Origin: Ruminococcus sp.
GTDB taxonomy: Bacteria > Bacillota > Clostridia > Oscillospirales > Acutalibacteraceae
Length of the DNA stretch: 64,000 nt
Reading direction: 5' to 3'
Assembly (NCBI GenBank): GCA_017416065.1
Contig: JAFQDM010000014.1
Span: forward strand, 1-64,000
Positions 1-64,000 of this stretch are shown here, piece after piece. The position numbers and the translations under genes were made by a program. Under the pieces are notes generated by a model that was given only the letters and a program-made list of their open reading frames with translations, did no database searches and had not been told where the DNA came from. How positions within the stretch are numbered: position 1 is the stretch's first letter; every line of letters starts with the position of its first letter.

Positions 1-113
<113 letters not shown>

Positions 114-373
114 TATCTTAACTCCTAAGAGTTAATATCATTTTCAGAGCTTTTGTGTCTGCTCATTAAAACACTTGCGTGTTTACTTGATGTTTGTTGT
201 GTCATCTTCACTGTAATTATTGAGTACTTATTTTCCTCAAAAAAATTACGGGTTCTCATTTCTTTGTTGTTCAATTTTCAATGTCCTTTGTTCCGTCGAA
301 AACCACAAAACCGCAGGTTTTTTCTTGTCGAAATCGCTGTGTTTTTGTTGTCCGTTCGTGCGGAACGTGTATT

Positions 374-402
374 ATTATATCTCAGACAATCGCAAATGTC
401 AA
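374..402 (-). promoter_or_regulatory. rRNA operon promoter
   Basis: On the minus strand there is a perfect sigma-A promoter: -35 TTGACA (397-402), 17-nt spacer, -10 TATAAT (374-379). It points at the 16S gene and leaves a ~255-nt A+T-rich leader (114-367), typical for rrn leaders. I see no gene in 114-600. Confidence 0.9.
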
Positions 403-531
403 CCCCTTTTTTCACTTTTTTTAAAAATTTTTTATTTTATTTTTGAGCATCAAAAGGTAGTATGTTTACCTCTTTCAGAACACAATATATTGACCCTGAT
501 TTTTCTATACATATTAATAGTATAGAGGTTA

Positions 532-560
532 TTGATTATTTTAACTTAATGATATATAAT
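532..560 (+). promoter_or_regulatory. sigma-A promoter of the zinc-ribbon membrane protein
   Basis: -35 TTGATT (532-537), 17-nt spacer, -10 TATAAT (555-560), about 50 nt before the ATG at 609. This supports starting the downstream gene at 609 rather than further upstream. Confidence 0.75.
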
Positions 561-608
561 TTTTTTGTAAACACGGAAATATTTCCAAATAATCAAAGGA
601 GTGTTTTT

Positions 609-1898
609 ATGTACGGACAAAATCAATTCTACACCCCGGACCCTTTCATCCACAGGAACAGGGAGTACGTGCGTCAGTTTCTTTGCAAACCCATACTTCT
701 GATTCTGGGTATACTGCAAGCTGTTTCTGCTGTTCTCACAATTATCCAATCTGTAGTCACAAGCTCTATGTCCCAATCTCTCAATCAAGAGATCAACAGG
801 TTCATAGTCGATTTAACCGGTGAAAACGTTTCGGTAGCAGATTCCGGCTCTGTTTCAATTCCTCTTATGCCGATCGCTTTAGCGATCGCTTTCTTCACCA
901 TTTATTTCTGTGCTAAAAAGAGTAACGGCAACTTTAAGGCAGGAGTAACTACCTTTTGGGTTATCAGCATAGTTGCGCTCGTGGTCTGCATTATTGCCGC
1001 GGTGATACTGGGCCTTTCAATTATTCTACTGCTGGTTCTTCTCCCCAGAATGCGTCAGGAGCTTTTATTACCTGCGATGTATTATAACAACAGTATTCTT
1101 CCCAACGCATACAATAATGAGGTTGCAACCGGTATTACCCTTGCGTTCATCCTTGTCGTTGCAATTATGGCAATTGCTCTCACCTTTATCCTCCTCTACG
1201 GAATCAACCAGTTCAGATTTGCCTCCTCTATAAGAAAAAGCATCTCAACCCCTTACCTCTTTGCTAACGGAGCAAAAGCCTACGGTGTGCTTCACGTTAT
1301 TTCCTCTGTATTCTCTTGCCTTGGCACCATCGGCTCAGTAATCGGCTTCTTTGCGGTTATGCTCTCTTCAGAAAATCTTTCCCGCACATTAAACATCAAC
1401 ATGGATTCAGACACCTCCATAGCAATTATGGGTTTATCTTTGCTTTCATCCATACTTACTTTTGCATACAATATTTATATGGCCAAATTTGCACTGGGCT
1501 ACAACAAGCATATTCTTGCTGCAACACAAGGCGGTTACGAGCAGGCAGCACCTGCAGTAAACTACAGCGCCCCCTCTGCCCAGCCTTATTATCAGCCTCC
1601 CGTGCAGACAGCACAACAGCCCTTCGCACCTGTTCAGGAATCTGCTCCCATATACTCCGAATCCGGAGCAACAACCATTCTGAATCCTGAGCAGACCGCT
1701 TCCGCACCCACTCCCGAATACCCCATGTCAGGAGCTACAACCGTACTCACCCCCGAGCCGGAAGCCGTACCCATTCCGTCTGAGGATTCAGAGCCCGAAG
1801 CAGACAAAGAAGCCGTTCCCGGTTTTTGCCCCGAATGCGGAACTCCCGTAATCCCGGGACAAGCCTTCTGCTCTGAATGCGGAACAAAAACAATTTAA
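609..1898 (+). CDS. Multi-pass membrane protein with C-terminal zinc ribbon
   Basis: The protein has 429 residues; the start is chosen at 609 because AAAGGAG lies 7 nt upstream and a promoter lies at 532-560. The first ~300 residues hold about five or six hydrophobic segments. They are followed by a Pro/Ala/Gln-rich linker with two copies of a short Ser-Gly-Ala-Thr-Thr-(I/V)-L-(N/T)-Pro-Glu motif, and a C-terminal zinc ribbon (CPECG...CSECG). Zinc-ribbon plus membrane architectures are common in Clostridia and mostly uncharacterised. The repeated Thr-Thr-hydrophobic-Leu motif resembles phosphothreonine sites read by FHA domains, which is inference only. The function is unknown. It stands alone, divergent from the rRNA operon. 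Confidence 0.85.
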   Translation: MYGQNQFYTPDPFIHRNREYVRQFLCKPILLILGILQAVSAVLTIIQSVVTSSMSQSLNQEINRFIVDLTGENVSVADSGSVSIPLMPIALAIAFFTIYFCAKKSNGNFKAGVTTFWVISIVALVVCIIAAVILGLSIILLLVLLPRMRQELLLPAMYYNNSILPNAYNNEVATGITLAFILVVAIMAIALTFILLYGINQFRFASSIRKSISTPYLFANGAKAYGVLHVISSVFSCLGTIGSVIGFFAVMLSSENLSRTLNINMDSDTSIAIMGLSLLSSILTFAYNIYMAKFALGYNKHILAATQGGYEQAAPAVNYSAPSAQPYYQPPVQTAQQPFAPVQESAPIYSESGATTILNPEQTASAPTPEYPMSGATTVLTPEPEAVPIPSEDSEPEADKEAVPGFCPECGTPVIPGQAFCSECGTKTI

Positions 1899-1930
1899 AT
1901 CCCCCGAACATCTCAAATATACGCAACAAT

Positions 1931-1960
1931 CCCCGTCTGAAGAATAAACCTCAGACGGGG
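1931..1960. terminator. Bidirectional terminator hairpin
   Basis: Perfect 10-bp stem CCCCGTCTGA/TCAGACGGGG between two convergent genes (ending at 1898 on plus and 1997 on minus). Confidence 0.75.
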
Positions 1961-1996
1961 TCGTTTCATTCTATATCAATTAGTTTGCTTCAAAGC

Positions 1997-2521
1997 TTAA
2001 GCGTAAAATGCCTCAAAAGCTTTAACCGCCGCTGCCTTGCGCTCTGCCCTGTCAGCAGAATCGTCATAAACCATCATATATTTTCCGTTACCTGAGAATG
2101 TTACCTCAAAGGTTCCGTTCTCTATGTCCTTTGAAATGGTAACCTTGCCTTCTTCTCTACCCTGCTTGTAATATGCTCCATCAGTATTGCTGAAGCTGTA
2201 GATCTCAACATTGATATTTGAGCCTTCGTAATCACAAGTGAACTTGTAGCCCTCGTCTGCACCGATAAGCTCTGCATCCATAATGTGGGGGTCCTTCATC
2301 TCGTCACCCGTTGACTCGGGCAGAGCATATACATATCCCAGATCTGCCATATACTCACACACACCACGGATACTGTCTGAATAATTTACAGCTGCAATCT
2401 CGTCAGTTGTAGCGGGATCCGTTACCTTCTGCGTCTTTGTAACGTTTCCTGACTGAGGCATACAAGCTCCGAGAGAAAGCGCCATAACAATTATCAAGGT
2501 AAAGCATAAAATTTTCTTCAT
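1997..2521 (-). CDS. Small secreted lipoprotein, function unknown
   Basis: 174 residues. The N-terminus is a lipoprotein signal peptide: Met-Lys-Lys, a hydrophobic stretch and the lipobox LGAC, so the mature protein should be attached to the outer face of the membrane through Cys. The start at 2521 is set by GGAGGG 9 nt upstream; a longer in-frame start would precede this ribosome site. The rest is a soluble domain with no motif I recognise. It is transcribed alone, divergently from the TtcA-like gene. Confidence 0.8.
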   Translation of the reverse strand: MKKILCFTLIIVMALSLGACMPQSGNVTKTQKVTDPATTDEIAAVNYSDSIRGVCEYMADLGYVYALPESTGDEMKDPHIMDAELIGADEGYKFTCDYEGSNINVEIYSFSNTDGAYYKQGREEGKVTISKDIENGTFEVTFSGNGKYMMVYDDSADRAERKAAAVKAFEAFYA

Positions 2522-2585
2522 AAATATAAGCCCTCCATATGAGATCAATTTTAATTCATACAGGCAAACTGCCCTATATTTAGTT

Positions 2586-2614
2586 ATGATAACATATTTC
2601 TTTTTTTAAATCAA
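2586..2614 (-). promoter_or_regulatory. Promoter of the lipoprotein gene
   Basis: Minus strand: -35 TTGATT (2609-2614), 17-nt spacer, -10 TATCAT (2586-2591), about 65 nt before the ATG at 2521. A TATAAT on the plus strand (2620-2625) probably serves the divergent gene, but its -35 is poor. Confidence 0.6.
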
Positions 2615-2646
2615 TAGTGTATAATTAATTGCAGGAGTGATCATCT

Positions 2647-3357
2647 ATGCAAAAACATTGCGGACTTATGCGCGCGGCAATTGACAAATACAATATGATA
2701 GAAGAGGGCGACCGGATCGCCGTAGGTGTGTCGGGAGGGAAAGACAGCCTTGCATTACTCAAAGGACTGTCTGAAATAAGCAGGTACTATCCCAAGCCCT
2801 ACACTCTGACGGCACTTGTAATCGACCCCTGCTTTGAGGGCACAGAAACCGACTACGCTCCCATTGAAAACTTCTGCAAAGATAACCACATTGAATGCGT
2901 AATCAAAAGAACTGAGCTTGCGAAGATAGTTTTTGAAACCAGAAAGGAATCCAACCCATGCTCGTTATGCGCCACCATGCGCAGAGGAATCCTCCACAAG
3001 CTCGCAAAGGAGCACGGATGCAACAAGCTTGCTCTGGGACATCACTCTGACGATGCGGCAGAAACCTTTCTTATGAACCTTTTGCAAGGCGGAAGCATCG
3101 CCTGCTTCAGACCTGTGACCTATCTTACGGAGAGCGACCTGTACGTTATCCGTCCTATGATATTCTGTGACGAAGCAAAAATAGAATCTTTGAGCAAAAG
3201 ATACCAATTCCCCGTGGTCAAAAGCCGCTGCCCTGTGGACAAAAAAACAGAAAGAGAACGCACAGGAGAACTCATAAGCGAGCTTTCGAATCGTTTCCCC
3301 GACCTTAAGGCTAAGCTGTTGGGAGCTCTCCAAAGAGGCGGTATCAGCGGATGGTAA
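2647..3357 (+). CDS. TtcA/TilS-type PP-loop ATPase (tRNA thiolation family)
   Basis: 236 residues. PP-loop enzymes adenylate their substrate; the TtcA group uses an iron-sulfur cluster to put sulfur on cytidine 32 of tRNA. Visible features are the PP-loop SGGKDS near residue 30, a CSLC pair near residue 103, GHHSDDAAETF near residue 137, and a further Cys in SRCPVDKK near residue 195. That is the TtcA arrangement of CxxC plus a third Cys. GGAG lies 9 nt before the ATG. Clostridia carry several TtcA-like paralogues, so the exact nucleoside modified is uncertain and no gene symbol is assigned. A terminator follows directly. Confidence 0.88.
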   Translation: MQKHCGLMRAAIDKYNMIEEGDRIAVGVSGGKDSLALLKGLSEISRYYPKPYTLTALVIDPCFEGTETDYAPIENFCKDNHIECVIKRTELAKIVFETRKESNPCSLCATMRRGILHKLAKEHGCNKLALGHHSDDAAETFLMNLLQGGSIACFRPVTYLTESDLYVIRPMIFCDEAKIESLSKRYQFPVVKSRCPVDKKTERERTGELISELSNRFPDLKAKLLGALQRGGISGW

Positions 3358-3370
3358 TAACTACACACAA

Positions 3371-3402
3371 AAGGCTCACGTCCCAAGCAGGATGTGAGCC
3401 TT
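3371..3402. terminator. Terminator hairpin between convergent genes
   Basis: AAGGCTCAC...GTGAGCCTT stem with one interruption and an A+T-rich tail on both sides. It lies between the TtcA-like gene (plus) and the 3D-domain gene (minus). Confidence 0.75.
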
Positions 3403-3424
3403 GAATTTTATCTTCACTGATATC

Positions 3425-4639
3425 TTATTCTAAAACATACACGGTAACGTTTCTTCTGCCCCAGCTTACGCAATCATCGTAAGTCTCAAAGAACACGTCA
3501 ACAAGCACAGAGCCACTCATAAGAGCGCCGCCCGTATCAACTGCAGTTGCATAGCCGTAGACCCGACTGCCGTCGGAGGTTACGATATAGAGTTTTGTGC
3601 CATAGGGGATAACGTTGGGGTTAACTGCCACACCGCCTACATACACAGGTGTGCCCGTGGCTGTCATAGACCCCTCTGCTGCGTAGTACGCCGTGCTGGT
3701 ACCGGTAAGCTTTTTTGTATAGGATACGGTTTTTCCGCTTGCATCCACAAAAGTGCCTGCCTTGTTGCTTACAGAAGCATTGCCCGAAGACGAAGCTGAG
3801 GAGGAGGGTCTGCTCTGAGACTGTACCGCACCTGTTCCGATCAGCTTTATCTGATCCACAGGCTCACGGGTCACCTCATCAGAAACAACAACAGACTCGG
3901 CAAGCTCGCCGTCGATGTACTTGTTCCTTGAGATAAGGGTTCTTTCACCCTCAATTCCGTACTGCTTTATCTTAGAGGTTCCGCTTGCAAGGGAAGTGGT
4001 CTCCTCAGATACATAACCGTAGTCGATAGTCTCCGTAGTTGTTTCTTCTTTATACTCCACACGCTTTACCGCAACCGTCATTCCGTCAGAGATCAACTCG
4101 TCAACACCCGGGGTTACCTCGTCGTCCTCAGAAAGTGTGATTCCCAGGTCCGCAAGCAGTTCTCCGACCGTGCCGACAGTAACATTATAATTATGTGTTT
4201 CACCGTCAGCGGTCACCGTTACTCCGCAATCAGAAGCAACCGTTATCCTGCATCCGCGGGTAAGGCTTGCATCAAGGGAAGGTGTTACCTCCTCTGCCCC
4301 GGTAAGGGTAATACCTGCTGCCTTAATGGCATCTGCCACAGTACCCTGTGTGCAATCCACGGTTAAAACCTGCCCGTGAAAATCTATCTCTACAGGAAAC
4401 GCTCTGACAATAGTAAGGGAAATACATCCCTTGCCGTCTGTGCGGATAACCTTGTCGTTTGCACCCACCCTGATCTCTGCTTTAGAGAGTATGGTGTCGG
4501 TATACACCTTTGCAACGTCAGAGTCTATCTCGTCAAAAGAGGAAGTTGCGCCCTGTGCTGAAAACGCCAGCATAACCCCAAGCATACAGAGAGCTGTCAT
4601 AACCGCAAATTTAAATATGAATCTGTTCTGTTTTTTCAC
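3425..4639 (-). CDS. Secreted YabE-like protein: DUF348, G5 and 3D domains
   Basis: 404 residues. A signal peptide (residues 1-30) is followed by two DUF348-type repeats (about 50-190), a G5 domain (about 200-270), a Ser-rich linker, and a C-terminal 3D domain (about 310-404). The 3D domain has the expected Thr-Ala-Tyr start, the NPNVIPYGT segment and the Asp residues (ATAVDTGG, LVDVFF). The 3D fold is related to lytic transglycosylases/Rpf, and YabE-type proteins act on peptidoglycan outside the membrane. The gene has its own consensus promoter (4716-4744) and lies downstream of lexA on the same strand. A cell-wall-remodelling role is inferred from the family. Confidence 0.9.
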   Translation of the reverse strand: MKKQNRFIFKFAVMTALCMLGVMLAFSAQGATSSFDEIDSDVAKVYTDTILSKAEIRVGANDKVIRTDGKGCISLTIVRAFPVEIDFHGQVLTVDCTQGTVADAIKAAGITLTGAEEVTPSLDASLTRGCRITVASDCGVTVTADGETHNYNVTVGTVGELLADLGITLSEDDEVTPGVDELISDGMTVAVKRVEYKEETTTETIDYGYVSEETTSLASGTSKIKQYGIEGERTLISRNKYIDGELAESVVVSDEVTREPVDQIKLIGTGAVQSQSRPSSSASSSGNASVSNKAGTFVDASGKTVSYTKKLTGTSTAYYAAEGSMTATGTPVYVGGVAVNPNVIPYGTKLYIVTSDGSRVYGYATAVDTGGALMSGSVLVDVFFETYDDCVSWGRRNVTVYVLE

Positions 4640-4715
4640 AAGGCATCACACCCCTTTCTTCGCTAAAGCTGACTTTTCCCATCAGAATCAGTGCTCTGAA
4701 TAATTCTATTTTGGA

Positions 4716-4744
4716 TTATAAGCAGACTTTTGACGAGTGTCAAA
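4716..4744 (-). promoter_or_regulatory. Consensus promoter of the 3D-domain gene
   Basis: Minus strand: -35 TTGACA (4739-4744), 17-nt spacer, -10 TATAAT (4716-4721). The leader is ~70 nt. This promoter lies downstream of the hairpin region 4873-5053, so that region is not part of this gene's leader. Confidence 0.88.
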
Positions 4745-4872
4745 TTATTTTAGCGGTTAATTTTGTGCATTGTGCACAAAGGATTTTGTAGAAGAAAAGG
4801 ATGTGTTTCGATTTATTTTCTGTATTAGAATTATATTCGCCAGATTCTTTGTTAAAAGCCACAGAAATCAAA

Positions 4873-5053
4873 GGTTACAGAAATGTAATAAAAAATGACA
4901 CTCCTGTAACCCCAAATGGACGTTTTTTATCCTGTTTTTCAAGATGTTTATTTTTTGCTATTTCCCATAAACACGGGCTTCACAGCCTCTGCAAACAGCA
5001 AGATAATTCCCTTAAAGAAATTACACCTGCCGAAGCTCTCTGCTCTGACAGGC
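4873..5053 (-). other. Run of hairpins between lexA and the 3D-domain gene
   Basis: In minus-strand order: a 7-bp stem GCCTGTC/GGCAGGT (5047-5053 with 5025-5031) enclosing a second short stem; UAAUUUC with GGGAAUUA (5004-5023); TTGCT/AGCAA (4997-5001 with 4955-4959) enclosing a CCC/GGG hairpin; and an 8-bp stem GGTTACAG/CTGTAACC (4873-4880 with 4904-4911). No convincing reading frame is present. It may be the 3' untranslated region of lexA or an independent RNA. It does not match a riboswitch class I can recall. Confidence 0.4.
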
Positions 5054-5073
5054 GTATTTTATCCCTAAATTAT

Positions 5074-5664
5074 TTAATTAAAGGTGCGATAAAGTGCCGC
5101 AACCTTGCCCAGTAAAACCACCTCGTCGGTTATGATAGGCTCAAAAGCATCGTTCTCCGGCTGAAGACGAAAGTGACCGCCCTCTTTGTAAAACCTCTTG
5201 ACAGTTGCCTCATCCTCTATCATAGCAACCACGATGTCTCCGTTTTCTGCAACGGGAGTACGATGAACAACCACGATGTCTCCGTCAAGGATGCCTGCGT
5301 TTATCATACTTTCTCCCATAACCCGAAGGGCAAACAGCTCTCTGCCGCGGCGCAGACTCTCTGCCACGGGAATATACATCTCAATATCCTCAACAGCAAG
5401 GATGGGCACTCCCGCAGTTACCCTGCCCAAAACAGGAATCTGTGCAGATTTTTCTGCTTTGCTGACCTTTATGCAACGGTTAAACCCCTTCTCTCTTTCA
5501 ATCAACCCCTTCTCCTCCAAAGATTTAAGATGAAGGTGGACTGTTGATGTGGATTTAAGTCCTGTTGCAGAGCAGATCTCCCTTACAGAAGGCACACGGG
5601 AATCCTCTGCACACTCCAGAATATAATCATATACTTTCTGCTGACTTTTTGTAAGCGGTTTCAT
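5074..5664 (-). CDS. lexA: LexA, SOS-response repressor
   Basis: 196 residues, a normal LexA length. The N-terminal winged helix (1-65) contains the recognition helix STSTVHLHLKSLEE, close to the Bacillus form. The C-terminal S24 peptidase-like half has the autocleavage Ala-Gly pair (RVTAGVP, about residue 80), the nucleophile in VMGESM (about residue 116) and the Lys in EATVKRFYKEG (about residue 155). It represses DNA-damage genes until RecA filaments trigger self-cleavage. GGAGG lies 9 nt before the ATG. The promoter at 5732-5760 carries candidate operators, as expected for autoregulation. Confidence 0.97.
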   Translation of the reverse strand: MKPLTKSQQKVYDYILECAEDSRVPSVREICSATGLKSTSTVHLHLKSLEEKGLIEREKGFNRCIKVSKAEKSAQIPVLGRVTAGVPILAVEDIEMYIPVAESLRRGRELFALRVMGESMINAGILDGDIVVVHRTPVAENGDIVVAMIEDEATVKRFYKEGGHFRLQPENDAFEPIITDEVVLLGKVAALYRTFN

Positions 5665-5698
5665 ACATAAACCTCCTGTTACTGCTCAATCTATTAAA

Positions 5699-5710
5699 TA
5701 CTATACAGTA
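5699..5710. promoter_or_regulatory. Dyad in the lexA leader, possible operator
   Basis: TACTATACAGTA: TACT/AGTA arms with a 4-nt centre, located just after the lexA transcription start. It is an alternative or second LexA-binding candidate to the dyad at 5759-5770. Confidence 0.3.
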
Positions 5711-5731
5711 AAACTCTACCTATTTATATAT

Positions 5732-5760
5732 ACTATAACACATAAAACAGCAAAAATCAA
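5732..5760 (-). promoter_or_regulatory. lexA promoter
   Basis: Minus strand: -35 TTGATT (5755-5760), 17-nt spacer, -10 TATAGT (5732-5737), giving a leader of ~60 nt to the ATG at 5664. Confidence 0.75.
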
Positions 5761-5770
5761 ACATTTGTTT
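5759..5770. promoter_or_regulatory. Possible LexA box overlapping the lexA -35
   Basis: AAACATTTGTTT is a dyad with AAAC/GTTT arms and a 4-nt centre, a relaxed version of the Gram-positive box GAAC-N4-GTTC. It touches the lexA -35 element, a position that would give autorepression. Confidence 0.4.
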
Positions 5771-5853
5771 CAGTTTTTGAAGATTTTTTCACAAATAATA
5801 CAGCAAAAGTTCAGTTTGGATTAACAGGTTATTAATCAAATTTGCTTTGGACC

Positions 5854-5862
5854 TGATATAAT
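5854..5862 (+). promoter_or_regulatory. Extended -10 promoter of the candidate small RNA
   Basis: TGATATAAT: TATAAT at 5857-5862 preceded by TGA (extended -10). The -35 is weak, as is tolerated in extended -10 promoters. The predicted start is about 5869-5871. Confidence 0.6.
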
Positions 5863-5869
5863 ATAGTTG

Positions 5870-6042
5870 TACCCAAAACAGTTGACAATTGTTTCCCCCT
5901 TGCAAAGAGGTATGTCAGCCTAAGCGATATGACTGCAGTCAACATAGGGTGTATTCATATCCTTAGGCTGACACACTAAACTTTTGCATCCCCTCATTTT
6001 TCCGAAGACACCGAGTATTTTTGCTCGGTGTCTTTGGTTTTT
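5870..6042 (+). ncRNA. Candidate structured small RNA upstream of asnB
   Basis: No reading frame is present. A perfect 12-bp stem TGTCAGCCTAAG/CTTAGGCTGACA (5913-5924 with 5962-5973) continues, after one unpaired base, into GATATGA/TCATATC (5926-5932 with 5954-5960). The apical loop contains GTCAAC (5938-5943) and GGGT (5947-5950), complementary in register to GTTGAC (5881-5886) and ACCC (5871-5874) near the 5' end, so a 10-bp pseudoknot is possible. It ends with an 11-bp terminator. asnB has its own promoter after it, so this looks like an independent RNA rather than only a leader. I cannot match it to a named family. Confidence 0.6.
6005..6040 (+). terminator. Rho-independent terminator of the candidate small RNA
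   Basis: 11-bp stem AAGACACCGAG/CTCGGTGTCTT with an 8-nt loop, followed by TTGGTTTTT. Confidence 0.85.
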
Positions 6043-6073
6043 ACGCAAGTTTTTCAGTTTCTGCAAGGTTGTG

Positions 6074-6102
6074 TAGACTTTTTGCAACTCTTATGTTATA
6101 CT
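6074..6102 (+). promoter_or_regulatory. asnB promoter
   Basis: -35 TAGACT (6074-6079), 17-nt spacer, -10 TATACT (6097-6102). A short TAGGGG/CCCCTA hairpin follows in the leader (about 6117-6133). Confidence 0.65.
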
Positions 6103-6179
6103 ATATAATAGGTTAATAGGGGTTACTCCCCTATGCATCAAACAAAGCGCAACATCTCTTTTTGAAAGGATATGATATT

Positions 6180-8246
6180 ATGTGCGGAATCTGCGGATTC
6201 ACAGGCGAAGTACTTGACCGTAGCAAAACCATCCGCAAAATGGCGGATGTTATCACACACAGAGGACCCGACTCCAGCGGCTTTTATGAGGATTCCCGAA
6301 TCTCCATGGGCTTTCGCAGGCTGAGTATCATTGACGTTGATGCAGGTCATCAGCCTATTTATAACGAGGACAAGACCCTTGTGCTCACCTTCAACGGCGA
6401 GATCTACAATTACAGGGACCTTAGAGAAGAGCTTGTTGCCGCAGGCCACACCTTCTACACAGAAACAGACAGCGAGGTGCTTGTTCACGGCTTTGAGCAG
6501 TGGGGTGAGGATATGCTCCATAAGCTTCGCGGTATGTTTGGCTTTGCTATCTACAACACTCAGGACGGCTCCGTGTTTATAGCTCGTGACTTCTTTGGCA
6601 TAAAGCCTATGCACTACACGGTTATTGACGGCGAGCTTGTTTACGGCTCAGAGATCAAAAGCATCCTGCAGCATCCCAAATACAAGAAAAGCTTTAATAT
6701 GTCTGCGCTGGACAATTACCTTTCCTTCCAGTATGTTGTACCTCCGGAGACTTTCTTTGAAGGTATCTACTGTCTGCTTCCCGGTCACTTCCTTTGGTTC
6801 AAGAACGGCGAGGTTATGACAGAGCGTTACTTTGAGGCACGTTTTGACCCCAACGAGAATATGAGTGAGGCAGATGCCGTAAACTCCATTGAGGCCGCCT
6901 TTGAAAATTCCGTAAACGCTCACAAGATCGCAGATGTTGAGGTAGGCTGCTTCCTTTCCTCCGGCGTAGACTCAAGCTATGTTTCCACTTATTTTGCAGA
7001 TCAGAAAACCTTCACCGTAGGCTTTGACTTCGGCGAAAAATACAACGAAATAAGCTGGGCACAGCGCCTTTCAGAAAAGATAGGTGTAGACCACCACACA
7101 AAGGTCATCACAAGCGAGGAGTACTGGGATTCTATCCCTAAGATCCAGTATTTTATGGATCAGCCCCTTGCAGACCCCTCCTGCATCGCCCTCTATTTTG
7201 TATCTCAGCTTGCCAGCAAGTATGTTAAGGTCGTACTCTCGGGAGAGGGTGCAGATGAGCTCTTTGGCGGATATCAGGTTTACCGTTCACCAATGAATCA
7301 AAGAGTATATCAGAAGTGTGTTCCCTATCCCATCCGCAAGCTTTTAAGAAGCATCGCACGCAAGCTCCCCGACATAAAAGGCAGAGACTACCTTATCCGT
7401 GCCTGTGACCCCCTTGAGGAAGCCTTCATAGGAAACGCATTTATGTATAACTACGAGGAAAAATGCGAGTTGCTCAAGGACCCCTCCATTGCAACCCGTC
7501 CTCAGGACCTGACCCGCGACTACTACCGCAGAGCCAGAAGATACGACGACGTTACCAAAATGCAGTACCTGGACATCAACCTGTGGATGGTAGGAGATAT
7601 CCTCTTAAAAGCAGACAGAATGAGTATGGCAAACTCTCTGGAGCTGAGAGTTCCCTTCCTCGACAAAGAGGTCTGGAAGGTAGCCTCCAGAATCCCCTCC
7701 AGACTCCGCGTAAACCGCAACAATACAAAGTATGCTCTCCGTCAGGCCGCACTCAGGCACCTGCCTCAGGAAACAGCAGAAAAAGAGAAGCTGGGCTTCC
7801 CTGTTCCCACCCGCGTGTGGCTCAGAGATGAAAAGTACTACAATGTGGTAAAGCAGGAATTCCAGTCCCCCACAGCACAGAAATTCTTTAATATAGACAT
7901 TCTACTTCGCTGGCTCGACGACCACTTTAGCGGCGTTGCAGACACAAGCCGAAACGTGTGGACGGTCTATGTCTTCCTTGTATGGTACAAGCAGTACTTT
8001 GAGGAGATTTCTGCAGAAGAGATCAAAGAAGAAGCAATTGCAGAGGTTGAGGCTATCGCCCAGGACCCTGATGCACAGGTTGCACAGAGCAGTCTGAACA
8101 TTCCTGATTCCCAGCGCCTTGACCAGCTTTTCGGACTCGCCTTTGACGACGAGGACGGAGCAGGTACAGAAGAGGTTGTTGCCAAAGCTGAGGAAGCATC
8201 TGCAGAAACTCCTGCAGAAGATGCATCATCTGAACAAAATCAGTAA
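6180..8246 (+). CDS. asnB: Glutamine-hydrolysing asparagine synthetase
   Basis: 688 residues. It makes asparagine from aspartate, ATP and glutamine in the cytoplasm. The start at 6180 is fixed biologically: class II glutaminases need Cys as the residue after Met (Met-Cys-Gly-Ile-Cys-Gly), and GAAAGGA lies 9 nt upstream; the upstream in-frame ATG at 6162 would bury that Cys. The glutaminase domain covers about 1-200. The synthetase domain covers about 225-600, with the ATP motif SSGVDSS and the SGEGADELFGGY signature. The last ~70 residues are an acidic Ala/Glu-rich extension not needed for the fold. It stands alone between its own promoter and terminator. Confidence 0.95.
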   Translation: MCGICGFTGEVLDRSKTIRKMADVITHRGPDSSGFYEDSRISMGFRRLSIIDVDAGHQPIYNEDKTLVLTFNGEIYNYRDLREELVAAGHTFYTETDSEVLVHGFEQWGEDMLHKLRGMFGFAIYNTQDGSVFIARDFFGIKPMHYTVIDGELVYGSEIKSILQHPKYKKSFNMSALDNYLSFQYVVPPETFFEGIYCLLPGHFLWFKNGEVMTERYFEARFDPNENMSEADAVNSIEAAFENSVNAHKIADVEVGCFLSSGVDSSYVSTYFADQKTFTVGFDFGEKYNEISWAQRLSEKIGVDHHTKVITSEEYWDSIPKIQYFMDQPLADPSCIALYFVSQLASKYVKVVLSGEGADELFGGYQVYRSPMNQRVYQKCVPYPIRKLLRSIARKLPDIKGRDYLIRACDPLEEAFIGNAFMYNYEEKCELLKDPSIATRPQDLTRDYYRRARRYDDVTKMQYLDINLWMVGDILLKADRMSMANSLELRVPFLDKEVWKVASRIPSRLRVNRNNTKYALRQAALRHLPQETAEKEKLGFPVPTRVWLRDEKYYNVVKQEFQSPTAQKFFNIDILLRWLDDHFSGVADTSRNVWTVYVFLVWYKQYFEEISAEEIKEEAIAEVEAIAQDPDAQVAQSSLNIPDSQRLDQLFGLAFDDEDGAGTEEVVAKAEEASAETPAEDASSEQNQ

Positions 8247-8254
8247 AATTACAA

Positions 8255-8276
8255 AAGGGCGGATTCCTCCGCCCTT
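8255..8276 (+). terminator. asnB terminator
   Basis: 8-bp stem AAGGGCGG/CCGCCCTT directly after the stop codon; the T-tract is weak. Confidence 0.7.
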
Positions 8277-8310
8277 GCTATTTATAAACACTTAAGGAGG
8301 TGCCGTAAAA

Positions 8311-9195
8311 GTGAAGATACACTCCTACCCATGCAAGCTGACAGTCCCCACTGCAATCGCATTGGGAAGATTTGACGGAGTACACCTTGCACATAAGGAA
8401 GTTATCTCTGCCGCTGCAAAGCTCAAAAGTACACTATCCCCGACGGTTTTCACCTTTTGCGACAACCCAAACAAATCAAATCCGCATCTGCTTACCACAG
8501 AAGAAGAAAAACATCTCCTCATTGCAGAGTGCGGCACAGATATCCTTATAAACGCAACCTTTGACTCAGTGCGTAATATGAGTGCAGAGGAGTTCTTTGA
8601 CCTTGTGCTGTGCCGTGACCTGAATGCAAAGGCAATCTTCTGCGGATACAACTACCGTTTTGGCAAAGGTGCAAGCGCTGACTCTGAAACCCTTGCAAGG
8701 TTCTGCAGAGAAAGTGGTATAGCCTTCACCTGTATAGCTGAGGTTGAGGGCTTTTCTTCCACGGCAGTCAGAGCTCTGCTCTCTGAAGGCAGGGTCCAAT
8801 CCGCCGCAAAGATTCTGGGCAGAAACTACACCCTGAAAGGTAACGTTATTCACGGCAACGCCATTGGACGCACCATAGACACCCCGACTCTTAATATAGA
8901 AGCAGATAAAGCCAAGCTGCTCCCCCGTTTTGGCGTGTATGCCACCGTTGCAACCATCAGCGGCAAATCATACAGGGCCGTAACCAACATCGGGCTCAAG
9001 CCTACGGTAGGCTCAGAAGCCCCAACGATCGAGACACATCTCCTCGATGTAACAGGGAACTTCTACGGAGTGTATGCTGAGCTTGAACTCATAGACTTCA
9101 TCCGCCCCGAACAGAGGTTTTCTTCCCTTGAAGCTCTCAGGGAAACAATAGAAAACGATGTAAGTGACGCAAAGAGGATTCTTGCAACACTTTGA
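8311..9195 (+). CDS. ribF: Bifunctional riboflavin kinase / FAD synthetase
   Basis: 294 residues, the usual RibF size. It converts riboflavin to FMN and then FAD. The N-terminal adenylyltransferase domain shows GRFDGVHLAHKEVI (residues 11-24). The C-terminal kinase domain (about 160-294) shows GNVIHGNAIGRTIDTPTLN and the NIGLKPTVGS...ETHLLD signature. The start is GTG at 8311, with AAGGAGG 10 nt upstream; no better ATG exists. It is flanked by terminators on both sides, so probably monocistronic. Confidence 0.95.
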   Translation: MKIHSYPCKLTVPTAIALGRFDGVHLAHKEVISAAAKLKSTLSPTVFTFCDNPNKSNPHLLTTEEEKHLLIAECGTDILINATFDSVRNMSAEEFFDLVLCRDLNAKAIFCGYNYRFGKGASADSETLARFCRESGIAFTCIAEVEGFSSTAVRALLSEGRVQSAAKILGRNYTLKGNVIHGNAIGRTIDTPTLNIEADKAKLLPRFGVYATVATISGKSYRAVTNIGLKPTVGSEAPTIETHLLDVTGNFYGVYAELELIDFIRPEQRFSSLEALRETIENDVSDAKRILATL

Positions 9196-9212
9196 AAACT
9201 AAACTCATAAAG

Positions 9213-9263
9213 AAAAGAGAGAACATAACGGATGCTCCACTGCACCGCTTTGTTCTCTCTTTT
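9213..9263. terminator. Terminator between ribF and the acetyltransferase gene
   Basis: 13-bp perfect stem AAAAGAGAGAACA/TGTTCTCTCTTTT with a 25-nt loop and T-rich flanks. It serves converging genes. Confidence 0.8.
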
Positions 9264-9308
9264 ATTCTTTAATAAGCTCTTCAATAACGCAAGGGTTTGT
9301 AAACAGAA

Positions 9309-9914
9309 TCAAAGGTAATCGTCAACGTCGAATTTTCTGTCTTTGTAGTAAAGCTCTCTGTCAGCATCAGTGATCTGTCTGTGCACCTTGCAGGGGTTGC
9401 CGAATGCCACCACGTTTGCCGGGATGTCCTTGGTCACAACGCTGCCTGCTCCTATAACCGATCCATCTCCGATCGTGACCCCGGGGCAGATCACTACGTT
9501 TGCGCCTATCCACACGTTATTGCCTACGGTCACAGGGATTCCGTACTCGTACTTCTTTCTGGAGTCCGGGTGAATGGGATGCCCTGCAGCGGTGATGGTC
9601 ACGTTTGGTGCAAAGAGCACGTCGTCGCCTATGTGCACCTTGTTGCAATCAAGTATGGTCAGGTTGTAGTTGGAGTAAAAATTCTCCCCAAGCTCAATGT
9701 TGCATCCGTAATCGCACCTGAAGGGAGGTTCAATGTAGAACTTCTCCCCCGTTTTGCCTAAAAGCTCACGGAGTATCTCGTTCTTTCTATCCATATTATC
9801 GGGAGCAAGTGAATTATACTCCTGCAAAAGGAATCTTGCTCTCATCATTTTCTGGCGGATCTCGTCATCTGCATGGTACGGAAGCTCTTTTAGCATTCGC
9901 TCAAACTGGGTCAT
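9309..9914 (-). CDS. Maltose/galactoside O-acetyltransferase family (hexapeptide repeat)
   Basis: 201 residues. This family transfers acetyl from acetyl-CoA to sugars. The N-terminal Mac-type helical segment (about 1-55) precedes a left-handed beta-helix of hexapeptide repeats (about 70-185), including ITAAGHPIHP with the expected catalytic His and the closing ...GAGSVVTKDIPANVVAFGNP signature. The start at 9914 is chosen because it overlaps the stop codon of the upstream CpXC gene in a TGATG arrangement, implying translational coupling. The actual acceptor sugar cannot be read from sequence. Confidence 0.93.
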   Translation of the reverse strand: MTQFERMLKELPYHADDEIRQKMMRARFLLQEYNSLAPDNMDRKNEILRELLGKTGEKFYIEPPFRCDYGCNIELGENFYSNYNLTILDCNKVHIGDDVLFAPNVTITAAGHPIHPDSRKKYEYGIPVTVGNNVWIGANVVICPGVTIGDGSVIGAGSVVTKDIPANVVAFGNPCKVHRQITDADRELYYKDRKFDVDDYL

Positions 9915-10606
9915 CACATTTCCTCTGCCTTGCGGTCCAGCTGCTTCATTCGCTTGTATCTGTAAAGCACGTTCTGTGCCCACTCACGGTCGATCTTGAT
10001 AAAGCCGGAGAGCTTTCTGTCTTTGATTGCCATCTCGCTTACAATGGTGACCGCTTTGCCGTAGATCTCAAGCCTTGCAGACTGCACGTAGGGCTCGTGC
10101 TCCTTACCTACAAAGAAGGTAAAGCCCATCGTATTCTTCTCTCTGTCGTACATAGACAAGTATCCTTCCTCCACCTGGGGGAGCGCATACTTCTTTGCCA
10201 CCATTTCCGAGATAACAAGCTTGGTTATCTCCACCGCCATATCGTCAAGTCCCGACTCAAAGATAAACACCTTCTCCTTAAAGCTGTTGAAATCAGAGGC
10301 CAGACGCTTTCTGATGCCCTTGAGCCTCTCGTACTTCTGCTCCAGCTCCACGTCCTCCAGCTGGAATCTGTCAACCTCGGGAATAAGGTAAACCATAAAG
10401 CGGTTCTTCATATCGTTATAAAGCACGGGATAAGTGAGCCTTGCCTCGTGACCGCAAGCACCGCATCTGAACTTGAAGAGTCTCTCATCCAGAACGTCAG
10501 AGCGCAGAGTGGGTTCGTTGGTTGCATTTATACTCATATAAAGCTTTGCCTCTGTGGACTCACTGCACTTGGGGCAAGCAATATTCTTAACAACTACGTT
10601 TGCCAT
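9914..10606 (-). CDS. CpXC domain protein
   Basis: 230 residues, cytoplasmic. The N-terminus has two zinc-binding pairs, CPKC (residues 10-13) and CGAC (about 49-52), the signature of the CpXC family, which is widespread in Clostridia and of unknown function. The middle holds a charged helical stretch. AAGGAGG lies 8 nt before the ATG. Its stop overlaps the acetyltransferase start, so the two are co-translated. A shared role is inferred from coupling only. Confidence 0.85.
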   Translation of the reverse strand: MANVVVKNIACPKCSESTEAKLYMSINATNEPTLRSDVLDERLFKFRCGACGHEARLTYPVLYNDMKNRFMVYLIPEVDRFQLEDVELEQKYERLKGIRKRLASDFNSFKEKVFIFESGLDDMAVEITKLVISEMVAKKYALPQVEEGYLSMYDREKNTMGFTFFVGKEHEPYVQSARLEIYGKAVTIVSEMAIKDRKLSGFIKIDREWAQNVLYRYKRMKQLDRKAEEM

Positions 10607-10781
10607 ATTGTCCTCCTTGAAAACTAAATTCAGGGCATAGTTACGATTGTATTATATCACGCAAAGTTTTGAAGTTAAAGGACTTTTGTAAATTTTTATT
10701 GATTTTATGGCGGAATAGTGTAATAATATTAATATAAAGATCAAGTGCAATCCTGCAAAGGTTTAGAAACGAGGTAATATT

Positions 10782-11474
10782 ATGAATAACAACACTACCC
10801 CCACCGCCGCTTTGGGCGAGCTTTTTGTTGATGCAACCAGAGAAGTTCTTGAGAAAGGCCGAATCAAAGCACAGATGGCCCGCCTTGAAAGGGTGATGAC
10901 CGCAGACAAGCTCCAGCTCAGGAAGATCTATGCTGAAATAGGCAAAATGTACGTTGACAACACCCTCAAGAAAAACAGTGCAAGACTTGAGTATTTATAC
11001 AAGGCAATTGACCACCTAAAGCTCCGTCTTGAACGCGCACAGGCTCGTATGGATATGCTCAAGGAGGCTCATTCCGTTGATGAATGCACAGAGGCATTCC
11101 GCGCAGAGCTTTCTGCAAAGATCAAACAGGCACAGGATGCCGCAACCACCGCCGCATACACCGTTAAGAAAAAGGCACAGGACGTTGCCCAGGGCATTGG
11201 TGAAACAGCAGAAAACATAAAAGCAAAGATCACAAAAGGCAACTCAGAGGAAGACTTTGCTGAAGACGAAACAGACTTCAAGGAGCTGCTTGCAGACCTG
11301 GAGTTTGAGGATGACACACATATAGAAGAAGAGGATGCTCAGATAAGCTCCATCCTCACCAACCTTGATGCGATGCTCAAAGAGGTTGAGGAGGAAGCTG
11401 CAGAGGAGTCCCCTGGTGAAAATTCCGAAGAAGACGGCGATTCTGCAGAAAGTGCAGAAAGCTTTGATTTCTGA
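10782..11474 (+). CDS. Coiled-coil protein with acidic tail, function unknown
   Basis: 230 residues without signal peptide or membrane segment. Residues ~20-115 are strongly helical and heptad-like. An Ala/Lys-rich helical stretch (about 115-150) with a YtxH- or LEA-like flavour follows. The last ~75 residues are extremely Glu/Asp-rich and probably disordered. The gene is monocistronic, with a strong terminator after it. I do not recognise the family; the composition suggests a structural or binding role, but nothing more can be supported. Confidence 0.7.
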   Translation: MNNNTTPTAALGELFVDATREVLEKGRIKAQMARLERVMTADKLQLRKIYAEIGKMYVDNTLKKNSARLEYLYKAIDHLKLRLERAQARMDMLKEAHSVDECTEAFRAELSAKIKQAQDAATTAAYTVKKKAQDVAQGIGETAENIKAKITKGNSEEDFAEDETDFKELLADLEFEDDTHIEEEDAQISSILTNLDAMLKEVEEEAAEESPGENSEEDGDSAESAESFDF

Positions 11475-11499
11475 TAAAATTTCTCCTATAAATCAATTT

Positions 11500-11527
11500 G
11501 GCACACAACTTAGATGAGTTGTGTGCC
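11500..11527 (+). terminator. Strong terminator after the coiled-coil gene
   Basis: 11-bp perfect stem GGCACACAACT/AGTTGTGTGCC, 6-nt loop, then TTTTGTTTTG. Confidence 0.9.
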
Positions 11528-11608
11528 TTTTGTTTTGAGCAAATCATCTTCAAGATAAACTTCCTCTGTGCATCCGTGCGACTATCGTTTGCTGCAAGAT
11601 CACATATA

Positions 11609-12298
11609 TCAGCCTTGAGCATTTGCATTTACGATCTGAATGTATATTTCGTTGGGAAGCATGGGAGCTTCAAGTGATTTCACAGTTTCCTGCGAGAGAG
11701 CCCTGTTCTCTGCGTACTCTCTGCCTGCTGCTCTGAACTTTTCTTTGAGGGGAGTTGTAAGAGGCTCCGCCGTAGGCTCGCTGAGCATTGGCGTTTCGGG
11801 CACGCAAACCACATCGAGGTGCCCTCTGAACATATTTTTGCACTGCATTTTAAGTCCGTCAAAATTGCCCTCCCAATCTGGGAAGCCGCAACCGCAAAGC
11901 ACAACATAGTGCTTGGAAGAAAGGTCAAAAAGTGTGTCGTGAACTACTGCTCCGTCCTTTTCCTGCATAGACATCTTTGCAAGAGGGATCGTGCGGTCAA
12001 CCACAGCCTTCAGGTGAGAAGGCATACCGTAGCAATACAGAGGAAAGCTCCATATGACCACATCAGCCCACAGGATCTTCTCCAGAATCTCATTCTGAAA
12101 GTCTTTCTGTATACACTTGCCGTCCTGCTTCTGCCAGCAGGCGAAACACCCCATGCAGGGTCTGATGTCTTTTTCAATAACATTTACTATGTCAACATCA
12201 TTAGATGCACACTCATTCATACCCTCCAGAAAAGCTTTGGTAATATGCATTGTGTCACTTTGTTTTTTGGGACTTCCGTTTAGAACTAAAAGTTTCAT
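11609..12298 (-). CDS. Flavodoxin-fold NAD(P)H-dependent FMN oxidoreductase
   Basis: 229 residues. The N-terminal NGSPKKQSDT loop (residues 7-16) is the FMN phosphate-binding motif of the flavodoxin-like FMN reductase/iron-sulfur flavoprotein group. CMGCFACWQKQDGKC (about 48-62) is the Cys cluster seen in this family, and the SFPLYCYGMPSHLKA stretch contacts the flavin. It probably acts as a cytoplasmic redox enzyme on quinones or related compounds. It lies 13 nt downstream of the TetR-type regulator on the same strand, so the regulator likely controls it. Confidence 0.88.
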   Translation of the reverse strand: MKLLVLNGSPKKQSDTMHITKAFLEGMNECASNDVDIVNVIEKDIRPCMGCFACWQKQDGKCIQKDFQNEILEKILWADVVIWSFPLYCYGMPSHLKAVVDRTIPLAKMSMQEKDGAVVHDTLFDLSSKHYVVLCGCGFPDWEGNFDGLKMQCKNMFRGHLDVVCVPETPMLSEPTAEPLTTPLKEKFRAAGREYAENRALSQETVKSLEAPMLPNEIYIQIVNANAQG

Positions 12299-12311
12299 AA
12301 ATAAATCTCCT

Positions 12312-12875
12312 TTACTTAATGCCGAATAAAGACCTTCCTACATTAAAAAGCCTTTCTCTTGCCTCATCTGCCGTAATGCTGAGGACGCCCGTTGCAATAT
12401 ACGTTGCAAGCCCATTGGCATAGACCGACAGATCCTCAATATTCCTAGCCGCCTGTTCCTGTGTGATCCCCAGTGCATCAGAAACACTCCGGGTAATCAG
12501 AGCGTTATCTCCCGATTGAGAAAACTCACTTAAGCCATCGGCAACATAATCTCCGCATCCGTTCATAAAAATATAGCTGAACAGGTTTTTCTCTTCTATC
12601 GCAAGCTTAATGTAATTCACACCAAGCTCAAGAAACCCCTCTATCCCCGTACCGGAAACCCTTGTTACCTTGCCGACGGCAACCTTACGTGCATACTCTG
12701 AAAGCTCTCTTCTCAGACCCTTCATATTTCCAAAATGCCACACAAGAGGCTGCGTTGAGCAACCGATTTTTTGAGAAAGAGTTTTGATGTTTACAGACGA
12801 GTAACCCTCTTCAATAAGCATTTCAAGAGCATTGCTCAAAATCACTTCTTTGGAAATCGTCGTTTTTCTTGCCAT
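12312..12875 (-). CDS. TetR-family transcriptional regulator
   Basis: 187 residues. The N-terminal helix-turn-helix (about 5-50) reads ISKEVILSNALEMLIEEGY...LSQKIGCSTQPLVWHFGNMKGL, the TetR pattern. The C-terminal half is a ligand-binding helical domain. The start at 12875 is chosen over an upstream Met because a G-rich ribosome site lies just before it. Downstream is the flavodoxin gene, in the same operon. Three TTATATAA elements spaced exactly 14 bp overlap its promoter, a likely autoregulatory operator. The ligand is unknown. Confidence 0.88.
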   Translation of the reverse strand: MARKTTISKEVILSNALEMLIEEGYSSVNIKTLSQKIGCSTQPLVWHFGNMKGLRRELSEYARKVAVGKVTRVSGTGIEGFLELGVNYIKLAIEEKNLFSYIFMNGCGDYVADGLSEFSQSGDNALITRSVSDALGITQEQAARNIEDLSVYANGLATYIATGVLSITADEARERLFNVGRSLFGIK

Positions 12876-12892
12876 AATCCGCCCCCGTTCTA

Positions 12893-12928
12893 TTATATAA
12901 CTTAGTTTATATAAACGCATTTATATAA
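12893..12928. promoter_or_regulatory. Three TTATATAA elements at 14-bp spacing (likely operator)
   Basis: TTATATAA occurs at 12893-12900, 12907-12914 and 12921-12928. The third overlaps the -10 of the TetR promoter and the others lie over the start region. Confidence 0.5.
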
Positions 12929-12953
12929 TAACTCATTTTATTATATGTGTCAA
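12925..12953 (-). promoter_or_regulatory. Promoter of the TetR-flavodoxin operon
   Basis: Minus strand: -35 TTGACA (12948-12953), 17-nt spacer, -10 TATTAT (12925-12930). Confidence 0.85.
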
Positions 12954-13009
12954 CATGGGTGTTACTGTACGCCGCAATACCATAAAATTAAAAAATTTCA
13001 AAAAACATA

Positions 13010-13038
13010 TTGAAATTAAAGAAAAACTGTGATAATAT
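13010..13038 (+). promoter_or_regulatory. tRNA-Thr promoter
   Basis: -35 TTGAAA (13010-13015), 17-nt spacer, -10 TAATAT (13033-13038), about 30 nt before the tRNA. Confidence 0.75.
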
Positions 13039-13068
13039 AGTCGGGTAGCAATTAAAAAGTGAATATTT

Positions 13069-13144
<76 letters not shown>

Positions 13145-13176
13145 AAAAAGACAGACTTTACAGTCTGTCTTTTTTA
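13145..13176 (+). terminator. tRNA-Thr terminator
   Basis: Stem AAAAGACAGACT/AGTCTGTCTTTT with a 4-nt loop and a T-tract, directly after the CCA. Confidence 0.9.
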
Positions 13177-13178
13177 TT

Positions 13179-13299
13179 CAAGCCAAAGGCTTGATATGTA
13201 ATCGCCGCAGGCGTATGTCATCAGTTTGCAACACGAACTGTATGTAATCAAAACACAAAGGATGTGTTTTTTCTTCCGGCTTGATTACATACAGCCGAA
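13179..13299. repeat. Array of short hairpins separated by a TATGTAATCA linker
   Basis: Four small palindromes (13179-13193, 13203-13213, 13222-13240, 13250-13270) alternate with three copies of the linker TATGT(A/C)ATC(A) at 13195, 13214 and 13241. A fifth hairpin at 13279-13299 carries the inverted linker TGATTACATA. The palindromes differ in sequence. This looks like a non-coding modular intergenic repeat. Confidence 0.65.
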
Positions 13300-13319
13300 T
13301 AACGTACAGCACATAAAAA

Positions 13320-13346
13320 GGGAGCAGATTCAAGCGATCTGCTCCC
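13320..13346 (-). terminator. Terminator of the radical SAM gene
   Basis: 10-bp perfect stem GGGAGCAGAT/ATCTGCTCCC; on the minus strand it is followed by TTTTTATG. Confidence 0.88.
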
Positions 13347-13356
13347 TGTCTTTATC

Positions 13357-15300
13357 TTATTTCAGTATTCCCTTGAGCTGTGCAAGCATAACCTGCACTA
13401 TCTCCGCAGGATAACCGTTGTTTTTGAGCTCCTTTGTGGCATCTGCCATAAACTCATACTTGCTCAAAGTTCTGTAAACAGGCTCCAATGCCCCGGGGAT
13501 CTTCACAAGCTTAAGGTTCCCCTTGCTGTCTGCAACGGAAGCATAGTGCACCTTGCCGTCTGCAGAATAAAGAGCCGTTCCAAACTCAAAGGTGGTGTCT
13601 TCTCCCTGCTTTTTTCTGTTGCTGCAGTTTATCAGATGATCTGAGAAAACCACCGCCGCCGTGTTGCTGTAGGCATCAAGGAATTCTGCTCCGGAAGCGC
13701 TGACACTATGACCCGGATCAAAGCGATGGTGGAAAGTGTATTCCTCTGAGCCATCCTCCATAGATATGCCGCAATTGGGAGAAAGGTCGGCATCCTCCTC
13801 GGCCCACACCTGAACGTTGTAATCCTTTGGCTGCTGTGCAACCCTTGAAAAGCGAGAGCATAAGAAGGGTGTTATGCAGATATTATCAATAAATTCCAGA
13901 TTGCGCTGAGCAAAGCTCAGAGTGTCTGCAAACTCCTCCTTTGTTTCCGTCGGGAAGCCCTCGATCAGATACACGTGGTTAAAAATACCTGCTTCCTTTG
14001 ATGCGTGCAGTACAGGCTCCACCCACTCAAGCTTGATGCCCTTGTTGATCAGATTCAGAACTCTTTCGTTGTAGCTTTCAAGCCCGAAGAACAACACCCT
14101 GAGCCCTGCTTTATATGCAAGCTTAAGGGTTTCTGCGTCCATCGCCTTGTCAAATCGGGCATCGTTGCGCCATCGTATATCAATGCCTCTGCTGATGATC
14201 TCAGCGGAGAGCTTCCTCAGCATGGGAGCTGTGATAGCCTCATCGTTAAAGGCTATGTACTTTGTGCCGTATTTGTTCACACAGGTCTCTATATCACTTA
14301 TTATCAGCTCCAGACTTCTTTTTCTGAAGCAATCCTGATATATAGCCGCATGGTCGCAGAAGGCGCACTTGTTCCAGTAGCATCCTCTGCAGGTATAAAG
14401 AGTAAGCACGGGTGCCGGAGAAAAGTACCTGCGCAGATTCTTTTCATCATACAAGGGAGTAGGCAGTTCATCCATGGGAATAGATTCTCCGGAGGTGGTT
14501 ACAACCACCTTACCGTTTGCCTGATAGCCCAAAGAGGGCACGTCTGCAAGCTCAGCCTCTCCACGAAGACATCTAATTAACTGCACAAGAGACCTCTCTC
14601 CCTCGTGAAAGGAGAAAAAGTCCACGTATTTAAATAAATTCTCAAGCACCTGAGGAGTTTTGTACCAACGGGTCACCAGAGAGCCGCCCATAACGATCTT
14701 CAAAGAAGGCTTTGCAGCCTTGCACATTGCGGCAATCAAAAAGCCCGGCAATATCTGACAGTCGCTTGAAACTGAAAGTCCCACCACGTCTGCATCCTTC
14801 ACAAGATCCCGCACAAACGGCTCCAGAAGCTCTTTAAGCCTTGAGCGAAGCCTACCCTGCATAACATCCTCCGTAAAGCGCAGGACATCTTTGCTGTTAC
14901 TCCTTACGTATCCGCGGAAGGAGTAGGCAGAAAAGCTCAGCTTCTCCTTGTCCCAAAGCTGCCTGAGGATGAAAATACAATTCCTCACAAGCTCCGTACA
15001 AGCTCTGTAAACAGAAGGCTCCAACGCTTTTTCACTTCGAAGAGTTGCCTTGCATTGGTCAATGTTGTCCCGTAAATATTCGCATATATTGATCCAGGAA
15101 GAAGCAAACTCCTGCTCCTTTGCCTCTTGCACGCACAGGGAATAGTATTCTTTGCTGAGTATCTTGTCAAAGACCTCCAGATTAAGGTCGATTTGCTCCA
15201 CGTCCTCCCCGCACTCACTTAGGTATCCTGCAAGGCAGGGCAAGCTGGGATATGGACTCTTAACCTCCCATGCAGGAGGAAAAACAAGCTTGATCTTCAC
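13357..15300 (-). CDS. B12-binding-type radical SAM protein, function unknown
   Basis: 647 residues. The N-terminus (KLVFPPAWEVKSPYPSLPCLAGYL, and DADVVGLSVSSD near 190) matches the cobalamin-binding-like fold that precedes many radical SAM domains, though the usual DxHxxG cobalamin motif is absent. The radical SAM core (about 305-500) has the Cys motif CRGCYWNKCAFC. Counting the last three gives CX4CX2C; using the first gives CX7CX2C; neither is the classical CX3CX2C. The last ~140 residues are a separate domain. The start is GTG at 15300 with a weak ribosome site. The substrate is unknown. It stands alone, divergent from the glycan block. Confidence 0.85.
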   Translation of the reverse strand: MKIKLVFPPAWEVKSPYPSLPCLAGYLSECGEDVEQIDLNLEVFDKILSKEYYSLCVQEAKEQEFASSWINICEYLRDNIDQCKATLRSEKALEPSVYRACTELVRNCIFILRQLWDKEKLSFSAYSFRGYVRSNSKDVLRFTEDVMQGRLRSRLKELLEPFVRDLVKDADVVGLSVSSDCQILPGFLIAAMCKAAKPSLKIVMGGSLVTRWYKTPQVLENLFKYVDFFSFHEGERSLVQLIRCLRGEAELADVPSLGYQANGKVVVTTSGESIPMDELPTPLYDEKNLRRYFSPAPVLTLYTCRGCYWNKCAFCDHAAIYQDCFRKRSLELIISDIETCVNKYGTKYIAFNDEAITAPMLRKLSAEIISRGIDIRWRNDARFDKAMDAETLKLAYKAGLRVLFFGLESYNERVLNLINKGIKLEWVEPVLHASKEAGIFNHVYLIEGFPTETKEEFADTLSFAQRNLEFIDNICITPFLCSRFSRVAQQPKDYNVQVWAEEDADLSPNCGISMEDGSEEYTFHHRFDPGHSVSASGAEFLDAYSNTAAVVFSDHLINCSNRKKQGEDTTFEFGTALYSADGKVHYASVADSKGNLKLVKIPGALEPVYRTLSKYEFMADATKELKNNGYPAEIVQVMLAQLKGILK

Positions 15301-15546
15301 GTTTTTTCACTCTCTTTCAACGGGCTTTGCCTCAGAAAACCTTCCACCCAAAACATGCTGTATACTGCAAAAAGCCACACTTTTAATGATACTATGTTAC
15401 CACATCACGTCCTGCCTTTCAAGAGTTTCATCTGCAAACCTCAACAAAACACGTCTAAAACCTTTCATCTTCTTTTGTTTATCCCTTTACATCCCGACTT
15501 ATTTGTCGTACAATTAAGACAAGAATTATCAAAGAGAGGCAAGCAT

Positions 15547-16677
15547 ATGAAAAATTCAACACCAACAAGGCTCACAGCCCCTACCCGCAACTTGGGAATA
15601 GAGATGCTGAGGATCGTTTCCACTTTTTTGGTGATCATGCTCCACACTCTGGGCAGCACCGCAATTCTGAGCCGCAACACAGGCAACGACAAAGGCGCCA
15701 TCCTCTGGCTCTTTGAGATCATGAGCTACTGCGCAGTAAACTGCTTTGCCATGACCTCAGGCTACGTATCCTGCAAAAGCAAGTTCAAGATATCCCGAAT
15801 CCTCTACCTATGGTTTCAGGTAATGTTTATCTTTGTTGTGATGACTGTTGCTTTGGGATTCATCTCACCTCAAAACCTGGATGAAAACGCATATCAGAAA
15901 ATGTTCTTCCCCATTCTGGGCGACCTTAACTGGTATTTCACAGCTTTCTTCTGTCTTTTCTTCTTTGCACCATTCCTAAATATTATGATGCAGAACCTTA
16001 CCAAAGGACAGCACAAGTTCCTTATGGGAGTTATCTTCTTCCTTTTCTGTATTCCCGATGTTATCCCCCAGGTTTCCGACCTGTTCCTTATCGGCGGAGG
16101 CTACTCCCCCATATGGCTTATGGCAATGTACATCATAGGCGGATACCTCCGCATTCACGGCACTCCCAAGCCCCGCAAAAAATACGAGTGGCTTGCAGGG
16201 TATTTCCTCTCTACCCTCTTCGTATGGCTTTGGTTTTTGGTTATGTATGACCTCACCAAAGATATGGAGGGCGGCGCCAAGTACCACAGAATCTTTTTGA
16301 GCTACACCTCACCCTTCATCGTTTTGGCGGCAATATGCCTTCTGAAGTTCTTTACGTCTACAAACATCAAGCGCGGAGGTAAGGTGATCTGCACCATCTC
16401 CTCTGTAACCTTCGGTGTGTTTATCTTCCACACTCAGGATCTGTATTGGATATACGGACTCAAAAATCAGGTAAATGCCATTGCATACAAGAGTACTCTT
16501 GAAACCACGCTGGGAGTTATTGCCATTGCCCTTTGTGCCTTCATCATTTGCGGAGTTGCAACCTATCTGCAGATGCTTCTGTTCAAAGTTATTGGCATCA
16601 ACAAATTCTGTGACTTCGTGCAGAACAAACTCTTCAAAAAGCCCAACGCCATGCTCGAGGGCAACAACAGCAAATAA
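15547..16677 (+). CDS. Acyltransferase 3 family membrane protein
   Basis: 376 residues and about ten membrane segments. The N-terminal motif NLGIEMLRIVSTFLVIMLHT contains the Arg and His that mark acyltransferase 3 proteins (OatA/NodX type), which move acyl groups across the membrane onto sugars or peptidoglycan. There is no extracellular SGNH domain. The start at 15547 is preceded by AAAGAGAGG; upstream in-frame codons look non-coding. First gene of a plus-strand block of surface-glycan functions, 27 nt before the GT2 gene. It probably decorates a surface polymer with acetyl or succinyl; the acceptor is unknown. Confidence 0.9.
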   Translation: MKNSTPTRLTAPTRNLGIEMLRIVSTFLVIMLHTLGSTAILSRNTGNDKGAILWLFEIMSYCAVNCFAMTSGYVSCKSKFKISRILYLWFQVMFIFVVMTVALGFISPQNLDENAYQKMFFPILGDLNWYFTAFFCLFFFAPFLNIMMQNLTKGQHKFLMGVIFFLFCIPDVIPQVSDLFLIGGGYSPIWLMAMYIIGGYLRIHGTPKPRKKYEWLAGYFLSTLFVWLWFLVMYDLTKDMEGGAKYHRIFLSYTSPFIVLAAICLLKFFTSTNIKRGGKVICTISSVTFGVFIFHTQDLYWIYGLKNQVNAIAYKSTLETTLGVIAIALCAFIICGVATYLQMLLFKVIGINKFCDFVQNKLFKKPNAMLEGNNSK

Positions 16678-16704
16678 CAACGCAAACCATTCGGGGAGTC
16701 GGAT

Positions 16705-17589
16705 ATGAATCAGAACAAAAGAAGCATAACGAAAAAAATTGCATATGGTCCCTTATGCCCCGTGTTTTCTTTGAGCTGGGCTGTATTTGCAAGCGTACAA
16801 AGACTCCTTTTCCGCGCCAAATGGAAGCTCAAGGGCTTGCCAATGCCAACGGATGACGAAATAAAGCTTATGCGTGAAAACGTAACCTTTATTTTTAAAT
16901 CCTTTGAGCGCAAAAGCTCTGCAAAGAGGCTTTATCGCAGCATACAAAAGTACTACCCCGGTGTAAAGGTGATCATTGCTGACGACAGCAAGAAACCTCT
17001 GATGCTAAAAAGCGAGCACGTAAAGGTTGTACATTTACCCTTTAACAGCGGCCTGAGCAAAGGCCTAAACAAAGCTTTGGCTCTTGTGGATACTCCCTTT
17101 GCCATCAGAATGGACGACGACCAGGTGCTGACCCCCTACACAACATTCCACAAGCATCTTCAGTTTCTCCGGAGTCATTCTGAGCTTGACCTGATCTCTG
17201 TTTTTCAATACACCGCAAGCGCGCCCCTAAGCTGGCAAAGCAAAATCAAGCCCTATTTCAAAGAAACCATGGACGAAGCACCAAAGCCGCTGAAGATCCC
17301 CCACGGAACATTTTTAGATAAGTCTTACGTCGTTATGGGCAAAGTTCCCAACGTCTTTGTTGCCCGAACCGAAAAATTCCGTGAAGTCGGCTACGATGAC
17401 AACATCCGTATGACCGATCATCTGGAGTTTTTCTTCCGTGCCGCAGGAGTTCTTGCCTCTGCTTTGGCTCTGGATTCCTTCGTTCTTCATTATCACAATC
17501 CTTTCAACAAAAAATACAAAAAATTCCGAGGCGATATAGCAGGCGACTGCACCTACATCAAAAACAAACACCCCTTGTATTTTGAATAA
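16705..17589 (+). CDS. Glycosyltransferase family 2 protein
   Basis: 294 residues. The GT-A domain begins after a ~55-residue N-terminal stretch with NVTFIFKSFERKSSAKRLY. It contains VIIADDS, the LPFNSGLSKGLNKAL loop and the metal-binding RMDDDQ (about residue 140), and ends with a probable acid-base region (DDNIRMTDHLEFFF). The pattern recalls beta-1,4-N-acetylgalactosaminyltransferase-type GT2 enzymes, which use nucleotide sugars, but donor and acceptor cannot be fixed. The N-terminal hydrophobic patch may tether it to the membrane. It follows the acyltransferase closely. Confidence 0.88.
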   Translation: MNQNKRSITKKIAYGPLCPVFSLSWAVFASVQRLLFRAKWKLKGLPMPTDDEIKLMRENVTFIFKSFERKSSAKRLYRSIQKYYPGVKVIIADDSKKPLMLKSEHVKVVHLPFNSGLSKGLNKALALVDTPFAIRMDDDQVLTPYTTFHKHLQFLRSHSELDLISVFQYTASAPLSWQSKIKPYFKETMDEAPKPLKIPHGTFLDKSYVVMGKVPNVFVARTEKFREVGYDDNIRMTDHLEFFFRAAGVLASALALDSFVLHYHNPFNKKYKKFRGDIAGDCTYIKNKHPLYFE

Positions 17590-17733
17590 CACAAATTCAT
17601 AAAACCCAGATTCCACACACCCCGGAGCTTGGAGCCTAACGCACCAGGTCCCGGGTTTTCTTTTCATCAAAGTACACAACACATCTTGTCCTCAAGCCGA
17701 AGCTTAAAACTTTAACACATCAAAACAATTACC

Positions 17734-17762
17734 TTGCACCATATGCAGAAATATGTTATTAT
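17734..17762 (+). promoter_or_regulatory. Promoter of the GtrII-type gene
   Basis: -35 TTGCAC (17734-17739), 17-nt spacer, -10 TATTAT (17757-17762). It overlaps the upstream in-frame ATG codons of the next gene and so excludes them as starts. Confidence 0.7.
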
Positions 17763-17799
17763 AATACAAAATGCGGTTTACACAAAGGGGTTGTGTTTA

Positions 17800-19347
17800 G
17801 TGACTTCGTTCTCAGAAAAACTAAAGCTGAAGAGCCTTATCGAATCAACACGATATAAAACATCTTTTATATCCGGAGTTTTTTTCTTTTTACTTATTCA
17901 TTTGTTCAGGCTCACAAACAGTATGCCTAACCACGATGCTCTGAGTAACTTCTACTCTTCTCAGAACACCATCGGCAGCGGCAGATGGTTTCTCTCTGTC
18001 GCATGCCTGCCCAGCTCTTATTTTAACTTAACCTGGTTTATAGGCGTGCTTTGTGCGTTTTATATCGGTCTCACCTGTGTTTTAGTAGTCAGTATTTTTA
18101 GTCTGCAGAAAAAATCCTCAATCATAATCACAGGCGGACTAATTGCCGCTTTTCCCGGAATATGTGAAACCCTGTTGTTTGACTTTACCGCAGACGGTTA
18201 CCTGTTAGCAATGCTGTTTGCTGCAATTGCCGTTAAGCTTACGACCGTAAATGACAGCAGATGGTATATGTACATTCTTGCGGGATTGCTTTTGTGCCTC
18301 AGCTGCGGCACGTATCAAGCGTACATATCCTTTGCAGCACTCCTATCCTTGCTTTACCTTATACTGAAGATTGCAGAGGGAGAGCATCGCACAAAAGAAC
18401 TTGTAAGATGGGCTTTAAAGCAACTTGCCCTTTTTGTGGTAGCCGTTGTTGCCTACTATATTATCTGGCAGCTTTGCTTGAAGTTACAAAGCACCGCGGC
18501 CACCGAGTATTTGGGTATTTCCGGTGCGGGCGGATTCGGCATCGCAACGATAATTGCCGCCTTCAGATCTATCGCACTGACAACCGCACGTTTTTATTTG
18601 GGAGAAAGCTTCCTAACGGGTACCCCATCCTTCTATTTTGTCGCTAATGTTCTTTTTATTCTGCTTCTTCTGGTAGTTCTCTTCATTGTTATCCGAAAAA
18701 GGAAGCTGTGCAATAAGCCTTCTCAGCTTATTCTCTTTATAGCTGCACTGGTTATTATTCCATTCGCTGTATTTATCTGGCAGTTTACATCCCGTGGTGT
18801 TTCCTACGGTCCCAGAATGATGGAAAGTTTGGCACTTATCTACATTCTTCCGTTAGCGCTTGCAGAAAAGCACTTGAACATCTCATGGCAAAGAACAGCT
18901 TCGGTCGTACTGTGTGCGATTATATTTCTTTTTTCTTTGCAGTCAAACATCGCATATTTTTACCTCAACAAATGCTACGAGGCAACATATCACACAGCAA
19001 GCGATATGGCACACAGAATTCATATGACCTGCGAATCAGGAGAAGAAAAGGTTGCCGTCATAGGCCGCACAGTATATGATGCCGAAATTTCAAACCACCC
19101 CCTTTCTGTGGAAACGGAAACCTTAAGAGGAACGCTAAAATCCACTCTTGCATATGATCAGCACCACATCTCCCGCTTTACTTCAGAGGTTCTGGGAGAG
19201 CACTTTGAGTACGCTGCCGACGACGAGCTTACGCTTTTAGAGCAACACTCTGAAATTGCAGAAATGGACAACTGGCCCTCTAAAGACTCTGTCAGACTTA
19301 TAGATGGCTTCGTAGTCATTAAGCTTGCAGAACCATCAGAACAATAA
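17800..19347 (+). CDS. GtrII-type glucosyltransferase-domain membrane protein
   Basis: 515 residues, about eleven membrane segments. The early NSMPNHDALSNFYSSQNTIGSGRWF segment and the later SRGVSYGPRMMESL motif fit the GtrII (glucosyl_transf_GTR) family of polyprenyl-phosphate-sugar dependent transferases, which add sugars to surface polymers outside the membrane. The C-terminal ~110 residues form a soluble external domain. The start is GTG at 17800, with AAAGGGG 8 nt upstream and a promoter overlapping the longer frame. It lies between GT2 and a second acyltransferase. Confidence 0.85.
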   Translation: MTSFSEKLKLKSLIESTRYKTSFISGVFFFLLIHLFRLTNSMPNHDALSNFYSSQNTIGSGRWFLSVACLPSSYFNLTWFIGVLCAFYIGLTCVLVVSIFSLQKKSSIIITGGLIAAFPGICETLLFDFTADGYLLAMLFAAIAVKLTTVNDSRWYMYILAGLLLCLSCGTYQAYISFAALLSLLYLILKIAEGEHRTKELVRWALKQLALFVVAVVAYYIIWQLCLKLQSTAATEYLGISGAGGFGIATIIAAFRSIALTTARFYLGESFLTGTPSFYFVANVLFILLLLVVLFIVIRKRKLCNKPSQLILFIAALVIIPFAVFIWQFTSRGVSYGPRMMESLALIYILPLALAEKHLNISWQRTASVVLCAIIFLFSLQSNIAYFYLNKCYEATYHTASDMAHRIHMTCESGEEKVAVIGRTVYDAEISNHPLSVETETLRGTLKSTLAYDQHHISRFTSEVLGEHFEYAADDELTLLEQHSEIAEMDNWPSKDSVRLIDGFVVIKLAEPSEQ

Positions 19348-19400
19348 TTGTTTGCCTTATATTCAAACTGAACAACAGATAGCATACGGAGGAATCTCTT

Positions 19401-20438
19401 ATGAAAAAACTATCTTCTACACCCGGAAAATCCACATTTTCTCTGTCAGCTCTCAGCAGGACACGCGGTCAGCTCTACGGAGTGATGACCTTCCTCATCT
19501 TTTTTTGCCACACCTTCGTCAGGTATGACCTCCTGCTGAAAAACGCAACCGTACTTTACGTTGGAATTGAACATCTGAGACACATAGCCGTATCTGCTGT
19601 AGATATGTTTCTAATTATGTCCGGCGTCAGCCTGTACTTCTCTTACAGTGCAGACCCCAGAACAAAGGAATTCTACAAAAAGCGAGCTATGCGAATTCTT
19701 CCTCCTATGTTGTTCGTATCAGCCATATGGTTCGCTCTGATTTCAAAGGGTGGTGCAGCAGATTACCTGCGCAGTGTATTTTTCATCACTTTCTTTACGG
19801 AAGGAAACCGCAATTTCTGGTTTTTTGTATTTTTATTGTTTTGTTATTTAATATACCCTCTGCTTCATAAGCTGTTTTCAAAAACCGGGATATATGGTCT
19901 TATTGCCTGTGTTGCTTTGTCTGTAGCCTGCAACTTTCTGCTTATGAATTTCTGCAGCGACTTTTACAACAACATCGAAGTAGCGCTCATAAGAATTCCA
20001 TCCTTCCTGTTTGGATGTTGGCTTGGAAAATATGTTAAAGAGGAAAAATCCATCTCATGCAAATGGCTTTTTGTGGCGGTATTCGTATACCTTGTCACCT
20101 TCGTAGCGGCCTTCATTAACAATTCTGCTACAGAAACCATATTCTATTATATGTGCTTCCCCTTGGCCATTTCATCTCTGATGCTGTTATCTGCATTATT
20201 CAGCAGATTCGCTCTTAAAACTCTTACTGTTATCCTGACCTGGCTCGGTGGCTACTCGCTGGAATTCTATCTGCTGTACGAGAAGGTCAGAGACCTGGCC
20301 AGACCAACCATAGGCACTACAGACGAGACTTTATTGATCCTGTACTCGTTTGCATTTTTCGTTACCATAGCATTAGCAGTAGGCTTAAAGCATTTGTGCA
20401 ACATCTTTAATGAGAAAATATTCAAAAAACTTTCATGA
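19401..20438 (+). CDS. Acyltransferase family membrane protein
   Basis: 345 residues and about ten membrane segments. ARTRGQLYGV-like N-terminus with FFCHTFVRYD supplies the His expected in acyltransferase 3 proteins, followed by SAVDMFLIMSGVSLYFSY and YKKRAMRILPPM, both typical of the family. ACGGAGG lies 9 nt before the ATG. It is distinct in sequence from the acyltransferase at 15547. It probably modifies the same surface glycan, inferred from its neighbours. Confidence 0.88.
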   Translation: MKKLSSTPGKSTFSLSALSRTRGQLYGVMTFLIFFCHTFVRYDLLLKNATVLYVGIEHLRHIAVSAVDMFLIMSGVSLYFSYSADPRTKEFYKKRAMRILPPMLFVSAIWFALISKGGAADYLRSVFFITFFTEGNRNFWFFVFLLFCYLIYPLLHKLFSKTGIYGLIACVALSVACNFLLMNFCSDFYNNIEVALIRIPSFLFGCWLGKYVKEEKSISCKWLFVAVFVYLVTFVAAFINNSATETIFYYMCFPLAISSLMLLSALFSRFALKTLTVILTWLGGYSLEFYLLYEKVRDLARPTIGTTDETLLILYSFAFFVTIALAVGLKHLCNIFNEKIFKKLS

Positions 20439-20471
20439 TACAATAAAATCAAAAATACGAGGAGGATCCCT

Positions 20472-22439
20472 ATGAACAAAAAATTATTTATCTGCTAGTT
20501 AGTCCCTGTGTTGGTTTTCCTGATGATTCTGTCTGTGTTTCCGACCTTTGCGGAAACAGACGGTAACTACAGCTACTCTGTTTACAGCAAAAAGCTTCCC
20601 GACGACACCTACACCAAATATGCTCACATAATTAAGTATAACGGAACAGAGACCAATGTGGTCGTGCCCGACACTTTGGGTGGTCTCCCCGTATGGAGTA
20701 TCGGTTCATCCGCTTTCGGCAACAACGCTGATCTGGAAAGTGTTGTTATTCCCAACGGAGTAGAGGAGCTTGGCGGTTATGCTTTCAGTGGTTGTACAAG
20801 CCTTACTGATGTAAGTCTGCCGGACTCCCTTATAATCGTAGACAGCGCCGCATTTGAAAAATGCACCTCTCTCTCCGATATCGTTATCCCCAATTCTGTC
20901 ACCAAGTTAGGTGGCGGCGTGTTCTCCTTCTGTGAGAGCCTCCATAATCTCACTCTGCCCTCAACCTTAACCTATATAGGCGCAGACCTTCTTTACAAAA
21001 CTCCTTATTATAATAATGAGGCAAACTGGAACAACGGTCTTCTTTATTTTAACAATTACCTTCTCTCTGCCAAAACCTCTACAGAAGGTGCAATAAGCAT
21101 TAAATCCGGCACGACGCTTGTTGCAGCAAACGCTTTCTCTTCCAGCAAAATAACCTCTGTTTCATTCCCGGAAAGTGTTAAGTATATTTGCAACGGCGCC
21201 TTCAGTTATGGCAGCAATCTGAAATCCGTAGCTCTTCCGTCAAAGCTTGTCTCCTTGGGCAGCTCCGTCTTCACTCATTGCGAAGCTCTCACCTCAATAG
21301 TCATCCCCCCATATGTAACCACAATAGATATAAATACCTTCAATGGTTGCACAAGCCTCAGCAGTGTAACACTTCCCGATGCTTTAACGGAGATCTCTGA
21401 TTACGCTTTCTGTGACTGCGAAAATCTGACTTCAATCACTTTGCCTGCATCACTCACAAAGATCGGCTCAAATGCCTTTGAAAACTGCGGTTTTTCCTCC
21501 GTAACTATTCCTGCAAAGGTAACTAACGTTCAGCAGGGCGTGTTTGCATATTGCAGTAATCTTTCCAAGATCACCGTAGACAGCAACAACACAAATCTTT
21601 ATTCGGTTGACAACGTCCTCTATAACAACGAGGGTGAATTGCTGTGCTATCCCTCTGCAAAAACCGACAGCAACTTTTCTGTTCCTACTGATATAGAAGG
21701 AATTAATTCCTATGCATTTAGCGGAAATTCATATCTGAAAAACATCACTCTTCACGAGGAGATGTCTTCCTATCTACCCTCCCTCATCTTTTATGATGCA
21801 TATGCTCTGGAAAACATCAACATAGCCGGCAACCACAAAAACTATAAATCCATAGATGGTGTTTTATTTGACGGAACTGCTCTGAGGAATTATCCCCAGG
21901 GCAAAACAAATTCTTCTTACACAGTTCCTGAGGGAACAACCGAGATCAAACTATATGCCTTCTACGGTAATCCTTATCTTACGAGCGTTGTGTTTCCCGA
22001 GGGTGTAGAAAAGATTTCTTCAAGCTCAGTAGAAGCTTGTGCTAATCTGAAATCCATAGACCTTCCCTCCACCGCCACAAGCATCAGCTCTACCTTTGTT
22101 TACCTGTGCCCCGAGCTTAACAAGGTCAATTACAACGGCACCGTGAAAGATTGGGAAGCTTTCAGAGTTGGATTTGACTCCAAATCCCGTGACGGACTGT
22201 ATATTTACTGCACGGACGGTACAGTTGAGGCTCTGCCTCCTCAGCCCGTATACTCAATAGGCGACACAAATCTGGACGGCAAGGTAAACGTTAAAGATGC
22301 AACCGCTATCCAGAAGTATTGCGCAAGCCTTATCGAATTCAGCAGCGATTCACTTTCTGTTGCCGATGTAAACGGCGACTCTTCTATCAACATCAAAGAT
22401 GCAACCACTATCCAGAAAAAGGTTGCCGGACTCATCTGA
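20472..22439 (+). CDS. BspA-type leucine-rich repeat protein with dockerin; amber codon in signal peptide
   Basis: Natural start ATG at 20472, with GAGGAGG 7 nt upstream. The frame reads Met-Asn-Lys-Lys-Leu-Phe-Ile-Cys, then TAG (20496-20498), then the rest of a perfect signal peptide ending FAE. The remaining ~640 codons are open. Without suppression, translation could restart only at GTG 20508, which lacks a ribosome site and the positive N-region. The body is made of BspA/LRR_5 repeats (xxLxxVxLPxxLxxIxxxAFxxCxxL). The C-terminus is a type I dockerin with two calcium-loop repeats (DTNLDGKVNVKDATAIQK and DVNGDSSINIKDATTIQK), which docks to cohesins. Either a fresh nonsense mutation, a sequencing error or readthrough. 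Confidence 0.85.
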
Positions 22440-22470
22440 TCCCTCCCATAAAACAAACCATATGAAACGC

Positions 22471-22496
22471 ACCCCGATGCATAAACGCATCGGGGT
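22471..22496 (+). terminator. Terminator-like hairpin after the dockerin gene
   Basis: Stem ACCCCGATGC/GCATCGGGGT with a 6-nt loop; the following sequence is only moderately T-rich. Confidence 0.65.
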
Positions 22497-22630
22497 GTTG
22501 CTGTTTGCCGAAGAGTCGTTGATCTCAGTGTTATTTATAGTGTGTTTTCAACCCCCGATCCTTATTTGCTGCTTTCTGTCCTTATGAGAACAGAGGCTTA
22601 TTATGTGTATTCCATTATAAATAATTATAA

Positions 22631-22671
22631 GTCAAACTGCATAAAATTTGAGCTTTTTAATGCAGTTTGAC
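22631..22671 (+). terminator. 12-bp stem hairpin with T-tract in a long intergenic gap
   Basis: GTCAAACTGCAT/ATGCAGTTTGAC, 17-nt loop, then AATTTTTG. It lies in the 448-nt gap 22440-22887, which has no gene that I can see. Confidence 0.6.
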
Positions 22672-22699
22672 AATTTTTGTGTTTGTTTTGTGATTCTCA

Positions 22700-22728
22700 T
22701 TGCCTTTGAATAACTTACTATGTATAAT
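22700..22728 (+). promoter_or_regulatory. Promoter of the giant phosphoesterase gene
   Basis: -35 TTGCCT (22700-22705), 17-nt spacer, -10 TATAAT (22723-22728). The ~150-nt leader contains a perfect 9-bp hairpin AAATACAGA/TCTGTATTT (22779-22805). Confidence 0.65.
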
Positions 22729-22887
22729 TACTTATGTATATGTAAAATGGGAAGTGTTTGCGCATCCGTATGATCTGTAAATACAGAGTCTCTGTTTCTG
22801 TATTTCATATGCGTGGACTATCAGTTGCATATATACAAACCTAAGTTTATACGTTTTTATCATCTTCACAAACGGGAGGACATCATC

Positions 22888-25800
22888 ATGAAAATTCATT
22901 CCAAAAGTATTATTTGGCGTGCAGTGTCTTTTTTGCTGGTTGTGGTAATAACCATATCTATGTTAGCAGTGGGCACCTTTGTGACCCATGCCGCAACATC
23001 GTTTACTGTCACCATCAACACAACGGGCACATCTCGCAGTGTTACGGTAAACGACGCAGATGGCGATGGCTACTACGAAATCTACACTGCAGACGAGCTT
23101 GATGCCTTTTCCTACCGTGTTAATTACAGTAGCTCTTACCGTGCCATCTGTGCCGAGCTTATGGCAGACATTGTCTACAACGAAGGGGTTATGACCGCAG
23201 ATTCCACTCCGGAGAGAGAATGGATTCCTATCGGTTCCAGCACCAGTATACCCTTCAGAGGCAAATTCCTTGGTAATAACAAATCTATATCAGGTCTTTA
23301 TTTTAACAGCAGCTCTGAGTGTGCAGGTCTGTTCGGCTATGTTAACGAACTCGATAATTATATACCTCACATTGAAAATGTGATCGTTAAGAATTCTTAC
23401 TTCAGTAGCGGCAATTACTGTGGTGCAATAGCAGCTCGCTTCCAAGCTCGATATGGCGAAAGCACCATGATCAACTGCGCAAGCATTAATAACATAATTG
23501 ATAATGCAAATCGCTCCTACTGTGGCGGTATAGTAGGATATAATCAAGGCATAATTTCAAATTGTTACAGCACAAGCACAGTAAATGCATCATCATACGT
23601 AGGCGGTATTGTAGGTAATCAAACCGGTACAGTAACCAACTGCTACTATCTGGAGGGCACCTGCGACGGCGGTATAACCGGTGATGATGTTGCAGGTCAG
23701 GCAGAAGCAAAAACCGCTGGGGAATTTGCAAGCGGTGAGGTTGCCTATCTGCTTCAGGGCTCCCAGACCGAGCACGTTTGGGGTCAGACAATAGGCGAAG
23801 ATCCCCTTCCTCTTCTGGGTGATGACAAGGTTTACTACTCAGCTCTCACCTGTGCCGCAGATTCTCCTCTGGGCTATACCAACACTCTTGACAAACAGCA
23901 CGTTTACGAAGTGACAGTAGTCCCTCCCACGCCCTACACCCGTGGCTACACCAAGCACTCTTGCTCAGGCTGCGGACACACTTACATCGACGGATATATT
24001 AACCCCACAAATGTAGGCGGTGACGTAGAACTTTTTGAAAGAATCGATTCAAAGGGCACCATCCTTTCCGTAAGCCCCTCTTACACTGTAGACGAAGCAA
24101 TTTATATTACTGCCGCCAACGGTGTGTGGGTAGGTTTGTATCCTTCAAACGTTACTGCTCCCGAAGATAAAACCGATGCTATCTATACCTACCAGCTTAA
24201 GGACAAGGGTATGCAGTGCTTCGATATGCGTTCAGGTGTATACAACGCTTCTAATCCCGCAGGAGTCCGCGACTGCCTGAATATGGGAGAGACCTACAAC
24301 GTCTTCCTGTTTTCTGACAGCGCATACACAGTTGCCGCCACGGCTTCCTTCACAATCACCTCCGCTAACCAGGTTACGGTAAGCGATACCACCTATTTGC
24401 AGACTGACAGAAAAACCTACACCTACGGCGAAACGATGCTCCTCAACGCAAACGCCCCGGACAATAAATATGCATGGGTAGGTATATATCCAAAAGACAG
24501 TGTAAACAGCAAAACCCCTGCTGAATATATTATAAATATCGGTTCAAGCTTCTCTACAAGCTACGCAGGTCAGACAGTTGACATTATTAATTCTTCTCAG
24601 GTAAACAACGGTGCAGAGCTTCTGCCCGGAGATTATGACGTTTGCCTTTTCGGAACCCAGTCAATGGGCACCATTCTTGCAAAGCTTACGATCTCCGTCA
24701 GAGCAGGCTTTGTTTCTACCGATAAAGAGGCCTACGGCTATGGCGAAAGAATCATTGCAAAAGCCAATCTGTATAACAATGCATACGTAGATGTATCCAA
24801 TACAATGAAAGTTGCATTCACCTCTCCTTTATACAAAGGCCCCGGAACATCGTATGGAACATATTACAATTTGGCAGCAGGAAAAGTTGTAACAGTTCTT
24901 GGAACTCCCGATGCAGATAACACCAATATGGTATGTGTTGACGATGGTACAACTGTCGGCTATATTTATGCAAACTTAACCCCCATAAAGGGTTCCGATG
25001 TTAAGGTGTACGGATATACTGTTGGTACTGAATATTTGAAAAACACACCGACATCTTATACCTCATCTTCATATATAGTGACAACTCTGCCCGATGGTAC
25101 TGCTGTTAATTATCTGGACTATTACAGCTCCGCATATATTACTGCTCAATATGGCGGATATAGCGGTTATTTTTATCGCAACAGTATCACAAGTACTAGT
25201 TATATAGATTTAGTTCACAAACCCCACGATAATTCAAGCGTTAATATTGTGGATCACAATGCCTGGGTTGGTCTATATGATAAGGGCACCGTTCCAAGTG
25301 CCAACGTTCCGCGCGATTCCTGGTACTATTTAAGGCAATTCCCAAACAACTCCGTTGTTCTCCAGGATTTAGCCTCCGGTGACGGCACAACCTATGCAGG
25401 CTCTGCGGTTATAGAGGCCGGCGAACACACTCTGAATCTTTTTGGCGACGGTGACTACAACAACTGGCTGGACGATGCCAACTTTACCGTAAGCGATGAA
25501 GTTACAGGCTCCTTCAAAAGCGGTGCTTACAAGGTTATAGACCTTAACGACGGCTTTGCAAACGGCACAATTGCTCTGGAGCTTTCCGACGATAGCCTTG
25601 GCTATATAGGCACAGGTGAAGCTATTGTCTACTGGGCAGATGCACAGGGCACTCCCCTTGCAGGCTACACAGCACTTGCAACTCAGAAGATAACCGCTTC
25701 TGCCTTTGCTTTTGATATGTATCCACACACAATAATCCCCGAGGGCGCAGCTTCACTTGTGGCATACGTTTCCTACAACGGTATGATGGGTGACACAAGC

Positions 25801-28125
25801 TGCACAATTCCTCTGCCTGATAACTGCAAAGCCTTCGAAGGCCTTAGCAGCAATATTATCTCTGAATTCCAGGTCGTATCCGATCTTCATATCACTTCTG
25901 CTTCCACCGCAACTGACAACGAATACAGCGAAAGCAACACAAACTATCAGGCAATGCTTGCCGACATTACCGCAAACAGCCCCACCAGCGTTGGAATCTT
26001 CGTAAACGGTGATGTTGCAAATAACGGCATTTCCGAAGAATACGAACAGCTAAATAATATGAATGCTCTTGCCGGAACAGTTCCCCCTATCCTCGTCACA
26101 ATGGGTGACCACGATGCATACTCCGGCAACATTACCGATTATGTGGAGTTTGCCACATCTCTCGGCGCCGACGTTTCAGCTCAAAAGCCCTACTATTCAA
26201 AAACCGTAAACGGCTACAAGTACATTTTCCTTGCAAACGATGCAGAGGAGTATTACGGACTGAACAGCGCCTCCGACTATGAATGTGCAGAGCTTTCAGA
26301 AGTTCAGCTGAGCTGGCTCGATGCAGAGCTTTCAGACAATGAAAAGAACAACTCCGGCAAACCTGTGTTTATTATGATGCATCAGCCTGTTGCAAATTCC
26401 GTTGCAGGCTCTCTCACCGGTCAGTGGGCATCAGATAAAGGCATTGTTAATGCCGACGAGTTCAAGGCTGTTGTAAGCAAATACAACAACGTATTTCTCC
26501 TCAGCGGACACAGCCAATTTGACCTTAACAGCGAAAGCAACCACAATCCCGGAAGCGAAGATCTTCCCGTTACACTGAACACAGCCTCCGTCAGCTTCCT
26601 GCGAACAAACGGAAAAATCGCAGACGGCTCTCAGGGCTTCTACGTAAGAATTTACAGCGACAAGGTTGTTTTCCTCGGCAGAGATTTTGCAAACAACAAG
26701 TGGATCCCCTCTGCTTGCTACGTGTTCAGTAACGGCGGCTTATCGGCTAACTACGACAAAAAGGTTCTTCACTCCGGTGACGTGCTGAATACCTCTGAGT
26801 ATATCTCAACCACACAAGACAAGACCCTGCTCTTTAAATCCTCCGATCCTACCATTGTATCAGTTGATGCAAACGGAACGATCTCACCCACAGGCAAGGG
26901 CAATGCCGTAGTCTACGTAACGGCTGCCGCATCAGACACAGAGGTGATTACAAGAGCAAAAGTAGAGATCACATCTCCCATAACCACAACTGCCGACATA
27001 ACCTATCTTTACACCGACCGATGGGGTGCCGAGCAAAGCTACGTTGCGGCTCATACCCTTTCTGACCAGGAGATACTCGGCTTTGAGGGTAACAACTTCA
27101 CCCCATACGCACCGGCACACAGAAGCGGCGAAACATGGATAAATGTTGTCCTTAATAACGCCCCCTTTATTGTAAGCCTTACGGACGACGTGGTCTGGAC
27201 AATAAACAGCGATACCTACAACTCAAAGGACTTTGTTTTGCGCGCCACACAGACAGACACTGTGTTTACAATCACCTCTCAGGTAGGTGATGCCGTGGTT
27301 ATTAACCACAGAAAATACGGAGAGCTTCTGTCAATTGATGCCAGAGCGCTTTCCGAAGATGTATCTGAAAAAGGCTTCTGGTACAACGATACAAACGACG
27401 ACGGAACATACACCGAGGGCACCGACCTGATGCTTACCTACGGCCCTCTCTATGCCTACCGCGTAACCTGCGATATGAACATTAACTACGCGCAGACGGA
27501 CAAATACGATTTCAATATCACAATCGACGCCCCCGCTTACGGACGCAAAATGACAACCCAGGCTAACGGCGCCGTTTCTGATAAGGTAACCGTAGATTAT
27601 ATGATCAATATCCTGACTCCTTATTTCTACGGAGAAGGCAGCAGCTTTGTTCCCTCCGACGATATTAACGGCATTCCCAACGGCCAGCACGTAACGGTTC
27701 GTTCCCTGAGAGATGCCGGCTACACCGTAAAATTCGGTGTGATTCTGGAGCAAGTAGGCTCCTTTGCCCCGGGCAGCACGGCGTATCCCACCTTTGAGGA
27801 TGCCCTTGCCGCAGCAAAAGCCGCAAAGTACGGCACCGCAACCAGCAAAGCCATACTTACAAAGGTTGCAGAGAATTACACCGCACCCACTATGACCGAA
27901 GCGGGAACCTACTGCACGCTCTACGACTGCTCAAACTACGACATCAGCAACAAGAACCGATTCGGGTTTACCATCGGCTTTAACAACACCGCCGCAAACC
28001 ACAAGAAGTTCTACAACGTGTACTCATATGTGACCGTCACCACCCCCGAAAAGGTGACCACCACCTACATCAGTAACGTGCAAACTCTCAACATCTACAA
28101 CACGGGTACACCTTTGCTCCCATAA
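22888..28125 (+). CDS. Very large secreted protein with GLUG-like repeats, SH3-like and calcineurin-like phosphoesterase domains
   Basis: 1745 residues. The start at 22888 follows GGGAGGA; the signal peptide is residues 1-38. Order: Gly/Asn-rich GLUG-type beta-helix repeats (about 110-280, GLFGYVN, GGIVGYNQG, GGIVGNQTG); a CGHTY segment near 370; repeated beta domains each with an AWVG(I/L)Y motif; a bacterial SH3-like stretch near 650-700; a calcineurin-like phosphoesterase near 1000-1260 (SDLHI, NGDVAN, GDHD, MMHQP, GHSQ); a Big_2-like domain near 1300; and an unassigned C-terminus. GDHD and GHSQ deviate from the usual GNH(D/E) and GHxH. No dockerin, sortase motif or membrane anchor is seen. 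It likely acts at the cell surface or outside. Confidence 0.85.
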   Translation: MKIHSKSIIWRAVSFLLVVVITISMLAVGTFVTHAATSFTVTINTTGTSRSVTVNDADGDGYYEIYTADELDAFSYRVNYSSSYRAICAELMADIVYNEGVMTADSTPEREWIPIGSSTSIPFRGKFLGNNKSISGLYFNSSSECAGLFGYVNELDNYIPHIENVIVKNSYFSSGNYCGAIAARFQARYGESTMINCASINNIIDNANRSYCGGIVGYNQGIISNCYSTSTVNASSYVGGIVGNQTGTVTNCYYLEGTCDGGITGDDVAGQAEAKTAGEFASGEVAYLLQGSQTEHVWGQTIGEDPLPLLGDDKVYYSALTCAADSPLGYTNTLDKQHVYEVTVVPPTPYTRGYTKHSCSGCGHTYIDGYINPTNVGGDVELFERIDSKGTILSVSPSYTVDEAIYITAANGVWVGLYPSNVTAPEDKTDAIYTYQLKDKGMQCFDMRSGVYNASNPAGVRDCLNMGETYNVFLFSDSAYTVAATASFTITSANQVTVSDTTYLQTDRKTYTYGETMLLNANAPDNKYAWVGIYPKDSVNSKTPAEYIINIGSSFSTSYAGQTVDIINSSQVNNGAELLPGDYDVCLFGTQSMGTILAKLTISVRAGFVSTDKEAYGYGERIIAKANLYNNAYVDVSNTMKVAFTSPLYKGPGTSYGTYYNLAAGKVVTVLGTPDADNTNMVCVDDGTTVGYIYANLTPIKGSDVKVYGYTVGTEYLKNTPTSYTSSSYIVTTLPDGTAVNYLDYYSSAYITAQYGGYSGYFYRNSITSTSYIDLVHKPHDNSSVNIVDHNAWVGLYDKGTVPSANVPRDSWYYLRQFPNNSVVLQDLASGDGTTYAGSAVIEAGEHTLNLFGDGDYNNWLDDANFTVSDEVTGSFKSGAYKVIDLNDGFANGTIALELSDDSLGYIGTGEAIVYWADAQGTPLAGYTALATQKITASAFAFDMYPHTIIPEGAASLVAYVSYNGMMGDTSCTIPLPDNCKAFEGLSSNIISEFQVVSDLHITSASTATDNEYSESNTNYQAMLADITANSPTSVGIFVNGDVANNGISEEYEQLNNMNALAGTVPPILVTMGDHDAYSGNITDYVEFATSLGADVSAQKPYYSKTVNGYKYIFLANDAEEYYGLNSASDYECAELSEVQLSWLDAELSDNEKNNSGKPVFIMMHQPVANSVAGSLTGQWASDKGIVNADEFKAVVSKYNNVFLLSGHSQFDLNSESNHNPGSEDLPVTLNTASVSFLRTNGKIADGSQGFYVRIYSDKVVFLGRDFANNKWIPSACYVFSNGGLSANYDKKVLHSGDVLNTSEYISTTQDKTLLFKSSDPTIVSVDANGTISPTGKGNAVVYVTAAASDTEVITRAKVEITSPITTTADITYLYTDRWGAEQSYVAAHTLSDQEILGFEGNNFTPYAPAHRSGETWINVVLNNAPFIVSLTDDVVWTINSDTYNSKDFVLRATQTDTVFTITSQVGDAVVINHRKYGELLSIDARALSEDVSEKGFWYNDTNDDGTYTEGTDLMLTYGPLYAYRVTCDMNINYAQTDKYDFNITIDAPAYGRKMTTQANGAVSDKVTVDYMINILTPYFYGEGSSFVPSDDINGIPNGQHVTVRSLRDAGYTVKFGVILEQVGSFAPGSTAYPTFEDALAAAKAAKYGTATSKAILTKVAENYTAPTMTEAGTYCTLYDCSNYDISNKNRFGFTIGFNNTAANHKKFYNVYSYVTVTTPEKVTTTYISNVQTLNIYNTGTPLLP

Positions 28126-28176
28126 TGCCTCATAAGGTTTGATGGATACAATTTAAAAGTCTGATAAAACAAAACA

Positions 28177-28214
28177 ACACAGGGATTGAAGCTAATTGGC
28201 CTCAATCCCTGTGT
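28177..28214. terminator. Bidirectional terminator
   Basis: 13-bp perfect stem ACACAGGGATTGA/TCAATCCCTGTGT between convergent genes. T-tract on the plus side; A-rich sequence upstream gives a T-tract on the minus side. Confidence 0.88.
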
Positions 28215-28215
28215 T

Positions 28216-28530
28216 TTATTTCTCTTCGTATTTTTGTTGATTTAGAATTATACAACCATTTTTGCATTTCCACTTGTTTTCTTTATCTCTACAAACATTT
28301 AGATATTCACAAATTTTACACCTGGGAGGAAGCTCTCCTTTTTCTTTTCGTTTGTAGTTCAATAATATACAGCCGTTTATGCACTTCCAATCGTTTTCTT
28401 TGTCTCTGCACATTCCTAACAATTCACAACACTGACAATTATATGGTATAGACATAAAAGCTCTTTCTTCTTTATCCGCTAATAACCATTTCACTCCATC
28501 TATAATTAAATCAAGAAGACTATATCTCAT
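28216..28530 (-). CDS. Small Cys-rich protein with two zinc-binding-like repeats
   Basis: 104 residues. After a ~35-residue N-terminus come two near-identical repeats: C-x2-CE-x5-CRDKEN-x-WKC-x-NGCI-x-LN. Each holds five Cys, so each repeat probably binds a metal. The start at 28530 is set by GGTGG 5-9 nt upstream. Its ribosome site begins only ~10 nt after a strong terminator (28550-28571), leaving no room for a separate promoter, so expression should depend on readthrough of that terminator. A+T-rich relative to neighbours. I do not recognise the family. Confidence 0.75.
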   Translation of the reverse strand: MRYSLLDLIIDGVKWLLADKEERAFMSIPYNCQCCELLGMCRDKENDWKCINGCILLNYKRKEKGELPPRCKICEYLNVCRDKENKWKCKNGCIILNQQKYEEK

Positions 28531-28540
28531 AAAAACCACC

Positions 28541-28716
28541 AAATAAAAAAGCACACCCCGAAGGATGTGCTGAAAAAGTGTTTCCTCGGTTTAGTTACCA
28601 CACTACACCGATAAGTTATCTACGCAAAGGGAGATAAGAGGTAAACACCTTTTACCAAGGTAGTTTGCCCCTTTGCGTATAAAAACACTTATCAAATATT
28701 AAAATGTAGTGTGGTA
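28541..28716 (-). ncRNA. Structured leader or small RNA ahead of the Cys-rich gene
   Basis: Minus-strand transcript predicted from the promoter at 28722-28750 to the terminator at 28550. Its first bases form a 12-bp closing stem TACCACACTACA/TGTAGTGTGGTA (28705-28716 with 28596-28607). Inside are GATAAGT/ACTTATC (28610-28616 with 28687-28693) and an 11-bp TACGCAAAGGG/CCCTTTGCGTA helix (28621-28631 with 28669-28679). The apex can form either ACCTT/AAGGT or GGTAAA/TTTACC. AAGTGTTT in the 5' arm could also pair with AAACACTT just before the terminator. This is riboswitch-like in layout; no known class is recognised. Confidence 0.65.
28550..28571 (-). terminator. Intrinsic terminator with UUCG loop before the Cys-rich gene
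   Basis: Minus strand: AGCACATCC, UUCG loop, GGGTGTGCT (9 bp with one U-G pair), then TTTTTTATTT. The start codon of the Cys-rich gene is ~20 nt further on. Confidence 0.88.
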
Positions 28717-28721
28717 TCATT

Positions 28722-28750
28722 ATTATAGCATAGTGTTTGATGGTTTTCAA
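28722..28750 (-). promoter_or_regulatory. Promoter of the structured leader RNA
   Basis: Minus strand: -35 TTGAAA (28745-28750), 17-nt spacer, -10 TATAAT (28722-28727) preceded by TGC (extended -10). The predicted start falls at the first base of the closing stem. Confidence 0.88.
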
Positions 28751-28806
28751 AGGTTTTAGAACAATTGTTGTAATTTTGTGAAAAATTTAAGAGTCATAAC
28801 AAAAAA

Positions 28807-28838
28807 CAGGGTTTGAAGCCGTTTGACTTCAAACCCTG
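28807..28838 (-). terminator. Terminator of the GGGtGRT operon
   Basis: 12-bp perfect stem CAGGGTTTGAAG/CTTCAAACCCTG, followed on the minus strand by TTTTTTGTT. Confidence 0.92.
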
Positions 28839-28883
28839 AGTTTTATAAAATTTCAAAAACCTTATTATATGTGGTTTTTCGGA

Positions 28884-29885
28884 TTATTTCATTGCATTAT
28901 AAACTGCAACTGCACAAGCAACTGTAGCACCAACCATGGGGTTGTTACCCATACCGATAAGGCCCATCATCTCAACGTGAGCAGGAACAGAAGAAGAACC
29001 TGCAAACTGAGCGTCGCCGTGCATACGACCCATAGAGTCTGTGAGACCGTAGGAAGCAGGACCTGCACCCATGTTGTCGGGGTGGAGGGTACGGCCTGTG
29101 CCGCCGCCGGAAGCTACTGAGAAGTACTTAACGCCGTTCTCAAGTGCCCACTTCTTGTATGTGCCTGCAACCAGGTGCTGGAATCTTGTGGGGTTAGTGG
29201 AGTTACCTGTGATGGAAACGCCAACGTCCTCTTTCTGCATGATTGCAACGCCCTCGCGAACGTCGTCTGCGCCGTAGCAGCGAACAGCAGCTCTCTCGCC
29301 GTCGGAGAATGCCTTCTCCTCAAGGATCTTCAGCTCGCCTGTGAAGTAGTCAAACTCTGTCTCAACGTATGTGAAGCCGTTGATTCTGGAGATGATGTAT
29401 GCAGCATCCTTGCCAAGACCGTTGAGGATAACTCTCAGGGGCTCTTTTCTTGCTTTGTTTGCGTTTCTTGCGATACCGATAGCACCCTCTGCAGCAGCAA
29501 AGGACTCGTGACCTGCAAGGAATGCAAAGCACTTGGTCTCGTCTCTGAGGAGCATTGCGCCCAGGTTACCGTGGCCAAGACCAACGTTTCTCTGCTCTGC
29601 AACAGAGCCGGGAATACAGAAAGCCTCAAGACCTACACCAATTGCCTCTGCAGCGTCTGCAGCAGTTGTGCAACCCTTCTTGATTGCAACTGCGCAACCC
29701 AGAGTGTATGCCCAGGAAGCGTTCTCAAATGCGATGGGCTGAACGCCCTTTACGATCTCATCGGGGTCGAAGCCCTTCTCAAGACAGATAGCTCTTGCCT
29801 CTTCCAGATCCTTGATGCCGTACTCAGCCAGGCAAGCGTTGATCTTGGGCATTCTTCTGTCCATACTTTCAAATGTAACAGCCAT
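28884..29885 (-). CDS. GGGtGRT family protein
   Basis: 333 residues, cytoplasmic, no signal peptide. It contains the family-naming GGGTGRTLHPDN segment (about residue 265), plus Gly-rich stretches such as NVGLGHGNLGAML and MHGDAQFAGSSSVP. The family is conserved in Clostridia and some other anaerobes, and its biochemical function is not established. It sits 18 nt after the iron-sulfur scaffold gene on the same strand, a pairing known from many genomes. AGGGAGG lies before the ATG. A role in metal-cluster or redox chemistry is inferred from the pairing only. Confidence 0.92.
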   Translation of the reverse strand: MAVTFESMDRRMPKINACLAEYGIKDLEEARAICLEKGFDPDEIVKGVQPIAFENASWAYTLGCAVAIKKGCTTAADAAEAIGVGLEAFCIPGSVAEQRNVGLGHGNLGAMLLRDETKCFAFLAGHESFAAAEGAIGIARNANKARKEPLRVILNGLGKDAAYIISRINGFTYVETEFDYFTGELKILEEKAFSDGERAAVRCYGADDVREGVAIMQKEDVGVSITGNSTNPTRFQHLVAGTYKKWALENGVKYFSVASGGGTGRTLHPDNMGAGPASYGLTDSMGRMHGDAQFAGSSSVPAHVEMMGLIGMGNNPMVGATVACAVAVYNAMK

Positions 29886-29903
29886 GTCGTTAACCTCCCT
29901 TAA

Positions 29904-30596
29904 TTATTCTTCACGAGGGTCAATGTACTTAGCTGCGCCATCAAAGCGACCGTACTGACCGATGTTGTTCTTGTATGCCTCGTCAGGGCTCATACCGTGA
30001 CGGATATCCTCCATCATCTTGCCCAGCTTTACGAACTGATAGCCGATAACCTCGTTGTTCTCGTCCAGAGCTGTCTTGAGCACGTAGCCCTCTGCCATCT
30101 CCATATAACGAACGCCCTTGTCCTTTGTGGAGAACATGGTACCAACCTGAGAACGAAGACCCTTACCAAGGTCCTCAAGGCCTGCGCCGATGGGAAGACC
30201 ATCCTCAGAGAATGCTGTCTGGCTTCTGCCGTATGCAAGCTGCTCAAAGATGTTTCTCATAGCGGTGTTGATTGCGTCGCAAACAAGGTCTGTGTTTAAG
30301 CACTCAAGGAGAGTCTTGCCGGGAAGGATCTCTGCTGCCATAGCTGCAGAGTGAGTCATACCGGAGCATCCGAGAGTCTCTACCAGAGCCTCTTCTACGA
30401 TACCGTTCTTAACGTTGAGAGTGAGCTTACATGTGCCCTGCTGAGGTGCACACCAGCCTACACCGTGGGAAAGACCGGAAATGTCGGAAATCTGATAGGA
30501 TTTTACCCATTTGCCCTCTTCGGGAATAGGTGCGGGACCGTGCTTGGGTCCTTTTGCAACAGTACACATTTTCTGTACTTCATGAGAATAGTTCAT
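29904..30596 (-). CDS. NifU/IscU-like iron-sulfur cluster assembly scaffold protein
   Basis: 230 residues. The NifU-N-type core shows GWCAPQQGTCKLTLNV and ETLGCSGMTHSAAMAAEIL, with Cys residues able to hold a nascent cluster, extended by a longer C-terminal part than in ordinary IscU (about 130 residues). The start at 30596 is chosen because AAAGGAG lies 9 nt upstream. First gene of a two-gene operon with the GGGtGRT protein. Which target protein receives the cluster is unknown; the strict pairing suggests the GGGtGRT protein is a partner. Confidence 0.9.
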   Translation of the reverse strand: MNYSHEVQKMCTVAKGPKHGPAPIPEEGKWVKSYQISDISGLSHGVGWCAPQQGTCKLTLNVKNGIVEEALVETLGCSGMTHSAAMAAEILPGKTLLECLNTDLVCDAINTAMRNIFEQLAYGRSQTAFSEDGLPIGAGLEDLGKGLRSQVGTMFSTKDKGVRYMEMAEGYVLKTALDENNEVIGYQFVKLGKMMEDIRHGMSPDEAYKNNIGQYGRFDGAAKYIDPREE

Positions 30597-30714
30597 TTTG
30601 TTGCTACTCCTTTCTGAAAATAAAAAGTTGAGATAACTCATACAGGGACATTATATGCCATTTTGCGCTTTTTTTCAATAGTTTTTTGGGTAGAAATTTG
30701 CACATTTTTGCAAG

Positions 30715-30743
30715 ATTATAAATTATGCAAACCAAAGGGCAAA
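30715..30743 (-). promoter_or_regulatory. Promoter of the scaffold-GGGtGRT operon
   Basis: Minus strand: -35 TTTGCC (30738-30743), 17-nt spacer, -10 TATAAT (30715-30720). Confidence 0.65.
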
Positions 30744-30781
30744 TATTGCACGGTTTTGATACAATATTTATTGGGTTTCAA

Positions 30782-30811
30782 TTGACAGTGTCTGCACATA
30801 AATGATATACT
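30782..30811 (+). promoter_or_regulatory. Promoter of the lipoprotein triplet operon
   Basis: -35 TTGACA (30782-30787), 18-nt spacer, -10 TATACT (30806-30811), about 37 nt before the ATG at 30849. Confidence 0.8.
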
Positions 30812-30848
30812 TTTAACATATTAAACAAACTGATTCTTGGAGGTTTGT

Positions 30849-31466
30849 ATGAAAAAAACAGCTTCTTTAATTTTTGCATCTTTAATCTTGCTATTGTGTC
30901 TTTTCGGTTGTAACGCTACAGAGCAGCTAAAAGAAAAGCTGAACGCAAGGATTACTCGCGGAACCATTAACGGAAACGTATACCAAAGCGATTTCACGGG
31001 CATCACATTCACAAAGCCTGACCACTGGAGATACCTTACAGACGAGGAAATTGCAGAAGCTGTAAATATCGGAAAAGAGGCTCTGGAGGTCAATGCTTTT
31101 GAAAACACAGTGCTTGAATATTCCAGTGTTTATGACATGGCTGTTATCAACGAGAAAACAGCACAGAACCTGATCGTAGGTTACGAGAACATTTCTCTGA
31201 CTTTTGGCAAAAGCATTTCTGAAGAAGAGTACTATGAATTTTTAAAAGAAGGCCTTGAAGGATCCGGGTTTGAAAGCACCAATGAAATGGAATATGTACT
31301 TTTAAGTGGAGAAGATTACCTGAAGGTAAGTTTTTTGGGAGTTTCCAATGGAGTTGAGATAGAGAACACCTCTTACCTCAGGCTTGTAGGAGATATAATG
31401 ACATTTATTACTGTTACAACTCCCGTAGGTCTCATAAATCGCAACATTGAGGGAATGTTCAGTTAA
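30849..31466 (+). CDS. Lipoprotein, first of three tandem paralogues
   Basis: 205 residues. A lipoprotein signal peptide ends in LFGC. The mature part starts with RGTINGNVYQSDFTGITFTKP, followed by W-x3-(T/S)DEE-like and VYDM segments shared with the next two genes. The start at 30849 is set by TTGGAGG, 8 nt upstream. The domain resembles the PsbP/DcrB-like surface lipoprotein domains of Gram-positives, but I cannot assign a function. First gene of a four-gene operon that ends with an amidohydrolase. Confidence 0.8.
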   Translation: MKKTASLIFASLILLLCLFGCNATEQLKEKLNARITRGTINGNVYQSDFTGITFTKPDHWRYLTDEEIAEAVNIGKEALEVNAFENTVLEYSSVYDMAVINEKTAQNLIVGYENISLTFGKSISEEEYYEFLKEGLEGSGFESTNEMEYVLLSGEDYLKVSFLGVSNGVEIENTSYLRLVGDIMTFITVTTPVGLINRNIEGMFS

Positions 31467-31503
31467 TTTCCACCATACAATAACTATTTGAGGAGCAGAT
31501 TCT

Positions 31504-32259
31504 ATGAAAAGATTTATAGCTTTCTTCTTGACAGTTTTACTACTGCTGTCCCTTTGGGGATGCTCAGGGAACAACCCCGAACACACCACTCACAATCATA
31601 CTCACACCGAAGCGATAACCGCATGGGATACAACCACTTTTGAAGAGAACACAGTAACTTTACCAAACACAGAAACCACATCCTCTCAGAACAACCCATC
31701 CTCAGAAAGCTCTGCCCCCACAGACCCAAGTGCTGTTATTCTTTCAGACACACTTGAAAGGGGTACCACAGAGGGAAACATCTACACAAGCACCACTTTG
31801 GGTCTTACCTTTGAGAAGCCTTCAGAGTGGACATTTGCAGAAGAATCGGATCTTGCCTACTACTCAGGTCTGCTATCAGGAGGCTTTGGGGATTTTGCCG
31901 CAACCGCTTCTGAGAATCCTGCGGTTTACGATATGTATGCAGACCACAAAGAAAGCGGCACCACCCTGAGCATTTGCTACGAAAATCTGTTTATTACCGT
32001 AGGCAATGCTCTGAGTGCCGGGGAATATGCAGGCATCATCAAAAATGCTGTCAGCGAAAATCCCGACTCAACCGTAACATTCGAGGGTGAGATCACCCTT
32101 GGAGATCGCCTGTACTCAAAGCTTACCGTAAAAACCGCCTCTGATAACGACAGCACCCTGAGAACCTACTACCTGACACAGGTGGGAAATTATATGGCAA
32201 CCATCCTTGCAACCGTACCCGAGGGCGCAATCTTTGACACAGACAGTATGTTCAGATAA
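31504..32259 (+). CDS. Lipoprotein, second tandem paralogue with Thr/Ser-rich linker
   Basis: 251 residues. The lipobox is LWGC. A His/Thr/Ser-rich linker of ~60 residues separates the lipid anchor from the folded domain, which starts RGTTEGNIYTSTTLGLTFEKP and carries the shared VYDM and YLTQVGNYMATI segments. The other two paralogues lack this linker, so this domain reaches furthest from the membrane. GAGGAG lies 7-8 nt before the ATG. Same operon as its neighbours; function unknown. Confidence 0.8.
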   Translation: MKRFIAFFLTVLLLLSLWGCSGNNPEHTTHNHTHTEAITAWDTTTFEENTVTLPNTETTSSQNNPSSESSAPTDPSAVILSDTLERGTTEGNIYTSTTLGLTFEKPSEWTFAEESDLAYYSGLLSGGFGDFAATASENPAVYDMYADHKESGTTLSICYENLFITVGNALSAGEYAGIIKNAVSENPDSTVTFEGEITLGDRLYSKLTVKTASDNDSTLRTYYLTQVGNYMATILATVPEGAIFDTDSMFR

Positions 32260-32270
32260 GGGAGGAACTT

Positions 32271-32888
32271 ATGAAAAGATCAATTTCTGTATTTCTTTGC
32301 ACAGTTTTGATCCTGTGCATTACAGCCTGCTCAGGCGGAGATCACCCCAAACCTGCAAAAGGTGTGCTCAACGGAAAATCCTTCAGCAGTGAATACACAG
32401 GAGTCAGATTCACTGCGCCCTCTGACAGCTGGACCTTTGCATCAGATGCTGAGCTTGCCGCGGCCTGCAACCTTGACCCTGCAGAGTTTACCGCAGAAAA
32501 CTTTTCTAATATAGCAGAGAGTTCTGCTACGGTTTACGATATGCTTGCTCAGTCCGAAGAGGATAAGATTGCCCTGCTTGTTGGAATTGAAAACCCGGAG
32601 TACTCCGCGGTCTGCTCCTCCACGTCTGCAAAGGATTTTGTAAACAACACCATAGACAGCTTGCTTTCTACCCTGGACATAGAAAGCAACACACATCAGA
32701 TCTCTGACATCGAAAAGGTAAGGCTCTGCGGACACGAATACGTTCGGCGCACCCTAACCGTAGAGACAGAAACAGAAAAAGCGATCCAATCCTACTACGC
32801 ACGCAGCATAGGTGACTACCTGTGCATAATAGTTATCTCCCACACGGGTGATACTACCACCGAGCAGGTTGAAAAGCTTTTCTCCTGA
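32271..32888 (+). CDS. Lipoprotein, third tandem paralogue
   Basis: 205 residues. Lipobox ITAC. The mature part begins KGVLNGKSFSSEYTGVRFTAP and carries TVYDMLA and YARSIGDYLCI, matching the other two copies. It follows the second copy by 11 nt, with GGGAGG before the ATG. The three copies have clearly diverged, so the duplication is not recent. Function unknown. Confidence 0.8.
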   Translation: MKRSISVFLCTVLILCITACSGGDHPKPAKGVLNGKSFSSEYTGVRFTAPSDSWTFASDAELAAACNLDPAEFTAENFSNIAESSATVYDMLAQSEEDKIALLVGIENPEYSAVCSSTSAKDFVNNTIDSLLSTLDIESNTHQISDIEKVRLCGHEYVRRTLTVETETEKAIQSYYARSIGDYLCIIVISHTGDTTTEQVEKLFS

Positions 32889-32912
32889 AAATCACAAAAA
32901 GGATGATAGATA

Positions 32913-33722
32913 ATGATTATTGACACCCACGTTCACATAGGTACCGGTCTGGGCTTTGTTATGACGGAGGAAGACGTGCTCTACTCCATAGATAAATACG
33001 GCATAGACCATGCCATCGTTTCCAACGCAGAGGCGGCATCCCACGACCACCAGAGGAATCTGCTCCCTGAATCAGAGCAGAAAACTCAAGTGGAATGTCT
33101 GCGCCGTGCAATAAAATTTGCAAGAGAGAATCCGGGCAGAATATCACTTCAGCATTGGGTGAAGCCCTGCGAGGAGATCACCTCGGAGCTTAAAGACCTG
33201 ATAGAATCCAACCTTGACATAATCAAGGGCATCAAATTCCACCCTTATCACGCAGGATGCTCCTTCACATCGGAAAAATGCAGAAAGTACATTGACCTGG
33301 CGACAGAGTACGGTCTGCCTGTTGTAAGCCACACAGGCACGGAATACGACGATAATCCCCAAAGGCTCTATGAGATGGCAAAGCTCTACCCGGGCACCGA
33401 TTTTGTTATGGTGCATCTGGGGCTGGGCTCAGATAACAAAGAGGCGATTGAGCTTTGCTCAAAGCTTCCTAACCTTTACGGCGACACCACCTGGGTCAGC
33501 ACAAAAAGCGCTTTGGAATTCATAAACAAATGCGGTGACGACCGCCTGCTTTTCGGCTCAGACTCCCCCATCGACGGCAAAGACACCTACCTGAATAATG
33601 GCCGCGGTGACAGGAGCCTGTATCAGGAATATTTTAATGAATTTAAAAGTATGGTTTCCCCCGAAACCTACGAAAAGATCATGTGGCAAAATTCCGCAAG
33701 ACTCTTTGATATTAAACTTTGA
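32913..33722 (+). CDS. Amidohydrolase-2 family metal-dependent hydrolase
   Basis: 269 residues, cytoplasmic TIM barrel. Metal-site motifs in order: DTHVHIG (residues 3-9), KFHPYHAG near 110, SHTGTE near 140, MVHLG near 168 and GSDSP near 211, the standard amidohydrolase set. The family includes decarboxylases and hydrolases of small molecules, so the substrate is open. AAGGATG lies before the ATG, 24 nt after the third lipoprotein, so it is probably co-transcribed with the lipoprotein triplet. Confidence 0.88.
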   Translation: MIIDTHVHIGTGLGFVMTEEDVLYSIDKYGIDHAIVSNAEAASHDHQRNLLPESEQKTQVECLRRAIKFARENPGRISLQHWVKPCEEITSELKDLIESNLDIIKGIKFHPYHAGCSFTSEKCRKYIDLATEYGLPVVSHTGTEYDDNPQRLYEMAKLYPGTDFVMVHLGLGSDNKEAIELCSKLPNLYGDTTWVSTKSALEFINKCGDDRLLFGSDSPIDGKDTYLNNGRGDRSLYQEYFNEFKSMVSPETYEKIMWQNSARLFDIKL

Positions 33723-33750
33723 ATAAAACCTATTAATATCATCAAAAGGT

Positions 33751-33787
33751 AAATGCCCCCGGTGTAATTAAACTCCCGAGGGCATTT
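33751..33787. terminator. Terminator between convergent genes
   Basis: AAATGCCC...GGGCATTT stem with inner CGG/CCG pairing and T/A-rich flanks. Confidence 0.75.
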
Positions 33788-33793
33788 ATTATT

Positions 33794-33831
33794 ATAAACA
33801 AATCAACTCTTCATAAACAAATCAACTCTTC
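33794..33831. repeat. Tandem 19-bp direct duplication
   Basis: Two exact copies of a 19-nt unit (33794-33812 and 33813-33831). The second overlaps the stop codon (33822-33824) and last Ser codon of the minus-strand gene; the first is just downstream of the stop. Confidence 0.8.
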
Positions 33832-34430
33832 TTTTTTCTTAAGAGCAACGCAGATGCTGCGCAGTAAACAAAAATGTTTAGTGCACAAATAACTGCTATA
33901 TAACCGTATATAGTCATGGTTGCATCATAATAAGAGTTCAGCACGTGTGCTTCCAATTTCATAGAAATATTATTAAAATAAAATATCACTAAAGGAATAA
34001 ACGCACAAGAAACAAAAAAGGCAAGCCTAAACTCTTCGCAACACCAAAGATAGATTGCCGCAATTGTAATTATTAAAACAAGGAGGTATACAACCACAGA
34101 AATCGGCATAATTTTTTCTGTTACCGAGTAGGAAATAGCAAAATTCCTGTCAATACTATTTACAAGCATAGAGAATGTACCTATAGTCTTAAACTCCATT
34201 GCATGGTAATTAACATAATCAATTTGCACTACGGGGAAAAATGTAATCATGACTATAAGGATCACTCCTAAAATCAGAAGATAAATCGGAGGTTTAGTCT
34301 TTCTTTTTCTCTTAGTTTTAGTTAATAAAGACCCCATCAAACTTCCGTCTACAGAATTTTGTTCATGCCCACAATTACCACAAAACTTAAATCCTGCAGA
34401 AATCTCTTTTCCACACCTCGGACAAAACAT
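33822..34430 (-). CDS. Zinc-ribbon membrane protein
   Basis: 202 residues. The N-terminal zinc ribbon is CPRCGKEISAGFKFCGNCG (residues 3-21). Four hydrophobic membrane segments follow between about 48 and 195. The start at 34430 is preceded by AAAGGGAG; the longer frame would need a TTG inside the ribosome site. A+T-rich compared with surrounding genes. Divergent from a small XRE regulator, with a large dyad between them. Function unknown; related in layout but not in sequence to the protein at 609. Confidence 0.78.
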   Translation of the reverse strand: MFCPRCGKEISAGFKFCGNCGHEQNSVDGSLMGSLLTKTKRKRKTKPPIYLLILGVILIVMITFFPVVQIDYVNYHAMEFKTIGTFSMLVNSIDRNFAISYSVTEKIMPISVVVYLLVLIITIAAIYLWCCEEFRLAFFVSCAFIPLVIFYFNNISMKLEAHVLNSYYDATMTIYGYIAVICALNIFVYCAASALLLRKKKS

Positions 34431-34459
34431 CTTTTTTCTCCCTTTTTGCAATTTTTATT

Positions 34460-34488
34460 ATTTTATCATATACAACGCAACTTGTCAA
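34460..34488 (-). promoter_or_regulatory. Promoter of the zinc-ribbon membrane gene
   Basis: Minus strand: -35 TTGACA (34483-34488), 17-nt spacer, -10 TAAAAT (34460-34465). Confidence 0.85.
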
Positions 34489-34494
34489 TTAAAG

Positions 34495-34536
34495 TATACA
34501 TTGTCTGATAATTACTTATCGGATGTGTAATGTATA
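34495..34536. promoter_or_regulatory. Nested dyad, probable XRE operator
   Basis: Outer arms TATACATT/AATGTATA (34495-34502 and 34529-34536) enclose TCTGATAA/TTATCGGA (34504-34511 and 34516-34523, one mismatch). It overlaps a TATAAT (34533-34538) for the XRE gene and lies next to the -35 of the divergent gene. Confidence 0.5.
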
Positions 34537-34555
34537 ATTTCATTGGGGTGTTTTT

Positions 34556-34858
34556 ATGATTTACGATTTGATCAAGGCATTAAGAGAAGATGCTGGATAT
34601 TCACAAGCACAGCTCGCAAAAAAATTAGATGTAACCCGTAGCTCTGTCAACGCATGGGAAATGGGACTTTCTACCCCTACTACACATTACGTAGTAGAAC
34701 TTGCTAAAATCTTCCATGTATCAACAGACTATCTTTTGGGGGTTGATAGCCAAAGATGCTTAACTTTAGATAATTACTCTGATCGTGAAATAGAACTCAT
34801 ATATAATCTTATTAAATATTTTGACGAAACCAAAGGGCAGTCTCTCTATACAAAGTAA
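34556..34858 (+). CDS. Small XRE-family regulator
   Basis: 100 residues. The helix-turn-helix covers residues 5-58 (LREDAGYSQAQLAKKLDVTRSSVNAWEMGLSTPTTHY), followed by the usual FHVSTDYLLGVD end of the family and a short C-terminal helix. GGGG lies 8-9 nt before the ATG. It is divergent from the zinc-ribbon membrane gene; the dyad at 34495-34536 is likely its binding site, controlling itself and perhaps its neighbour. The 3' end overlaps a terminator hairpin. Confidence 0.9.
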   Translation: MIYDLIKALREDAGYSQAQLAKKLDVTRSSVNAWEMGLSTPTTHYVVELAKIFHVSTDYLLGVDSQRCLTLDNYSDREIELIYNLIKYFDETKGQSLYTK

Positions 34859-34867
34859 GACTGCCCT
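34834..34867. terminator. Terminator overlapping the 3' end of the XRE gene
   Basis: 9-bp perfect stem AGGGCAGTC/GACTGCCCT. It lies between the XRE gene (plus) and capA-like gene (minus). Confidence 0.78.
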
Positions 34868-34874
34868 ATATCTT

Positions 34875-36119
34875 TTAATATTGATATACCTGTGTTTCGG
34901 AGTATACATAATCAGTCGGCTCCTGCTCGTCCTGCCAAGGGGCATCTGTGGGAGCTTCTGTTGGGTCAGGGACATAGACTGTCTCCGGCTCCGTTTGCGG
35001 ATCTTCGGTGGGAGCTGAAGTTTCTGCAGTTGAGGGAGGCTCCGTCTGATGCTCAACGGGCGTCTCCATCATAGCCATAACCTCATTTATATCCTGCGCA
35101 TCCGTCATAACCGCAGGCTGATAAGCATTTATACTGCCTGTATACACGTAACAGGGTATAAGTCGGGTGGAGGTGATAATTTTATCCCCTGCCCTTTCAA
35201 GCTGAACCTGGAAGATAACCGTTTTGTTCTCGGGGTAATTGTTTGCAGAATAGCAGAAATTACCCAGAGAATAAAGGATGGGCACTCCGTTTACAACCTC
35301 CAATGGCTGGAGCACGTGGGGATGACTTCCCACTATAAGGTCGCAAAGGCCTGAATTTGCAAGGTAACGGCAAGCATCAATTTTGTAGTTATCAGGCTCG
35401 TGAACGGCCTCCGTACCCCCGTGGAAGATCACTATCTTATACTCACATTTATCCTGCATATCCTTGAGGGCATCTTCTATGTAAGAGGTCTGATAGCTTG
35501 CCCACAGATTGCAGCACACAATACCTATCTTTATTCCGTTTTTCTCCACGTAAACAGGAGCCAGGCTCTCTCCAACATACATTCCCTGAGCCTTCAGCGC
35601 CGCTACGGTATCCTTGTAGCCTTCCTCTCCGTAGTCGTAGGTATGGTTATTGACAATGCTTGCAAATTCCACGGAGCCCTTTGTGAGTATATCTGCATCG
35701 GCGGCAGGTGCCTTGAACCAAAAGGCAGGGCTGTAGTCCTTGCCCGTTTTCTCCAGATCTCTGTCTGTGAGCACACACTCAACGTTTGCCACGGTCAGGT
35801 CGTCCTCTTTGAGCACGTCGTAAACCTTTTGGAAGAAGTACTCGTGCTCCTTATTGCGAGCCATCCAGGAGAAGTTTCCGTCATTCACCTTGCCTGATTC
35901 GCTACCGATGATACAGTCACCTATAAAGGACAGTACCGCCCTCTCCTTTGCTTCAGCCTCCGTGGCTAAAGTCTGCGCCTGAGTTTCCTGAGCAGAAGGA
36001 GTTGTCGCCTCTGTGCGGGGGGCTGTGTCGCTCCCAAGCCCCATAATCAGCACAACCGCAAACACAAGCACCATAACGCCTGCTGCTGCAGCTGTAATTA
36101 TCTTTGTGTTTTTGTTCAT
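34875..36119 (-). CDS. CapA family protein (poly-gamma-glutamate capsule type)
   Basis: 414 residues. An N-terminal membrane anchor (residues 5-28) and a Thr/Ala/Glu-rich linker lead into the CapA metallophosphatase-like domain (about 60-345), with SFIGDC, ANVECVLT, NNHTYDYG, HGGTE and GSHPHVLQP, the conserved metal-site positions. The last ~60 residues are Pro/Thr/Glu-rich. The family is named after a capsule gene, but most members in Clostridia are isolated, as here, and their role is unproven. AAGGAGG lies 8-9 nt before the ATG. Confidence 0.92.
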   Translation of the reverse strand: MNKNTKIITAAAAGVMVLVFAVVLIMGLGSDTAPRTEATTPSAQETQAQTLATEAEAKERAVLSFIGDCIIGSESGKVNDGNFSWMARNKEHEYFFQKVYDVLKEDDLTVANVECVLTDRDLEKTGKDYSPAFWFKAPAADADILTKGSVEFASIVNNHTYDYGEEGYKDTVAALKAQGMYVGESLAPVYVEKNGIKIGIVCCNLWASYQTSYIEDALKDMQDKCEYKIVIFHGGTEAVHEPDNYKIDACRYLANSGLCDLIVGSHPHVLQPLEVVNGVPILYSLGNFCYSANNYPENKTVIFQVQLERAGDKIITSTRLIPCYVYTGSINAYQPAVMTDAQDINEVMAMMETPVEHQTEPPSTAETSAPTEDPQTEPETVYVPDPTEAPTDAPWQDEQEPTDYVYSETQVYQY

Positions 36120-36146
36120 CTCGGACCCCTCCTTGCTTATATCATC

Positions 36147-36175
36147 TATATATCACAACACAGAGCCCATTGCAA
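36147..36175 (-). promoter_or_regulatory. Promoter of the CapA-family gene
   Basis: Minus strand: -35 TTGCAA (36170-36175), 17-nt spacer, -10 TATATA (36147-36152) preceded by TGA. Confidence 0.65.
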
Positions 36176-36265
36176 CAACACAAAAGTTACAAAATATGCA
36201 CCTATTACTATCAGTTTGTCTATTTGCGGCAGCTTTTTCTGCAGGTTTACTGTACTCGTGTACAA

Positions 36266-36295
36266 TTGACAACGTCATACCCCTTGCGGTATAAT
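36266..36295 (+). promoter_or_regulatory. Promoter of the YidC fusion gene
   Basis: -35 TTGACA (36266-36271), 18-nt spacer, -10 TATAAT (36290-36295), about 50 nt before the ATG at 36347. Confidence 0.88.
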
Positions 36296-36346
36296 ATATA
36301 GTGATTAATTTTGGGCTTATGCCCTGCTTTGATTGGAGGAGTCCCT

Positions 36347-38458
36347 ATGTTCGACACAATTATGTCCTGGCTGGCAATTCCGCTGGGATACATTATGCAG
36401 TTCTGTCACTCTCTGGTCTCCGATTACGGGTTTGCTATTATCCTGTTCACACTTGCAACAAAGATAATCATTCTCCCCGTCGGAATCTGGGTGCACAAAA
36501 ACTCAATCAAGATCGTAAAGATCCAGCCTGCCATCAACAGACTCAAGGCTAAATTCTACGGGGATTCTGAGCGAATCGGCGAAGAGCAGACCCGTATGTA
36601 TAAAGAGCAGAAGTACAACCCCTTTGCAAGCCTTTTGCCCCTTGCGGTGCAGATAGTGCTCCTTTTGGGTGTTGTTGCTGTTATCTATCACCCGTTTTCA
36701 TATATTTTCAACACCCCCGATGCTGTCATAGATTCTATCAATCAGACTGCCTCCTCTGTTGTGGAGATGGATCTGGAGGCAAACTCCGTAGAGATAGACG
36801 CTATGTATGCCATCAAGACCTACCCCGAGGAGTTTAAAGCAATAGCAGAAACAGAAAGCGGTGCCACCGCTATCAAGAATGCTCAGCACTTTGACCTTGA
36901 TTTCTTTGGCTTTGACCTTTCTGCGACTCCTTCCCAGACGCTTTCCAAAAACTGGATCTACGCTCTGGCACCCGTAATCGCAGGCTTCTCCTCCTGGTTC
37001 CTTTGCTTTATCCAGAACAAGATCAACGTTCTGCAGGCAGAGCAGGGCAAGGGCAACAAGTACGGCACAATGATCTTCTCCGTGGGTCTTTCTCTTTACC
37101 TTGGCTTCTTTGTTCCCACAGGCATTGCTCTCTACTGGGTTGCAAGCAACCTTATTGCCATACTCCAGCTTCTGCTTCTGAACCTCATCATCCCTCCCAA
37201 AAAGTACGTTGACTACCAGGAGCTTGAGGCAAGCCGTGCAGAGCTTGCTGCCATTGAGGCTCTTGACGATAAGCCCAAGAAGGGACTCTTTGGCAAAGAC
37301 GAAAATGCAAAAAGAGAAAAGGCGGACTACAAACGCTTCTTCTCCATTGTAAACAAGAAGCTTGTTATCTACTCCGAGAAAAGCGGATTCTATAAATACT
37401 TTGAAAACATCATAAAGGAGCTTCTGAAGAATACCTCCATCACCATCCACTACGTTACAAACGACCCTGATGACGCTATCTTCAAGAAGGCTGAGGAAGA
37501 GCCCAGGATCAAGCCCTACTACATCGGACCCAAGAAGATCATCACGTTTATGATGAAGATGGATGCAGACATTGTTCTGATGACCACTCCCGACCTTGAG
37601 AAGTACTACATCAAACGTTCTTACGTAAGAAAAGACGTGGAATACATCTACACCTTCCACGGCCCCACAAGCACAACCATGTGTGTGCGCGAGGGTGCTT
37701 ACGACCACTTTGACACCATCTTCTGCGTAGGCCCTCACCAGGTTGACGAGCTTCGTGCTACAGAAAAGATCTACAACCTGCCCGAGAAAACTCTTGTTCC
37801 CGTGGGCTTTGGTCTTATAGACACTCTGTGCAAGACCTATGCTGAAATGGAAAAGGTTCAGAAAGACAAAAAGCAGATACTCCTTGCTCCCTCTTGGCAG
37901 GATGACAACATCCTTGAGTACTGCCTTGACGAGCTGATGGAGGGACTCCTCCACAAGGGCAACAAGGTTATCCTTCGTCCTCACCCTGAGTACATCAAGC
38001 GCTTCCCCGCAAAGATGGACGCTATCATCAAGAAGTACGAGGGTTGCGACGGAGACGACTTTGTTATAGAGATGGACTTCTCTTCCAACCGTACCATCTG
38101 GGAATCCGACCTGCTTATCACTGACTGGTCAGGTATTGCATACGAATTCTCCTACGCTACCAAAAAGCCTTCTATGTTCATAAACACTCCCATGAAGGTC
38201 TTAAATCCCAACTACGAGAAGATCCCCTTTGTTCCTACTGAGATCTCCTGGAAGGATCAGGTGGGTATCTCCATAGATACAGACAAGCTGAACACCGTTG
38301 CTGATACAGTAGATGAGCTGCTCTCAAATCCCGAGAAGTACGCACAGCAGATCGACGAAGCGCTCCACCGCAATATCTTCAACGTTGGCGAAAGCGGACT
38401 TGCAGGCGCAAAATACATTTACAACCAGATAGTAAAGAAACAGCAGAACAAGAAATAA
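36347..38458 (+). CDS. YidC/Oxa1 membrane insertase fused to CDP-glycerol glycerophosphotransferase-like domain
   Basis: 703 residues. Residues ~1-290 are YidC: TM1 with YGFAIILFTLATKIIILPVGIW (Lys39 in the place of the usual groove Arg), the cytoplasmic hairpin QPAINRLKAKFYGD, NPFASLLPLAVQI, a periplasmic-side insertion (about 120-205) and TIMFSVGLSLYLGFFVPTGIALYWVASN. A charged linker (about 290-325) leads to a cytoplasmic domain (about 325-700) resembling CDP-glycerol:poly(glycerophosphate) glycerophosphotransferases, with ILRPHPEY and the SDLLITDWSGIAYEFSYATKKP signature. GGAGG lies 7-8 nt before the ATG at 36347. There is no frameshift between the halves. Biological meaning is unknown. 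Confidence 0.88.
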   Translation: MFDTIMSWLAIPLGYIMQFCHSLVSDYGFAIILFTLATKIIILPVGIWVHKNSIKIVKIQPAINRLKAKFYGDSERIGEEQTRMYKEQKYNPFASLLPLAVQIVLLLGVVAVIYHPFSYIFNTPDAVIDSINQTASSVVEMDLEANSVEIDAMYAIKTYPEEFKAIAETESGATAIKNAQHFDLDFFGFDLSATPSQTLSKNWIYALAPVIAGFSSWFLCFIQNKINVLQAEQGKGNKYGTMIFSVGLSLYLGFFVPTGIALYWVASNLIAILQLLLLNLIIPPKKYVDYQELEASRAELAAIEALDDKPKKGLFGKDENAKREKADYKRFFSIVNKKLVIYSEKSGFYKYFENIIKELLKNTSITIHYVTNDPDDAIFKKAEEEPRIKPYYIGPKKIITFMMKMDADIVLMTTPDLEKYYIKRSYVRKDVEYIYTFHGPTSTTMCVREGAYDHFDTIFCVGPHQVDELRATEKIYNLPEKTLVPVGFGLIDTLCKTYAEMEKVQKDKKQILLAPSWQDDNILEYCLDELMEGLLHKGNKVILRPHPEYIKRFPAKMDAIIKKYEGCDGDDFVIEMDFSSNRTIWESDLLITDWSGIAYEFSYATKKPSMFINTPMKVLNPNYEKIPFVPTEISWKDQVGISIDTDKLNTVADTVDELLSNPEKYAQQIDEALHRNIFNVGESGLAGAKYIYNQIVKKQQNKK

Positions 38459-38481
38459 AAATTGCCAAAATGCAATTATAA

Positions 38482-38510
38482 TTGACATTTTCACCGCACT
38501 GGACTATAAT
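38482..38510 (+). promoter_or_regulatory. Perfect consensus promoter of the 68-residue membrane protein
   Basis: -35 TTGACA (38482-38487), 17-nt spacer, -10 TATAAT (38505-38510). Predicted to be strong. Confidence 0.92.
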
Positions 38511-38550
38511 ATTCTTGTTTTATTAAGTACTAAACAGGGAGGAACTCATT

Positions 38551-38757
38551 ATGCAGATGATTACAGCTTATATCGATGCCGCAAGTATGTCTATGGTATT
38601 TGCCGCAGTTGCAGGCGTTGCCGTTACCATCGGCGCAGTAGTTGCCGTTTACTTCCGTCGCGTTAAGCACAAGGTAAGCGAAAAGCTGGGTATTGACGAA
38701 AACCGCAACAAAGAGGTTGAGGGAGAGGTTACAGGCTCCTTTGGCGAGGACAAATAA
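38551..38757 (+). CDS. Very small membrane protein, function unknown
   Basis: 68 residues. One membrane helix (about 13-35, rich in Ala/Val/Gly), then a positive RRVKHKV patch and a charged 25-residue tail. This fits an N-out, C-in single-pass protein. GGGAGG lies before the ATG and the promoter is a perfect consensus, so it should be made in large amounts. It sits between the YidC fusion and the LicC-like gene. No recognisable family. Confidence 0.75.
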   Translation: MQMITAYIDAASMSMVFAAVAGVAVTIGAVVAVYFRRVKHKVSEKLGIDENRNKEVEGEVTGSFGEDK

Positions 38758-38790
38758 GCCGCCTCTTTTGTTCAAATTTTAAATCAAAAA

Positions 38791-38823
38791 GACCCTCTGT
38801 GAAGGAAGATCCCCGCAGAGGGT
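38791..38823 (+). terminator. Terminator after the small membrane protein
   Basis: ACCCTCTG/CAGAGGGT stem with TTTCTTT following. Confidence 0.8.
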
Positions 38824-38906
38824 TTCTTTACCCTTTCAACCCCGGAGTTTTTGCATCAGGGTGTTCAGTTTTACTAAAGATTAGCTAAAAAGGAAACGGT
38901 GTTATT

Positions 38907-39797
38907 ATGATTTCCAAAAAACAATTTGACGTACTGGTTTTTCTTTCTGATAAACACAAGTCGGTTCCCCAGAGAACAATTGCCGCAGAAACCAAAATGT
39001 CTGTAGGTACCGTCAACAAATGCCTGGCGGAGCTTACAAACCTGGGCTTCCTCAAGGACGGAGTAATTACCTCTGCAGGTCTTGATGCTCTCGAACCCTT
39101 CAGAGCAAAGCGAGCCATCTTTATTGCCGCAGGCTTCGGCTCCAGAATGGTGCCCGTTACCCTCAATACTCCCAAGCCCCTCATACGCGTAAACGGCAAG
39201 CGCATCATCACAACCCTGCTCGATGCAGTTGTTGCCGCAGGCATTACGGAGATATACATAGTAAGAGGCTACCTTGCAGAGCAGTTTGACCAGCTTCTGT
39301 ACGATTACCCTATGCTGAAATTCATAGAAAATCCCCAGTACAACGAGGCAAACAACATTTCCTCCGCTGTATGCGCAAGCTATCTTCTGAAGAACGCTTA
39401 CGTGCTGGAGGGTGACCTTGTGCTCTACAATCCCAAGCTTATCACAAAGTATCAGTACCACTCCAACTACCTGGGCGTTCCTGTTGATAAAACCGACGAC
39501 TGGTGCTTTGAGACCAACGACTCGGGAGTCATCAAGAAACTTCTCATCGGCGGCACAAACTGCCACCATATGTTCGGCATCTCTTATTGGGACGAGGCAG
39601 ACGGAGCAAGGCTTGTTGGCCACATCAAGCAGGTGTTCCAGTCCCCAGGCGGCAAGGAAAGATATTGGGATCAAGTTGCCCTGGAGTTCTTCAAGGATGA
39701 CTACAAGATCCACGTAAGAGAATGCTCCTTTGATGATATTATAGAAATTGACACCTACAACGAGCTGAAAGCTCTTGACAAAACCTACGACGTATAA
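38907..39797 (+). CDS. Winged-helix plus LicC-type nucleotidyltransferase
   Basis: 296 residues. Residues 1-65 are a MarR/winged-helix-like domain (QFDVLVFLSDKHKSVPQRTIAAETKMSVGTVNKCLAEL). From about 70 the nucleotidyltransferase domain starts with IFIAAGFGSRMVPVTLNTPKPL, the pyrophosphorylase signature, then EGDLVLYN with the metal Asp. The overall shape fits CTP:phosphocholine cytidylyltransferase LicC or related sugar-phosphate enzymes. The substrate is not proven; a role in decorating a surface polymer with phosphocholine-like groups is inferred from the upstream glycerophosphotransferase-like fusion. Confidence 0.85.
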   Translation: MISKKQFDVLVFLSDKHKSVPQRTIAAETKMSVGTVNKCLAELTNLGFLKDGVITSAGLDALEPFRAKRAIFIAAGFGSRMVPVTLNTPKPLIRVNGKRIITTLLDAVVAAGITEIYIVRGYLAEQFDQLLYDYPMLKFIENPQYNEANNISSAVCASYLLKNAYVLEGDLVLYNPKLITKYQYHSNYLGVPVDKTDDWCFETNDSGVIKKLLIGGTNCHHMFGISYWDEADGARLVGHIKQVFQSPGGKERYWDQVALEFFKDDYKIHVRECSFDDIIEIDTYNELKALDKTYDV

Positions 39798-39803
39798 TGC
39801 TTT

Positions 39804-39831
39804 GAACAGTCTTCCTGTGCGAAGACTGTTC
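39804..39831 (+). terminator. Terminator of the nucleotidyltransferase gene
   Basis: 11-bp stem GAACAGTCTTC/GAAGACTGTTC, then TTTTTATG. Confidence 0.9.
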
Positions 39832-39839
39832 TTTTTATG

Positions 39840-39868
39840 TTGAAAAATGCGGCAAAAGGTTGTATAAT
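39840..39868 (+). promoter_or_regulatory. Promoter of the ECF S-component gene
   Basis: -35 TTGAAA (39840-39845), 17-nt spacer, -10 TATAAT (39863-39868). The leader is ~20 nt, so there is no room for a riboswitch. Confidence 0.85.
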
Positions 39869-39894
39869 TATAACTCTGTTAGGAGGTATGCTCT

Positions 39895-40431
39895 ATGAAA
39901 GTATCAAAGCATCTTATAAATCTTGTGTTTGGTGCGCTGCTTGCCGCACTTTGCTGTGTTTCCACCCTGATCATTCAGATTCCTACCCCAACGGGAGGAT
40001 TTGTGAATCTGGGTGATGTTATAATAATTTTTGCCGCCTGGCTCCTTTCTCCCGTTTATGCCGTGCTTGCTGCCGGTCTGGGCTCTATGCTGGCAGATAT
40101 TTTTGCAGGCTACGCACAGTACGCTCCCGCCACCTTTGTGATCAAAGGACTTATGGCTTTTGTTGCCTGGGGGATTCTCCGAACTTCGGAAAAAATCGTA
40201 GAAAAGAAGCCAAAACTCTCCATCCTGTTCACCTCCTTGAGCGCACTTTGCGCAGAGGTGTTTATGGTGCTGGGGTACTTTGTCTTCGAGGCCTTCCTTC
40301 TGCATTACGGTATGGGGGCCCTGGCCTCTGTCCTGCCTAATCTTATGCAGGGTCTTGCTGGCATTCTGGGCGGAACACTCTTGACAGAGCTTATCAAACG
40401 CACAAGTCCCAAAAACAAACTTTTTTCTTAA
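39895..40431 (+). CDS. ECF transporter substrate-binding (S) component
   Basis: 178 residues with about six membrane segments. The N-terminal LVFGALLAALCCVSTLI, then GGFVNLGDVIIIFAAWLLSP and GSMLADIFAGYAQYAPATFVIKGLMA match the ECF S-component pattern of small vitamin-binding membrane proteins that share an energising EcfAAT module. Partner ATPase genes are not in the window, so it is a group II (shared-module) system. No riboswitch is present to hint at the vitamin. TTAGGAGG lies 9 nt before the ATG. Confidence 0.85.
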   Translation: MKVSKHLINLVFGALLAALCCVSTLIIQIPTPTGGFVNLGDVIIIFAAWLLSPVYAVLAAGLGSMLADIFAGYAQYAPATFVIKGLMAFVAWGILRTSEKIVEKKPKLSILFTSLSALCAEVFMVLGYFVFEAFLLHYGMGALASVLPNLMQGLAGILGGTLLTELIKRTSPKNKLFS

Positions 40432-40437
40432 CGCTTT

Positions 40438-40460
40438 GCGCCTTTCCTTCGGGGAGGCGC
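40438..40460 (+). terminator. Terminator before hisS
   Basis: GCGCCTTTCC, TTC loop region, GGGAGGCGC, then TTTCTTTTTTT. Confidence 0.88.
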
Positions 40461-40486
40461 TTTCTTTTTTTCGCAGTAATTTGTTG

Positions 40487-40515
40487 TTGAAAAGCCCGTA
40501 TATTTATGCTATAAT
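40487..40515 (+). promoter_or_regulatory. hisS-aspS promoter
   Basis: -35 TTGAAA (40487-40492), 17-nt spacer, -10 TATAAT (40510-40515) preceded by TGC. No T-box structure fits in the ~45-nt leader. Confidence 0.88.
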
Positions 40516-40565
40516 ATATACTGTATAAATATTTTGTTTTCTTTAGAGTGAAAGGATGATGTGCA

Positions 40566-41867
40566 ATGGCACTTATCACAAAAAAAATCAAAGGAACGGA
40601 GGATATCCTCCCCCGTGACAGCTATAAATGGCAGTTTGTGGAACGAGTTCTCGCCGACGAGGCAAGAGTCTACGGTTTTTCGGAGATCCGCACCCCCGTA
40701 TTTGAGCAGACTGCGCTTTTTCAGCGCGGTGTAGGCGAGGGAACGGACGTTGTTCAGAAGGAGATGTACACCTTTGAGACAAAGGGCGGAGAGTCCCTCA
40801 CCCTGCGTCCTGAGGGCACGGCAGGTGCCGCAAGAGCACTCCTTGAGCACGGACTCTACAACGACGGCCTGCCCATCAAGGCACACTACTTTACCACCTG
40901 CTATCGCTACGAAAAGCCCCAGGCAGGCAGACAGCGTGAGTTCCACCAGTTTGGTATGGAGGTCTACGGTGCTGATGACCCCATTGCAGATGCAGAGCTT
41001 ATCTGCTGTGCTAAGTCAATTTTTGAAAGGCTTCAGCTTTTTGACGTAAGGCTTGAGATCAACTCCATCGGTTGCCCTGAGTGCAGAAAAAACTACCACA
41101 ACGCACTCAAGGAATACTTTGCTCAGTACACAGACACACTCTGCTCAACCTGTATGTCAAGACTTGAGAAAAACCCCATGAGAATCCTTGACTGCAAAAG
41201 CCCCGTTTGCAAGGATATTGCAAAAAATGCTCCCAAGATCACGGATTTCCTCTGCGAAAAATGCGAAGACCACTTTAAAAAGGTTCAGGCTTACCTTGAT
41301 TCGGCAGACATCGCCTATACTGTGAATCCCTCCATCGTCCGCGGACTTGACTACTACACAAACACCGTGTTCGAGTTTATCTCTGACAGCATAGGTGCTC
41401 AGTCCACTGTTTGCGGCGGCGGAAGGTACAACGGTCTCATTGAGGAGCTGGGCGGCAGTCCCCTGCCCTCCTTAGGTTTTGCCATAGGTCTTGAGCGACT
41501 TCTCATGGTAATGGATGCAGAGGGAATAGAGATTCCCAAGCCTGAGGCAGATATGCTCTACATTGCCGCTTTGGGCGACAAAGCTCAGCTTAAAGCTTTT
41601 GAGCTGGTGCGAGAGGTAAGAGAAACGGGCCTCGGCGCTCAGTTTGACATTGTAGGCAGAGGGCTTAAGGCTCAGATGAAATACGCCAACAAGATCGGCG
41701 CAAAGTTCTCCCTTGTTCTGGGAGATAATGAAATAGAAAACGGCAAGGCACTGCTCAAGAATATGGAAAACGGAGATCAAACGGAGGTCTGCATAAACGA
41801 TGCTTCCGTATTTATAGAAAATCTTCTTGCGGCAGATCTTGCAAGCTGTGCACACATTTGCGAATAA
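40566..41867 (+). CDS. hisS: Histidyl-tRNA synthetase
   Basis: 433 residues, the normal length. Class II synthetase that charges tRNA-His. Motif 2 is seen in YFTTCYRYEKPQAGRQREFHQFG, and the His-binding loop RGLDYYTNTVFEF near residue 258 is diagnostic. Motif 3 (GFAIGLERLLM) follows, and the C-terminal anticodon-binding domain covers about 330-430. The start follows an AAAGGATG-type ribosome site. It heads a two-gene operon with aspS, the arrangement known from Bacillus. Confidence 0.97.
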   Translation: MALITKKIKGTEDILPRDSYKWQFVERVLADEARVYGFSEIRTPVFEQTALFQRGVGEGTDVVQKEMYTFETKGGESLTLRPEGTAGAARALLEHGLYNDGLPIKAHYFTTCYRYEKPQAGRQREFHQFGMEVYGADDPIADAELICCAKSIFERLQLFDVRLEINSIGCPECRKNYHNALKEYFAQYTDTLCSTCMSRLEKNPMRILDCKSPVCKDIAKNAPKITDFLCEKCEDHFKKVQAYLDSADIAYTVNPSIVRGLDYYTNTVFEFISDSIGAQSTVCGGGRYNGLIEELGGSPLPSLGFAIGLERLLMVMDAEGIEIPKPEADMLYIAALGDKAQLKAFELVREVRETGLGAQFDIVGRGLKAQMKYANKIGAKFSLVLGDNEIENGKALLKNMENGDQTEVCINDASVFIENLLAADLASCAHICE

Positions 41868-41888
41868 TACCATCAGGAGGAATTATAT

Positions 41889-43673
41889 ATGTCAGAATTT
41901 ATGACCGGACTCAAGCGCTCCATCTACTGCGGAGACCTTAGAGATTCAAACATCGGACAGGAAGTTACCGTTTGCGGCTGGGTGCAGAAGCAGCGCGACC
42001 TGGGTCAGCTTGTTTTTGTTGACTTAAGAGACCGCACAGGCATCGTTCAGCTTGCCTTTGACGATAAAACAGACAAGGATATCTTTGAGAAAGCCCAGAC
42101 ACTCAGAAGTGAGTACGTAGTCTGTGCAAAGGGAACAGTCAGAGAAAGAAGCTCTAAAAACCCCGATATCCCCACAGGTAACATTGAAATTGACGTTTGC
42201 GATCTGAGGCTTCTCTCAAAAGCAGAGACAACTCCCTTTGAGATACTTGACGACCTGAACACAAACGAGGAGCTTCGTCTGCGCTACAGATACCTTGACC
42301 TGCGCCGCAGACCCTTGCAGAAGAACATTATGATGAGAAGCGAGATCTGCAAATCCGCCCGTGATTATTTCTACGAGAACGGCTTTGTTGAGATCGAAAC
42401 CCCCATGATGATGAAGTCCACCCCCGAGGGCGCCCGCGACTACCTTGTTCCCTCCAGAATCCACAAGGGCTGCTTCTATGCTCTTCCCCAGTCTCCTCAG
42501 ATCTACAAGCAGCTTCTGATGCTTTCCGGCTTTGACCGCTACATTCAGCTTGCCCGTTGCTTCAGAGATGAAGACCTGCGTGCAGACCGTCAGCCCGAGT
42601 TCACACAGATAGATATGGAGCTCTCCTTTGTTGACGTTGAGGATATCCTTGAGATCAACGAGGGACTTATGAAGCGTATCTTCAAGGATGTGCTCCACAA
42701 GGACCTGGCCACTCCCTTTGAGCGTATGAGCTACAAAGAAGCCATGGAGCGCTTCGGCTCAGACAAGCCCGACATCCGCTACGGTATGGAGATCCAGAAC
42801 ATCTCCGATATGGTCAAGGATTGCGGCTTCGGTGTGTTCACAAGCGCAATCGAAGCAGGCGGCTCCGTTCGTGCAATCGTTGCAAAGAACGCCGCTTCTG
42901 TATATACCCGCAAAGAAATCGACAAGCTTACGGAATACGTCCGCGGCATCGGCGCCAAGGGACTTGCTTTTGTAAGATGGGTTGAGGATGCTCCCAACTG
43001 CTCCTTTGCAAAGTTTATGGCAGATGGTGAGCTGGAGGCTATTCTCCAAAGACTGGGTGCCGAAAAAGGCGATGTGGTGCTCTTTGTTGCAGACAAAGAC
43101 TCCGTTACCCTGCCCACGCTGGGAGCTCTCAGAGGTGTGGTTGCAAAGCGCCTGGATATTATTCCCGATGAATACAAGTTCCTGTGGATAGTAGACTTCC
43201 CCTTCTTTGAGAAGGACGAGGAATCAGGTGAGTGGGTTGCTATGCACCACCCCTTCACTATGCCCAAAGAGGAATGCCTGGAATTCTTAGACACAGACCC
43301 CGGCAAGGTTATTGCAAAGGCATATGACCTTACTCTCAACGGCATAGAGCTCTCCTCAGGCTCTATCCGTATCTCTGACCCCGAGCTTCAGCAGAAGATG
43401 TTCAGAGCACTGAAGATGACCGACGAAGAGATCGCACTCAAGTTCGGATTCCTTGTGGATGCTTACAAGTACGGCGCACCTCCCCACGGAGGAATGGGCA
43501 TCGGACTTGACCGAATCACCATGATCCTCTGCGGTGCAGAGTCCCTGCGTGACGTTACTGCCTTCCCCAAGGTTCAGAATGCCTCCGAGCTTATGTCTCA
43601 GTGTCCTTCCCCCGTTGAGAAGGAAAATCTTGATGTTCTGGGGCTCGCTCTTATTACGGAAGAAACAGAATAA
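41889..43673 (+). CDS. aspS: Aspartyl-tRNA synthetase
   Basis: 594 residues, bacterial type. The N-terminal OB-fold anticodon domain (1-~110, VCGWVQKQRDLGQLVFVDLRDR) precedes the class II core with motif 2 (QLARCFRDEDLRADRQPEFTQID). The bacterial GAD insertion lies at about 290-420, and motif 3 is GMGIGLDRITMIL. AGGAGG lies 8 nt before the ATG, 21 nt after hisS. The presence of the full GAD domain is normal. Whether it also charges tRNA-Asn (non-discriminating) cannot be decided here; an asnB gene is present. Confidence 0.97.
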   Translation: MSEFMTGLKRSIYCGDLRDSNIGQEVTVCGWVQKQRDLGQLVFVDLRDRTGIVQLAFDDKTDKDIFEKAQTLRSEYVVCAKGTVRERSSKNPDIPTGNIEIDVCDLRLLSKAETTPFEILDDLNTNEELRLRYRYLDLRRRPLQKNIMMRSEICKSARDYFYENGFVEIETPMMMKSTPEGARDYLVPSRIHKGCFYALPQSPQIYKQLLMLSGFDRYIQLARCFRDEDLRADRQPEFTQIDMELSFVDVEDILEINEGLMKRIFKDVLHKDLATPFERMSYKEAMERFGSDKPDIRYGMEIQNISDMVKDCGFGVFTSAIEAGGSVRAIVAKNAASVYTRKEIDKLTEYVRGIGAKGLAFVRWVEDAPNCSFAKFMADGELEAILQRLGAEKGDVVLFVADKDSVTLPTLGALRGVVAKRLDIIPDEYKFLWIVDFPFFEKDEESGEWVAMHHPFTMPKEECLEFLDTDPGKVIAKAYDLTLNGIELSSGSIRISDPELQQKMFRALKMTDEEIALKFGFLVDAYKYGAPPHGGMGIGLDRITMILCGAESLRDVTAFPKVQNASELMSQCPSPVEKENLDVLGLALITEETE

Positions 43674-43685
43674 CAGACCAAAACA

Positions 43686-43714
43686 CCCCGAACAAACCAA
43701 GTCCTTGTTCGGGG
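43686..43714 (+). terminator. Terminator of hisS-aspS
   Basis: 10-bp perfect stem CCCCGAACAA/TTGTTCGGGG with a 9-nt loop; T-tract short. Confidence 0.82.
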
Positions 43715-43744
43715 TTTCCCAAATACACAAAAGGAAGTGAGTTT

Positions 43745-44608
43745 ATGAAGCTTTCTAAGCTTTTCTCAAAAGACAAGCCTACTCTGTCCTTTGAGGTTTT
43801 TCCTCCCAAGACCGACGACCTTTACGAAAAGGTAGAGCAGGCGGCTCTGAATATTGCAAGGCTTAAGCCGGACTATATGAGCGTAACCTACGGTGCAGGC
43901 GGAGGCACCAGCAAATACACCGTTTCCATAGCAAGGGACATTGAGAAGACCTACTCAATTCCCACCCTTGCTCACCTTACCTGCGTCTCCTCCACCAAAG
44001 AAACTGTACGCGCCCAGCTTGAGAAGCTCAGAGCCGAAGGAATTGAAAACATTCTTGCTCTGCGCGGAGATATCCCCAAAGAGGGAAATACCGCCACCGA
44101 TTACAAATATGCATCTCAGCTAATAGAGGAGATCGTGGACTTTGGCGGTTTTTGCATAGGCGGCGCCTGCTACCCCGAGGGTCATCTTGAAAGCGAAAGC
44201 CTTGACGCAGACATTGTGAACATAGGCAAAAAGGTAGAGGCAGGCTGTTCCTTCCTTACAACCCAGATGTTCTTTAACAACGAAATACTTTACAGCTATA
44301 TAGAAAAGCTCCACCGCAAGGGTATTTTTGTGCCCATTGTAGCAGGTATAATGCCAATCACAAACGCAAAGCAGATTATGCGCTCCTGTGAGCTTTCAGG
44401 CACGGTACTGCCAAAAAGATTCATAAAAATTGCCGAGCGCTACGGCGACAACCCTGCCGCAATGAAGCAAGCAGGCATAGCCTACGCCACGGAGCAGATC
44501 ATAGACCTGTACGCATCGGGAATAAAAAATGTTCACGTATACTCAATGAACAAGCCCGACGTAGCCGCACAGATCCAGGCAAATCTCTCTGAGATAATCA
44601 ATGGTTGA
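43745..44608 (+). CDS. metF: Methylenetetrahydrofolate reductase
   Basis: 287 residues. It reduces 5,10-methylene-THF to 5-methyl-THF, the methyl donor for methionine synthase. TIM-barrel enzyme with the FEVFPPK start (residues 17-23), DYMSVTYGAGGG and LAHLTC, all typical, and the FFNNEILYSYIEKL and GIMPITN segments. AAAGGAAG lies before the ATG. Its last 8 nt overlap the reactivation-domain gene, and metH follows, so this is a methyl branch operon. Confidence 0.95.
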   Translation: MKLSKLFSKDKPTLSFEVFPPKTDDLYEKVEQAALNIARLKPDYMSVTYGAGGGTSKYTVSIARDIEKTYSIPTLAHLTCVSSTKETVRAQLEKLRAEGIENILALRGDIPKEGNTATDYKYASQLIEEIVDFGGFCIGGACYPEGHLESESLDADIVNIGKKVEAGCSFLTTQMFFNNEILYSYIEKLHRKGIFVPIVAGIMPITNAKQIMRSCELSGTVLPKRFIKIAERYGDNPAAMKQAGIAYATEQIIDLYASGIKNVHVYSMNKPDVAAQIQANLSEIING

Positions 44609-45209
44609 CCTTATGAACAGAATTGAAACTATCAGCAGAGATTTCTCTTGCCTGTGTGTGCCTCAAAAGGATATTCTTCTGTACAGCGGATGCCGCAACT
44701 GTGAAGACCCACGGCTCCACTCTCTGTGTGCAGAGTGTATGGAGGAGCTGTCCGATTCAGCAAACCTTAAGGCGGTCTACGCAGAAATCAACGTGAATTT
44801 TGAGGGCAACACCGCAGACTTCGGCTTTTATAAGGCAGAGAGCAGATCCCTCAAAACCTTTCTTGCAGACTGCAACAAGGCTTACGTCTTTGCCGCTACG
44901 ATCGGTATAGGCGCCGACAGGCTCATAAACAAATACAGCACTCTTTCCCCCGCAAAAGCAGTCGTCATTGACGGATGCGCCACCGCCGCCATTGAATGTT
45001 GGTGCGATCATCTGTGCAGAGAGGTCTTCCGTGTGCCTGAGCAGGAGCGCTTCTCCCCGGGATACGGGGACCTGCCTCTTGATATGCAGCCTCGGATCCT
45101 GTCTTATCTGGATGCCGGGCTGAACATAGGTCTTTCTATGACAGAGTCTATGCTCCTGACCCCTACCAAATCCGTCACGGCGATTGTAAAGAAAAGGACT
45201 GATTCATAA
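44601..45209 (+). CDS. Stand-alone methionine synthase activation domain protein
   Basis: 202 residues. In E. coli the reactivation (AdoMet-binding) domain is the C-terminus of MetH; here it is a separate gene, as in several Clostridia. RFSPGYGDLPLDMQ near residue 150 matches the AdoMet-binding RxxPGYG signature, and the end (MLLTPTKSVTAIV) matches the activation-domain C-terminus. It would reductively remethylate inactive cob(II)alamin on MetH. The start at 44601 overlaps metF by 8 nt; Met at 44613 is an alternative. Its last codons are duplicated 120 bp downstream. Confidence 0.9.
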   Translation: MVDLMNRIETISRDFSCLCVPQKDILLYSGCRNCEDPRLHSLCAECMEELSDSANLKAVYAEINVNFEGNTADFGFYKAESRSLKTFLADCNKAYVFAATIGIGADRLINKYSTLSPAKAVVIDGCATAAIECWCDHLCREVFRVPEQERFSPGYGDLPLDMQPRILSYLDAGLNIGLSMTESMLLTPTKSVTAIVKKRTDS

Positions 45210-45323
45210 AACTCCTTGCAAAAGCAAAACAGTCCCCCTTGCCTAAAGAGGGACTCTGATGATCCCTGCCCATTCACAGAAAACACCAAATCCGTCACGG
45301 CGATTGTAAAGAAAAGGACTGAT
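45165..45323. repeat. 39-bp direct repeat, copies 120 bp apart, before metH
   Basis: Exact copies at 45165-45203 (coding for the C-terminus of the activation protein) and 45285-45323 (intergenic). The second copy supplies AAAAGGA, the ribosome site of metH. Between them lies ~80 bp of non-coding DNA with an AGTCCC/GGGACT hairpin (about 45227-45255). Confidence 0.88.
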
Positions 45324-45328
45324 ATACA

Positions 45329-47746
45329 ATGAATATAAAAGAAACCTTAGGCAAAAGCTTCATCTTCTTTGACGGCGCCATGGGAACCGAACTGCAAAAA
45401 AGAGGCCTTAGAACAGGCGAACTCCCCGAGCGCCTCAATCTGACAAACCCCGAGGCCATAACAGAGATCCACTGCTCCTATCTGCAGGCAGGCTCAGACG
45501 TTATCAGCACCAACACCTTTGGCGCTAACCCGCTTAAATTTAGCTCCGACGAGCTTGAGCAGGTTATCTCTGCCGCTATTGACTGCGCACAAAAAGCGAT
45601 AAAAGACACAGGTGGCAAAAAAAGATACATTGCCCTTGATATCGGCCCATTAGGCAAAATACTCAAGCCCTTTGGCGACCTGCCCTTTGAGGATGCAGTT
45701 GAGGCTTTTGCAAAGGTCGTGCGCATCGGTGCCAAGGGCGCTGACCTGATACTCATAGAAACCATGAACGATTCCTATGAAACAAAGGCCGCAGTCCTTG
45801 CCGCCAAGGAAAACAGCAACTTACCCATATTCGTCACCAACGTTTACGACGAAAAAGAAAAGCTTATGACAGGCGCAGACGCTCTTTCTATGATAGCACT
45901 CCTTGAGGGTCTGGATGTTGATGCCATAGGTATGAACTGCTCCTTAGGCCCCAAAAAGATGAATGAGATACTCAGAACTTTTGCTGAGTACTCCTCAACT
46001 CCGCTTATGATAAGTCCCAACGCAGGACTTCCCCACACAGAAAACGACAAAGTCGTGTACGATGTTTCCCCCGAAGAATACGCACAGGAAATGGTTAAAT
46101 CCGCAGGGATAGGCGCCTGCATTATAGGCGGCTGCTGCGGCACCACTCCTGAGTACATCAAAGCGGCAGTCTCTGCCCTTGATGGTAAAAATCCAAAAGA
46201 GATCACAAGGAAAAACCACTGCCTTGTTTCCTCCTACACCCACACGGTTGAGTTTGCAGACACCCCTGTTATCATTGGTGAGAGAATCAACCCTACAGGC
46301 AAAAAGAAGGTAAAGGACGCCCTGCGTGAGGAGGATTATGCATTTATACTCAGGGAAGGGCTGTATCAACAGCAGGCAGGGGCTCAGATTCTTGACGTTA
46401 ACTGCGGCCTGCCTGAAATAGACGAGGCAAGGGTAATGAAAAAGGTTATAGAGGACCTGCAGGGTGTGTGCGATGCCCCCCTGCAGATAGATACCTCTGA
46501 CCCCGTAGCTCTGGAATATGCCTTGCGGACATACAACGGCAAGCCTATGATAAACTCCGTAAACGGCAAAAAGGAATCCATGGAGGCCGTATTCCCTCTT
46601 GCAAAGAAATACGGCGGCGTTATAGTTGCACTTACTCTTGACGAAAACGGAATTCCCGAAACCCCGGAGCAAAGAGTGGAAATTGCAAACAAGATAATAA
46701 AAACCGCAGAAAGCTACGGAATAGACAGAAAAAACATTGTGGTCGACACTCTGACCATGGCAATCAGCGCAGACGAAAATGCAGGCAGAGTTACTCTTGA
46801 AGCAATAAAGGCTATCTCTGATATGGGGATAAAAACCACCCTTGGTGTGTCAAACATATCCTTTGGTCTGCCTCACAGAGATTACGTCAACTCCGCATTC
46901 TTCTCGCTTGCTCTCAAAGCAGGGCTTTCGTCTGCAATCATGAATCCTCACAGCGAGCGTATGATAAATACCTGCAGGAAGGATTTCGGCGGCTACGGTA
47001 CTTCTCCTGCAAGCAAAGACAAAGAGGAGCTTGCTCAGTTTGCAGGCAATATTATAAACGAAGTAATGAATATGGAAGACGTGGAGCAGCTTGTACCTGC
47101 CCACACAGGCAGCCTTACCCTTAAGGATGCCGTGATCTCCGGCCTTTCTGAGGAAAGCAGCTCCCTTGCAAAGTCACTCCTTGCAGAAAACGATCCCCTT
47201 GAGGTGGTAAACGCCCACATCATCCCCGCGCTTGACGTAGTGGGGACGGGCTTTGAGCAAGGCAAGGTTTACCTTCCCCAGCTCCTTATGAGCGCAGAAG
47301 CCGCAAAGGCCGCCTTCTCTCAGGTTAAAGAAGTGCTTTCCAAGGCGTCTGATTCGGCAGATAAGGGAGAAAAGATCATCGTTGCCACGGTTAAAGGAGA
47401 TATTCACGACATAGGCAAGAACATTGTGAAGATCCTCCTGGAAAATTACGGCTACAAGGTAATAGACCTGGGAAAAGACGTGCCCGAGGAGGAGATCCTC
47501 TGCGCCGTACAGAAAACAGGCGCCACCCTTGTTGCCCTTTCTGCACTTATGACCACCACAGTCCCCTCTATGGAGCGCACCATAAAGCTTCTGAGAGAAA
47601 AGTGTCCGCAAACAAAAGTAACCGTAGGCGGTGCCGTTCTCTCCAAAGAATATGCAGATATGATAGGTGCTGACTATTACTCAAAGGATGCAATGGGCGC
47701 CGTAAGGGTTGCCGCAGAGCATTTCAAAACCATAAAAGGTGAATGA
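45329..47746 (+). CDS. metH: Cobalamin-dependent methionine synthase, without reactivation domain
   Basis: 805 residues, shorter than the ~1200 of E. coli because the reactivation domain is encoded separately at 44601. Order: homocysteine domain (1-~285) with zinc-binding Cys in MNCSLG and GGCCGT; pterin domain (about 310-575) starting VIIGERINPTGKKK; helical cap (about 590-670); and cobalamin domain (about 680-805) with the axial-ligand motif KGDIHDIGKNIV. It transfers methyl from methyl-THF through cobalamin to homocysteine. The ribosome site AAAAGGA lies in the second copy of a 39-bp repeat. Confidence 0.95.
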   Translation: MNIKETLGKSFIFFDGAMGTELQKRGLRTGELPERLNLTNPEAITEIHCSYLQAGSDVISTNTFGANPLKFSSDELEQVISAAIDCAQKAIKDTGGKKRYIALDIGPLGKILKPFGDLPFEDAVEAFAKVVRIGAKGADLILIETMNDSYETKAAVLAAKENSNLPIFVTNVYDEKEKLMTGADALSMIALLEGLDVDAIGMNCSLGPKKMNEILRTFAEYSSTPLMISPNAGLPHTENDKVVYDVSPEEYAQEMVKSAGIGACIIGGCCGTTPEYIKAAVSALDGKNPKEITRKNHCLVSSYTHTVEFADTPVIIGERINPTGKKKVKDALREEDYAFILREGLYQQQAGAQILDVNCGLPEIDEARVMKKVIEDLQGVCDAPLQIDTSDPVALEYALRTYNGKPMINSVNGKKESMEAVFPLAKKYGGVIVALTLDENGIPETPEQRVEIANKIIKTAESYGIDRKNIVVDTLTMAISADENAGRVTLEAIKAISDMGIKTTLGVSNISFGLPHRDYVNSAFFSLALKAGLSSAIMNPHSERMINTCRKDFGGYGTSPASKDKEELAQFAGNIINEVMNMEDVEQLVPAHTGSLTLKDAVISGLSEESSSLAKSLLAENDPLEVVNAHIIPALDVVGTGFEQGKVYLPQLLMSAEAAKAAFSQVKEVLSKASDSADKGEKIIVATVKGDIHDIGKNIVKILLENYGYKVIDLGKDVPEEEILCAVQKTGATLVALSALMTTTVPSMERTIKLLREKCPQTKVTVGGAVLSKEYADMIGADYYSKDAMGAVRVAAEHFKTIKGE

Positions 47747-47747
47747 T

Positions 47748-48278
47748 ATGCCCCGATTATTCGTTGCGATCAACCTCCCGAAGGAAATAACGGAAGCCCT
47801 TTACAAAGGTGTTTTGTATCTGAGGGACAACAGTCTGAGTGCAAATCCTTCAAGAAAAGAGAATCTGCACCTGACCCTGGCATTCATCGGAGAAACTCCA
47901 AAGGTCAATAATGCAATTTCTGCCCTTAAAAGCATAAACGTAACTCCCTTTGAGATAACCCTTGCAGGTGTTGGAGCTTTTTCCTCCAAAGAAGGCAAGC
48001 TATGCTTTGCAAAAGCAAAAGAAAGCTCCTCTCTTTCAAACGCGGCAACATCCGTGAGGGGTGCACTTGCGGCTTACGGCTTTGAAACAGACCCCAAGCC
48101 ATTCAAGCCTCACATCACTCTTTGCAGACAGTTTGCTCCCTCCTCTTCATACAAAGCAGAGGAGCTTTGTACAATTCTCCCGGAGACATCGTTTCCTGTA
48201 GGAGAGATATCCCTTATGCGCTCAGAGCGAATAAACGGCAGACTTGTTTACACGGAAGTTTTCAAAAAAATACTATAG
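47748..48278 (+). CDS. thpR: RNA 2',3'-cyclic phosphodiesterase (LigT/ThpR family)
   Basis: 176 residues. Two catalytic HxTx motifs are seen: HLTLAFIGE near residue 40 and HITLCRQF near 121, with the RLFVAINLP start of the family. It opens 2',3'-cyclic phosphates on RNA ends. The start at 47748 is preferred over the ATG at 47739, because AAAGGTGA ends directly at the latter and leaves no spacing. It abuts metH and is probably co-transcribed, with no clear link in function. Stop codon is TAG. Confidence 0.92.
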   Translation: MPRLFVAINLPKEITEALYKGVLYLRDNSLSANPSRKENLHLTLAFIGETPKVNNAISALKSINVTPFEITLAGVGAFSSKEGKLCFAKAKESSSLSNAATSVRGALAAYGFETDPKPFKPHITLCRQFAPSSSYKAEELCTILPETSFPVGEISLMRSERINGRLVYTEVFKKIL

Positions 48279-48280
48279 CA

Positions 48281-48318
48281 AAAATGCACCGCTGTGTTTG
48301 ATCACAACGGTGCATTTT
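48281..48318. terminator. Terminator between thpR and the histidine kinase gene
   Basis: AAAATGCACCG/CGGTGCATTTT stem with an inner TGTG/CACA, T-rich on both strands. Confidence 0.85.
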
Positions 48319-48323
48319 CATTA

Positions 48324-49883
48324 TTATATGCTGTTGATGTTTTCTGCGCTGTTTATCTTTGCCGCGTTCAGCTCAAACCAGAAGGTACTGCCCTTGCCCT
48401 TGGCACTCCTTACGCCAAAGCGCGCATTGTGGAGAAGCAGCACGTTCTTTGCAATCGAAAGCCCCAGACCTGTACCTATAACCGCAGACCTGTGCTCCTT
48501 GTCAACTCTGTAATATCTGTCCCAGATGTTGCGCAGATCCTCTGCCGCAATTCCTTCTCCGTGGTCAGTAACCTCTATTCTCACCTTGCCGTCTGCCACC
48601 GTCTGACTTACCACCACCGTTTTGTCATCGCCGCAGTAGTTTATGGCATTGTTTATCAGATTATAAACCACCTGGGAAAGCCTTACCTCATCTCCCAAAA
48701 CCGTAACGTCACAGTCATAATCAAATTGCAGAATATAATCATCCTTAGAGGTAAGCTTTGAGTACCGGGTAAAGATTCCGCTTATACTGTCGGTAATGGA
48801 AAACTCCTCCATACAGATCGGAGCGTTGCCGGACTCAAGTCTTGACAGATCAAGCAAATCTGTTACAAGCTGAGAAAGCCGATTGGTTTCATCAATAATA
48901 ACCTGTACGTTTTCGGGAGTGTTTTCTCCCGGAATATCTCTCATCACCTCTGCATATCCCCCTATCATGGTAAGGGGTGTGCGCAGATCGTGAGATATAT
49001 TGGAGATAAGCTCCCGTCGGAGGCTGTCTACCTTAGACAGCTCCTTTGCCGCAAAGTTTAAGGTCTCATTAAGTTCCTTGATCTCCTTGTATCCGTCCTG
49101 CTCAAAGTAAACATCATAGTTTTGCTTTGCCAATTCCTTTGCACCCTTGTTGGTCTGTGCAAGAGGACGGGATATCCGAAGCGACATCACCACAGCAAAC
49201 ACAACACCTGTCAACGCAAGCAACACAGATACTATAATAAGCTGTATCTGCAGTGTTTCCACAGTGCTGGTTACAGGGGTTATGGGCGTGCGGAGAATAA
49301 GCATATATTCGACTTCTGACTTTAGCTCCATTACTACGGCACACGTCAGGTTACCGCTTGATTCCTTGTCAAATTTAGGTCTTTCTATCAGATCAGGCCA
49401 ATTCTCCGGAAAAAACTGTCCCGAGGGATCTTTGCTGCCCTCAAAGATGACCTTGTCTCCGCTTTGCTTTGCTTTTTCGTAGCACTCATACACCTCATGA
49501 GGCATAATCTCCATACCAAATTCCGTATGGTCTGCGCTTGAGTAGATCCGTCTGAAAATATCTCCGGATGTATCGTAGACTCCTGCCGCCATACCGTTTC
49601 GTTCCCTGAGGCTTTTGATATATTCCTCTATGTCCTCATCCTCTATATTCCTGCAGATATAGTCTGCCGTTTTTTTCATCTGATTTGTCTTGACAAATCT
49701 GTAAAAATCATCAAGGAACACCGTCTGAAAGATCCACAGTCCCACAAGCATTACTGCAGTAAAAAGCAGAAAGGCTCCTATAAGCTTTACCTTAAGGGAG
49801 GGCTTTCTTTTTTTCCCTTTGGCGGCTTCTCTGCAAGCCGAGGCCAAAGGCACCAAATCAGTTTGCTTCAAAGCGGTAGCCAA
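48324..49883 (-). CDS. Sensor histidine kinase
   Basis: 519 residues. TM1 (about 30-50), an extracytoplasmic sensor domain (about 52-215), TM2 (about 218-240) and a HAMP-like linker come first. HisKA has the phospho-accepting His in ISHDLRTPLTMIGGYAE. HATPase_c has NLINNAINYC (N box), DHGEGI and GTGLGLSI. It overlaps the end of the response-regulator gene. The start is uncertain: TTG at 49883 follows AGAGGAG without spacing, and TTG at 49871 is an alternative. The stimulus is unknown. Confidence 0.92.
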   Translation of the reverse strand: MATALKQTDLVPLASACREAAKGKKRKPSLKVKLIGAFLLFTAVMLVGLWIFQTVFLDDFYRFVKTNQMKKTADYICRNIEDEDIEEYIKSLRERNGMAAGVYDTSGDIFRRIYSSADHTEFGMEIMPHEVYECYEKAKQSGDKVIFEGSKDPSGQFFPENWPDLIERPKFDKESSGNLTCAVVMELKSEVEYMLILRTPITPVTSTVETLQIQLIIVSVLLALTGVVFAVVMSLRISRPLAQTNKGAKELAKQNYDVYFEQDGYKEIKELNETLNFAAKELSKVDSLRRELISNISHDLRTPLTMIGGYAEVMRDIPGENTPENVQVIIDETNRLSQLVTDLLDLSRLESGNAPICMEEFSITDSISGIFTRYSKLTSKDDYILQFDYDCDVTVLGDEVRLSQVVYNLINNAINYCGDDKTVVVSQTVADGKVRIEVTDHGEGIAAEDLRNIWDRYYRVDKEHRSAVIGTGLGLSIAKNVLLLHNARFGVRSAKGKGSTFWFELNAAKINSAENINSI

Positions 49884-50529
49884 CTCCTCTCAGGGTAACT
49901 ATAAGGGAGCTGTATTCCCCCAGACTTTTTCTAAGAAGCTTGATGTGAGTATCCAGCGTGCGGTCATCGCCAAAGAAATCATATCCCCAAACCTTGCTGA
50001 TGAGATTCTCTCTTGTAAGCGCAATGCCCTTATTGCGGCACATATAAAAGAACAGATCGTATTCCTTAGGGGTCATCTCCACTCTTTCTCCGTCAATGGT
50101 CACAATTCTGCCGCTGAAATCCACCTCAAGCCCTTTGTAAGAAAAAATATCCTTTTCCTGCTGAGTTGCGCCGGAGCGCTTGAGCACCGCGGCAACCCTC
50201 ATCATAAGCTCCTTGGGAGAGAAGGGCTTTACCACGTAGTCGTCAACTCCTGTCTCAAAGCCGTGGATCCTGTCGTACTCCTCTCCGCGGGCAGAAAGAA
50301 TGATTATGGGAGTATTCTTGTGTTTTCTTATCTCGCTGCATGCAGAAAAGCCGTTAAGCTCCGGCATCATAACGTCCATAATTATCAGGTCGTAATCTCC
50401 GTTTATTGCCTTGCTTACAGCATCCATTCCGTCTGCGGATTCCTCTACGGTATGCCCCTCAAACACAGCGTATTTTTTTATGATCTCTCTTATTCTGAAT
50501 TCATCATCTACAACCAGGAGCTTTGCCAT
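49858..50529 (-). CDS. OmpR/PhoB-family response regulator
   Basis: 223 residues. The receiver domain (1-~118) has the acidic pair VDDEFR, the phospho-acceptor Asp in LIIMDVMMPELNG near residue 51 and the Lys in VKPFSPKEL. The C-terminal winged helix (about 128-223) has VEMTPKEYDLFFYMCRNKGIALTRE and DRTLDTHIKLLRKSLG, typical of the family. First gene of the two-component operon, overlapping the kinase gene by 26 nt. Nothing close by marks an obvious target. Confidence 0.95.
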   Translation of the reverse strand: MAKLLVVDDEFRIREIIKKYAVFEGHTVEESADGMDAVSKAINGDYDLIIMDVMMPELNGFSACSEIRKHKNTPIIILSARGEEYDRIHGFETGVDDYVVKPFSPKELMMRVAAVLKRSGATQQEKDIFSYKGLEVDFSGRIVTIDGERVEMTPKEYDLFFYMCRNKGIALTRENLISKVWGYDFFGDDRTLDTHIKLLRKSLGEYSSLIVTLRGVGYRFEAN

Positions 50530-50616
50530 TCTGATGCCTCCCTATTTTTATTATTCCGATATTAAAATACCGCCTGAATGTGACGGCATTGTGTTTTTAC
50601 TCTAAAAATTGCGAAA

Positions 50617-51501
50617 TTACAAAGCCTTAGCCGACACTAAGGGTATAAGCCTTGTGCGCTCCCAATCCGTGTATCGCTCAAATTCCCTGCAGGCAAGGTC
50701 AAAGGGCGCTGTTTCGTCGCTTACAAGCTCCACGCATAAGGAGGGTCTGTTGTATCTGTATCTGAACCAATTTTCAAAACCGCCTGCGCAGTCCTTTTTT
50801 TCTTTTGTTTCAGGACACAGCTTCAAATTACAGCCTCGGCTGATGCTTTCTGCCATTTCTCTGTCATAGGGCACCAACCCGTTAACCGAGTCCCGCCAGA
50901 AAACACATCCCCCTCTGGTGTGGAAAGACAGAGCCGCCTCAAAGCTATGCTTCTCACACAGGCTCATAATAAACCTTGTCTCCCTCTCCGATGCAGCAAA
51001 ATCTCCCCCTTGGCGCTCCTTTGGCACCGCCTGCCATTCAAAGGGAAAGTTTGCATTCAGGTTCACATTTCTGCCGTTGTTTTTGTATGTATAGGCGCAG
51101 AAGGCCTCGTCCCGATGCTCGGGCAAAGCCCTGCCCAAGGCTATCTCCACAGAATCCGGATTACACAAAGGCAGGATATAAAAGGAATACTCCAAAAGCA
51201 GCTTCTGCAGGTCAAAGCCCCCGTAGCCCTTTGGGCATTGTGCGCTGTGGGCATATTCCTCTGCACATCTGAGCAGATATCCCGTGGTCACATACTCTCT
51301 GCCGTGGATACTGCCCAGCAGAAAAAGCTTTCTTTTTCCGGTACCGAGTATGAGCAGGGGAATGTTTCTGCCCTGCTCGCTGCTGCCTGTTTCGCCTATT
51401 CTGAGCAGACCCCTGTATCTGCACACCAGCCGCTTTATTGCACATAGAGTTCGCCTGTATGTGTAGGGATAATTGGGGTCAACTATGTTTTTTCTCTCCA
51501 A
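50617..51501 (-). CDS. M14-family zinc carboxypeptidase
   Basis: 294 residues. The zinc site is HGRE in LGSIHGREYVTTGY (about residues 65-78) plus the His of LSFHTRGGC near 195. The substrate Arg/Asn region NGRNVNLNANFPFEW and the catalytic Glu in LCVELVSDE near 261 complete an M14 metallopeptidase. No signal peptide is seen, so it probably acts inside the cell, possibly on peptidoglycan peptides as murein-type M14 members do. The start is TTG at 51501, with GGGAG 8 nt upstream; no ATG fits. Confidence 0.87.
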   Translation of the reverse strand: MERKNIVDPNYPYTYRRTLCAIKRLVCRYRGLLRIGETGSSEQGRNIPLLILGTGKRKLFLLGSIHGREYVTTGYLLRCAEEYAHSAQCPKGYGGFDLQKLLLEYSFYILPLCNPDSVEIALGRALPEHRDEAFCAYTYKNNGRNVNLNANFPFEWQAVPKERQGGDFAASERETRFIMSLCEKHSFEAALSFHTRGGCVFWRDSVNGLVPYDREMAESISRGCNLKLCPETKEKKDCAGGFENWFRYRYNRPSLCVELVSDETAPFDLACREFERYTDWERTRLIPLVSAKAL

Positions 51502-51565
51502 AAGATCATCTCCCGTACAGAATTCTCCATACAGGGTATGTGGAAGAATTTATGATAATTCCATT

Positions 51566-52021
51566 TTAATCAGCAATATTTTCTAAGTGCTCTTCAACAG
51601 CTTTTGCACAGATGTAAACAAGCTCTGCACAGGGGCGCTTTGCGTAGTACTTTGCAGTTCTTTTCTCAGGCACAGGTGTGGATACCTTCTCATCAAGACC
51701 TAAAAGCTCACGGCAGATAATGCTGCCTGTTTCTGCCTCTATATTCTCAAGGACACCCCTTACCTTAGCATAAAGAGCCTTTTTTGCATCATCAGCCTTG
51801 GCATCGCTGTAACCATACTTTAAAGAAAGCACCATAACCGCACCGCTTACAGCGCCGCAAACCTCTCTTCTTCTGGATATGCCGCCGCCAAATCCCGAGG
51901 ATAACACAAAGCCTGTGCTTCTTTCTATTCCAAAATCCTCGCAAAAAGCGCCAAACACCGCCTGAGCGCAATTGTAGCCCTGCAAGAATAGATCCTTTGC
52001 CAGATCTGCTTTTCTTCCCAT
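51566..52021 (-). CDS. C-GCAxxG-C-C family protein
   Basis: 151 residues. The name-giving pattern is visible: NCAQAV (residue 18), then CEDF, GFGGGISRRREVCGAVSGAV with CGAVSG in place of CGAxxG, and later Cys residues in IICREL and RPCAEL. The family is thought to be redox active, based on its conserved Cys. It follows the Rieske oxidoreductase on the same strand at 66 nt, which hints at a shared redox role. Confidence 0.9.
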   Translation of the reverse strand: MGRKADLAKDLFLQGYNCAQAVFGAFCEDFGIERSTGFVLSSGFGGGISRRREVCGAVSGAVMVLSLKYGYSDAKADDAKKALYAKVRGVLENIEAETGSIICRELLGLDEKVSTPVPEKRTAKYYAKRPCAELVYICAKAVEEHLENIAD

Positions 52022-52087
52022 AATCTTTACTCCTTATAAAACATTTACAGTTTCGTTATATCACAAAACTGTCTGTTTTACAAGTTT

Positions 52088-53422
52088 TCAGCCCTGCTTT
52101 TTCTCTATATTTTTCTTTGCGGGAGAAAACTTAACCTGTCCCGTTTTGTCAAAGCCTGACCCGTGGCAGGGACATTCCCAGGTATTCTCGTCCGGATTTT
52201 TCTGTAATCTGCAGCCAAGGTGAGGACATTTTCTCTCTTTTTTGCTCACAAGACCCGATATAAGATGATAAGCTGAGCTGCCTGCATCCAACAAAAAGCC
52301 GCCTGCTCCTGCCCTTATATTCATTCTTGCAGGGGTATACAGCTTTTCGTACTCGTTCTTCCTGCCGCAGATCATATCTGCAATCAGCTCGCTTGCCACC
52401 ATGCTTAAGCTCATACCCCATTTGTTGAATCCCGTAGCAACAAAAAACCGCGGAGAAAACCTGCTGTATCTGCCTATAAAGGGCAGGCCGTCGTGAGTGA
52501 TGCAGTCCTGGTTTGACCAGCTCCCCAGAATCTCTGCCCCCTCAAAATTCTCACTTGCAAAGTCTTTGAGCCTGCAAAGGCACCCGCCCTTTGTGTTCTT
52601 CCCTGTGCGGTGCTTCTCTCCGCCCAGGATTATTCCTCCGTCAAAGCTTCGCAAAGAATGACCGTCATCAATTCCCAGATACATTCCGTCAAGCTTTGTT
52701 TGGGAGCTGAGTGCAAGGGCATAAGATCTCTCCTGATGCTGTCTGAGGAAGTAAAATCCCGGAATATTTATTATGGGGTAATGGGTAGCACACACAATGT
52801 ACTGAGTCCGCACCTCTCCGCTTTGGGTCAATACCTTGCCGTCTTCTATACGGGTTACGGGGGTTTTCTCATATATTTTCAGATTTTTTGCAAGTGCCTT
52901 TGCAAATTTCAGAGGATGAAACTGTGCCTGATCCTCAAACCTGAGGGCGCCCCGTATGCCAAACGGCAGAGAGGTGTCCTTTGTATATCTGCACTTTGCA
53001 CCTGCGTTTGTAGCACTTAAGGTTTCCTGCAATAAATTGTAGACATTGCTTCGGCTGTAAACGTAGGAGGGCAAGCGCTTAAAATCACAGTCTATGCCAT
53101 AAGCCTTTATGATCTCCTCATACCTGTCTATGGCTTTTTGATTACTCTCATAATAAAGCCTTGCCTGAGTTTTTCCTATCTGCCTGCTTATTCTGTTGTA
53201 AATGAGTCCGTGCTGAGAGGTTATCTTTGCCGTGGTGCGTGCCGTTGCTCCCGAGCAAACCCTGTCTGCCTCCAGCACCACAACGGAAAAGCCCCTGCTC
53301 TGAAGCTCACGGGCAATAAGCACTCCTGCAAGCCCTGCACCTATAACCGTGCAGTCCGCAACCTCCAGACCCTGCAGACTTTCTCTCTTTTCAAACGTAA
53401 CATCCTCCCAAATTGTGCTCAA
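52088..53422 (-). CDS. FAD-dependent oxidoreductase with C-terminal Rieske [2Fe-2S] domain
   Basis: About 444 residues. The DAO-type FAD domain starts at TVIGAGLAGVLIARELQSRGFSVVVLEA (about 26-55). The Rieske domain at the C-terminus (about 375-445) has CPHLGC and CPCHGSGFD, the two Cys-x-His pairs that ligate a [2Fe-2S] cluster. This domain order is known from clostridial proteins annotated as FAD-dependent oxidoreductases of unknown substrate. The start is taken as TTG at 53422, 6 nt after GAGGTG; GTG at 53431 sits inside that ribosome site. Cytoplasmic, no signal peptide. Confidence 0.92.
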   Translation of the reverse strand: MSTIWEDVTFEKRESLQGLEVADCTVIGAGLAGVLIARELQSRGFSVVVLEADRVCSGATARTTAKITSQHGLIYNRISRQIGKTQARLYYESNQKAIDRYEEIIKAYGIDCDFKRLPSYVYSRSNVYNLLQETLSATNAGAKCRYTKDTSLPFGIRGALRFEDQAQFHPLKFAKALAKNLKIYEKTPVTRIEDGKVLTQSGEVRTQYIVCATHYPIINIPGFYFLRQHQERSYALALSSQTKLDGMYLGIDDGHSLRSFDGGIILGGEKHRTGKNTKGGCLCRLKDFASENFEGAEILGSWSNQDCITHDGLPFIGRYSRFSPRFFVATGFNKWGMSLSMVASELIADMICGRKNEYEKLYTPARMNIRAGAGGFLLDAGSSAYHLISGLVSKKERKCPHLGCRLQKNPDENTWECPCHGSGFDKTGQVKFSPAKKNIEKKQG

Positions 53423-53480
53423 AATAATCACCTCGGGGATATTTTTGCCAATTCACCGCGAAAATAATCACAGCCCGGTA

Positions 53481-53509
53481 TTGTCACTAAAAAAACATTG
53501 TGGTATAAT
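53481..53509 (+). promoter_or_regulatory. lepA promoter
   Basis: -35 TTGTCA (53481-53486), 17-nt spacer, -10 TATAAT (53504-53509). Confidence 0.85.
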
Positions 53510-53542
53510 TAATGTGTATATTTATCTTTTGAGGTGATACTC

Positions 53543-55354
53543 TTGGCATTTGATCAGAGTAAAATTAGAAATTTCAGCATTATCGCACACATTGACCATG
53601 GTAAATCCACTCTTGCAGACCGCATACTTGAGCACACAAGCTCCATAACCGAGCGCCAGATGCAGGACCAGATCCTTGATGATATGGAGCTGGAGAAGGA
53701 GCGCGGAATTACCATCAAAGCAAGAGCGGTAACTCTTCAGTATAATGCAGACGACGGTGAGACCTACACCTTCAACCTTATAGACACTCCCGGACACGTG
53801 GACTTTAACTACGAAGTGTCCCGTAGCCTTGCAGCCTGCGAGGGTGCGGTGCTTGTTGTTGACGCAACTCAGGGCATTGAAGCTCAGACCCTTGCAAACA
53901 CATACCTTGCCGTTGATTCAGGGCTGGAGATAGTACCCGTTGTAAACAAAATTGACCTTATAAGCGCAGACCCTGCCCGCATCAAGAACGAGATCGAGGA
54001 CATCATCGGCATTCCCGCACAGGATGCCCCCGAGATCTCTGCAAAGAACGGCATCAACATCCACTCCGTTATGGAGCGCATTGTTCAGGATGTGCCTGCT
54101 CCCGAGGGAGATATCAACGCACCTCTGAGAGCTATGATCTTTGACAGCGTATACGACAGCTACAAGGGAGTTATCATCTACGTCCGCATAAAAGAAGGAA
54201 AAATCAGTGTCGGCGACGAATTCAAGCTTATGCAGACAGGCTCCGTGTTCTCCGTTGTAGAGCTTGGCAATATGGGTGCCGTCTCCTCTATGCAGAAAGA
54301 TACTCTCTACGCAGGCGAGGTAGGATATATCACAGCCTCCATCAAAACTCTGGGCGATGCAAAGGTTGGCGACACGGTAACCCTTACAAAGAATCCTGCA
54401 GAGTTCCCCCTGCCCGGCTACCGTGAGATACAGTCCATGGTTTACTGCGGAATCTACCCTGCAGACGGCGCAAAGTACGGCGACCTGCGTGATGCACTTG
54501 AAAAACTCAAGCTCAACGATGCCTCCCTTACCTACGAGGCAGAGACTTCCGTTGCTTTGGGCTTCGGCTTCCGTTGCGGTTTCCTCGGACTTCTGCATAT
54601 GGAGATAATCCAGGAAAGACTTGAGCGAGAATTCAACCTGGATCTTATCACCACAGCCCCCTCAGTAAGCTACAAAATAACCCTTACCGACGGCACTCAG
54701 AAAATGATAGATAACCCCACAAACTACCCCGAGCCCTCACTCATTGCTTCTGCAGAGGAGCCCTTCACAAATGCTCACATCTACGCCCCCTCAGAATACG
54801 TAGGCAATATTATGGAGCTGTGTCAGGAGCGCCGAGGGGTATTTATAGGTATGACATACATCGACTCTGACCGTGTGGACATTCACTACGAGCTCCCCCT
54901 TGCAGAGATAGTCTACGATTTCTTTGACACACTCAAATCCAGAACCAGAGGCTATGCCTCCTTTGACTACGAGCTGAAGGAATACCGTCAGAGCCAGCTT
55001 GTAAAGCTTGACATTATGCTCAACGGCGACGTGGTGGATGCTCTCTCCTTTATCATCCACGCAGAGAAGGCTTATCCCAGAGCAAGAAAAATGGCAGAAA
55101 AGCTCAAGGAGAAGATCCCCAGACAGCTCTTTGAGGTGCCCATTCAGGCCTGCATCGGCGGCAAGATCATTGCAAGAGAAACCGTTAAGGCTATGCGCAA
55201 GGACGTTCTTGCCAAGTGCTACGGCGGTGACATCACCCGTAAGAAAAAGCTGCTTGAAAAGCAGAAAGAGGGTAAAAAGCGTATGCGTCAGCTGGGTACT
55301 GTTGAGGTGCCCCAGGAGGCGTTTATGGCTGTGCTCAAGCTTGATACAGACTAA
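53543..55354 (+). CDS. lepA: Elongation factor 4 (LepA), back-translocating GTPase
   Basis: 603 residues, normal LepA length. GTPase motifs: AHIDHGKST (G1), RGITIK (G2), DTPGHVDF (G3), NKID (G4). The EF-G-like domains II, III and V are followed by the LepA-specific C-terminal domain ending [17 protein letters not shown]. It remodels stalled ribosomes. The start is TTG at 53543, 8 nt after GAGG; GTG at 53534 lies inside the ribosome site. Its transcript ends at the first of two identical 36-bp terminator copies. Confidence 0.97.
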
Positions 55355-55377
55355 AAAATTTAATGATCAATACACAA

Positions 55378-55413
55378 AAAAGCCGGCTCACACCAAAATG
55401 TGAACCGGCTTTA
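55378..55413. terminator. Terminator hairpin, copy 1 of a perfect 36-bp repeat
   Basis: AAAGCCGG..TCACA/TGTGA..CCGGCTTT stem (one mismatch). It serves lepA and includes the stop codon of the minus-strand XRE gene. It is identical to 56209-56244. Confidence 0.9.
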
Positions 55414-55659
55414 ATTTTGCACTTCTAAACCTAAAAAGAACTCGTCATAGGAGCAATTATAGATCTTGCGTAATGTAACAATAACGCTTGCTCTTATATT
55501 AAGCTCTCCTGCTTCGTATTTTGCATAAGTTGATCTTCCTATATCACAGCCATTGCGTTGTAACTCTGCACACAGCTTTTCCTGAGACAGACCGGAGACA
55601 TCTCTTAATCTCCTGAGATTGTCCCCCATATTCAAATCCCGTCTTATTTTTTGTTCCAT
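55411..55659 (-). CDS. Small XRE-family regulator of the SLOG module
   Basis: 82 residues. The helix-turn-helix reads NLRRLRDVSGLSQEKLCAELQRNGCDIGRSTYAKYEAGELNI, followed by a short helical end. The start at 55659 is set by CGGAGGAG. The stop codon lies inside the terminator repeat. It is divergent from the SLOG-type gene; their -35 regions may share one palindromic TTGCAA (55693-55698). Several GCTATACTGG half-sites in between are candidate binding sites. Confidence 0.88.
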   Translation of the reverse strand: MEQKIRRDLNMGDNLRRLRDVSGLSQEKLCAELQRNGCDIGRSTYAKYEAGELNIRASVIVTLRKIYNCSYDEFFLGLEVQN

Positions 55660-55670
55660 AAGACTCCTCC

Positions 55671-55750
55671 GTATAGCATTGACCAGTATTGGTTGCAATT
55701 TCTTATATTTTATGCTATACTGGGATAAAATATTGTCCGCTATACTGGTC
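55671..55750. promoter_or_regulatory. Divergent promoter region with repeated GCTATACTGG half-sites
   Basis: Plus promoter: TTGCAA (55693-55698), 17-nt spacer, TATACT (55716-55721), extended by TGC. Facing minus promoter: the same TTGCAA, 17 nt, TATACG (55670-55675), also extended by TGC. GCTATACTGG occurs at 55714-55723 and 55739-55748, and in inverted part-copies at 55671-55677 and 55683-55689. Caveat: the minus -10 lies on the XRE ribosome site, so another minus promoter (TTGACC near 55750) may be used. Confidence 0.55.
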
Positions 55751-55766
55751 AATTGCAGATGAGTCT

Positions 55767-56204
55767 GTGTCTATTTGTACATTTTTCGGTCATCGTGATG
55801 CTCCAAGTGAAATAGAACCTTTAATTAAAATTGCCATCTCAAACTTAATAGATGCACATAACGTTTCAGAATTTCTCGTTGGTAATAACGGAAGCTTTGA
55901 TCTTATGGTTATTCGTTGCCTTAAAAAACTCATTCCTTTATATCCCCATATAAAAGTAAAAATTGTTCTTGCATATATACCAACAGAAGATAAAAACTTT
56001 CCTTTTGACACTCTTTATCCTGAAGGATTAGAATTGTCTCCAAAAAAATTTGCAATCTCAAAGCGCAATTATTGGATGCTTAATAAAGCTGCACATGTTA
56101 TAACCTTTGTCTCGAAGCCATACGGTGGTGCCGCTAAGTTTTCAGCTATAGCAGTGCAAAAAAGAAAAAACGTCATTAATTTATATAATATTTATCTAAA
56201 ATAA
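55767..56204 (+). CDS. Small SLOG-fold (YpsA/DUF1273-like) protein
   Basis: 145 residues. It starts VSICTFFGHRD, the clostridial form of the YpsA-like FTGHR motif, followed by FLVGNNGSFDLMVIRCLKKL (the glycine loop of the nucleotide-binding fold), the basic KRNYWMLNKAAHVITFV and KPYGGAAKF. SLOG domains are thought to bind nucleotides or derivatives. The start is GTG at 55767: the promoter's predicted start (about 55728) rules out the longer frame; the ribosome site is weak. A+T-rich compared with lepA and gtcA. No function established. Confidence 0.8.
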   Translation: MSICTFFGHRDAPSEIEPLIKIAISNLIDAHNVSEFLVGNNGSFDLMVIRCLKKLIPLYPHIKVKIVLAYIPTEDKNFPFDTLYPEGLELSPKKFAISKRNYWMLNKAAHVITFVSKPYGGAAKFSAIAVQKRKNVINLYNIYLK

Positions 56205-56208
56205 CGCC

Positions 56209-56244
56209 AAAAGCCGGCTCACACCAAAATGTGAACCGGCTTTA
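56209..56244. terminator. Terminator hairpin, copy 2 of a perfect 36-bp repeat
   Basis: Identical to 55378-55413. It serves the SLOG gene (plus) and the gtcA-like operon (minus). Confidence 0.9.
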
Positions 56245-56256
56245 GTTTTATAACCT

Positions 56257-56712
56257 TTATTTTTTATTTTTGAACACAAAGAGCTTGCTTAAGACGTAGT
56301 TGAGGATCACAACCACAACGCTCACAATCACCTTTGCCACCATTCCCTCGATGCCGAATATGGACTGGTTAAGACCTATAAGCATCAAAAGAGGAACTCC
56401 TACCCACTCGAGCACACCCGTTGCAAGACGGGAACCGACAAAGGATGCCATCTCTTTAAAGATTACATCTGATTTAAAGCTTTTGCTCTCAAATACCCAG
56501 AGCTTGTTGGTGATAAACGCAAACAAAACCGCGCATATCCAGCTGAGTACGTTTGCCACAGAGGAGAGCACTATGCTGTTTGCAATGATGATGCCGAATA
56601 TGACCTCAAACAATGCGTAACTGCCCCAGCTTACCAGAGTTGTCAGCACGCCGAAGATCAGGTACATTATAATTTCCTTGTATTTCAGAAAAAGTCCTTT
56701 GAGTTTTTCCAT
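56257..56712 (-). CDS. GtrA/GtcA family membrane protein
   Basis: 151 residues with four membrane segments (YLIFGVLTTLVSWGSYALF first). The family includes GtcA, proposed to flip or hand over undecaprenyl-phosphate-linked sugars for teichoic acid glycosylation. It is 3 nt downstream of the GT2 gene, on the same strand, so the two are co-translated. With the divergent yfhO-type gene this completes a known three-component set (CsbB-type transferase, GtcA, YfhO). Confidence 0.92.
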   Translation of the reverse strand: MEKLKGLFLKYKEIIMYLIFGVLTTLVSWGSYALFEVIFGIIIANSIVLSSVANVLSWICAVLFAFITNKLWVFESKSFKSDVIFKEMASFVGSRLATGVLEWVGVPLLMLIGLNQSIFGIEGMVAKVIVSVVVVILNYVLSKLFVFKNKK

Positions 56713-56715
56713 GGG

Positions 56716-57660
56716 TTACTTCTCTGCTTTCTCTATATTTTTAACCTTGGCGATGTATATGGGGCGTCTCTTTGTTTCTATGAACACTCTGCCCAGGTAC
56801 TCACCTATAATACCGATGGAAAGTTCTATGATACCGCCGATGAGAAGCTCAACGCATACGGTGGTTGCATAGCCTGAGCCGATCTCTCCCGTTACAATTG
56901 CTTTGATGGCAATGTACAGCATTCCAATGCCTGAAATAATAAACATTATCACACCCAGTACAAATATAAACTTAAGGGGAGATACGGAGAATGAGGTTAT
57001 TCCGTCAATTGCATAGCGAAACAATCCCCAGAAGTTCCAACTTGAAGTGCCGATGGTACGCTCCACATTCTCATACGGTATCCATTTTGTATCAAAGCCT
57101 ACCCAGCAGAAGATTCCCTTTGAAAACCTCTGCACCTCTGACATAGACAGGATGGCATCCACCATCTGCTTTGTCATCACGCGGAAGTCTACTGCACCGT
57201 ATGGCATCTTTACGGAAGACATAGAGTTCTGCATCTTAAAGAAGAGCTTTGAGAATCCGCGACGGAGAAAGCCGTCCTTTCTTTCTTTTTCTTCTCTGTA
57301 AAGAGCACAGCAGTCGTGACCCTCTTCTATGCCCTTAAGCATCTGCGGGAACATTGCAGGAGGGTGCTGCAGGTCTGCGTCCATAACTATCACAAGGTCT
57401 GCACTTGCGTGCTCAAGACCTGCATACATGGCGGCTTCCTTGCCGAAGTTTCTGGAAAATGAAATATACTTTACATTGTCAAACTCTTTTGCAAGCTTGA
57501 TCATTGTAAGCAAGGTTTTGTCCTTACTGCCGTCATTCACCAATATATAACGGAAGCTGTACTCGGGCAGTGTAGCAATAACCTCGTTTGTAACCCTGAT
57601 AAATTCTGGAAGCACCTCTTCCTCGTTGTAGCAAGGAACTATGATATCTACTGTTTTCAT
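56716..57660 (-). CDS. Undecaprenyl-phosphate glycosyltransferase, CsbB/GtrB type
   Basis: 314 residues. The GT2 domain starts VDIIVPCYNEEEVLPEF and carries the metal motif VMDADLQHPP near residue 98. Two C-terminal membrane segments (about 230-295) are typical of GtrB/CsbB/DPM1-like enzymes, which load a sugar onto undecaprenyl phosphate at the inner face. Co-translated with the GtcA-like gene. The product would feed the YfhO-type transferase encoded divergently. Confidence 0.93.
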   Translation of the reverse strand: MKTVDIIVPCYNEEEVLPEFIRVTNEVIATLPEYSFRYILVNDGSKDKTLLTMIKLAKEFDNVKYISFSRNFGKEAAMYAGLEHASADLVIVMDADLQHPPAMFPQMLKGIEEGHDCCALYREEKERKDGFLRRGFSKLFFKMQNSMSSVKMPYGAVDFRVMTKQMVDAILSMSEVQRFSKGIFCWVGFDTKWIPYENVERTIGTSSWNFWGLFRYAIDGITSFSVSPLKFIFVLGVIMFIISGIGMLYIAIKAIVTGEIGSGYATTVCVELLIGGIIELSIGIIGEYLGRVFIETKRRPIYIAKVKNIEKAEK

Positions 57661-57718
57661 TCAAAAATCACCTCTTGAACTAATTACACCTGTAAAATGA
57701 ACAAAGTTATACAAATGC

Positions 57719-57747
57719 ATTATATCATTAAGCATTTAAAAAGTCTA
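57719..57747 (-). promoter_or_regulatory. Promoter of the csbB-gtcA-like operon
   Basis: Minus strand: -35 TAGACT (57742-57747), 17-nt spacer, -10 TATAAT (57719-57724) preceded by TGA. Confidence 0.7.
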
Positions 57748-57791
57748 CAGAAAATCACTATAAACATATTTTATCTTTTTTTATAAAACGG

Positions 57792-57820
57792 TTTACCTTT
57801 GACAGCAATGGTGGTATAAT
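57792..57820 (+). promoter_or_regulatory. Promoter of the YfhO-type gene
   Basis: -35 TTTACC (57792-57797), 17-nt spacer, -10 TATAAT (57815-57820). Confidence 0.65.
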
Positions 57821-57883
57821 TAGTATGTATATCTATGTGCAAGCCTCACGCTTGCAAAACACCATCTTTTGGGAGGTTATTTT

Positions 57884-60856
57884 ATGACATTTGCAAAAAA
57901 GACCAAAATCCCGAAAGCCAAAACTCTGCGTGAAGCAGGCAAACCCACATTTCTCAGCAAAAATAAGTATATTCTTCTTTCTTTTCTTTTACCCTTTGCG
58001 CTGATGACGGTGGCCTATGCCTGGGCAGACGTGGCGCCCTTCGGAATTCTGAACACTATGGTGGAATCCATCGGTTTTCATCTGCACAAGATTTTTCCCT
58101 TTATTGGAAAAAACGCTGCTCCGAATATGGCAACCCCCTGGGGTTCAAAGCAGATACTTGTTGTAGACCTTTGGCATCAGTATTATCCCTTCCTTGTAGA
58201 CCTGCAGGATAAGCTTCAATCAGGAGGCTCCCTGTTCTGGTCCTGGGCGGTGGGTATGGGCTCAAACTTCATAGCCATGATGTCTTACTATCTGCTCAGC
58301 CCCCTTAACTTCCTGTCTGTGTTTGTGCCTACAGAGGCCCTGGTAGGTTATCTTGCGGTCATCACCGTTATCAAGATTGCCCTTGCAGGAATGTTCACCG
58401 CCATATGCTTCAGGATAATTTTCAAGAAGAACGATCTGTCTTTGGTGTTCTTCTCCGTTATGTACTCCCTGTGCTCCTTCTGTATGGGCTACTATTGGTG
58501 TACCATCTGGCTTGACTCCTTTGCAATGCTTCCCCTTGTGGTTGCGGGCACGGTTTGTCTGCTCAGAGACGGAAAGTATAAGCTTTTCATCATCTCTCTT
58601 GCATTGGCAGTAGCTTTTAACTACTACATCGGACTTTTTATCTGTGCGGCTGTGCTTCTTACAGCTATAGGCTACACCGCCTCCTGCTGGAAAAGCTTCA
58701 GAAAATCCTGCAAGGATCTGCTGCGCACGGTTATCTGCTCCGTAACCTCTTTGCTGCTGACGGCACCAATCACCATTCCTGCCTTTCTGGCACTTCAGAA
58801 TTGCTACAAATCCACAAGCGGAATGCCTACAAAGTTTGACATAAACATTGGTACAGACAACTTTGAGGGCACCATGGATGCTGTGGTTAAGATCTTCAGC
58901 AACTTTATCTCCTTCCTCAGTCCTACATCAAAGGAGGGACTTCCCAACGTAAGCTGCGGAATTCTCTGCCTTGTGCTTTTAGCGGTGTTCTTCTGCATAA
59001 AGAAGGTAAGGCTGGGAGAAAAGATATTCTGCATCACAACCCTGCTTTTCCTTGTGGCAAGCTTTATCTTCCGCCATCTTGATTACATCTGGCACGGCTT
59101 CCACTATCCCAATATGCTCCCCTACAGATTCAGCTTCCTTGTAAGCTTTTTGCTGATCTATATGTCATTCAGGGCGTTTATGTTCATAAGCGAGGCATCA
59201 TATCTTGATATTGTGATCGGCGGACTTATCTATTCCCTGTTCGTGCTTCTGCATTTTCTCAGAACAGAAGAAGACCTGAACAAAGGTGCCGCCATTGCAT
59301 CTGCAATACTCGGTGCAGTTATGTTTGTTCTCTTACTGCTTTATTCCCTCAAGGTTATGCCCAAGCGAGCTCTGGCAATTATCCTCTGCCTGCTTGTAAC
59401 AGGTGAAATGTGTGCAACCGCTATTATCGGCGTTAAAACCGTCAGCACCACAACCACATCCGGCTATCCCAGAGAAGCAAAGAACGTAAGCCGCATTCTC
59501 AATCATATTGACCTTTGGTCGGAGAAGGAAGCTCCTGACATCTTCCGCACAGAGACTACCTCCACCCAGACTCTTAACGACGGTGCTCTTAACGGCTACA
59601 AGGGAATTTCCGTCTTCAACTCCATGGCTAACGTGAGCATCACAAAATTTACGGAGTTTATCGGCTGTGCAGGCTGGAAGGCTGGCAACCGCTACACCTA
59701 CTATGAAAGCTCACCCGTTACAAACACAATTCTCAACCTACGCTACCTCATTGCCCGTGACGGCAAAAGCTACACAGGCAAGTATATGGAGGAGGTAGAC
59801 CGTTCAAACAACGTAGTTCTTTATGAAAACACACAGTACGTTAACATGGGATTTTTGACAGAAAATCTGCTTTCAACATTTACTGTTACAGACTCTACCT
59901 ACAACCCCTTTGAAAATCAGATCAACTTCTGGAAGCTTGCAACAGGCATTGAGGAGCCTCTCTACACACAGCTTACGGTTAAGGACGTTGGTCATTCAAG
60001 TGACGACCTGCTCTCTTACACCAAAACCTCTGAGGGGGTTTACACCTTCTCTCCCAAGGATACCACCTCTGCAAAGCACATCAAGTTCAACTTCTATCCT
60101 GAGGAAGACTCTATGCTCTATGCTTACTTCTACGTAAGCGGTGCTCAGGATAAGGGTAATATTTACATCGATGATGCAAGCCGCAACACAATAAACGTAA
60201 AACAACCCTACATTTCTGCAATCGGAAACAGAAAAGAGGGCGACAAGGTATCTCTTTACTGCAGCCTTGACCCCAAGAAGACCTCCTCCGTGCGAGCATT
60301 CTGCTATGCACTGAACGAGGATGTGTATGAGGCAGGCATTAAGAAATTCAGAGAAGGCGCTCTGCAGACCACAAAGGCTACGGATACTGTTCTTGAAGGC
60401 ACAATAAACGCCGAAAAGGACAGCTTGCTGTACACCTCAATTCCCTATGAAAAGGGCTGGAGCGTTACCGTAGACGGCAAACCCGCTGAGGTTGTGGCTG
60501 TGGGAGATGCCATGTGCGCAGTAAATGTTACAAAGGGTACCCACACCATCCGCTTCAGCTATGTGCCTGACGGATTCATGCTTGGAACAGTGGCATTTAT
60601 CTCAGCCGCATTACTCTTTGCATTTATGTGTGTATGCACTTCCAACAAATTCCGCACAAAGGCTTTTGCAAAGCCCGTAGCCTGGGTATTTGATCCCAAT
60701 GTTCCTGAGAGAATCAGAAAAAATAAACTTGAAGAAGAGGAAGAATCAGAAGAAACAACTCCTGATTCCGATATGGATTCCAACTCAGAACCCAATACTT
60801 CTGAAGAAGCTCCCATTACCAAAGAAGAAACAGAAGATATAACAGAAAACGAATAA
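57884..60856 (+). CDS. YfhO family glycosyltransferase-like membrane protein
   Basis: 990 residues. About a dozen membrane helices lie in the first ~560 residues. A large outside domain (about 565-905), one last helix (about 910-930) and an acidic Glu/Thr-rich cytoplasmic tail follow. Family hallmarks: YPFLVDLQDKL near 95, the GxG-type AVGMGSNFIAMMSYYLLSPLN, YWCTIWLDS, and SIPYEKGWSVTVDGKPAE near 860. In Bacillus/Listeria, YfhO-type proteins add sugars to lipoteichoic acid from lipid-linked donors made by CsbB-type enzymes. The start at 57884 is preceded by GGGAGG. Confidence 0.92.
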   Translation: MTFAKKTKIPKAKTLREAGKPTFLSKNKYILLSFLLPFALMTVAYAWADVAPFGILNTMVESIGFHLHKIFPFIGKNAAPNMATPWGSKQILVVDLWHQYYPFLVDLQDKLQSGGSLFWSWAVGMGSNFIAMMSYYLLSPLNFLSVFVPTEALVGYLAVITVIKIALAGMFTAICFRIIFKKNDLSLVFFSVMYSLCSFCMGYYWCTIWLDSFAMLPLVVAGTVCLLRDGKYKLFIISLALAVAFNYYIGLFICAAVLLTAIGYTASCWKSFRKSCKDLLRTVICSVTSLLLTAPITIPAFLALQNCYKSTSGMPTKFDINIGTDNFEGTMDAVVKIFSNFISFLSPTSKEGLPNVSCGILCLVLLAVFFCIKKVRLGEKIFCITTLLFLVASFIFRHLDYIWHGFHYPNMLPYRFSFLVSFLLIYMSFRAFMFISEASYLDIVIGGLIYSLFVLLHFLRTEEDLNKGAAIASAILGAVMFVLLLLYSLKVMPKRALAIILCLLVTGEMCATAIIGVKTVSTTTTSGYPREAKNVSRILNHIDLWSEKEAPDIFRTETTSTQTLNDGALNGYKGISVFNSMANVSITKFTEFIGCAGWKAGNRYTYYESSPVTNTILNLRYLIARDGKSYTGKYMEEVDRSNNVVLYENTQYVNMGFLTENLLSTFTVTDSTYNPFENQINFWKLATGIEEPLYTQLTVKDVGHSSDDLLSYTKTSEGVYTFSPKDTTSAKHIKFNFYPEEDSMLYAYFYVSGAQDKGNIYIDDASRNTINVKQPYISAIGNRKEGDKVSLYCSLDPKKTSSVRAFCYALNEDVYEAGIKKFREGALQTTKATDTVLEGTINAEKDSLLYTSIPYEKGWSVTVDGKPAEVVAVGDAMCAVNVTKGTHTIRFSYVPDGFMLGTVAFISAALLFAFMCVCTSNKFRTKAFAKPVAWVFDPNVPERIRKNKLEEEEESEETTPDSDMDSNSEPNTSEEAPITKEETEDITENE

Positions 60857-60864
60857 TATAAAGA

Positions 60865-60892
60865 AAGTGAGCAGAGTAGATTCTGCTCACTT
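60865..60892 (+). terminator. Terminator of the YfhO-type gene
   Basis: 11-bp stem AAGTGAGCAGA/TCTGCTCACTT, 6-nt loop, then TTTATT. Confidence 0.9.
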
Positions 60893-60896
60893 TTTA

Positions 60897-61061
60897 TTAA
60901 CCTATTTTAATTTCTCCGTGCTTTTCTTCGTATTTTTCAATACAATCCCTAATTAGAATCAATATCTGGCTATTCGCACTTCTTCCCTCATAATCTGCTA
61001 CTATATGCAATTTATGAAGTGTTTCTTCCGATATTCTTATAGATAAACTCTTTATAGCCAT
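60897..61061 (-). CDS. Small ribbon-helix-helix DNA-binding protein
   Basis: 54 residues. It begins Met-Ala-Ile-Lys-Ser-Leu-Ser-Ile-Arg-Ile-Ser-Glu-Glu and continues with THKL-like helix A and RSANSQI near residue 27-33, the Arc/CopG-type ribbon-helix-helix pattern. GTGAGGT lies 4-9 nt before the ATG. A+T-rich, between yfhO and the divergent SLOG gene. Such small proteins are often autoregulators or antitoxins. The promoter (61095-61123) overlaps that of the divergent gene. Confidence 0.82.
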   Translation of the reverse strand: MAIKSLSIRISEETLHKLHIVADYEGRSANSQILILIRDCIEKYEEKHGEIKIG

Positions 61062-61089
61062 AATAACCTCACTACAGATATATTTTATA

Positions 61090-61123
61090 TTTACTTTATA
61101 CCTAATTTGTGATATTATGTTAA
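61090..61123. promoter_or_regulatory. Overlapping divergent promoters of the RHH-SLOG pair
   Basis: Plus: TTTACT (61090-61095), 17-nt spacer, TATTAT (61113-61118). Minus: TTAACA (61118-61123), 17-nt spacer, TATAAA (61095-61100). They occupy almost the same bases, so polymerase binding should be mutually exclusive. Confidence 0.55.
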
Positions 61124-61166
61124 AAGTAGATACATTATATATTCATATTATATCTAAAGGTGAGTT

Positions 61167-61508
61167 ATGAAAATTGCAATAGTCGGTTCAAGAGGAATAA
61201 CTAATATTAATTTAGAAAAATATATAACAAAGCAGATACTTATAAATGTGTCTGAAATTGTAACCGGCGGCGCTAAAGGCATCGATACTTTAGCTATGCA
61301 GTTTGCAAGAGATAATAACCTTCCGTGCAGGATATTCCTTCCTGAGTATTCCAGATATAAAAAAGGTGCTCCCCTTAAACGAAACGAGCTTATTGCAAAT
61401 TATTGTGAGGAAGCATATATATTTTGGAATGGAAAATCTAAAGGAACAAATCATATTCTTAATTGTTTTAATAAGTTAAATAAAAAGGTCAATTTGTTTA
61501 TTATATAG
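61167..61508 (+). CDS. Small SLOG-fold (DUF2493-like) protein
   Basis: 113 residues. KIAIVGSRGI (residues 2-11), VTGGAKGIDTLAMQFARDNN (32-51), APLKRNELI near 70 and FWNGKSKGTNHIL near 85 match the DUF2493/YspA branch of the SLOG superfamily, Rossmann-like nucleotide-binding proteins. AAAGGTGAG lies before the ATG. Divergent from the ribbon-helix-helix gene, A+T-rich, and sited between convergent yfhO and gyrA. Stop codon is TAG. Function not established. Confidence 0.87.
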   Translation: MKIAIVGSRGITNINLEKYITKQILINVSEIVTGGAKGIDTLAMQFARDNNLPCRIFLPEYSRYKKGAPLKRNELIANYCEEAYIFWNGKSKGTNHILNCFNKLNKKVNLFII

Positions 61509-61509
61509 T

Positions 61510-61539
61510 AAGACCGCTGTGTTTGTGCACAGCGGTCTT
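61510..61539. terminator. Bidirectional terminator between the SLOG gene and gyrA
   Basis: 12-bp perfect stem AAGACCGCTGTG/CACAGCGGTCTT with a 6-nt loop and T-rich sequence on either side. Confidence 0.88.
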
Positions 61540-61558
61540 TGTTATAAAATGCTATATA

Positions 61559-64000
61559 TTATTCTGTAACCTCTTCTGCAGTATCGTCTGTATCGTCTTC
61601 AGGGTTTTCTTCCTCTGCTTCGTCAATTACTGCATCTGCGGCTTCTTCCTCAGGGTCTATCTCCTCTGCTTCAAGGGCTACTGCATCCTCCTCGTGGGGT
61701 GCGCGTGCAGCGGCAACAACCTTGTTGCCTTCCTTGATGCGCATTACGGTTACACCCTTGGAGGGTCTTGCACAAATACGGATAGAGCTTGCAAGAATTC
61801 TGATGATGATTCCATCCTCGGAAACAAGAATAATATCATCCTCAAGGTCTACAACCTTGATTGCGGCAACATCGCCGTATTTTTCTACGTGATAGTTGAT
61901 GATACCCTTGCCGCCTCTGGACTGGAGCCTGTAGTTGTCGATCTCAGAAAGTCTGCCGTAGCCTGTCTCTGAAACTGTCAGCACCTTGCCGCCCTCGCGA
62001 GCAACAGACATACCCACAACCTGGTCTCCCTGGCGGAGTCTGATAGCGCGCACACCGCGGGCAAGTCTGCCCATAGGACGAACGTTGTTCTCGTCAAAGC
62101 GGATTGCGTAACCCTTCTTGGTTGCAATTATTATTGAATCCGTACCGTCTGTCATACGTACCCAGGCAAGCTCGTCGCCTTCGTTCAGCTCAAGAGCTAT
62201 GAGGCCGCCCTTACGGTTTGTATTGTATGCATTAAGGGATATCCTCTTAATAATTCCCTGGCGGGTTACCATGATCAGATACTTGTCCTCCTCAAAATCA
62301 GGAACTCTGATCATAGAGGTGATCTTTTCATCTGCTGTAATGGGCAGAAGGTTTGCAATATTCATACCCTTGGACTGACGGCTTCCCTCAGGAATCTCGT
62401 AGCACTTGAGTCTGTAAACTCTGCCTTTGTCTGAGAAGAATAGTATGTAATCGTGAGAACCTGTAATCATCAGCTCTGTTGCAACATCTTCCTCTCTTCT
62501 GGTCATACCGGCAACGCCTCTGCCTCCGCGATTCTGAATTTTGTAGGTATCAGTAGTCTGGCGCTTGATGTAACCAAAACGAGTGTAGGTCACAACGCAC
62601 TGCTCCTCAGGAATAAGATCTTCAATATCAACCTCACCGCTGATTGCACAGATCTCTGTTCTTCTTTCGTCTGCATATTTGTTTCTGATCTCGGTTGCCT
62701 CAACCTTTACGATCTGCATACGTCTTTCTTTACTTGCAAGGATTTCTCTGAAATCTGCAATTTTAATTCCCAGCTCCTTGATTTCGTCTTCTATCTTTTC
62801 TCTTTCTAAGCCTGTGAGCTGTCTCAGACGCATCTGAACTATTGCCTGTGCCTGAATCTCTGTAAGAGCAAACTTCTCCATCAAGTTGTTTACAGCATCA
62901 GAAGTATCTTTACTTGCACGGATAGTGGCAATAACCTCGTCAATATTATCAAGGGCTATCTTGAGACCTTCCAGTATATGCATTCTTTCCTCTGCTTTTT
63001 TCAAATCAAATGCAGTTCTGCGGGCAATAACCTCCTCCTGGAAGTCTATGTAATTTGTGAGCATTTCCTTCAGATTCAGAATCTTAGGCTCGCCGTTTAC
63101 AATTGCAAGCATAATAACACCAAATGTGGTCTGAAGCTGAGTGAAGCTGTAAAGCTGATTGAGCACTACCTGAGCAGAAGCATCTCGCTTTACGTCAATT
63201 TCAATATGCATACCGTTTCTGTCGGAGTGGTCCTCAATATTGGAGATACCCTCCAGCTTCTTTTCATTTACAAGTTCTGCGATATGCTCAATAAGTCTTG
63301 CTTTGTTTACCTGGTAAGGAAGCTCTGTAACAATAATCTTGAATCTGCCGTTCTTTTCTTCTACTATCTCTGCTTTGGCACGGACTGTGATCTTGCCTCT
63401 GCCCGTCATATATGCGGCACGGATACCGCTTCTGCCCATTATCATTGCTCCTGTGGGGAAGTCAGGACCGGGCAGGCATTCCATAAGCTCAGGGATCTCT
63501 GTGTCAGGATTATCAATAAGCATACACATTGCATCAATAACCTCTGCCAGATTATGAGGAGGAATGTTTGTTGCCATACCAACGGCAATACCGTTTGAGC
63601 CGTTTACAAGAAGATTTGGGAATCTTGAGGGAAGTACAGTAGGCTCCTGCAGACGGTCGTCGAAGTTGGGCATAAAATCTACAGTTTCCTTGTCTATATC
63701 CGCAAGCATTTCTGTAGATATCTTGCTCATTTTTGACTCTGTATATCTGTATGCAGCAGGGGGATCGCCGTCAACAGAACCAAAGTTACCGTGTCCGTCC
63801 ACAAGCATATATCTCATAGAGAAATCCTGTGCAAGACGCACCATTGCATCGTAAACGGATGCATCTCCGTGAGGGTGATAAGAACCCAGCACGGAACCGA
63901 CTGTATCTGCACATTTTCTGTATGCTTTCTCAGGGGTCAGACCCTTTTCGTACATTGTATAGAGAATTCTTCTGTGAACGGGCTTTAGTCCGTCGCGCAC
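61559..64000 (-). CDS. gyrA: DNA gyrase subunit A (5' end outside the window)
   Basis: 813 codons are present; the N-terminal ~30 residues lie beyond position 64000. The visible part begins [13 protein letters not shown]. The active-site region [14 protein letters not shown] contains the DNA-cleaving Tyr. QNRGGRG near residue 510 is the GyrA box, which separates gyrase from topoisomerase IV, and a second box-like QSRGGKG occurs near 705. The beta-pinwheel C-terminal domain is followed by a ~60-residue tail made mostly of Glu/Asp. It introduces negative supercoils together with GyrB. In some Clostridia gyrB precedes gyrA; that position is off the window. Confidence 0.95.

Follow-up and report, generated by a model that had tools for sequence, protein, structure and literature searches.

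In attenuators of the trp type and in riboswitch attenuators, a promoter is followed by a leader in which an antiterminator and a terminator are mutually exclusive, and the gene lies directly behind. In the antisense attenuator of the pT181 type, the freeing of one strand lets another strand block or permit the terminator. T-box leaders, which we take to be family RF00230, are multi-copy attenuators of Firmicutes that at times occur in tandem, and the c-di-GMP (GEMM) riboswitches are a global type of leader found before diverse surface-related genes. Here we describe a leader from a 64,000-nucleotide stretch of DNA, the whole of which is referred to as the window, and compare it with its relatives in other genomes. 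Judging from these comparisons, the leader probably represents a new class of transcription attenuators in the taxonomic class of the window, whatever the kind of input to which it responds. The unit would consist of a fixed sigma-A-type promoter, an RNA of ~165 nt and a terminator, usually placed directly before a ribosome site.

Layout of the leader and its surroundings

The leader lies on the minus strand (Table 1). The initial annotation had described an extended -10 promoter with a start at the first base of a 12-bp closing stem, two further nested helices of 7 and 11 bp, a 9-bp terminator with UUCG loop and T-tract, and a ribosome site before a 104-residue gene with two Cys repeats. All of these were found again in the sequence, with the closing stem P1 beginning ten bases past the first -10 base, and only the distance between terminator and start codon, previously given as ~20 nt, had to be corrected to 14 nt from the U-tract to the ATG. 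The stretch from 28530 to 28760 folds with a minimum free energy (MFE) of -81.1 kcal/mol compared to a shuffle mean of -44.65 (sd 3.94), and 0/200 shuffles were as good.

Table 1. Positions of the leader elements in the window, and of selected loci carrying the leader in other records
Feature	Coordinates	Strand	Details or basis
Promoter	28722..28750	-	-35 TTGAAA 28750-28745, 17-nt spacer, extended -10 TG-N-TATAAT 28730-28722; from sequence
Leader RNA, from the start of P1 through the U-tract	28545..28717	-	R1 and R2 matches; fold z -9.25
P1, 12 bp	28705..28716 with 28596..28607	-	Sequence and fold; family pair counts
7-bp helix, long form of leader	28687..28693 with 28610..28616	-	Sequence
11-bp helix	28669..28679 with 28621..28631	-	Sequence and fold
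Strand A (inner hairpin P3, 5' side)	28657..28671	-	Pair changes in first copies
Strand B (inner hairpin P3, 3' side), complementary to C as well	28638..28656	-	B:C duplex -17.4 kcal/mol
Strand C, pre-terminator GAGGAAACACTTTTTC, alternative partner of B	28572..28587	-	Duplex energy and pair counts
Intrinsic terminator, 9 bp, UUCG loop	28550..28571	-	D 28571-28563, E 28558-28550; -13.9 kcal/mol
U-tract	28550-28545	-	Sequence
Ribosome site GGTGG	28540-28536	-	Sequence
Cys-rich ORF, 104 codons	28216..28530	-	ATG 28530; stop codon ends at 28216
Arrays of sense copies	L158 886-1668	-	Four copies
	L185 6838-7483	-	Three copies
	L278 1501-2059	+	Three copies
MNIK/MNLK small-protein loci	L103, L283, L288, L293, L157, L211		Downstream ORFs
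Fecal phage records with leader copy	L327 2075-2231 (MT835845.1); MT837627.1		Nucleotide search

The product of the Cys-rich gene, in which the repeat CxxCx5CRDKENxWKCxNGC occurs twice, had no match in Pfam, NCBIfam or PHROG. Relatives of this ORF were found in genome G026 (75%) and, in a shorter form, in genome G016 (41% over 64 residues, in an aligned frame that holds two stops), and both are preceded by the same type of leader. Upstream of the leader lies a GGGtGRT gene (PF14057), and since this gene is followed by its own hairpin and U-run (28838-28801, read from the sequence), no other promoter is evident for the Cys-rich gene. At 28884-30641 (minus strand), the GGGtGRT gene adjoins a gene whose NifU_N match is below threshold (E 0.0023). 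On the plus strand, a gene for an exported-looking protein of 1770 residues (22813-28125) ends convergent to the Cys-rich gene; its product matches GLUG and, weakly, SH3_3, and one stretch of it looks like a phosphoesterase when judged solely by eye.

Distribution of the family and the genes behind the leader

A second copy of the leader is present in the same genome as the window (80% identity), and clear copies were found in 5/97 other genomes searched (94, 83, 82, 79, and 72% identity). Matches of the first nucleotide search, which concerned 37/98 genomes at E 0.1, were mostly rejected; by length and score, six places besides the window were real, five in relatives and one in the window's own genome, and the rejected ones were matches of 17-42 bases. 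A covariance model built from five copies (R1), against which the window leader scores 89.5 bits, matched 29/161 genomes of the genus at E 0.01, part of them falsely, and some low matches that were plain terminators (L063, L064) or lay on the opposite strand were left out. A second model (R2) was built from 15 more diverged members found with R1 and gives the window leader 31.7 bits (E 4e-4). It matched 119/161 genomes of the genus (E 0.001), 142/394 genomes of the order in 73/168 genera (E 0.001) and 97/391 genomes of the class in 56/223 genera (E 1e-4); of 299 genomes sampled from the phylum, it matched only the window's own (E 1e-4). The large searches scored 7-18 candidates in each genome, which makes the counts per genome lower bounds; the window's own genome holds at least eight copies, seven R2 matches, including the C22 copy, plus the window copy.

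A DNA pattern derived from the main family identified 95 stretches among named genomes, 90 of which also carry an R2 match, and 73 of the 80 titled stretches are labelled Ruminococcus, Oscillospiraceae, Ruminococcaceae, Monoglobus, Eubacterium, Clostridiales or Clostridia. An R2 match was absent from the remaining five, L127 (Victivallales), L161 (Runella), L186 (Enterobacteriaceae), L194 (Winogradskyella) and L217. As judged from these matches, the family is large, occurs in many gut and rumen Clostridia and spans the taxonomic class of the window. One of the 90, a strong match (L148 4835-4996, plus strand, 98.9 bits), lies in a contig labelled Bacteroides sp., which does not fit and may reflect a mislabelled bin or a transfer. 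A leader match is also carried by one of four pattern stretches in viral contigs, an IMG/VR contig (L219 6410-6577), and a main-family copy used as nucleotide query found two unannotated human-fecal "Bacteriophage sp." records at 77% (Table 1). Nucleotide searches of phages with a compact copy and of plasmids with the leader plus gene gave no match.

The placement of the promoter recurs across the family. By sequence, the best -10 hexamer lies ten bases before P1 in 205/248 copies, and a hexamer of 4/6 or better is present in 246/248; the TG extension is found in 208/248, a -35 element of 4/6 or better in 178/248 and a spacer of 17 in 156/248. Our survey of targets comprised 251 distinct matches in the sense direction, of which a few have low scores, and 18 of the 251 are followed by a further copy within 400 nt and not directly by a gene. 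Among the 224 others, which have no following copy and 300 nt or more of sequence, an ORF of at least 45 codons with a ribosome site within 150 nt follows in 200, and 154 of these 200 ORFs start 10-39 nt past the U-tract. In the control, i.e., upstream on the other strand, a ribosome-site ORF was found in 58/217.

Up to four copies stand in a row (L158), and in the arrays L158, L185 and L278 a gene with a ribosome site comes right after the last copy, while in the pair at L052 the terminator of the first copy is followed by a promoter belonging to the second. Such series of complete copies would fit a unit that mainly makes a trans-acting RNA of ~165 nt, directed at other copies or messages, with genes behind it because a promoter is carried along. 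We consider this unlikely, since a trans-acting RNA would not need the 10-39 nt spacing between U-tract and ORF.

Of the 200 downstream proteins 129 were scanned, the 71 from the pattern scan being left out. The commonest Pfam family was the BspA-type LRR (24), and Zn_Ribbon_1 (6), HTH_3 (5), YAcAr (4) and M23 (3) were also found; by a rough home-made rule, 69/129 N-termini are signal-peptide-like or lipoprotein-like. So broad a set of targets speaks for a general signal and not for a single pathway. Behind the first seven leaders, a Cys-rich ORF occurs in three (the window, G026 and G016) and a YAcAr/YspA SLOG gene in four (the second copy of the window's own genome, G056, G020 and G041), and in the window's own genome the copies stand before the Cys-rich ORF, a YAcAr gene and a gene for a zinc-ribbon protein, before two genes for exported or membrane proteins, and before small proteins without an assigned family. 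Leaders in several genera are followed by one type of small protein (MNIK or MNLK start, 77-82 residues; Table 1).

From the Cys-rich product, the initial annotation had derived a metal or redox signal. In favour of a riboswitch that senses metals or redox state and controls the Cys-rich gene are the two Cys repeats and the zinc ribbons among the scanned targets. However, the same type of leader precedes SLOG genes in 4/7 first copies, LRR and exported proteins are commoner elsewhere, and outside the helices few bases are conserved at 90% or more (consensus of 80 rows). Such a riboswitch is thus very improbable, and since the targets are as diverse as LRR and other exported proteins, zinc ribbons, HTH and SLOG proteins, the suggested signal is not supported.

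The leaders of the window and G056 are 95.5% identical, compared to 84.4% for the GGGtGRT gene and ~48% for the stretches on either side, and the gene behind the G056 leader differs from that of the window. Moreover, in another draw of GGGtGRT loci the R1 model found a leader within the 1.5-kb flank in 1/30, the window's own. The unit thus seems to have been exchanged apart from its gene. These observations, like the copies in the two fecal phage records and the IMG/VR contig, might suggest that promoter and hairpin form a mobile repeat, which would spread as one unit and hardly affect regulation. We find this quite improbable, because several pairings have survived changes on both sides, many G-U pairs among them as expected for an RNA, and because orientation and distance to the gene are regular. 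In addition, the leader with its Cys-rich ORF lies ~2 kb (G016) and ~6 kb (G026) from GGGtGRT on the same contig, which suggests a shared ancestry of place and not free jumping; some places of the leader unit therefore seem to be inherited.

Competing pairings and the proposed switch

Returning to an attenuator as the preferred reading, we examined which strands of the leader pair. The helix scan was exhaustive and covered 80 distinct rows (85 matches minus three opposite-strand hits and two duplicates). Its top six helices were P2 (A:B2), C:D, P1, A:B, D:E and B:C, and P2, D:E and B:C reached this rank although they are outside the search model's own pairs. In contrast, C:D is part of the model used for fetching and aligning, and the alignment rows are high-scoring matches, not a random sample; support for P1, A:B and C:D hence leans on selection.

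In a swap test of five links (B2:A, A:B, B:C, C:D and D:E), the native partner beat the swapped partner in every link (0/2000 permutations each). Unlinked strands gave little: 1289 (A:C), 828 (B2:C) and 1882 (A:E) of 2000 permutations were as low, and the controls B2:E (173), B:D (130) and B:E (31 of 2000) were not entirely null. Swapped B and C strands still pair at a mean of -12.0 kcal/mol, as would be useful to an RNA acting on other copies, but the advantage of native B:C over swapped B:C speaks against the trans-acting RNA considered above.

Pairs were counted in alignment A9, comprising 83 distinct rows with the three opposite-strand hits included. The set of pairs assigned to a stop state was 94.5% paired, with two-sided change in 37/46 pairs, and the set assigned to a read-through state 95.3%, with two-sided change in 28/38 pairs. 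No shuffle out of 500 reached either set on any of five measures, the slid controls dropped to 31-61%, and in alignment A6 (15 rows) the stop and read-through sets were 93.6 and 90.1% paired, respectively. Of the individual helices, P1 was 99.6% paired in A9 with two-sided changes in 10/11 pairs, the terminator helix was 96.1% paired in A9, and C:D was 95.3% paired in the main family with two-sided change in 6/13 pairs. Compensatory changes, which the initial annotation had named as the evidence to look for in homologues, were thus present, and two-sided pair changes in P1 to P3 occur already among the first seven and five copies. Since the inner strands each fit two partners, many of the changes are G-U steps, and this points to RNA and away from DNA cruciforms as the putative form in which the pairs are kept. 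Comparison of the copies shows that neighbouring strands of the predicted chain B2-A-B-C-D-E can pair and co-evolve.

Hence, we propose the following mechanism. Strands A, B and B2 lie inside the stem P1, and C, D and E after it. In the read-through state, A:B would form together with C:D, the latter acting as antiterminator so that the terminator would remain unformed. In the stop state, A:B2, B:C and the terminator D:E would be able to coexist, and B:C, which would cross P1, is a proposed pseudoknot. When folded without pseudoknots, the MFE structure contained the terminator in 42/80 and the antiterminator in 38/80 rows, and the two were within 3 kcal/mol in 40/80; the mean gap of the main family was 2.4 kcal/mol toward the terminator (sd 3.5, range -11.0 to 12.1). 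In the main family, the predicted antiterminator excludes the terminator, and with predicted energies of the two states lying close together in roughly half of the copies, the nascent RNA could be tipped by a small input. As the two co-evolving sets of helices have similar energy, the refolding lends itself to tests with paired mutations.

A leader peptide was considered as a candidate input and rejected: an ATG with a ribosome site and at least 6 codons was present in 2/280 rows compared to 12.2 in mononucleotide shuffles, and an ORF with any start in 21/280 compared to 30.05, where 29 of the 280 rows are opposite-strand matches. From these counts, a leader peptide appears unlikely.

A wider reading is conceivable, if doubtful, in which the family would be a class-wide sensory RNA new to science. 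It would form a mobile promoter-plus-switch module, with a six-strand displacement chain and a pseudoknot, that places unrelated accessory genes (surface LRR, lipoproteins, cell-wall peptidases, SLOG, HTH, some of them phage-borne) under one common intracellular signal. If the leader is a switch, one signal would control a large number of exported and accessory genes, so far not recognised as a set, in gut and rumen bacteria that are mostly uncultured.

The subfamily of the window differs from the main family in the state of this chain. In 8/10 copies (those with segments parsed) B:C is retained, with energies of -17.4 to -18.3 kcal/mol; a local C:D helix is found in only 1/8 (L007), where it is weak, and D pairs with E in the MFE structure of 9/9. 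Opening the terminator costs 9.1-13.1 kcal/mol in the subfamily, by a measure somewhat different from the gap used for the main family. As read from these copies, the subfamily keeps P1, P3, B:C and a strong terminator, with C:D missing or weak, and in the folding models the terminator is not excluded by an antiterminator. Part of the switch appears to be gone from the window copy. Since C:D is missing or weak and the terminator strong, the Cys-rich gene is most likely kept low, and read-through would occur via leakage or a further antitermination step; in terms of the model, the window leader would either only damp expression or have another route of relief.

For the window copy alone, there is close to an even chance that a worn-down attenuator now acts as a constitutive partial terminator that lowers expression, which would be compatible with the attenuator reading of the family. 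The D:E helix of all nine copies, its cost of opening and the near loss of local C:D are in line with such wear, whereas the retained B:C and the two-sided changes in P1 to P3 among the first copies are not. With one helix lost or weak, the subfamily is a natural control for the switch proposed in the main family.

The initial annotation had also proposed a switchable alternative structure. This idea holds for the family, via a different strand pairing than the one suggested (B:C, Table 1), while in the window the chain is kept only in part. The pairing originally named, AAGTGTTT with AAACACTT, exists in the window copy, but it was dropped because it is not conserved; the G056 copy reads AAGTTTTT, and compact copies lack the pairing. 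For the same strand before the terminator, the conserved alternative partner lies at 28653-28638, in the 3' strand of the inner hairpin, and had gone unnamed in the initial annotation.

Relation to described leaders and attenuators

A search against Rfam 15 at gathering score gave no match at the element, either in the window or in 40 family loci, in agreement with the initial annotation, which recognised no known riboswitch class. Elsewhere, the search returned tRNA, 5S rRNA and one Gut-1 RNA, and in the window one tRNA. In a relaxed Rfam search of three elements all matches were sub-threshold, the best with E 0.096 (sbrA) in the window and E 0.19 in L165. The Gut-1 RNA (RF01706; L045 2165-2242, minus strand) lies ~500 nt from a leader copy. 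The leader is thus present in 97/391 genomes of the class and 119/161 of the genus, often in several copies, yet has no Rfam 15 match.

No such family was described in the passages of the literature that were compared, and an earlier, unnamed sighting of the family is possible. Metagenome-derived RNA candidates from the human microbiome, some of them with terminators, have been reported (Fremin and Bhatt, 2021; PMC8040213), and an overlap between these candidates and the leader family is possible.

Compared with the pT181 attenuator (RF00242), the window reached a sub-threshold score of 23.1 bits against a gathering score of 56, which is at chance level (E 0.97), and no plasmid replication gene accompanies the leader. 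Unlike T-box leaders, the family has no Rfam T-box match at gathering score in the window or the 40 loci, and the targets seen are not the typical amino-acid genes. For the c-di-GMP (GEMM) riboswitches there was likewise no match in the window or the 40 loci, and no conserved aptamer was recognised.

The closest likeness is to the attenuators of the trp and riboswitch type, with which the family shares the promoter, the mutually exclusive hairpins, here predicted, and the position of the gene. It differs from them in showing no sign of a leader peptide, in its five linked pairings and proposed pseudoknot, and in that one type of leader, with the promoter fixed in the unit, stands before many unrelated genes. 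We call the leader a new class within a known kind, the transcription attenuators.
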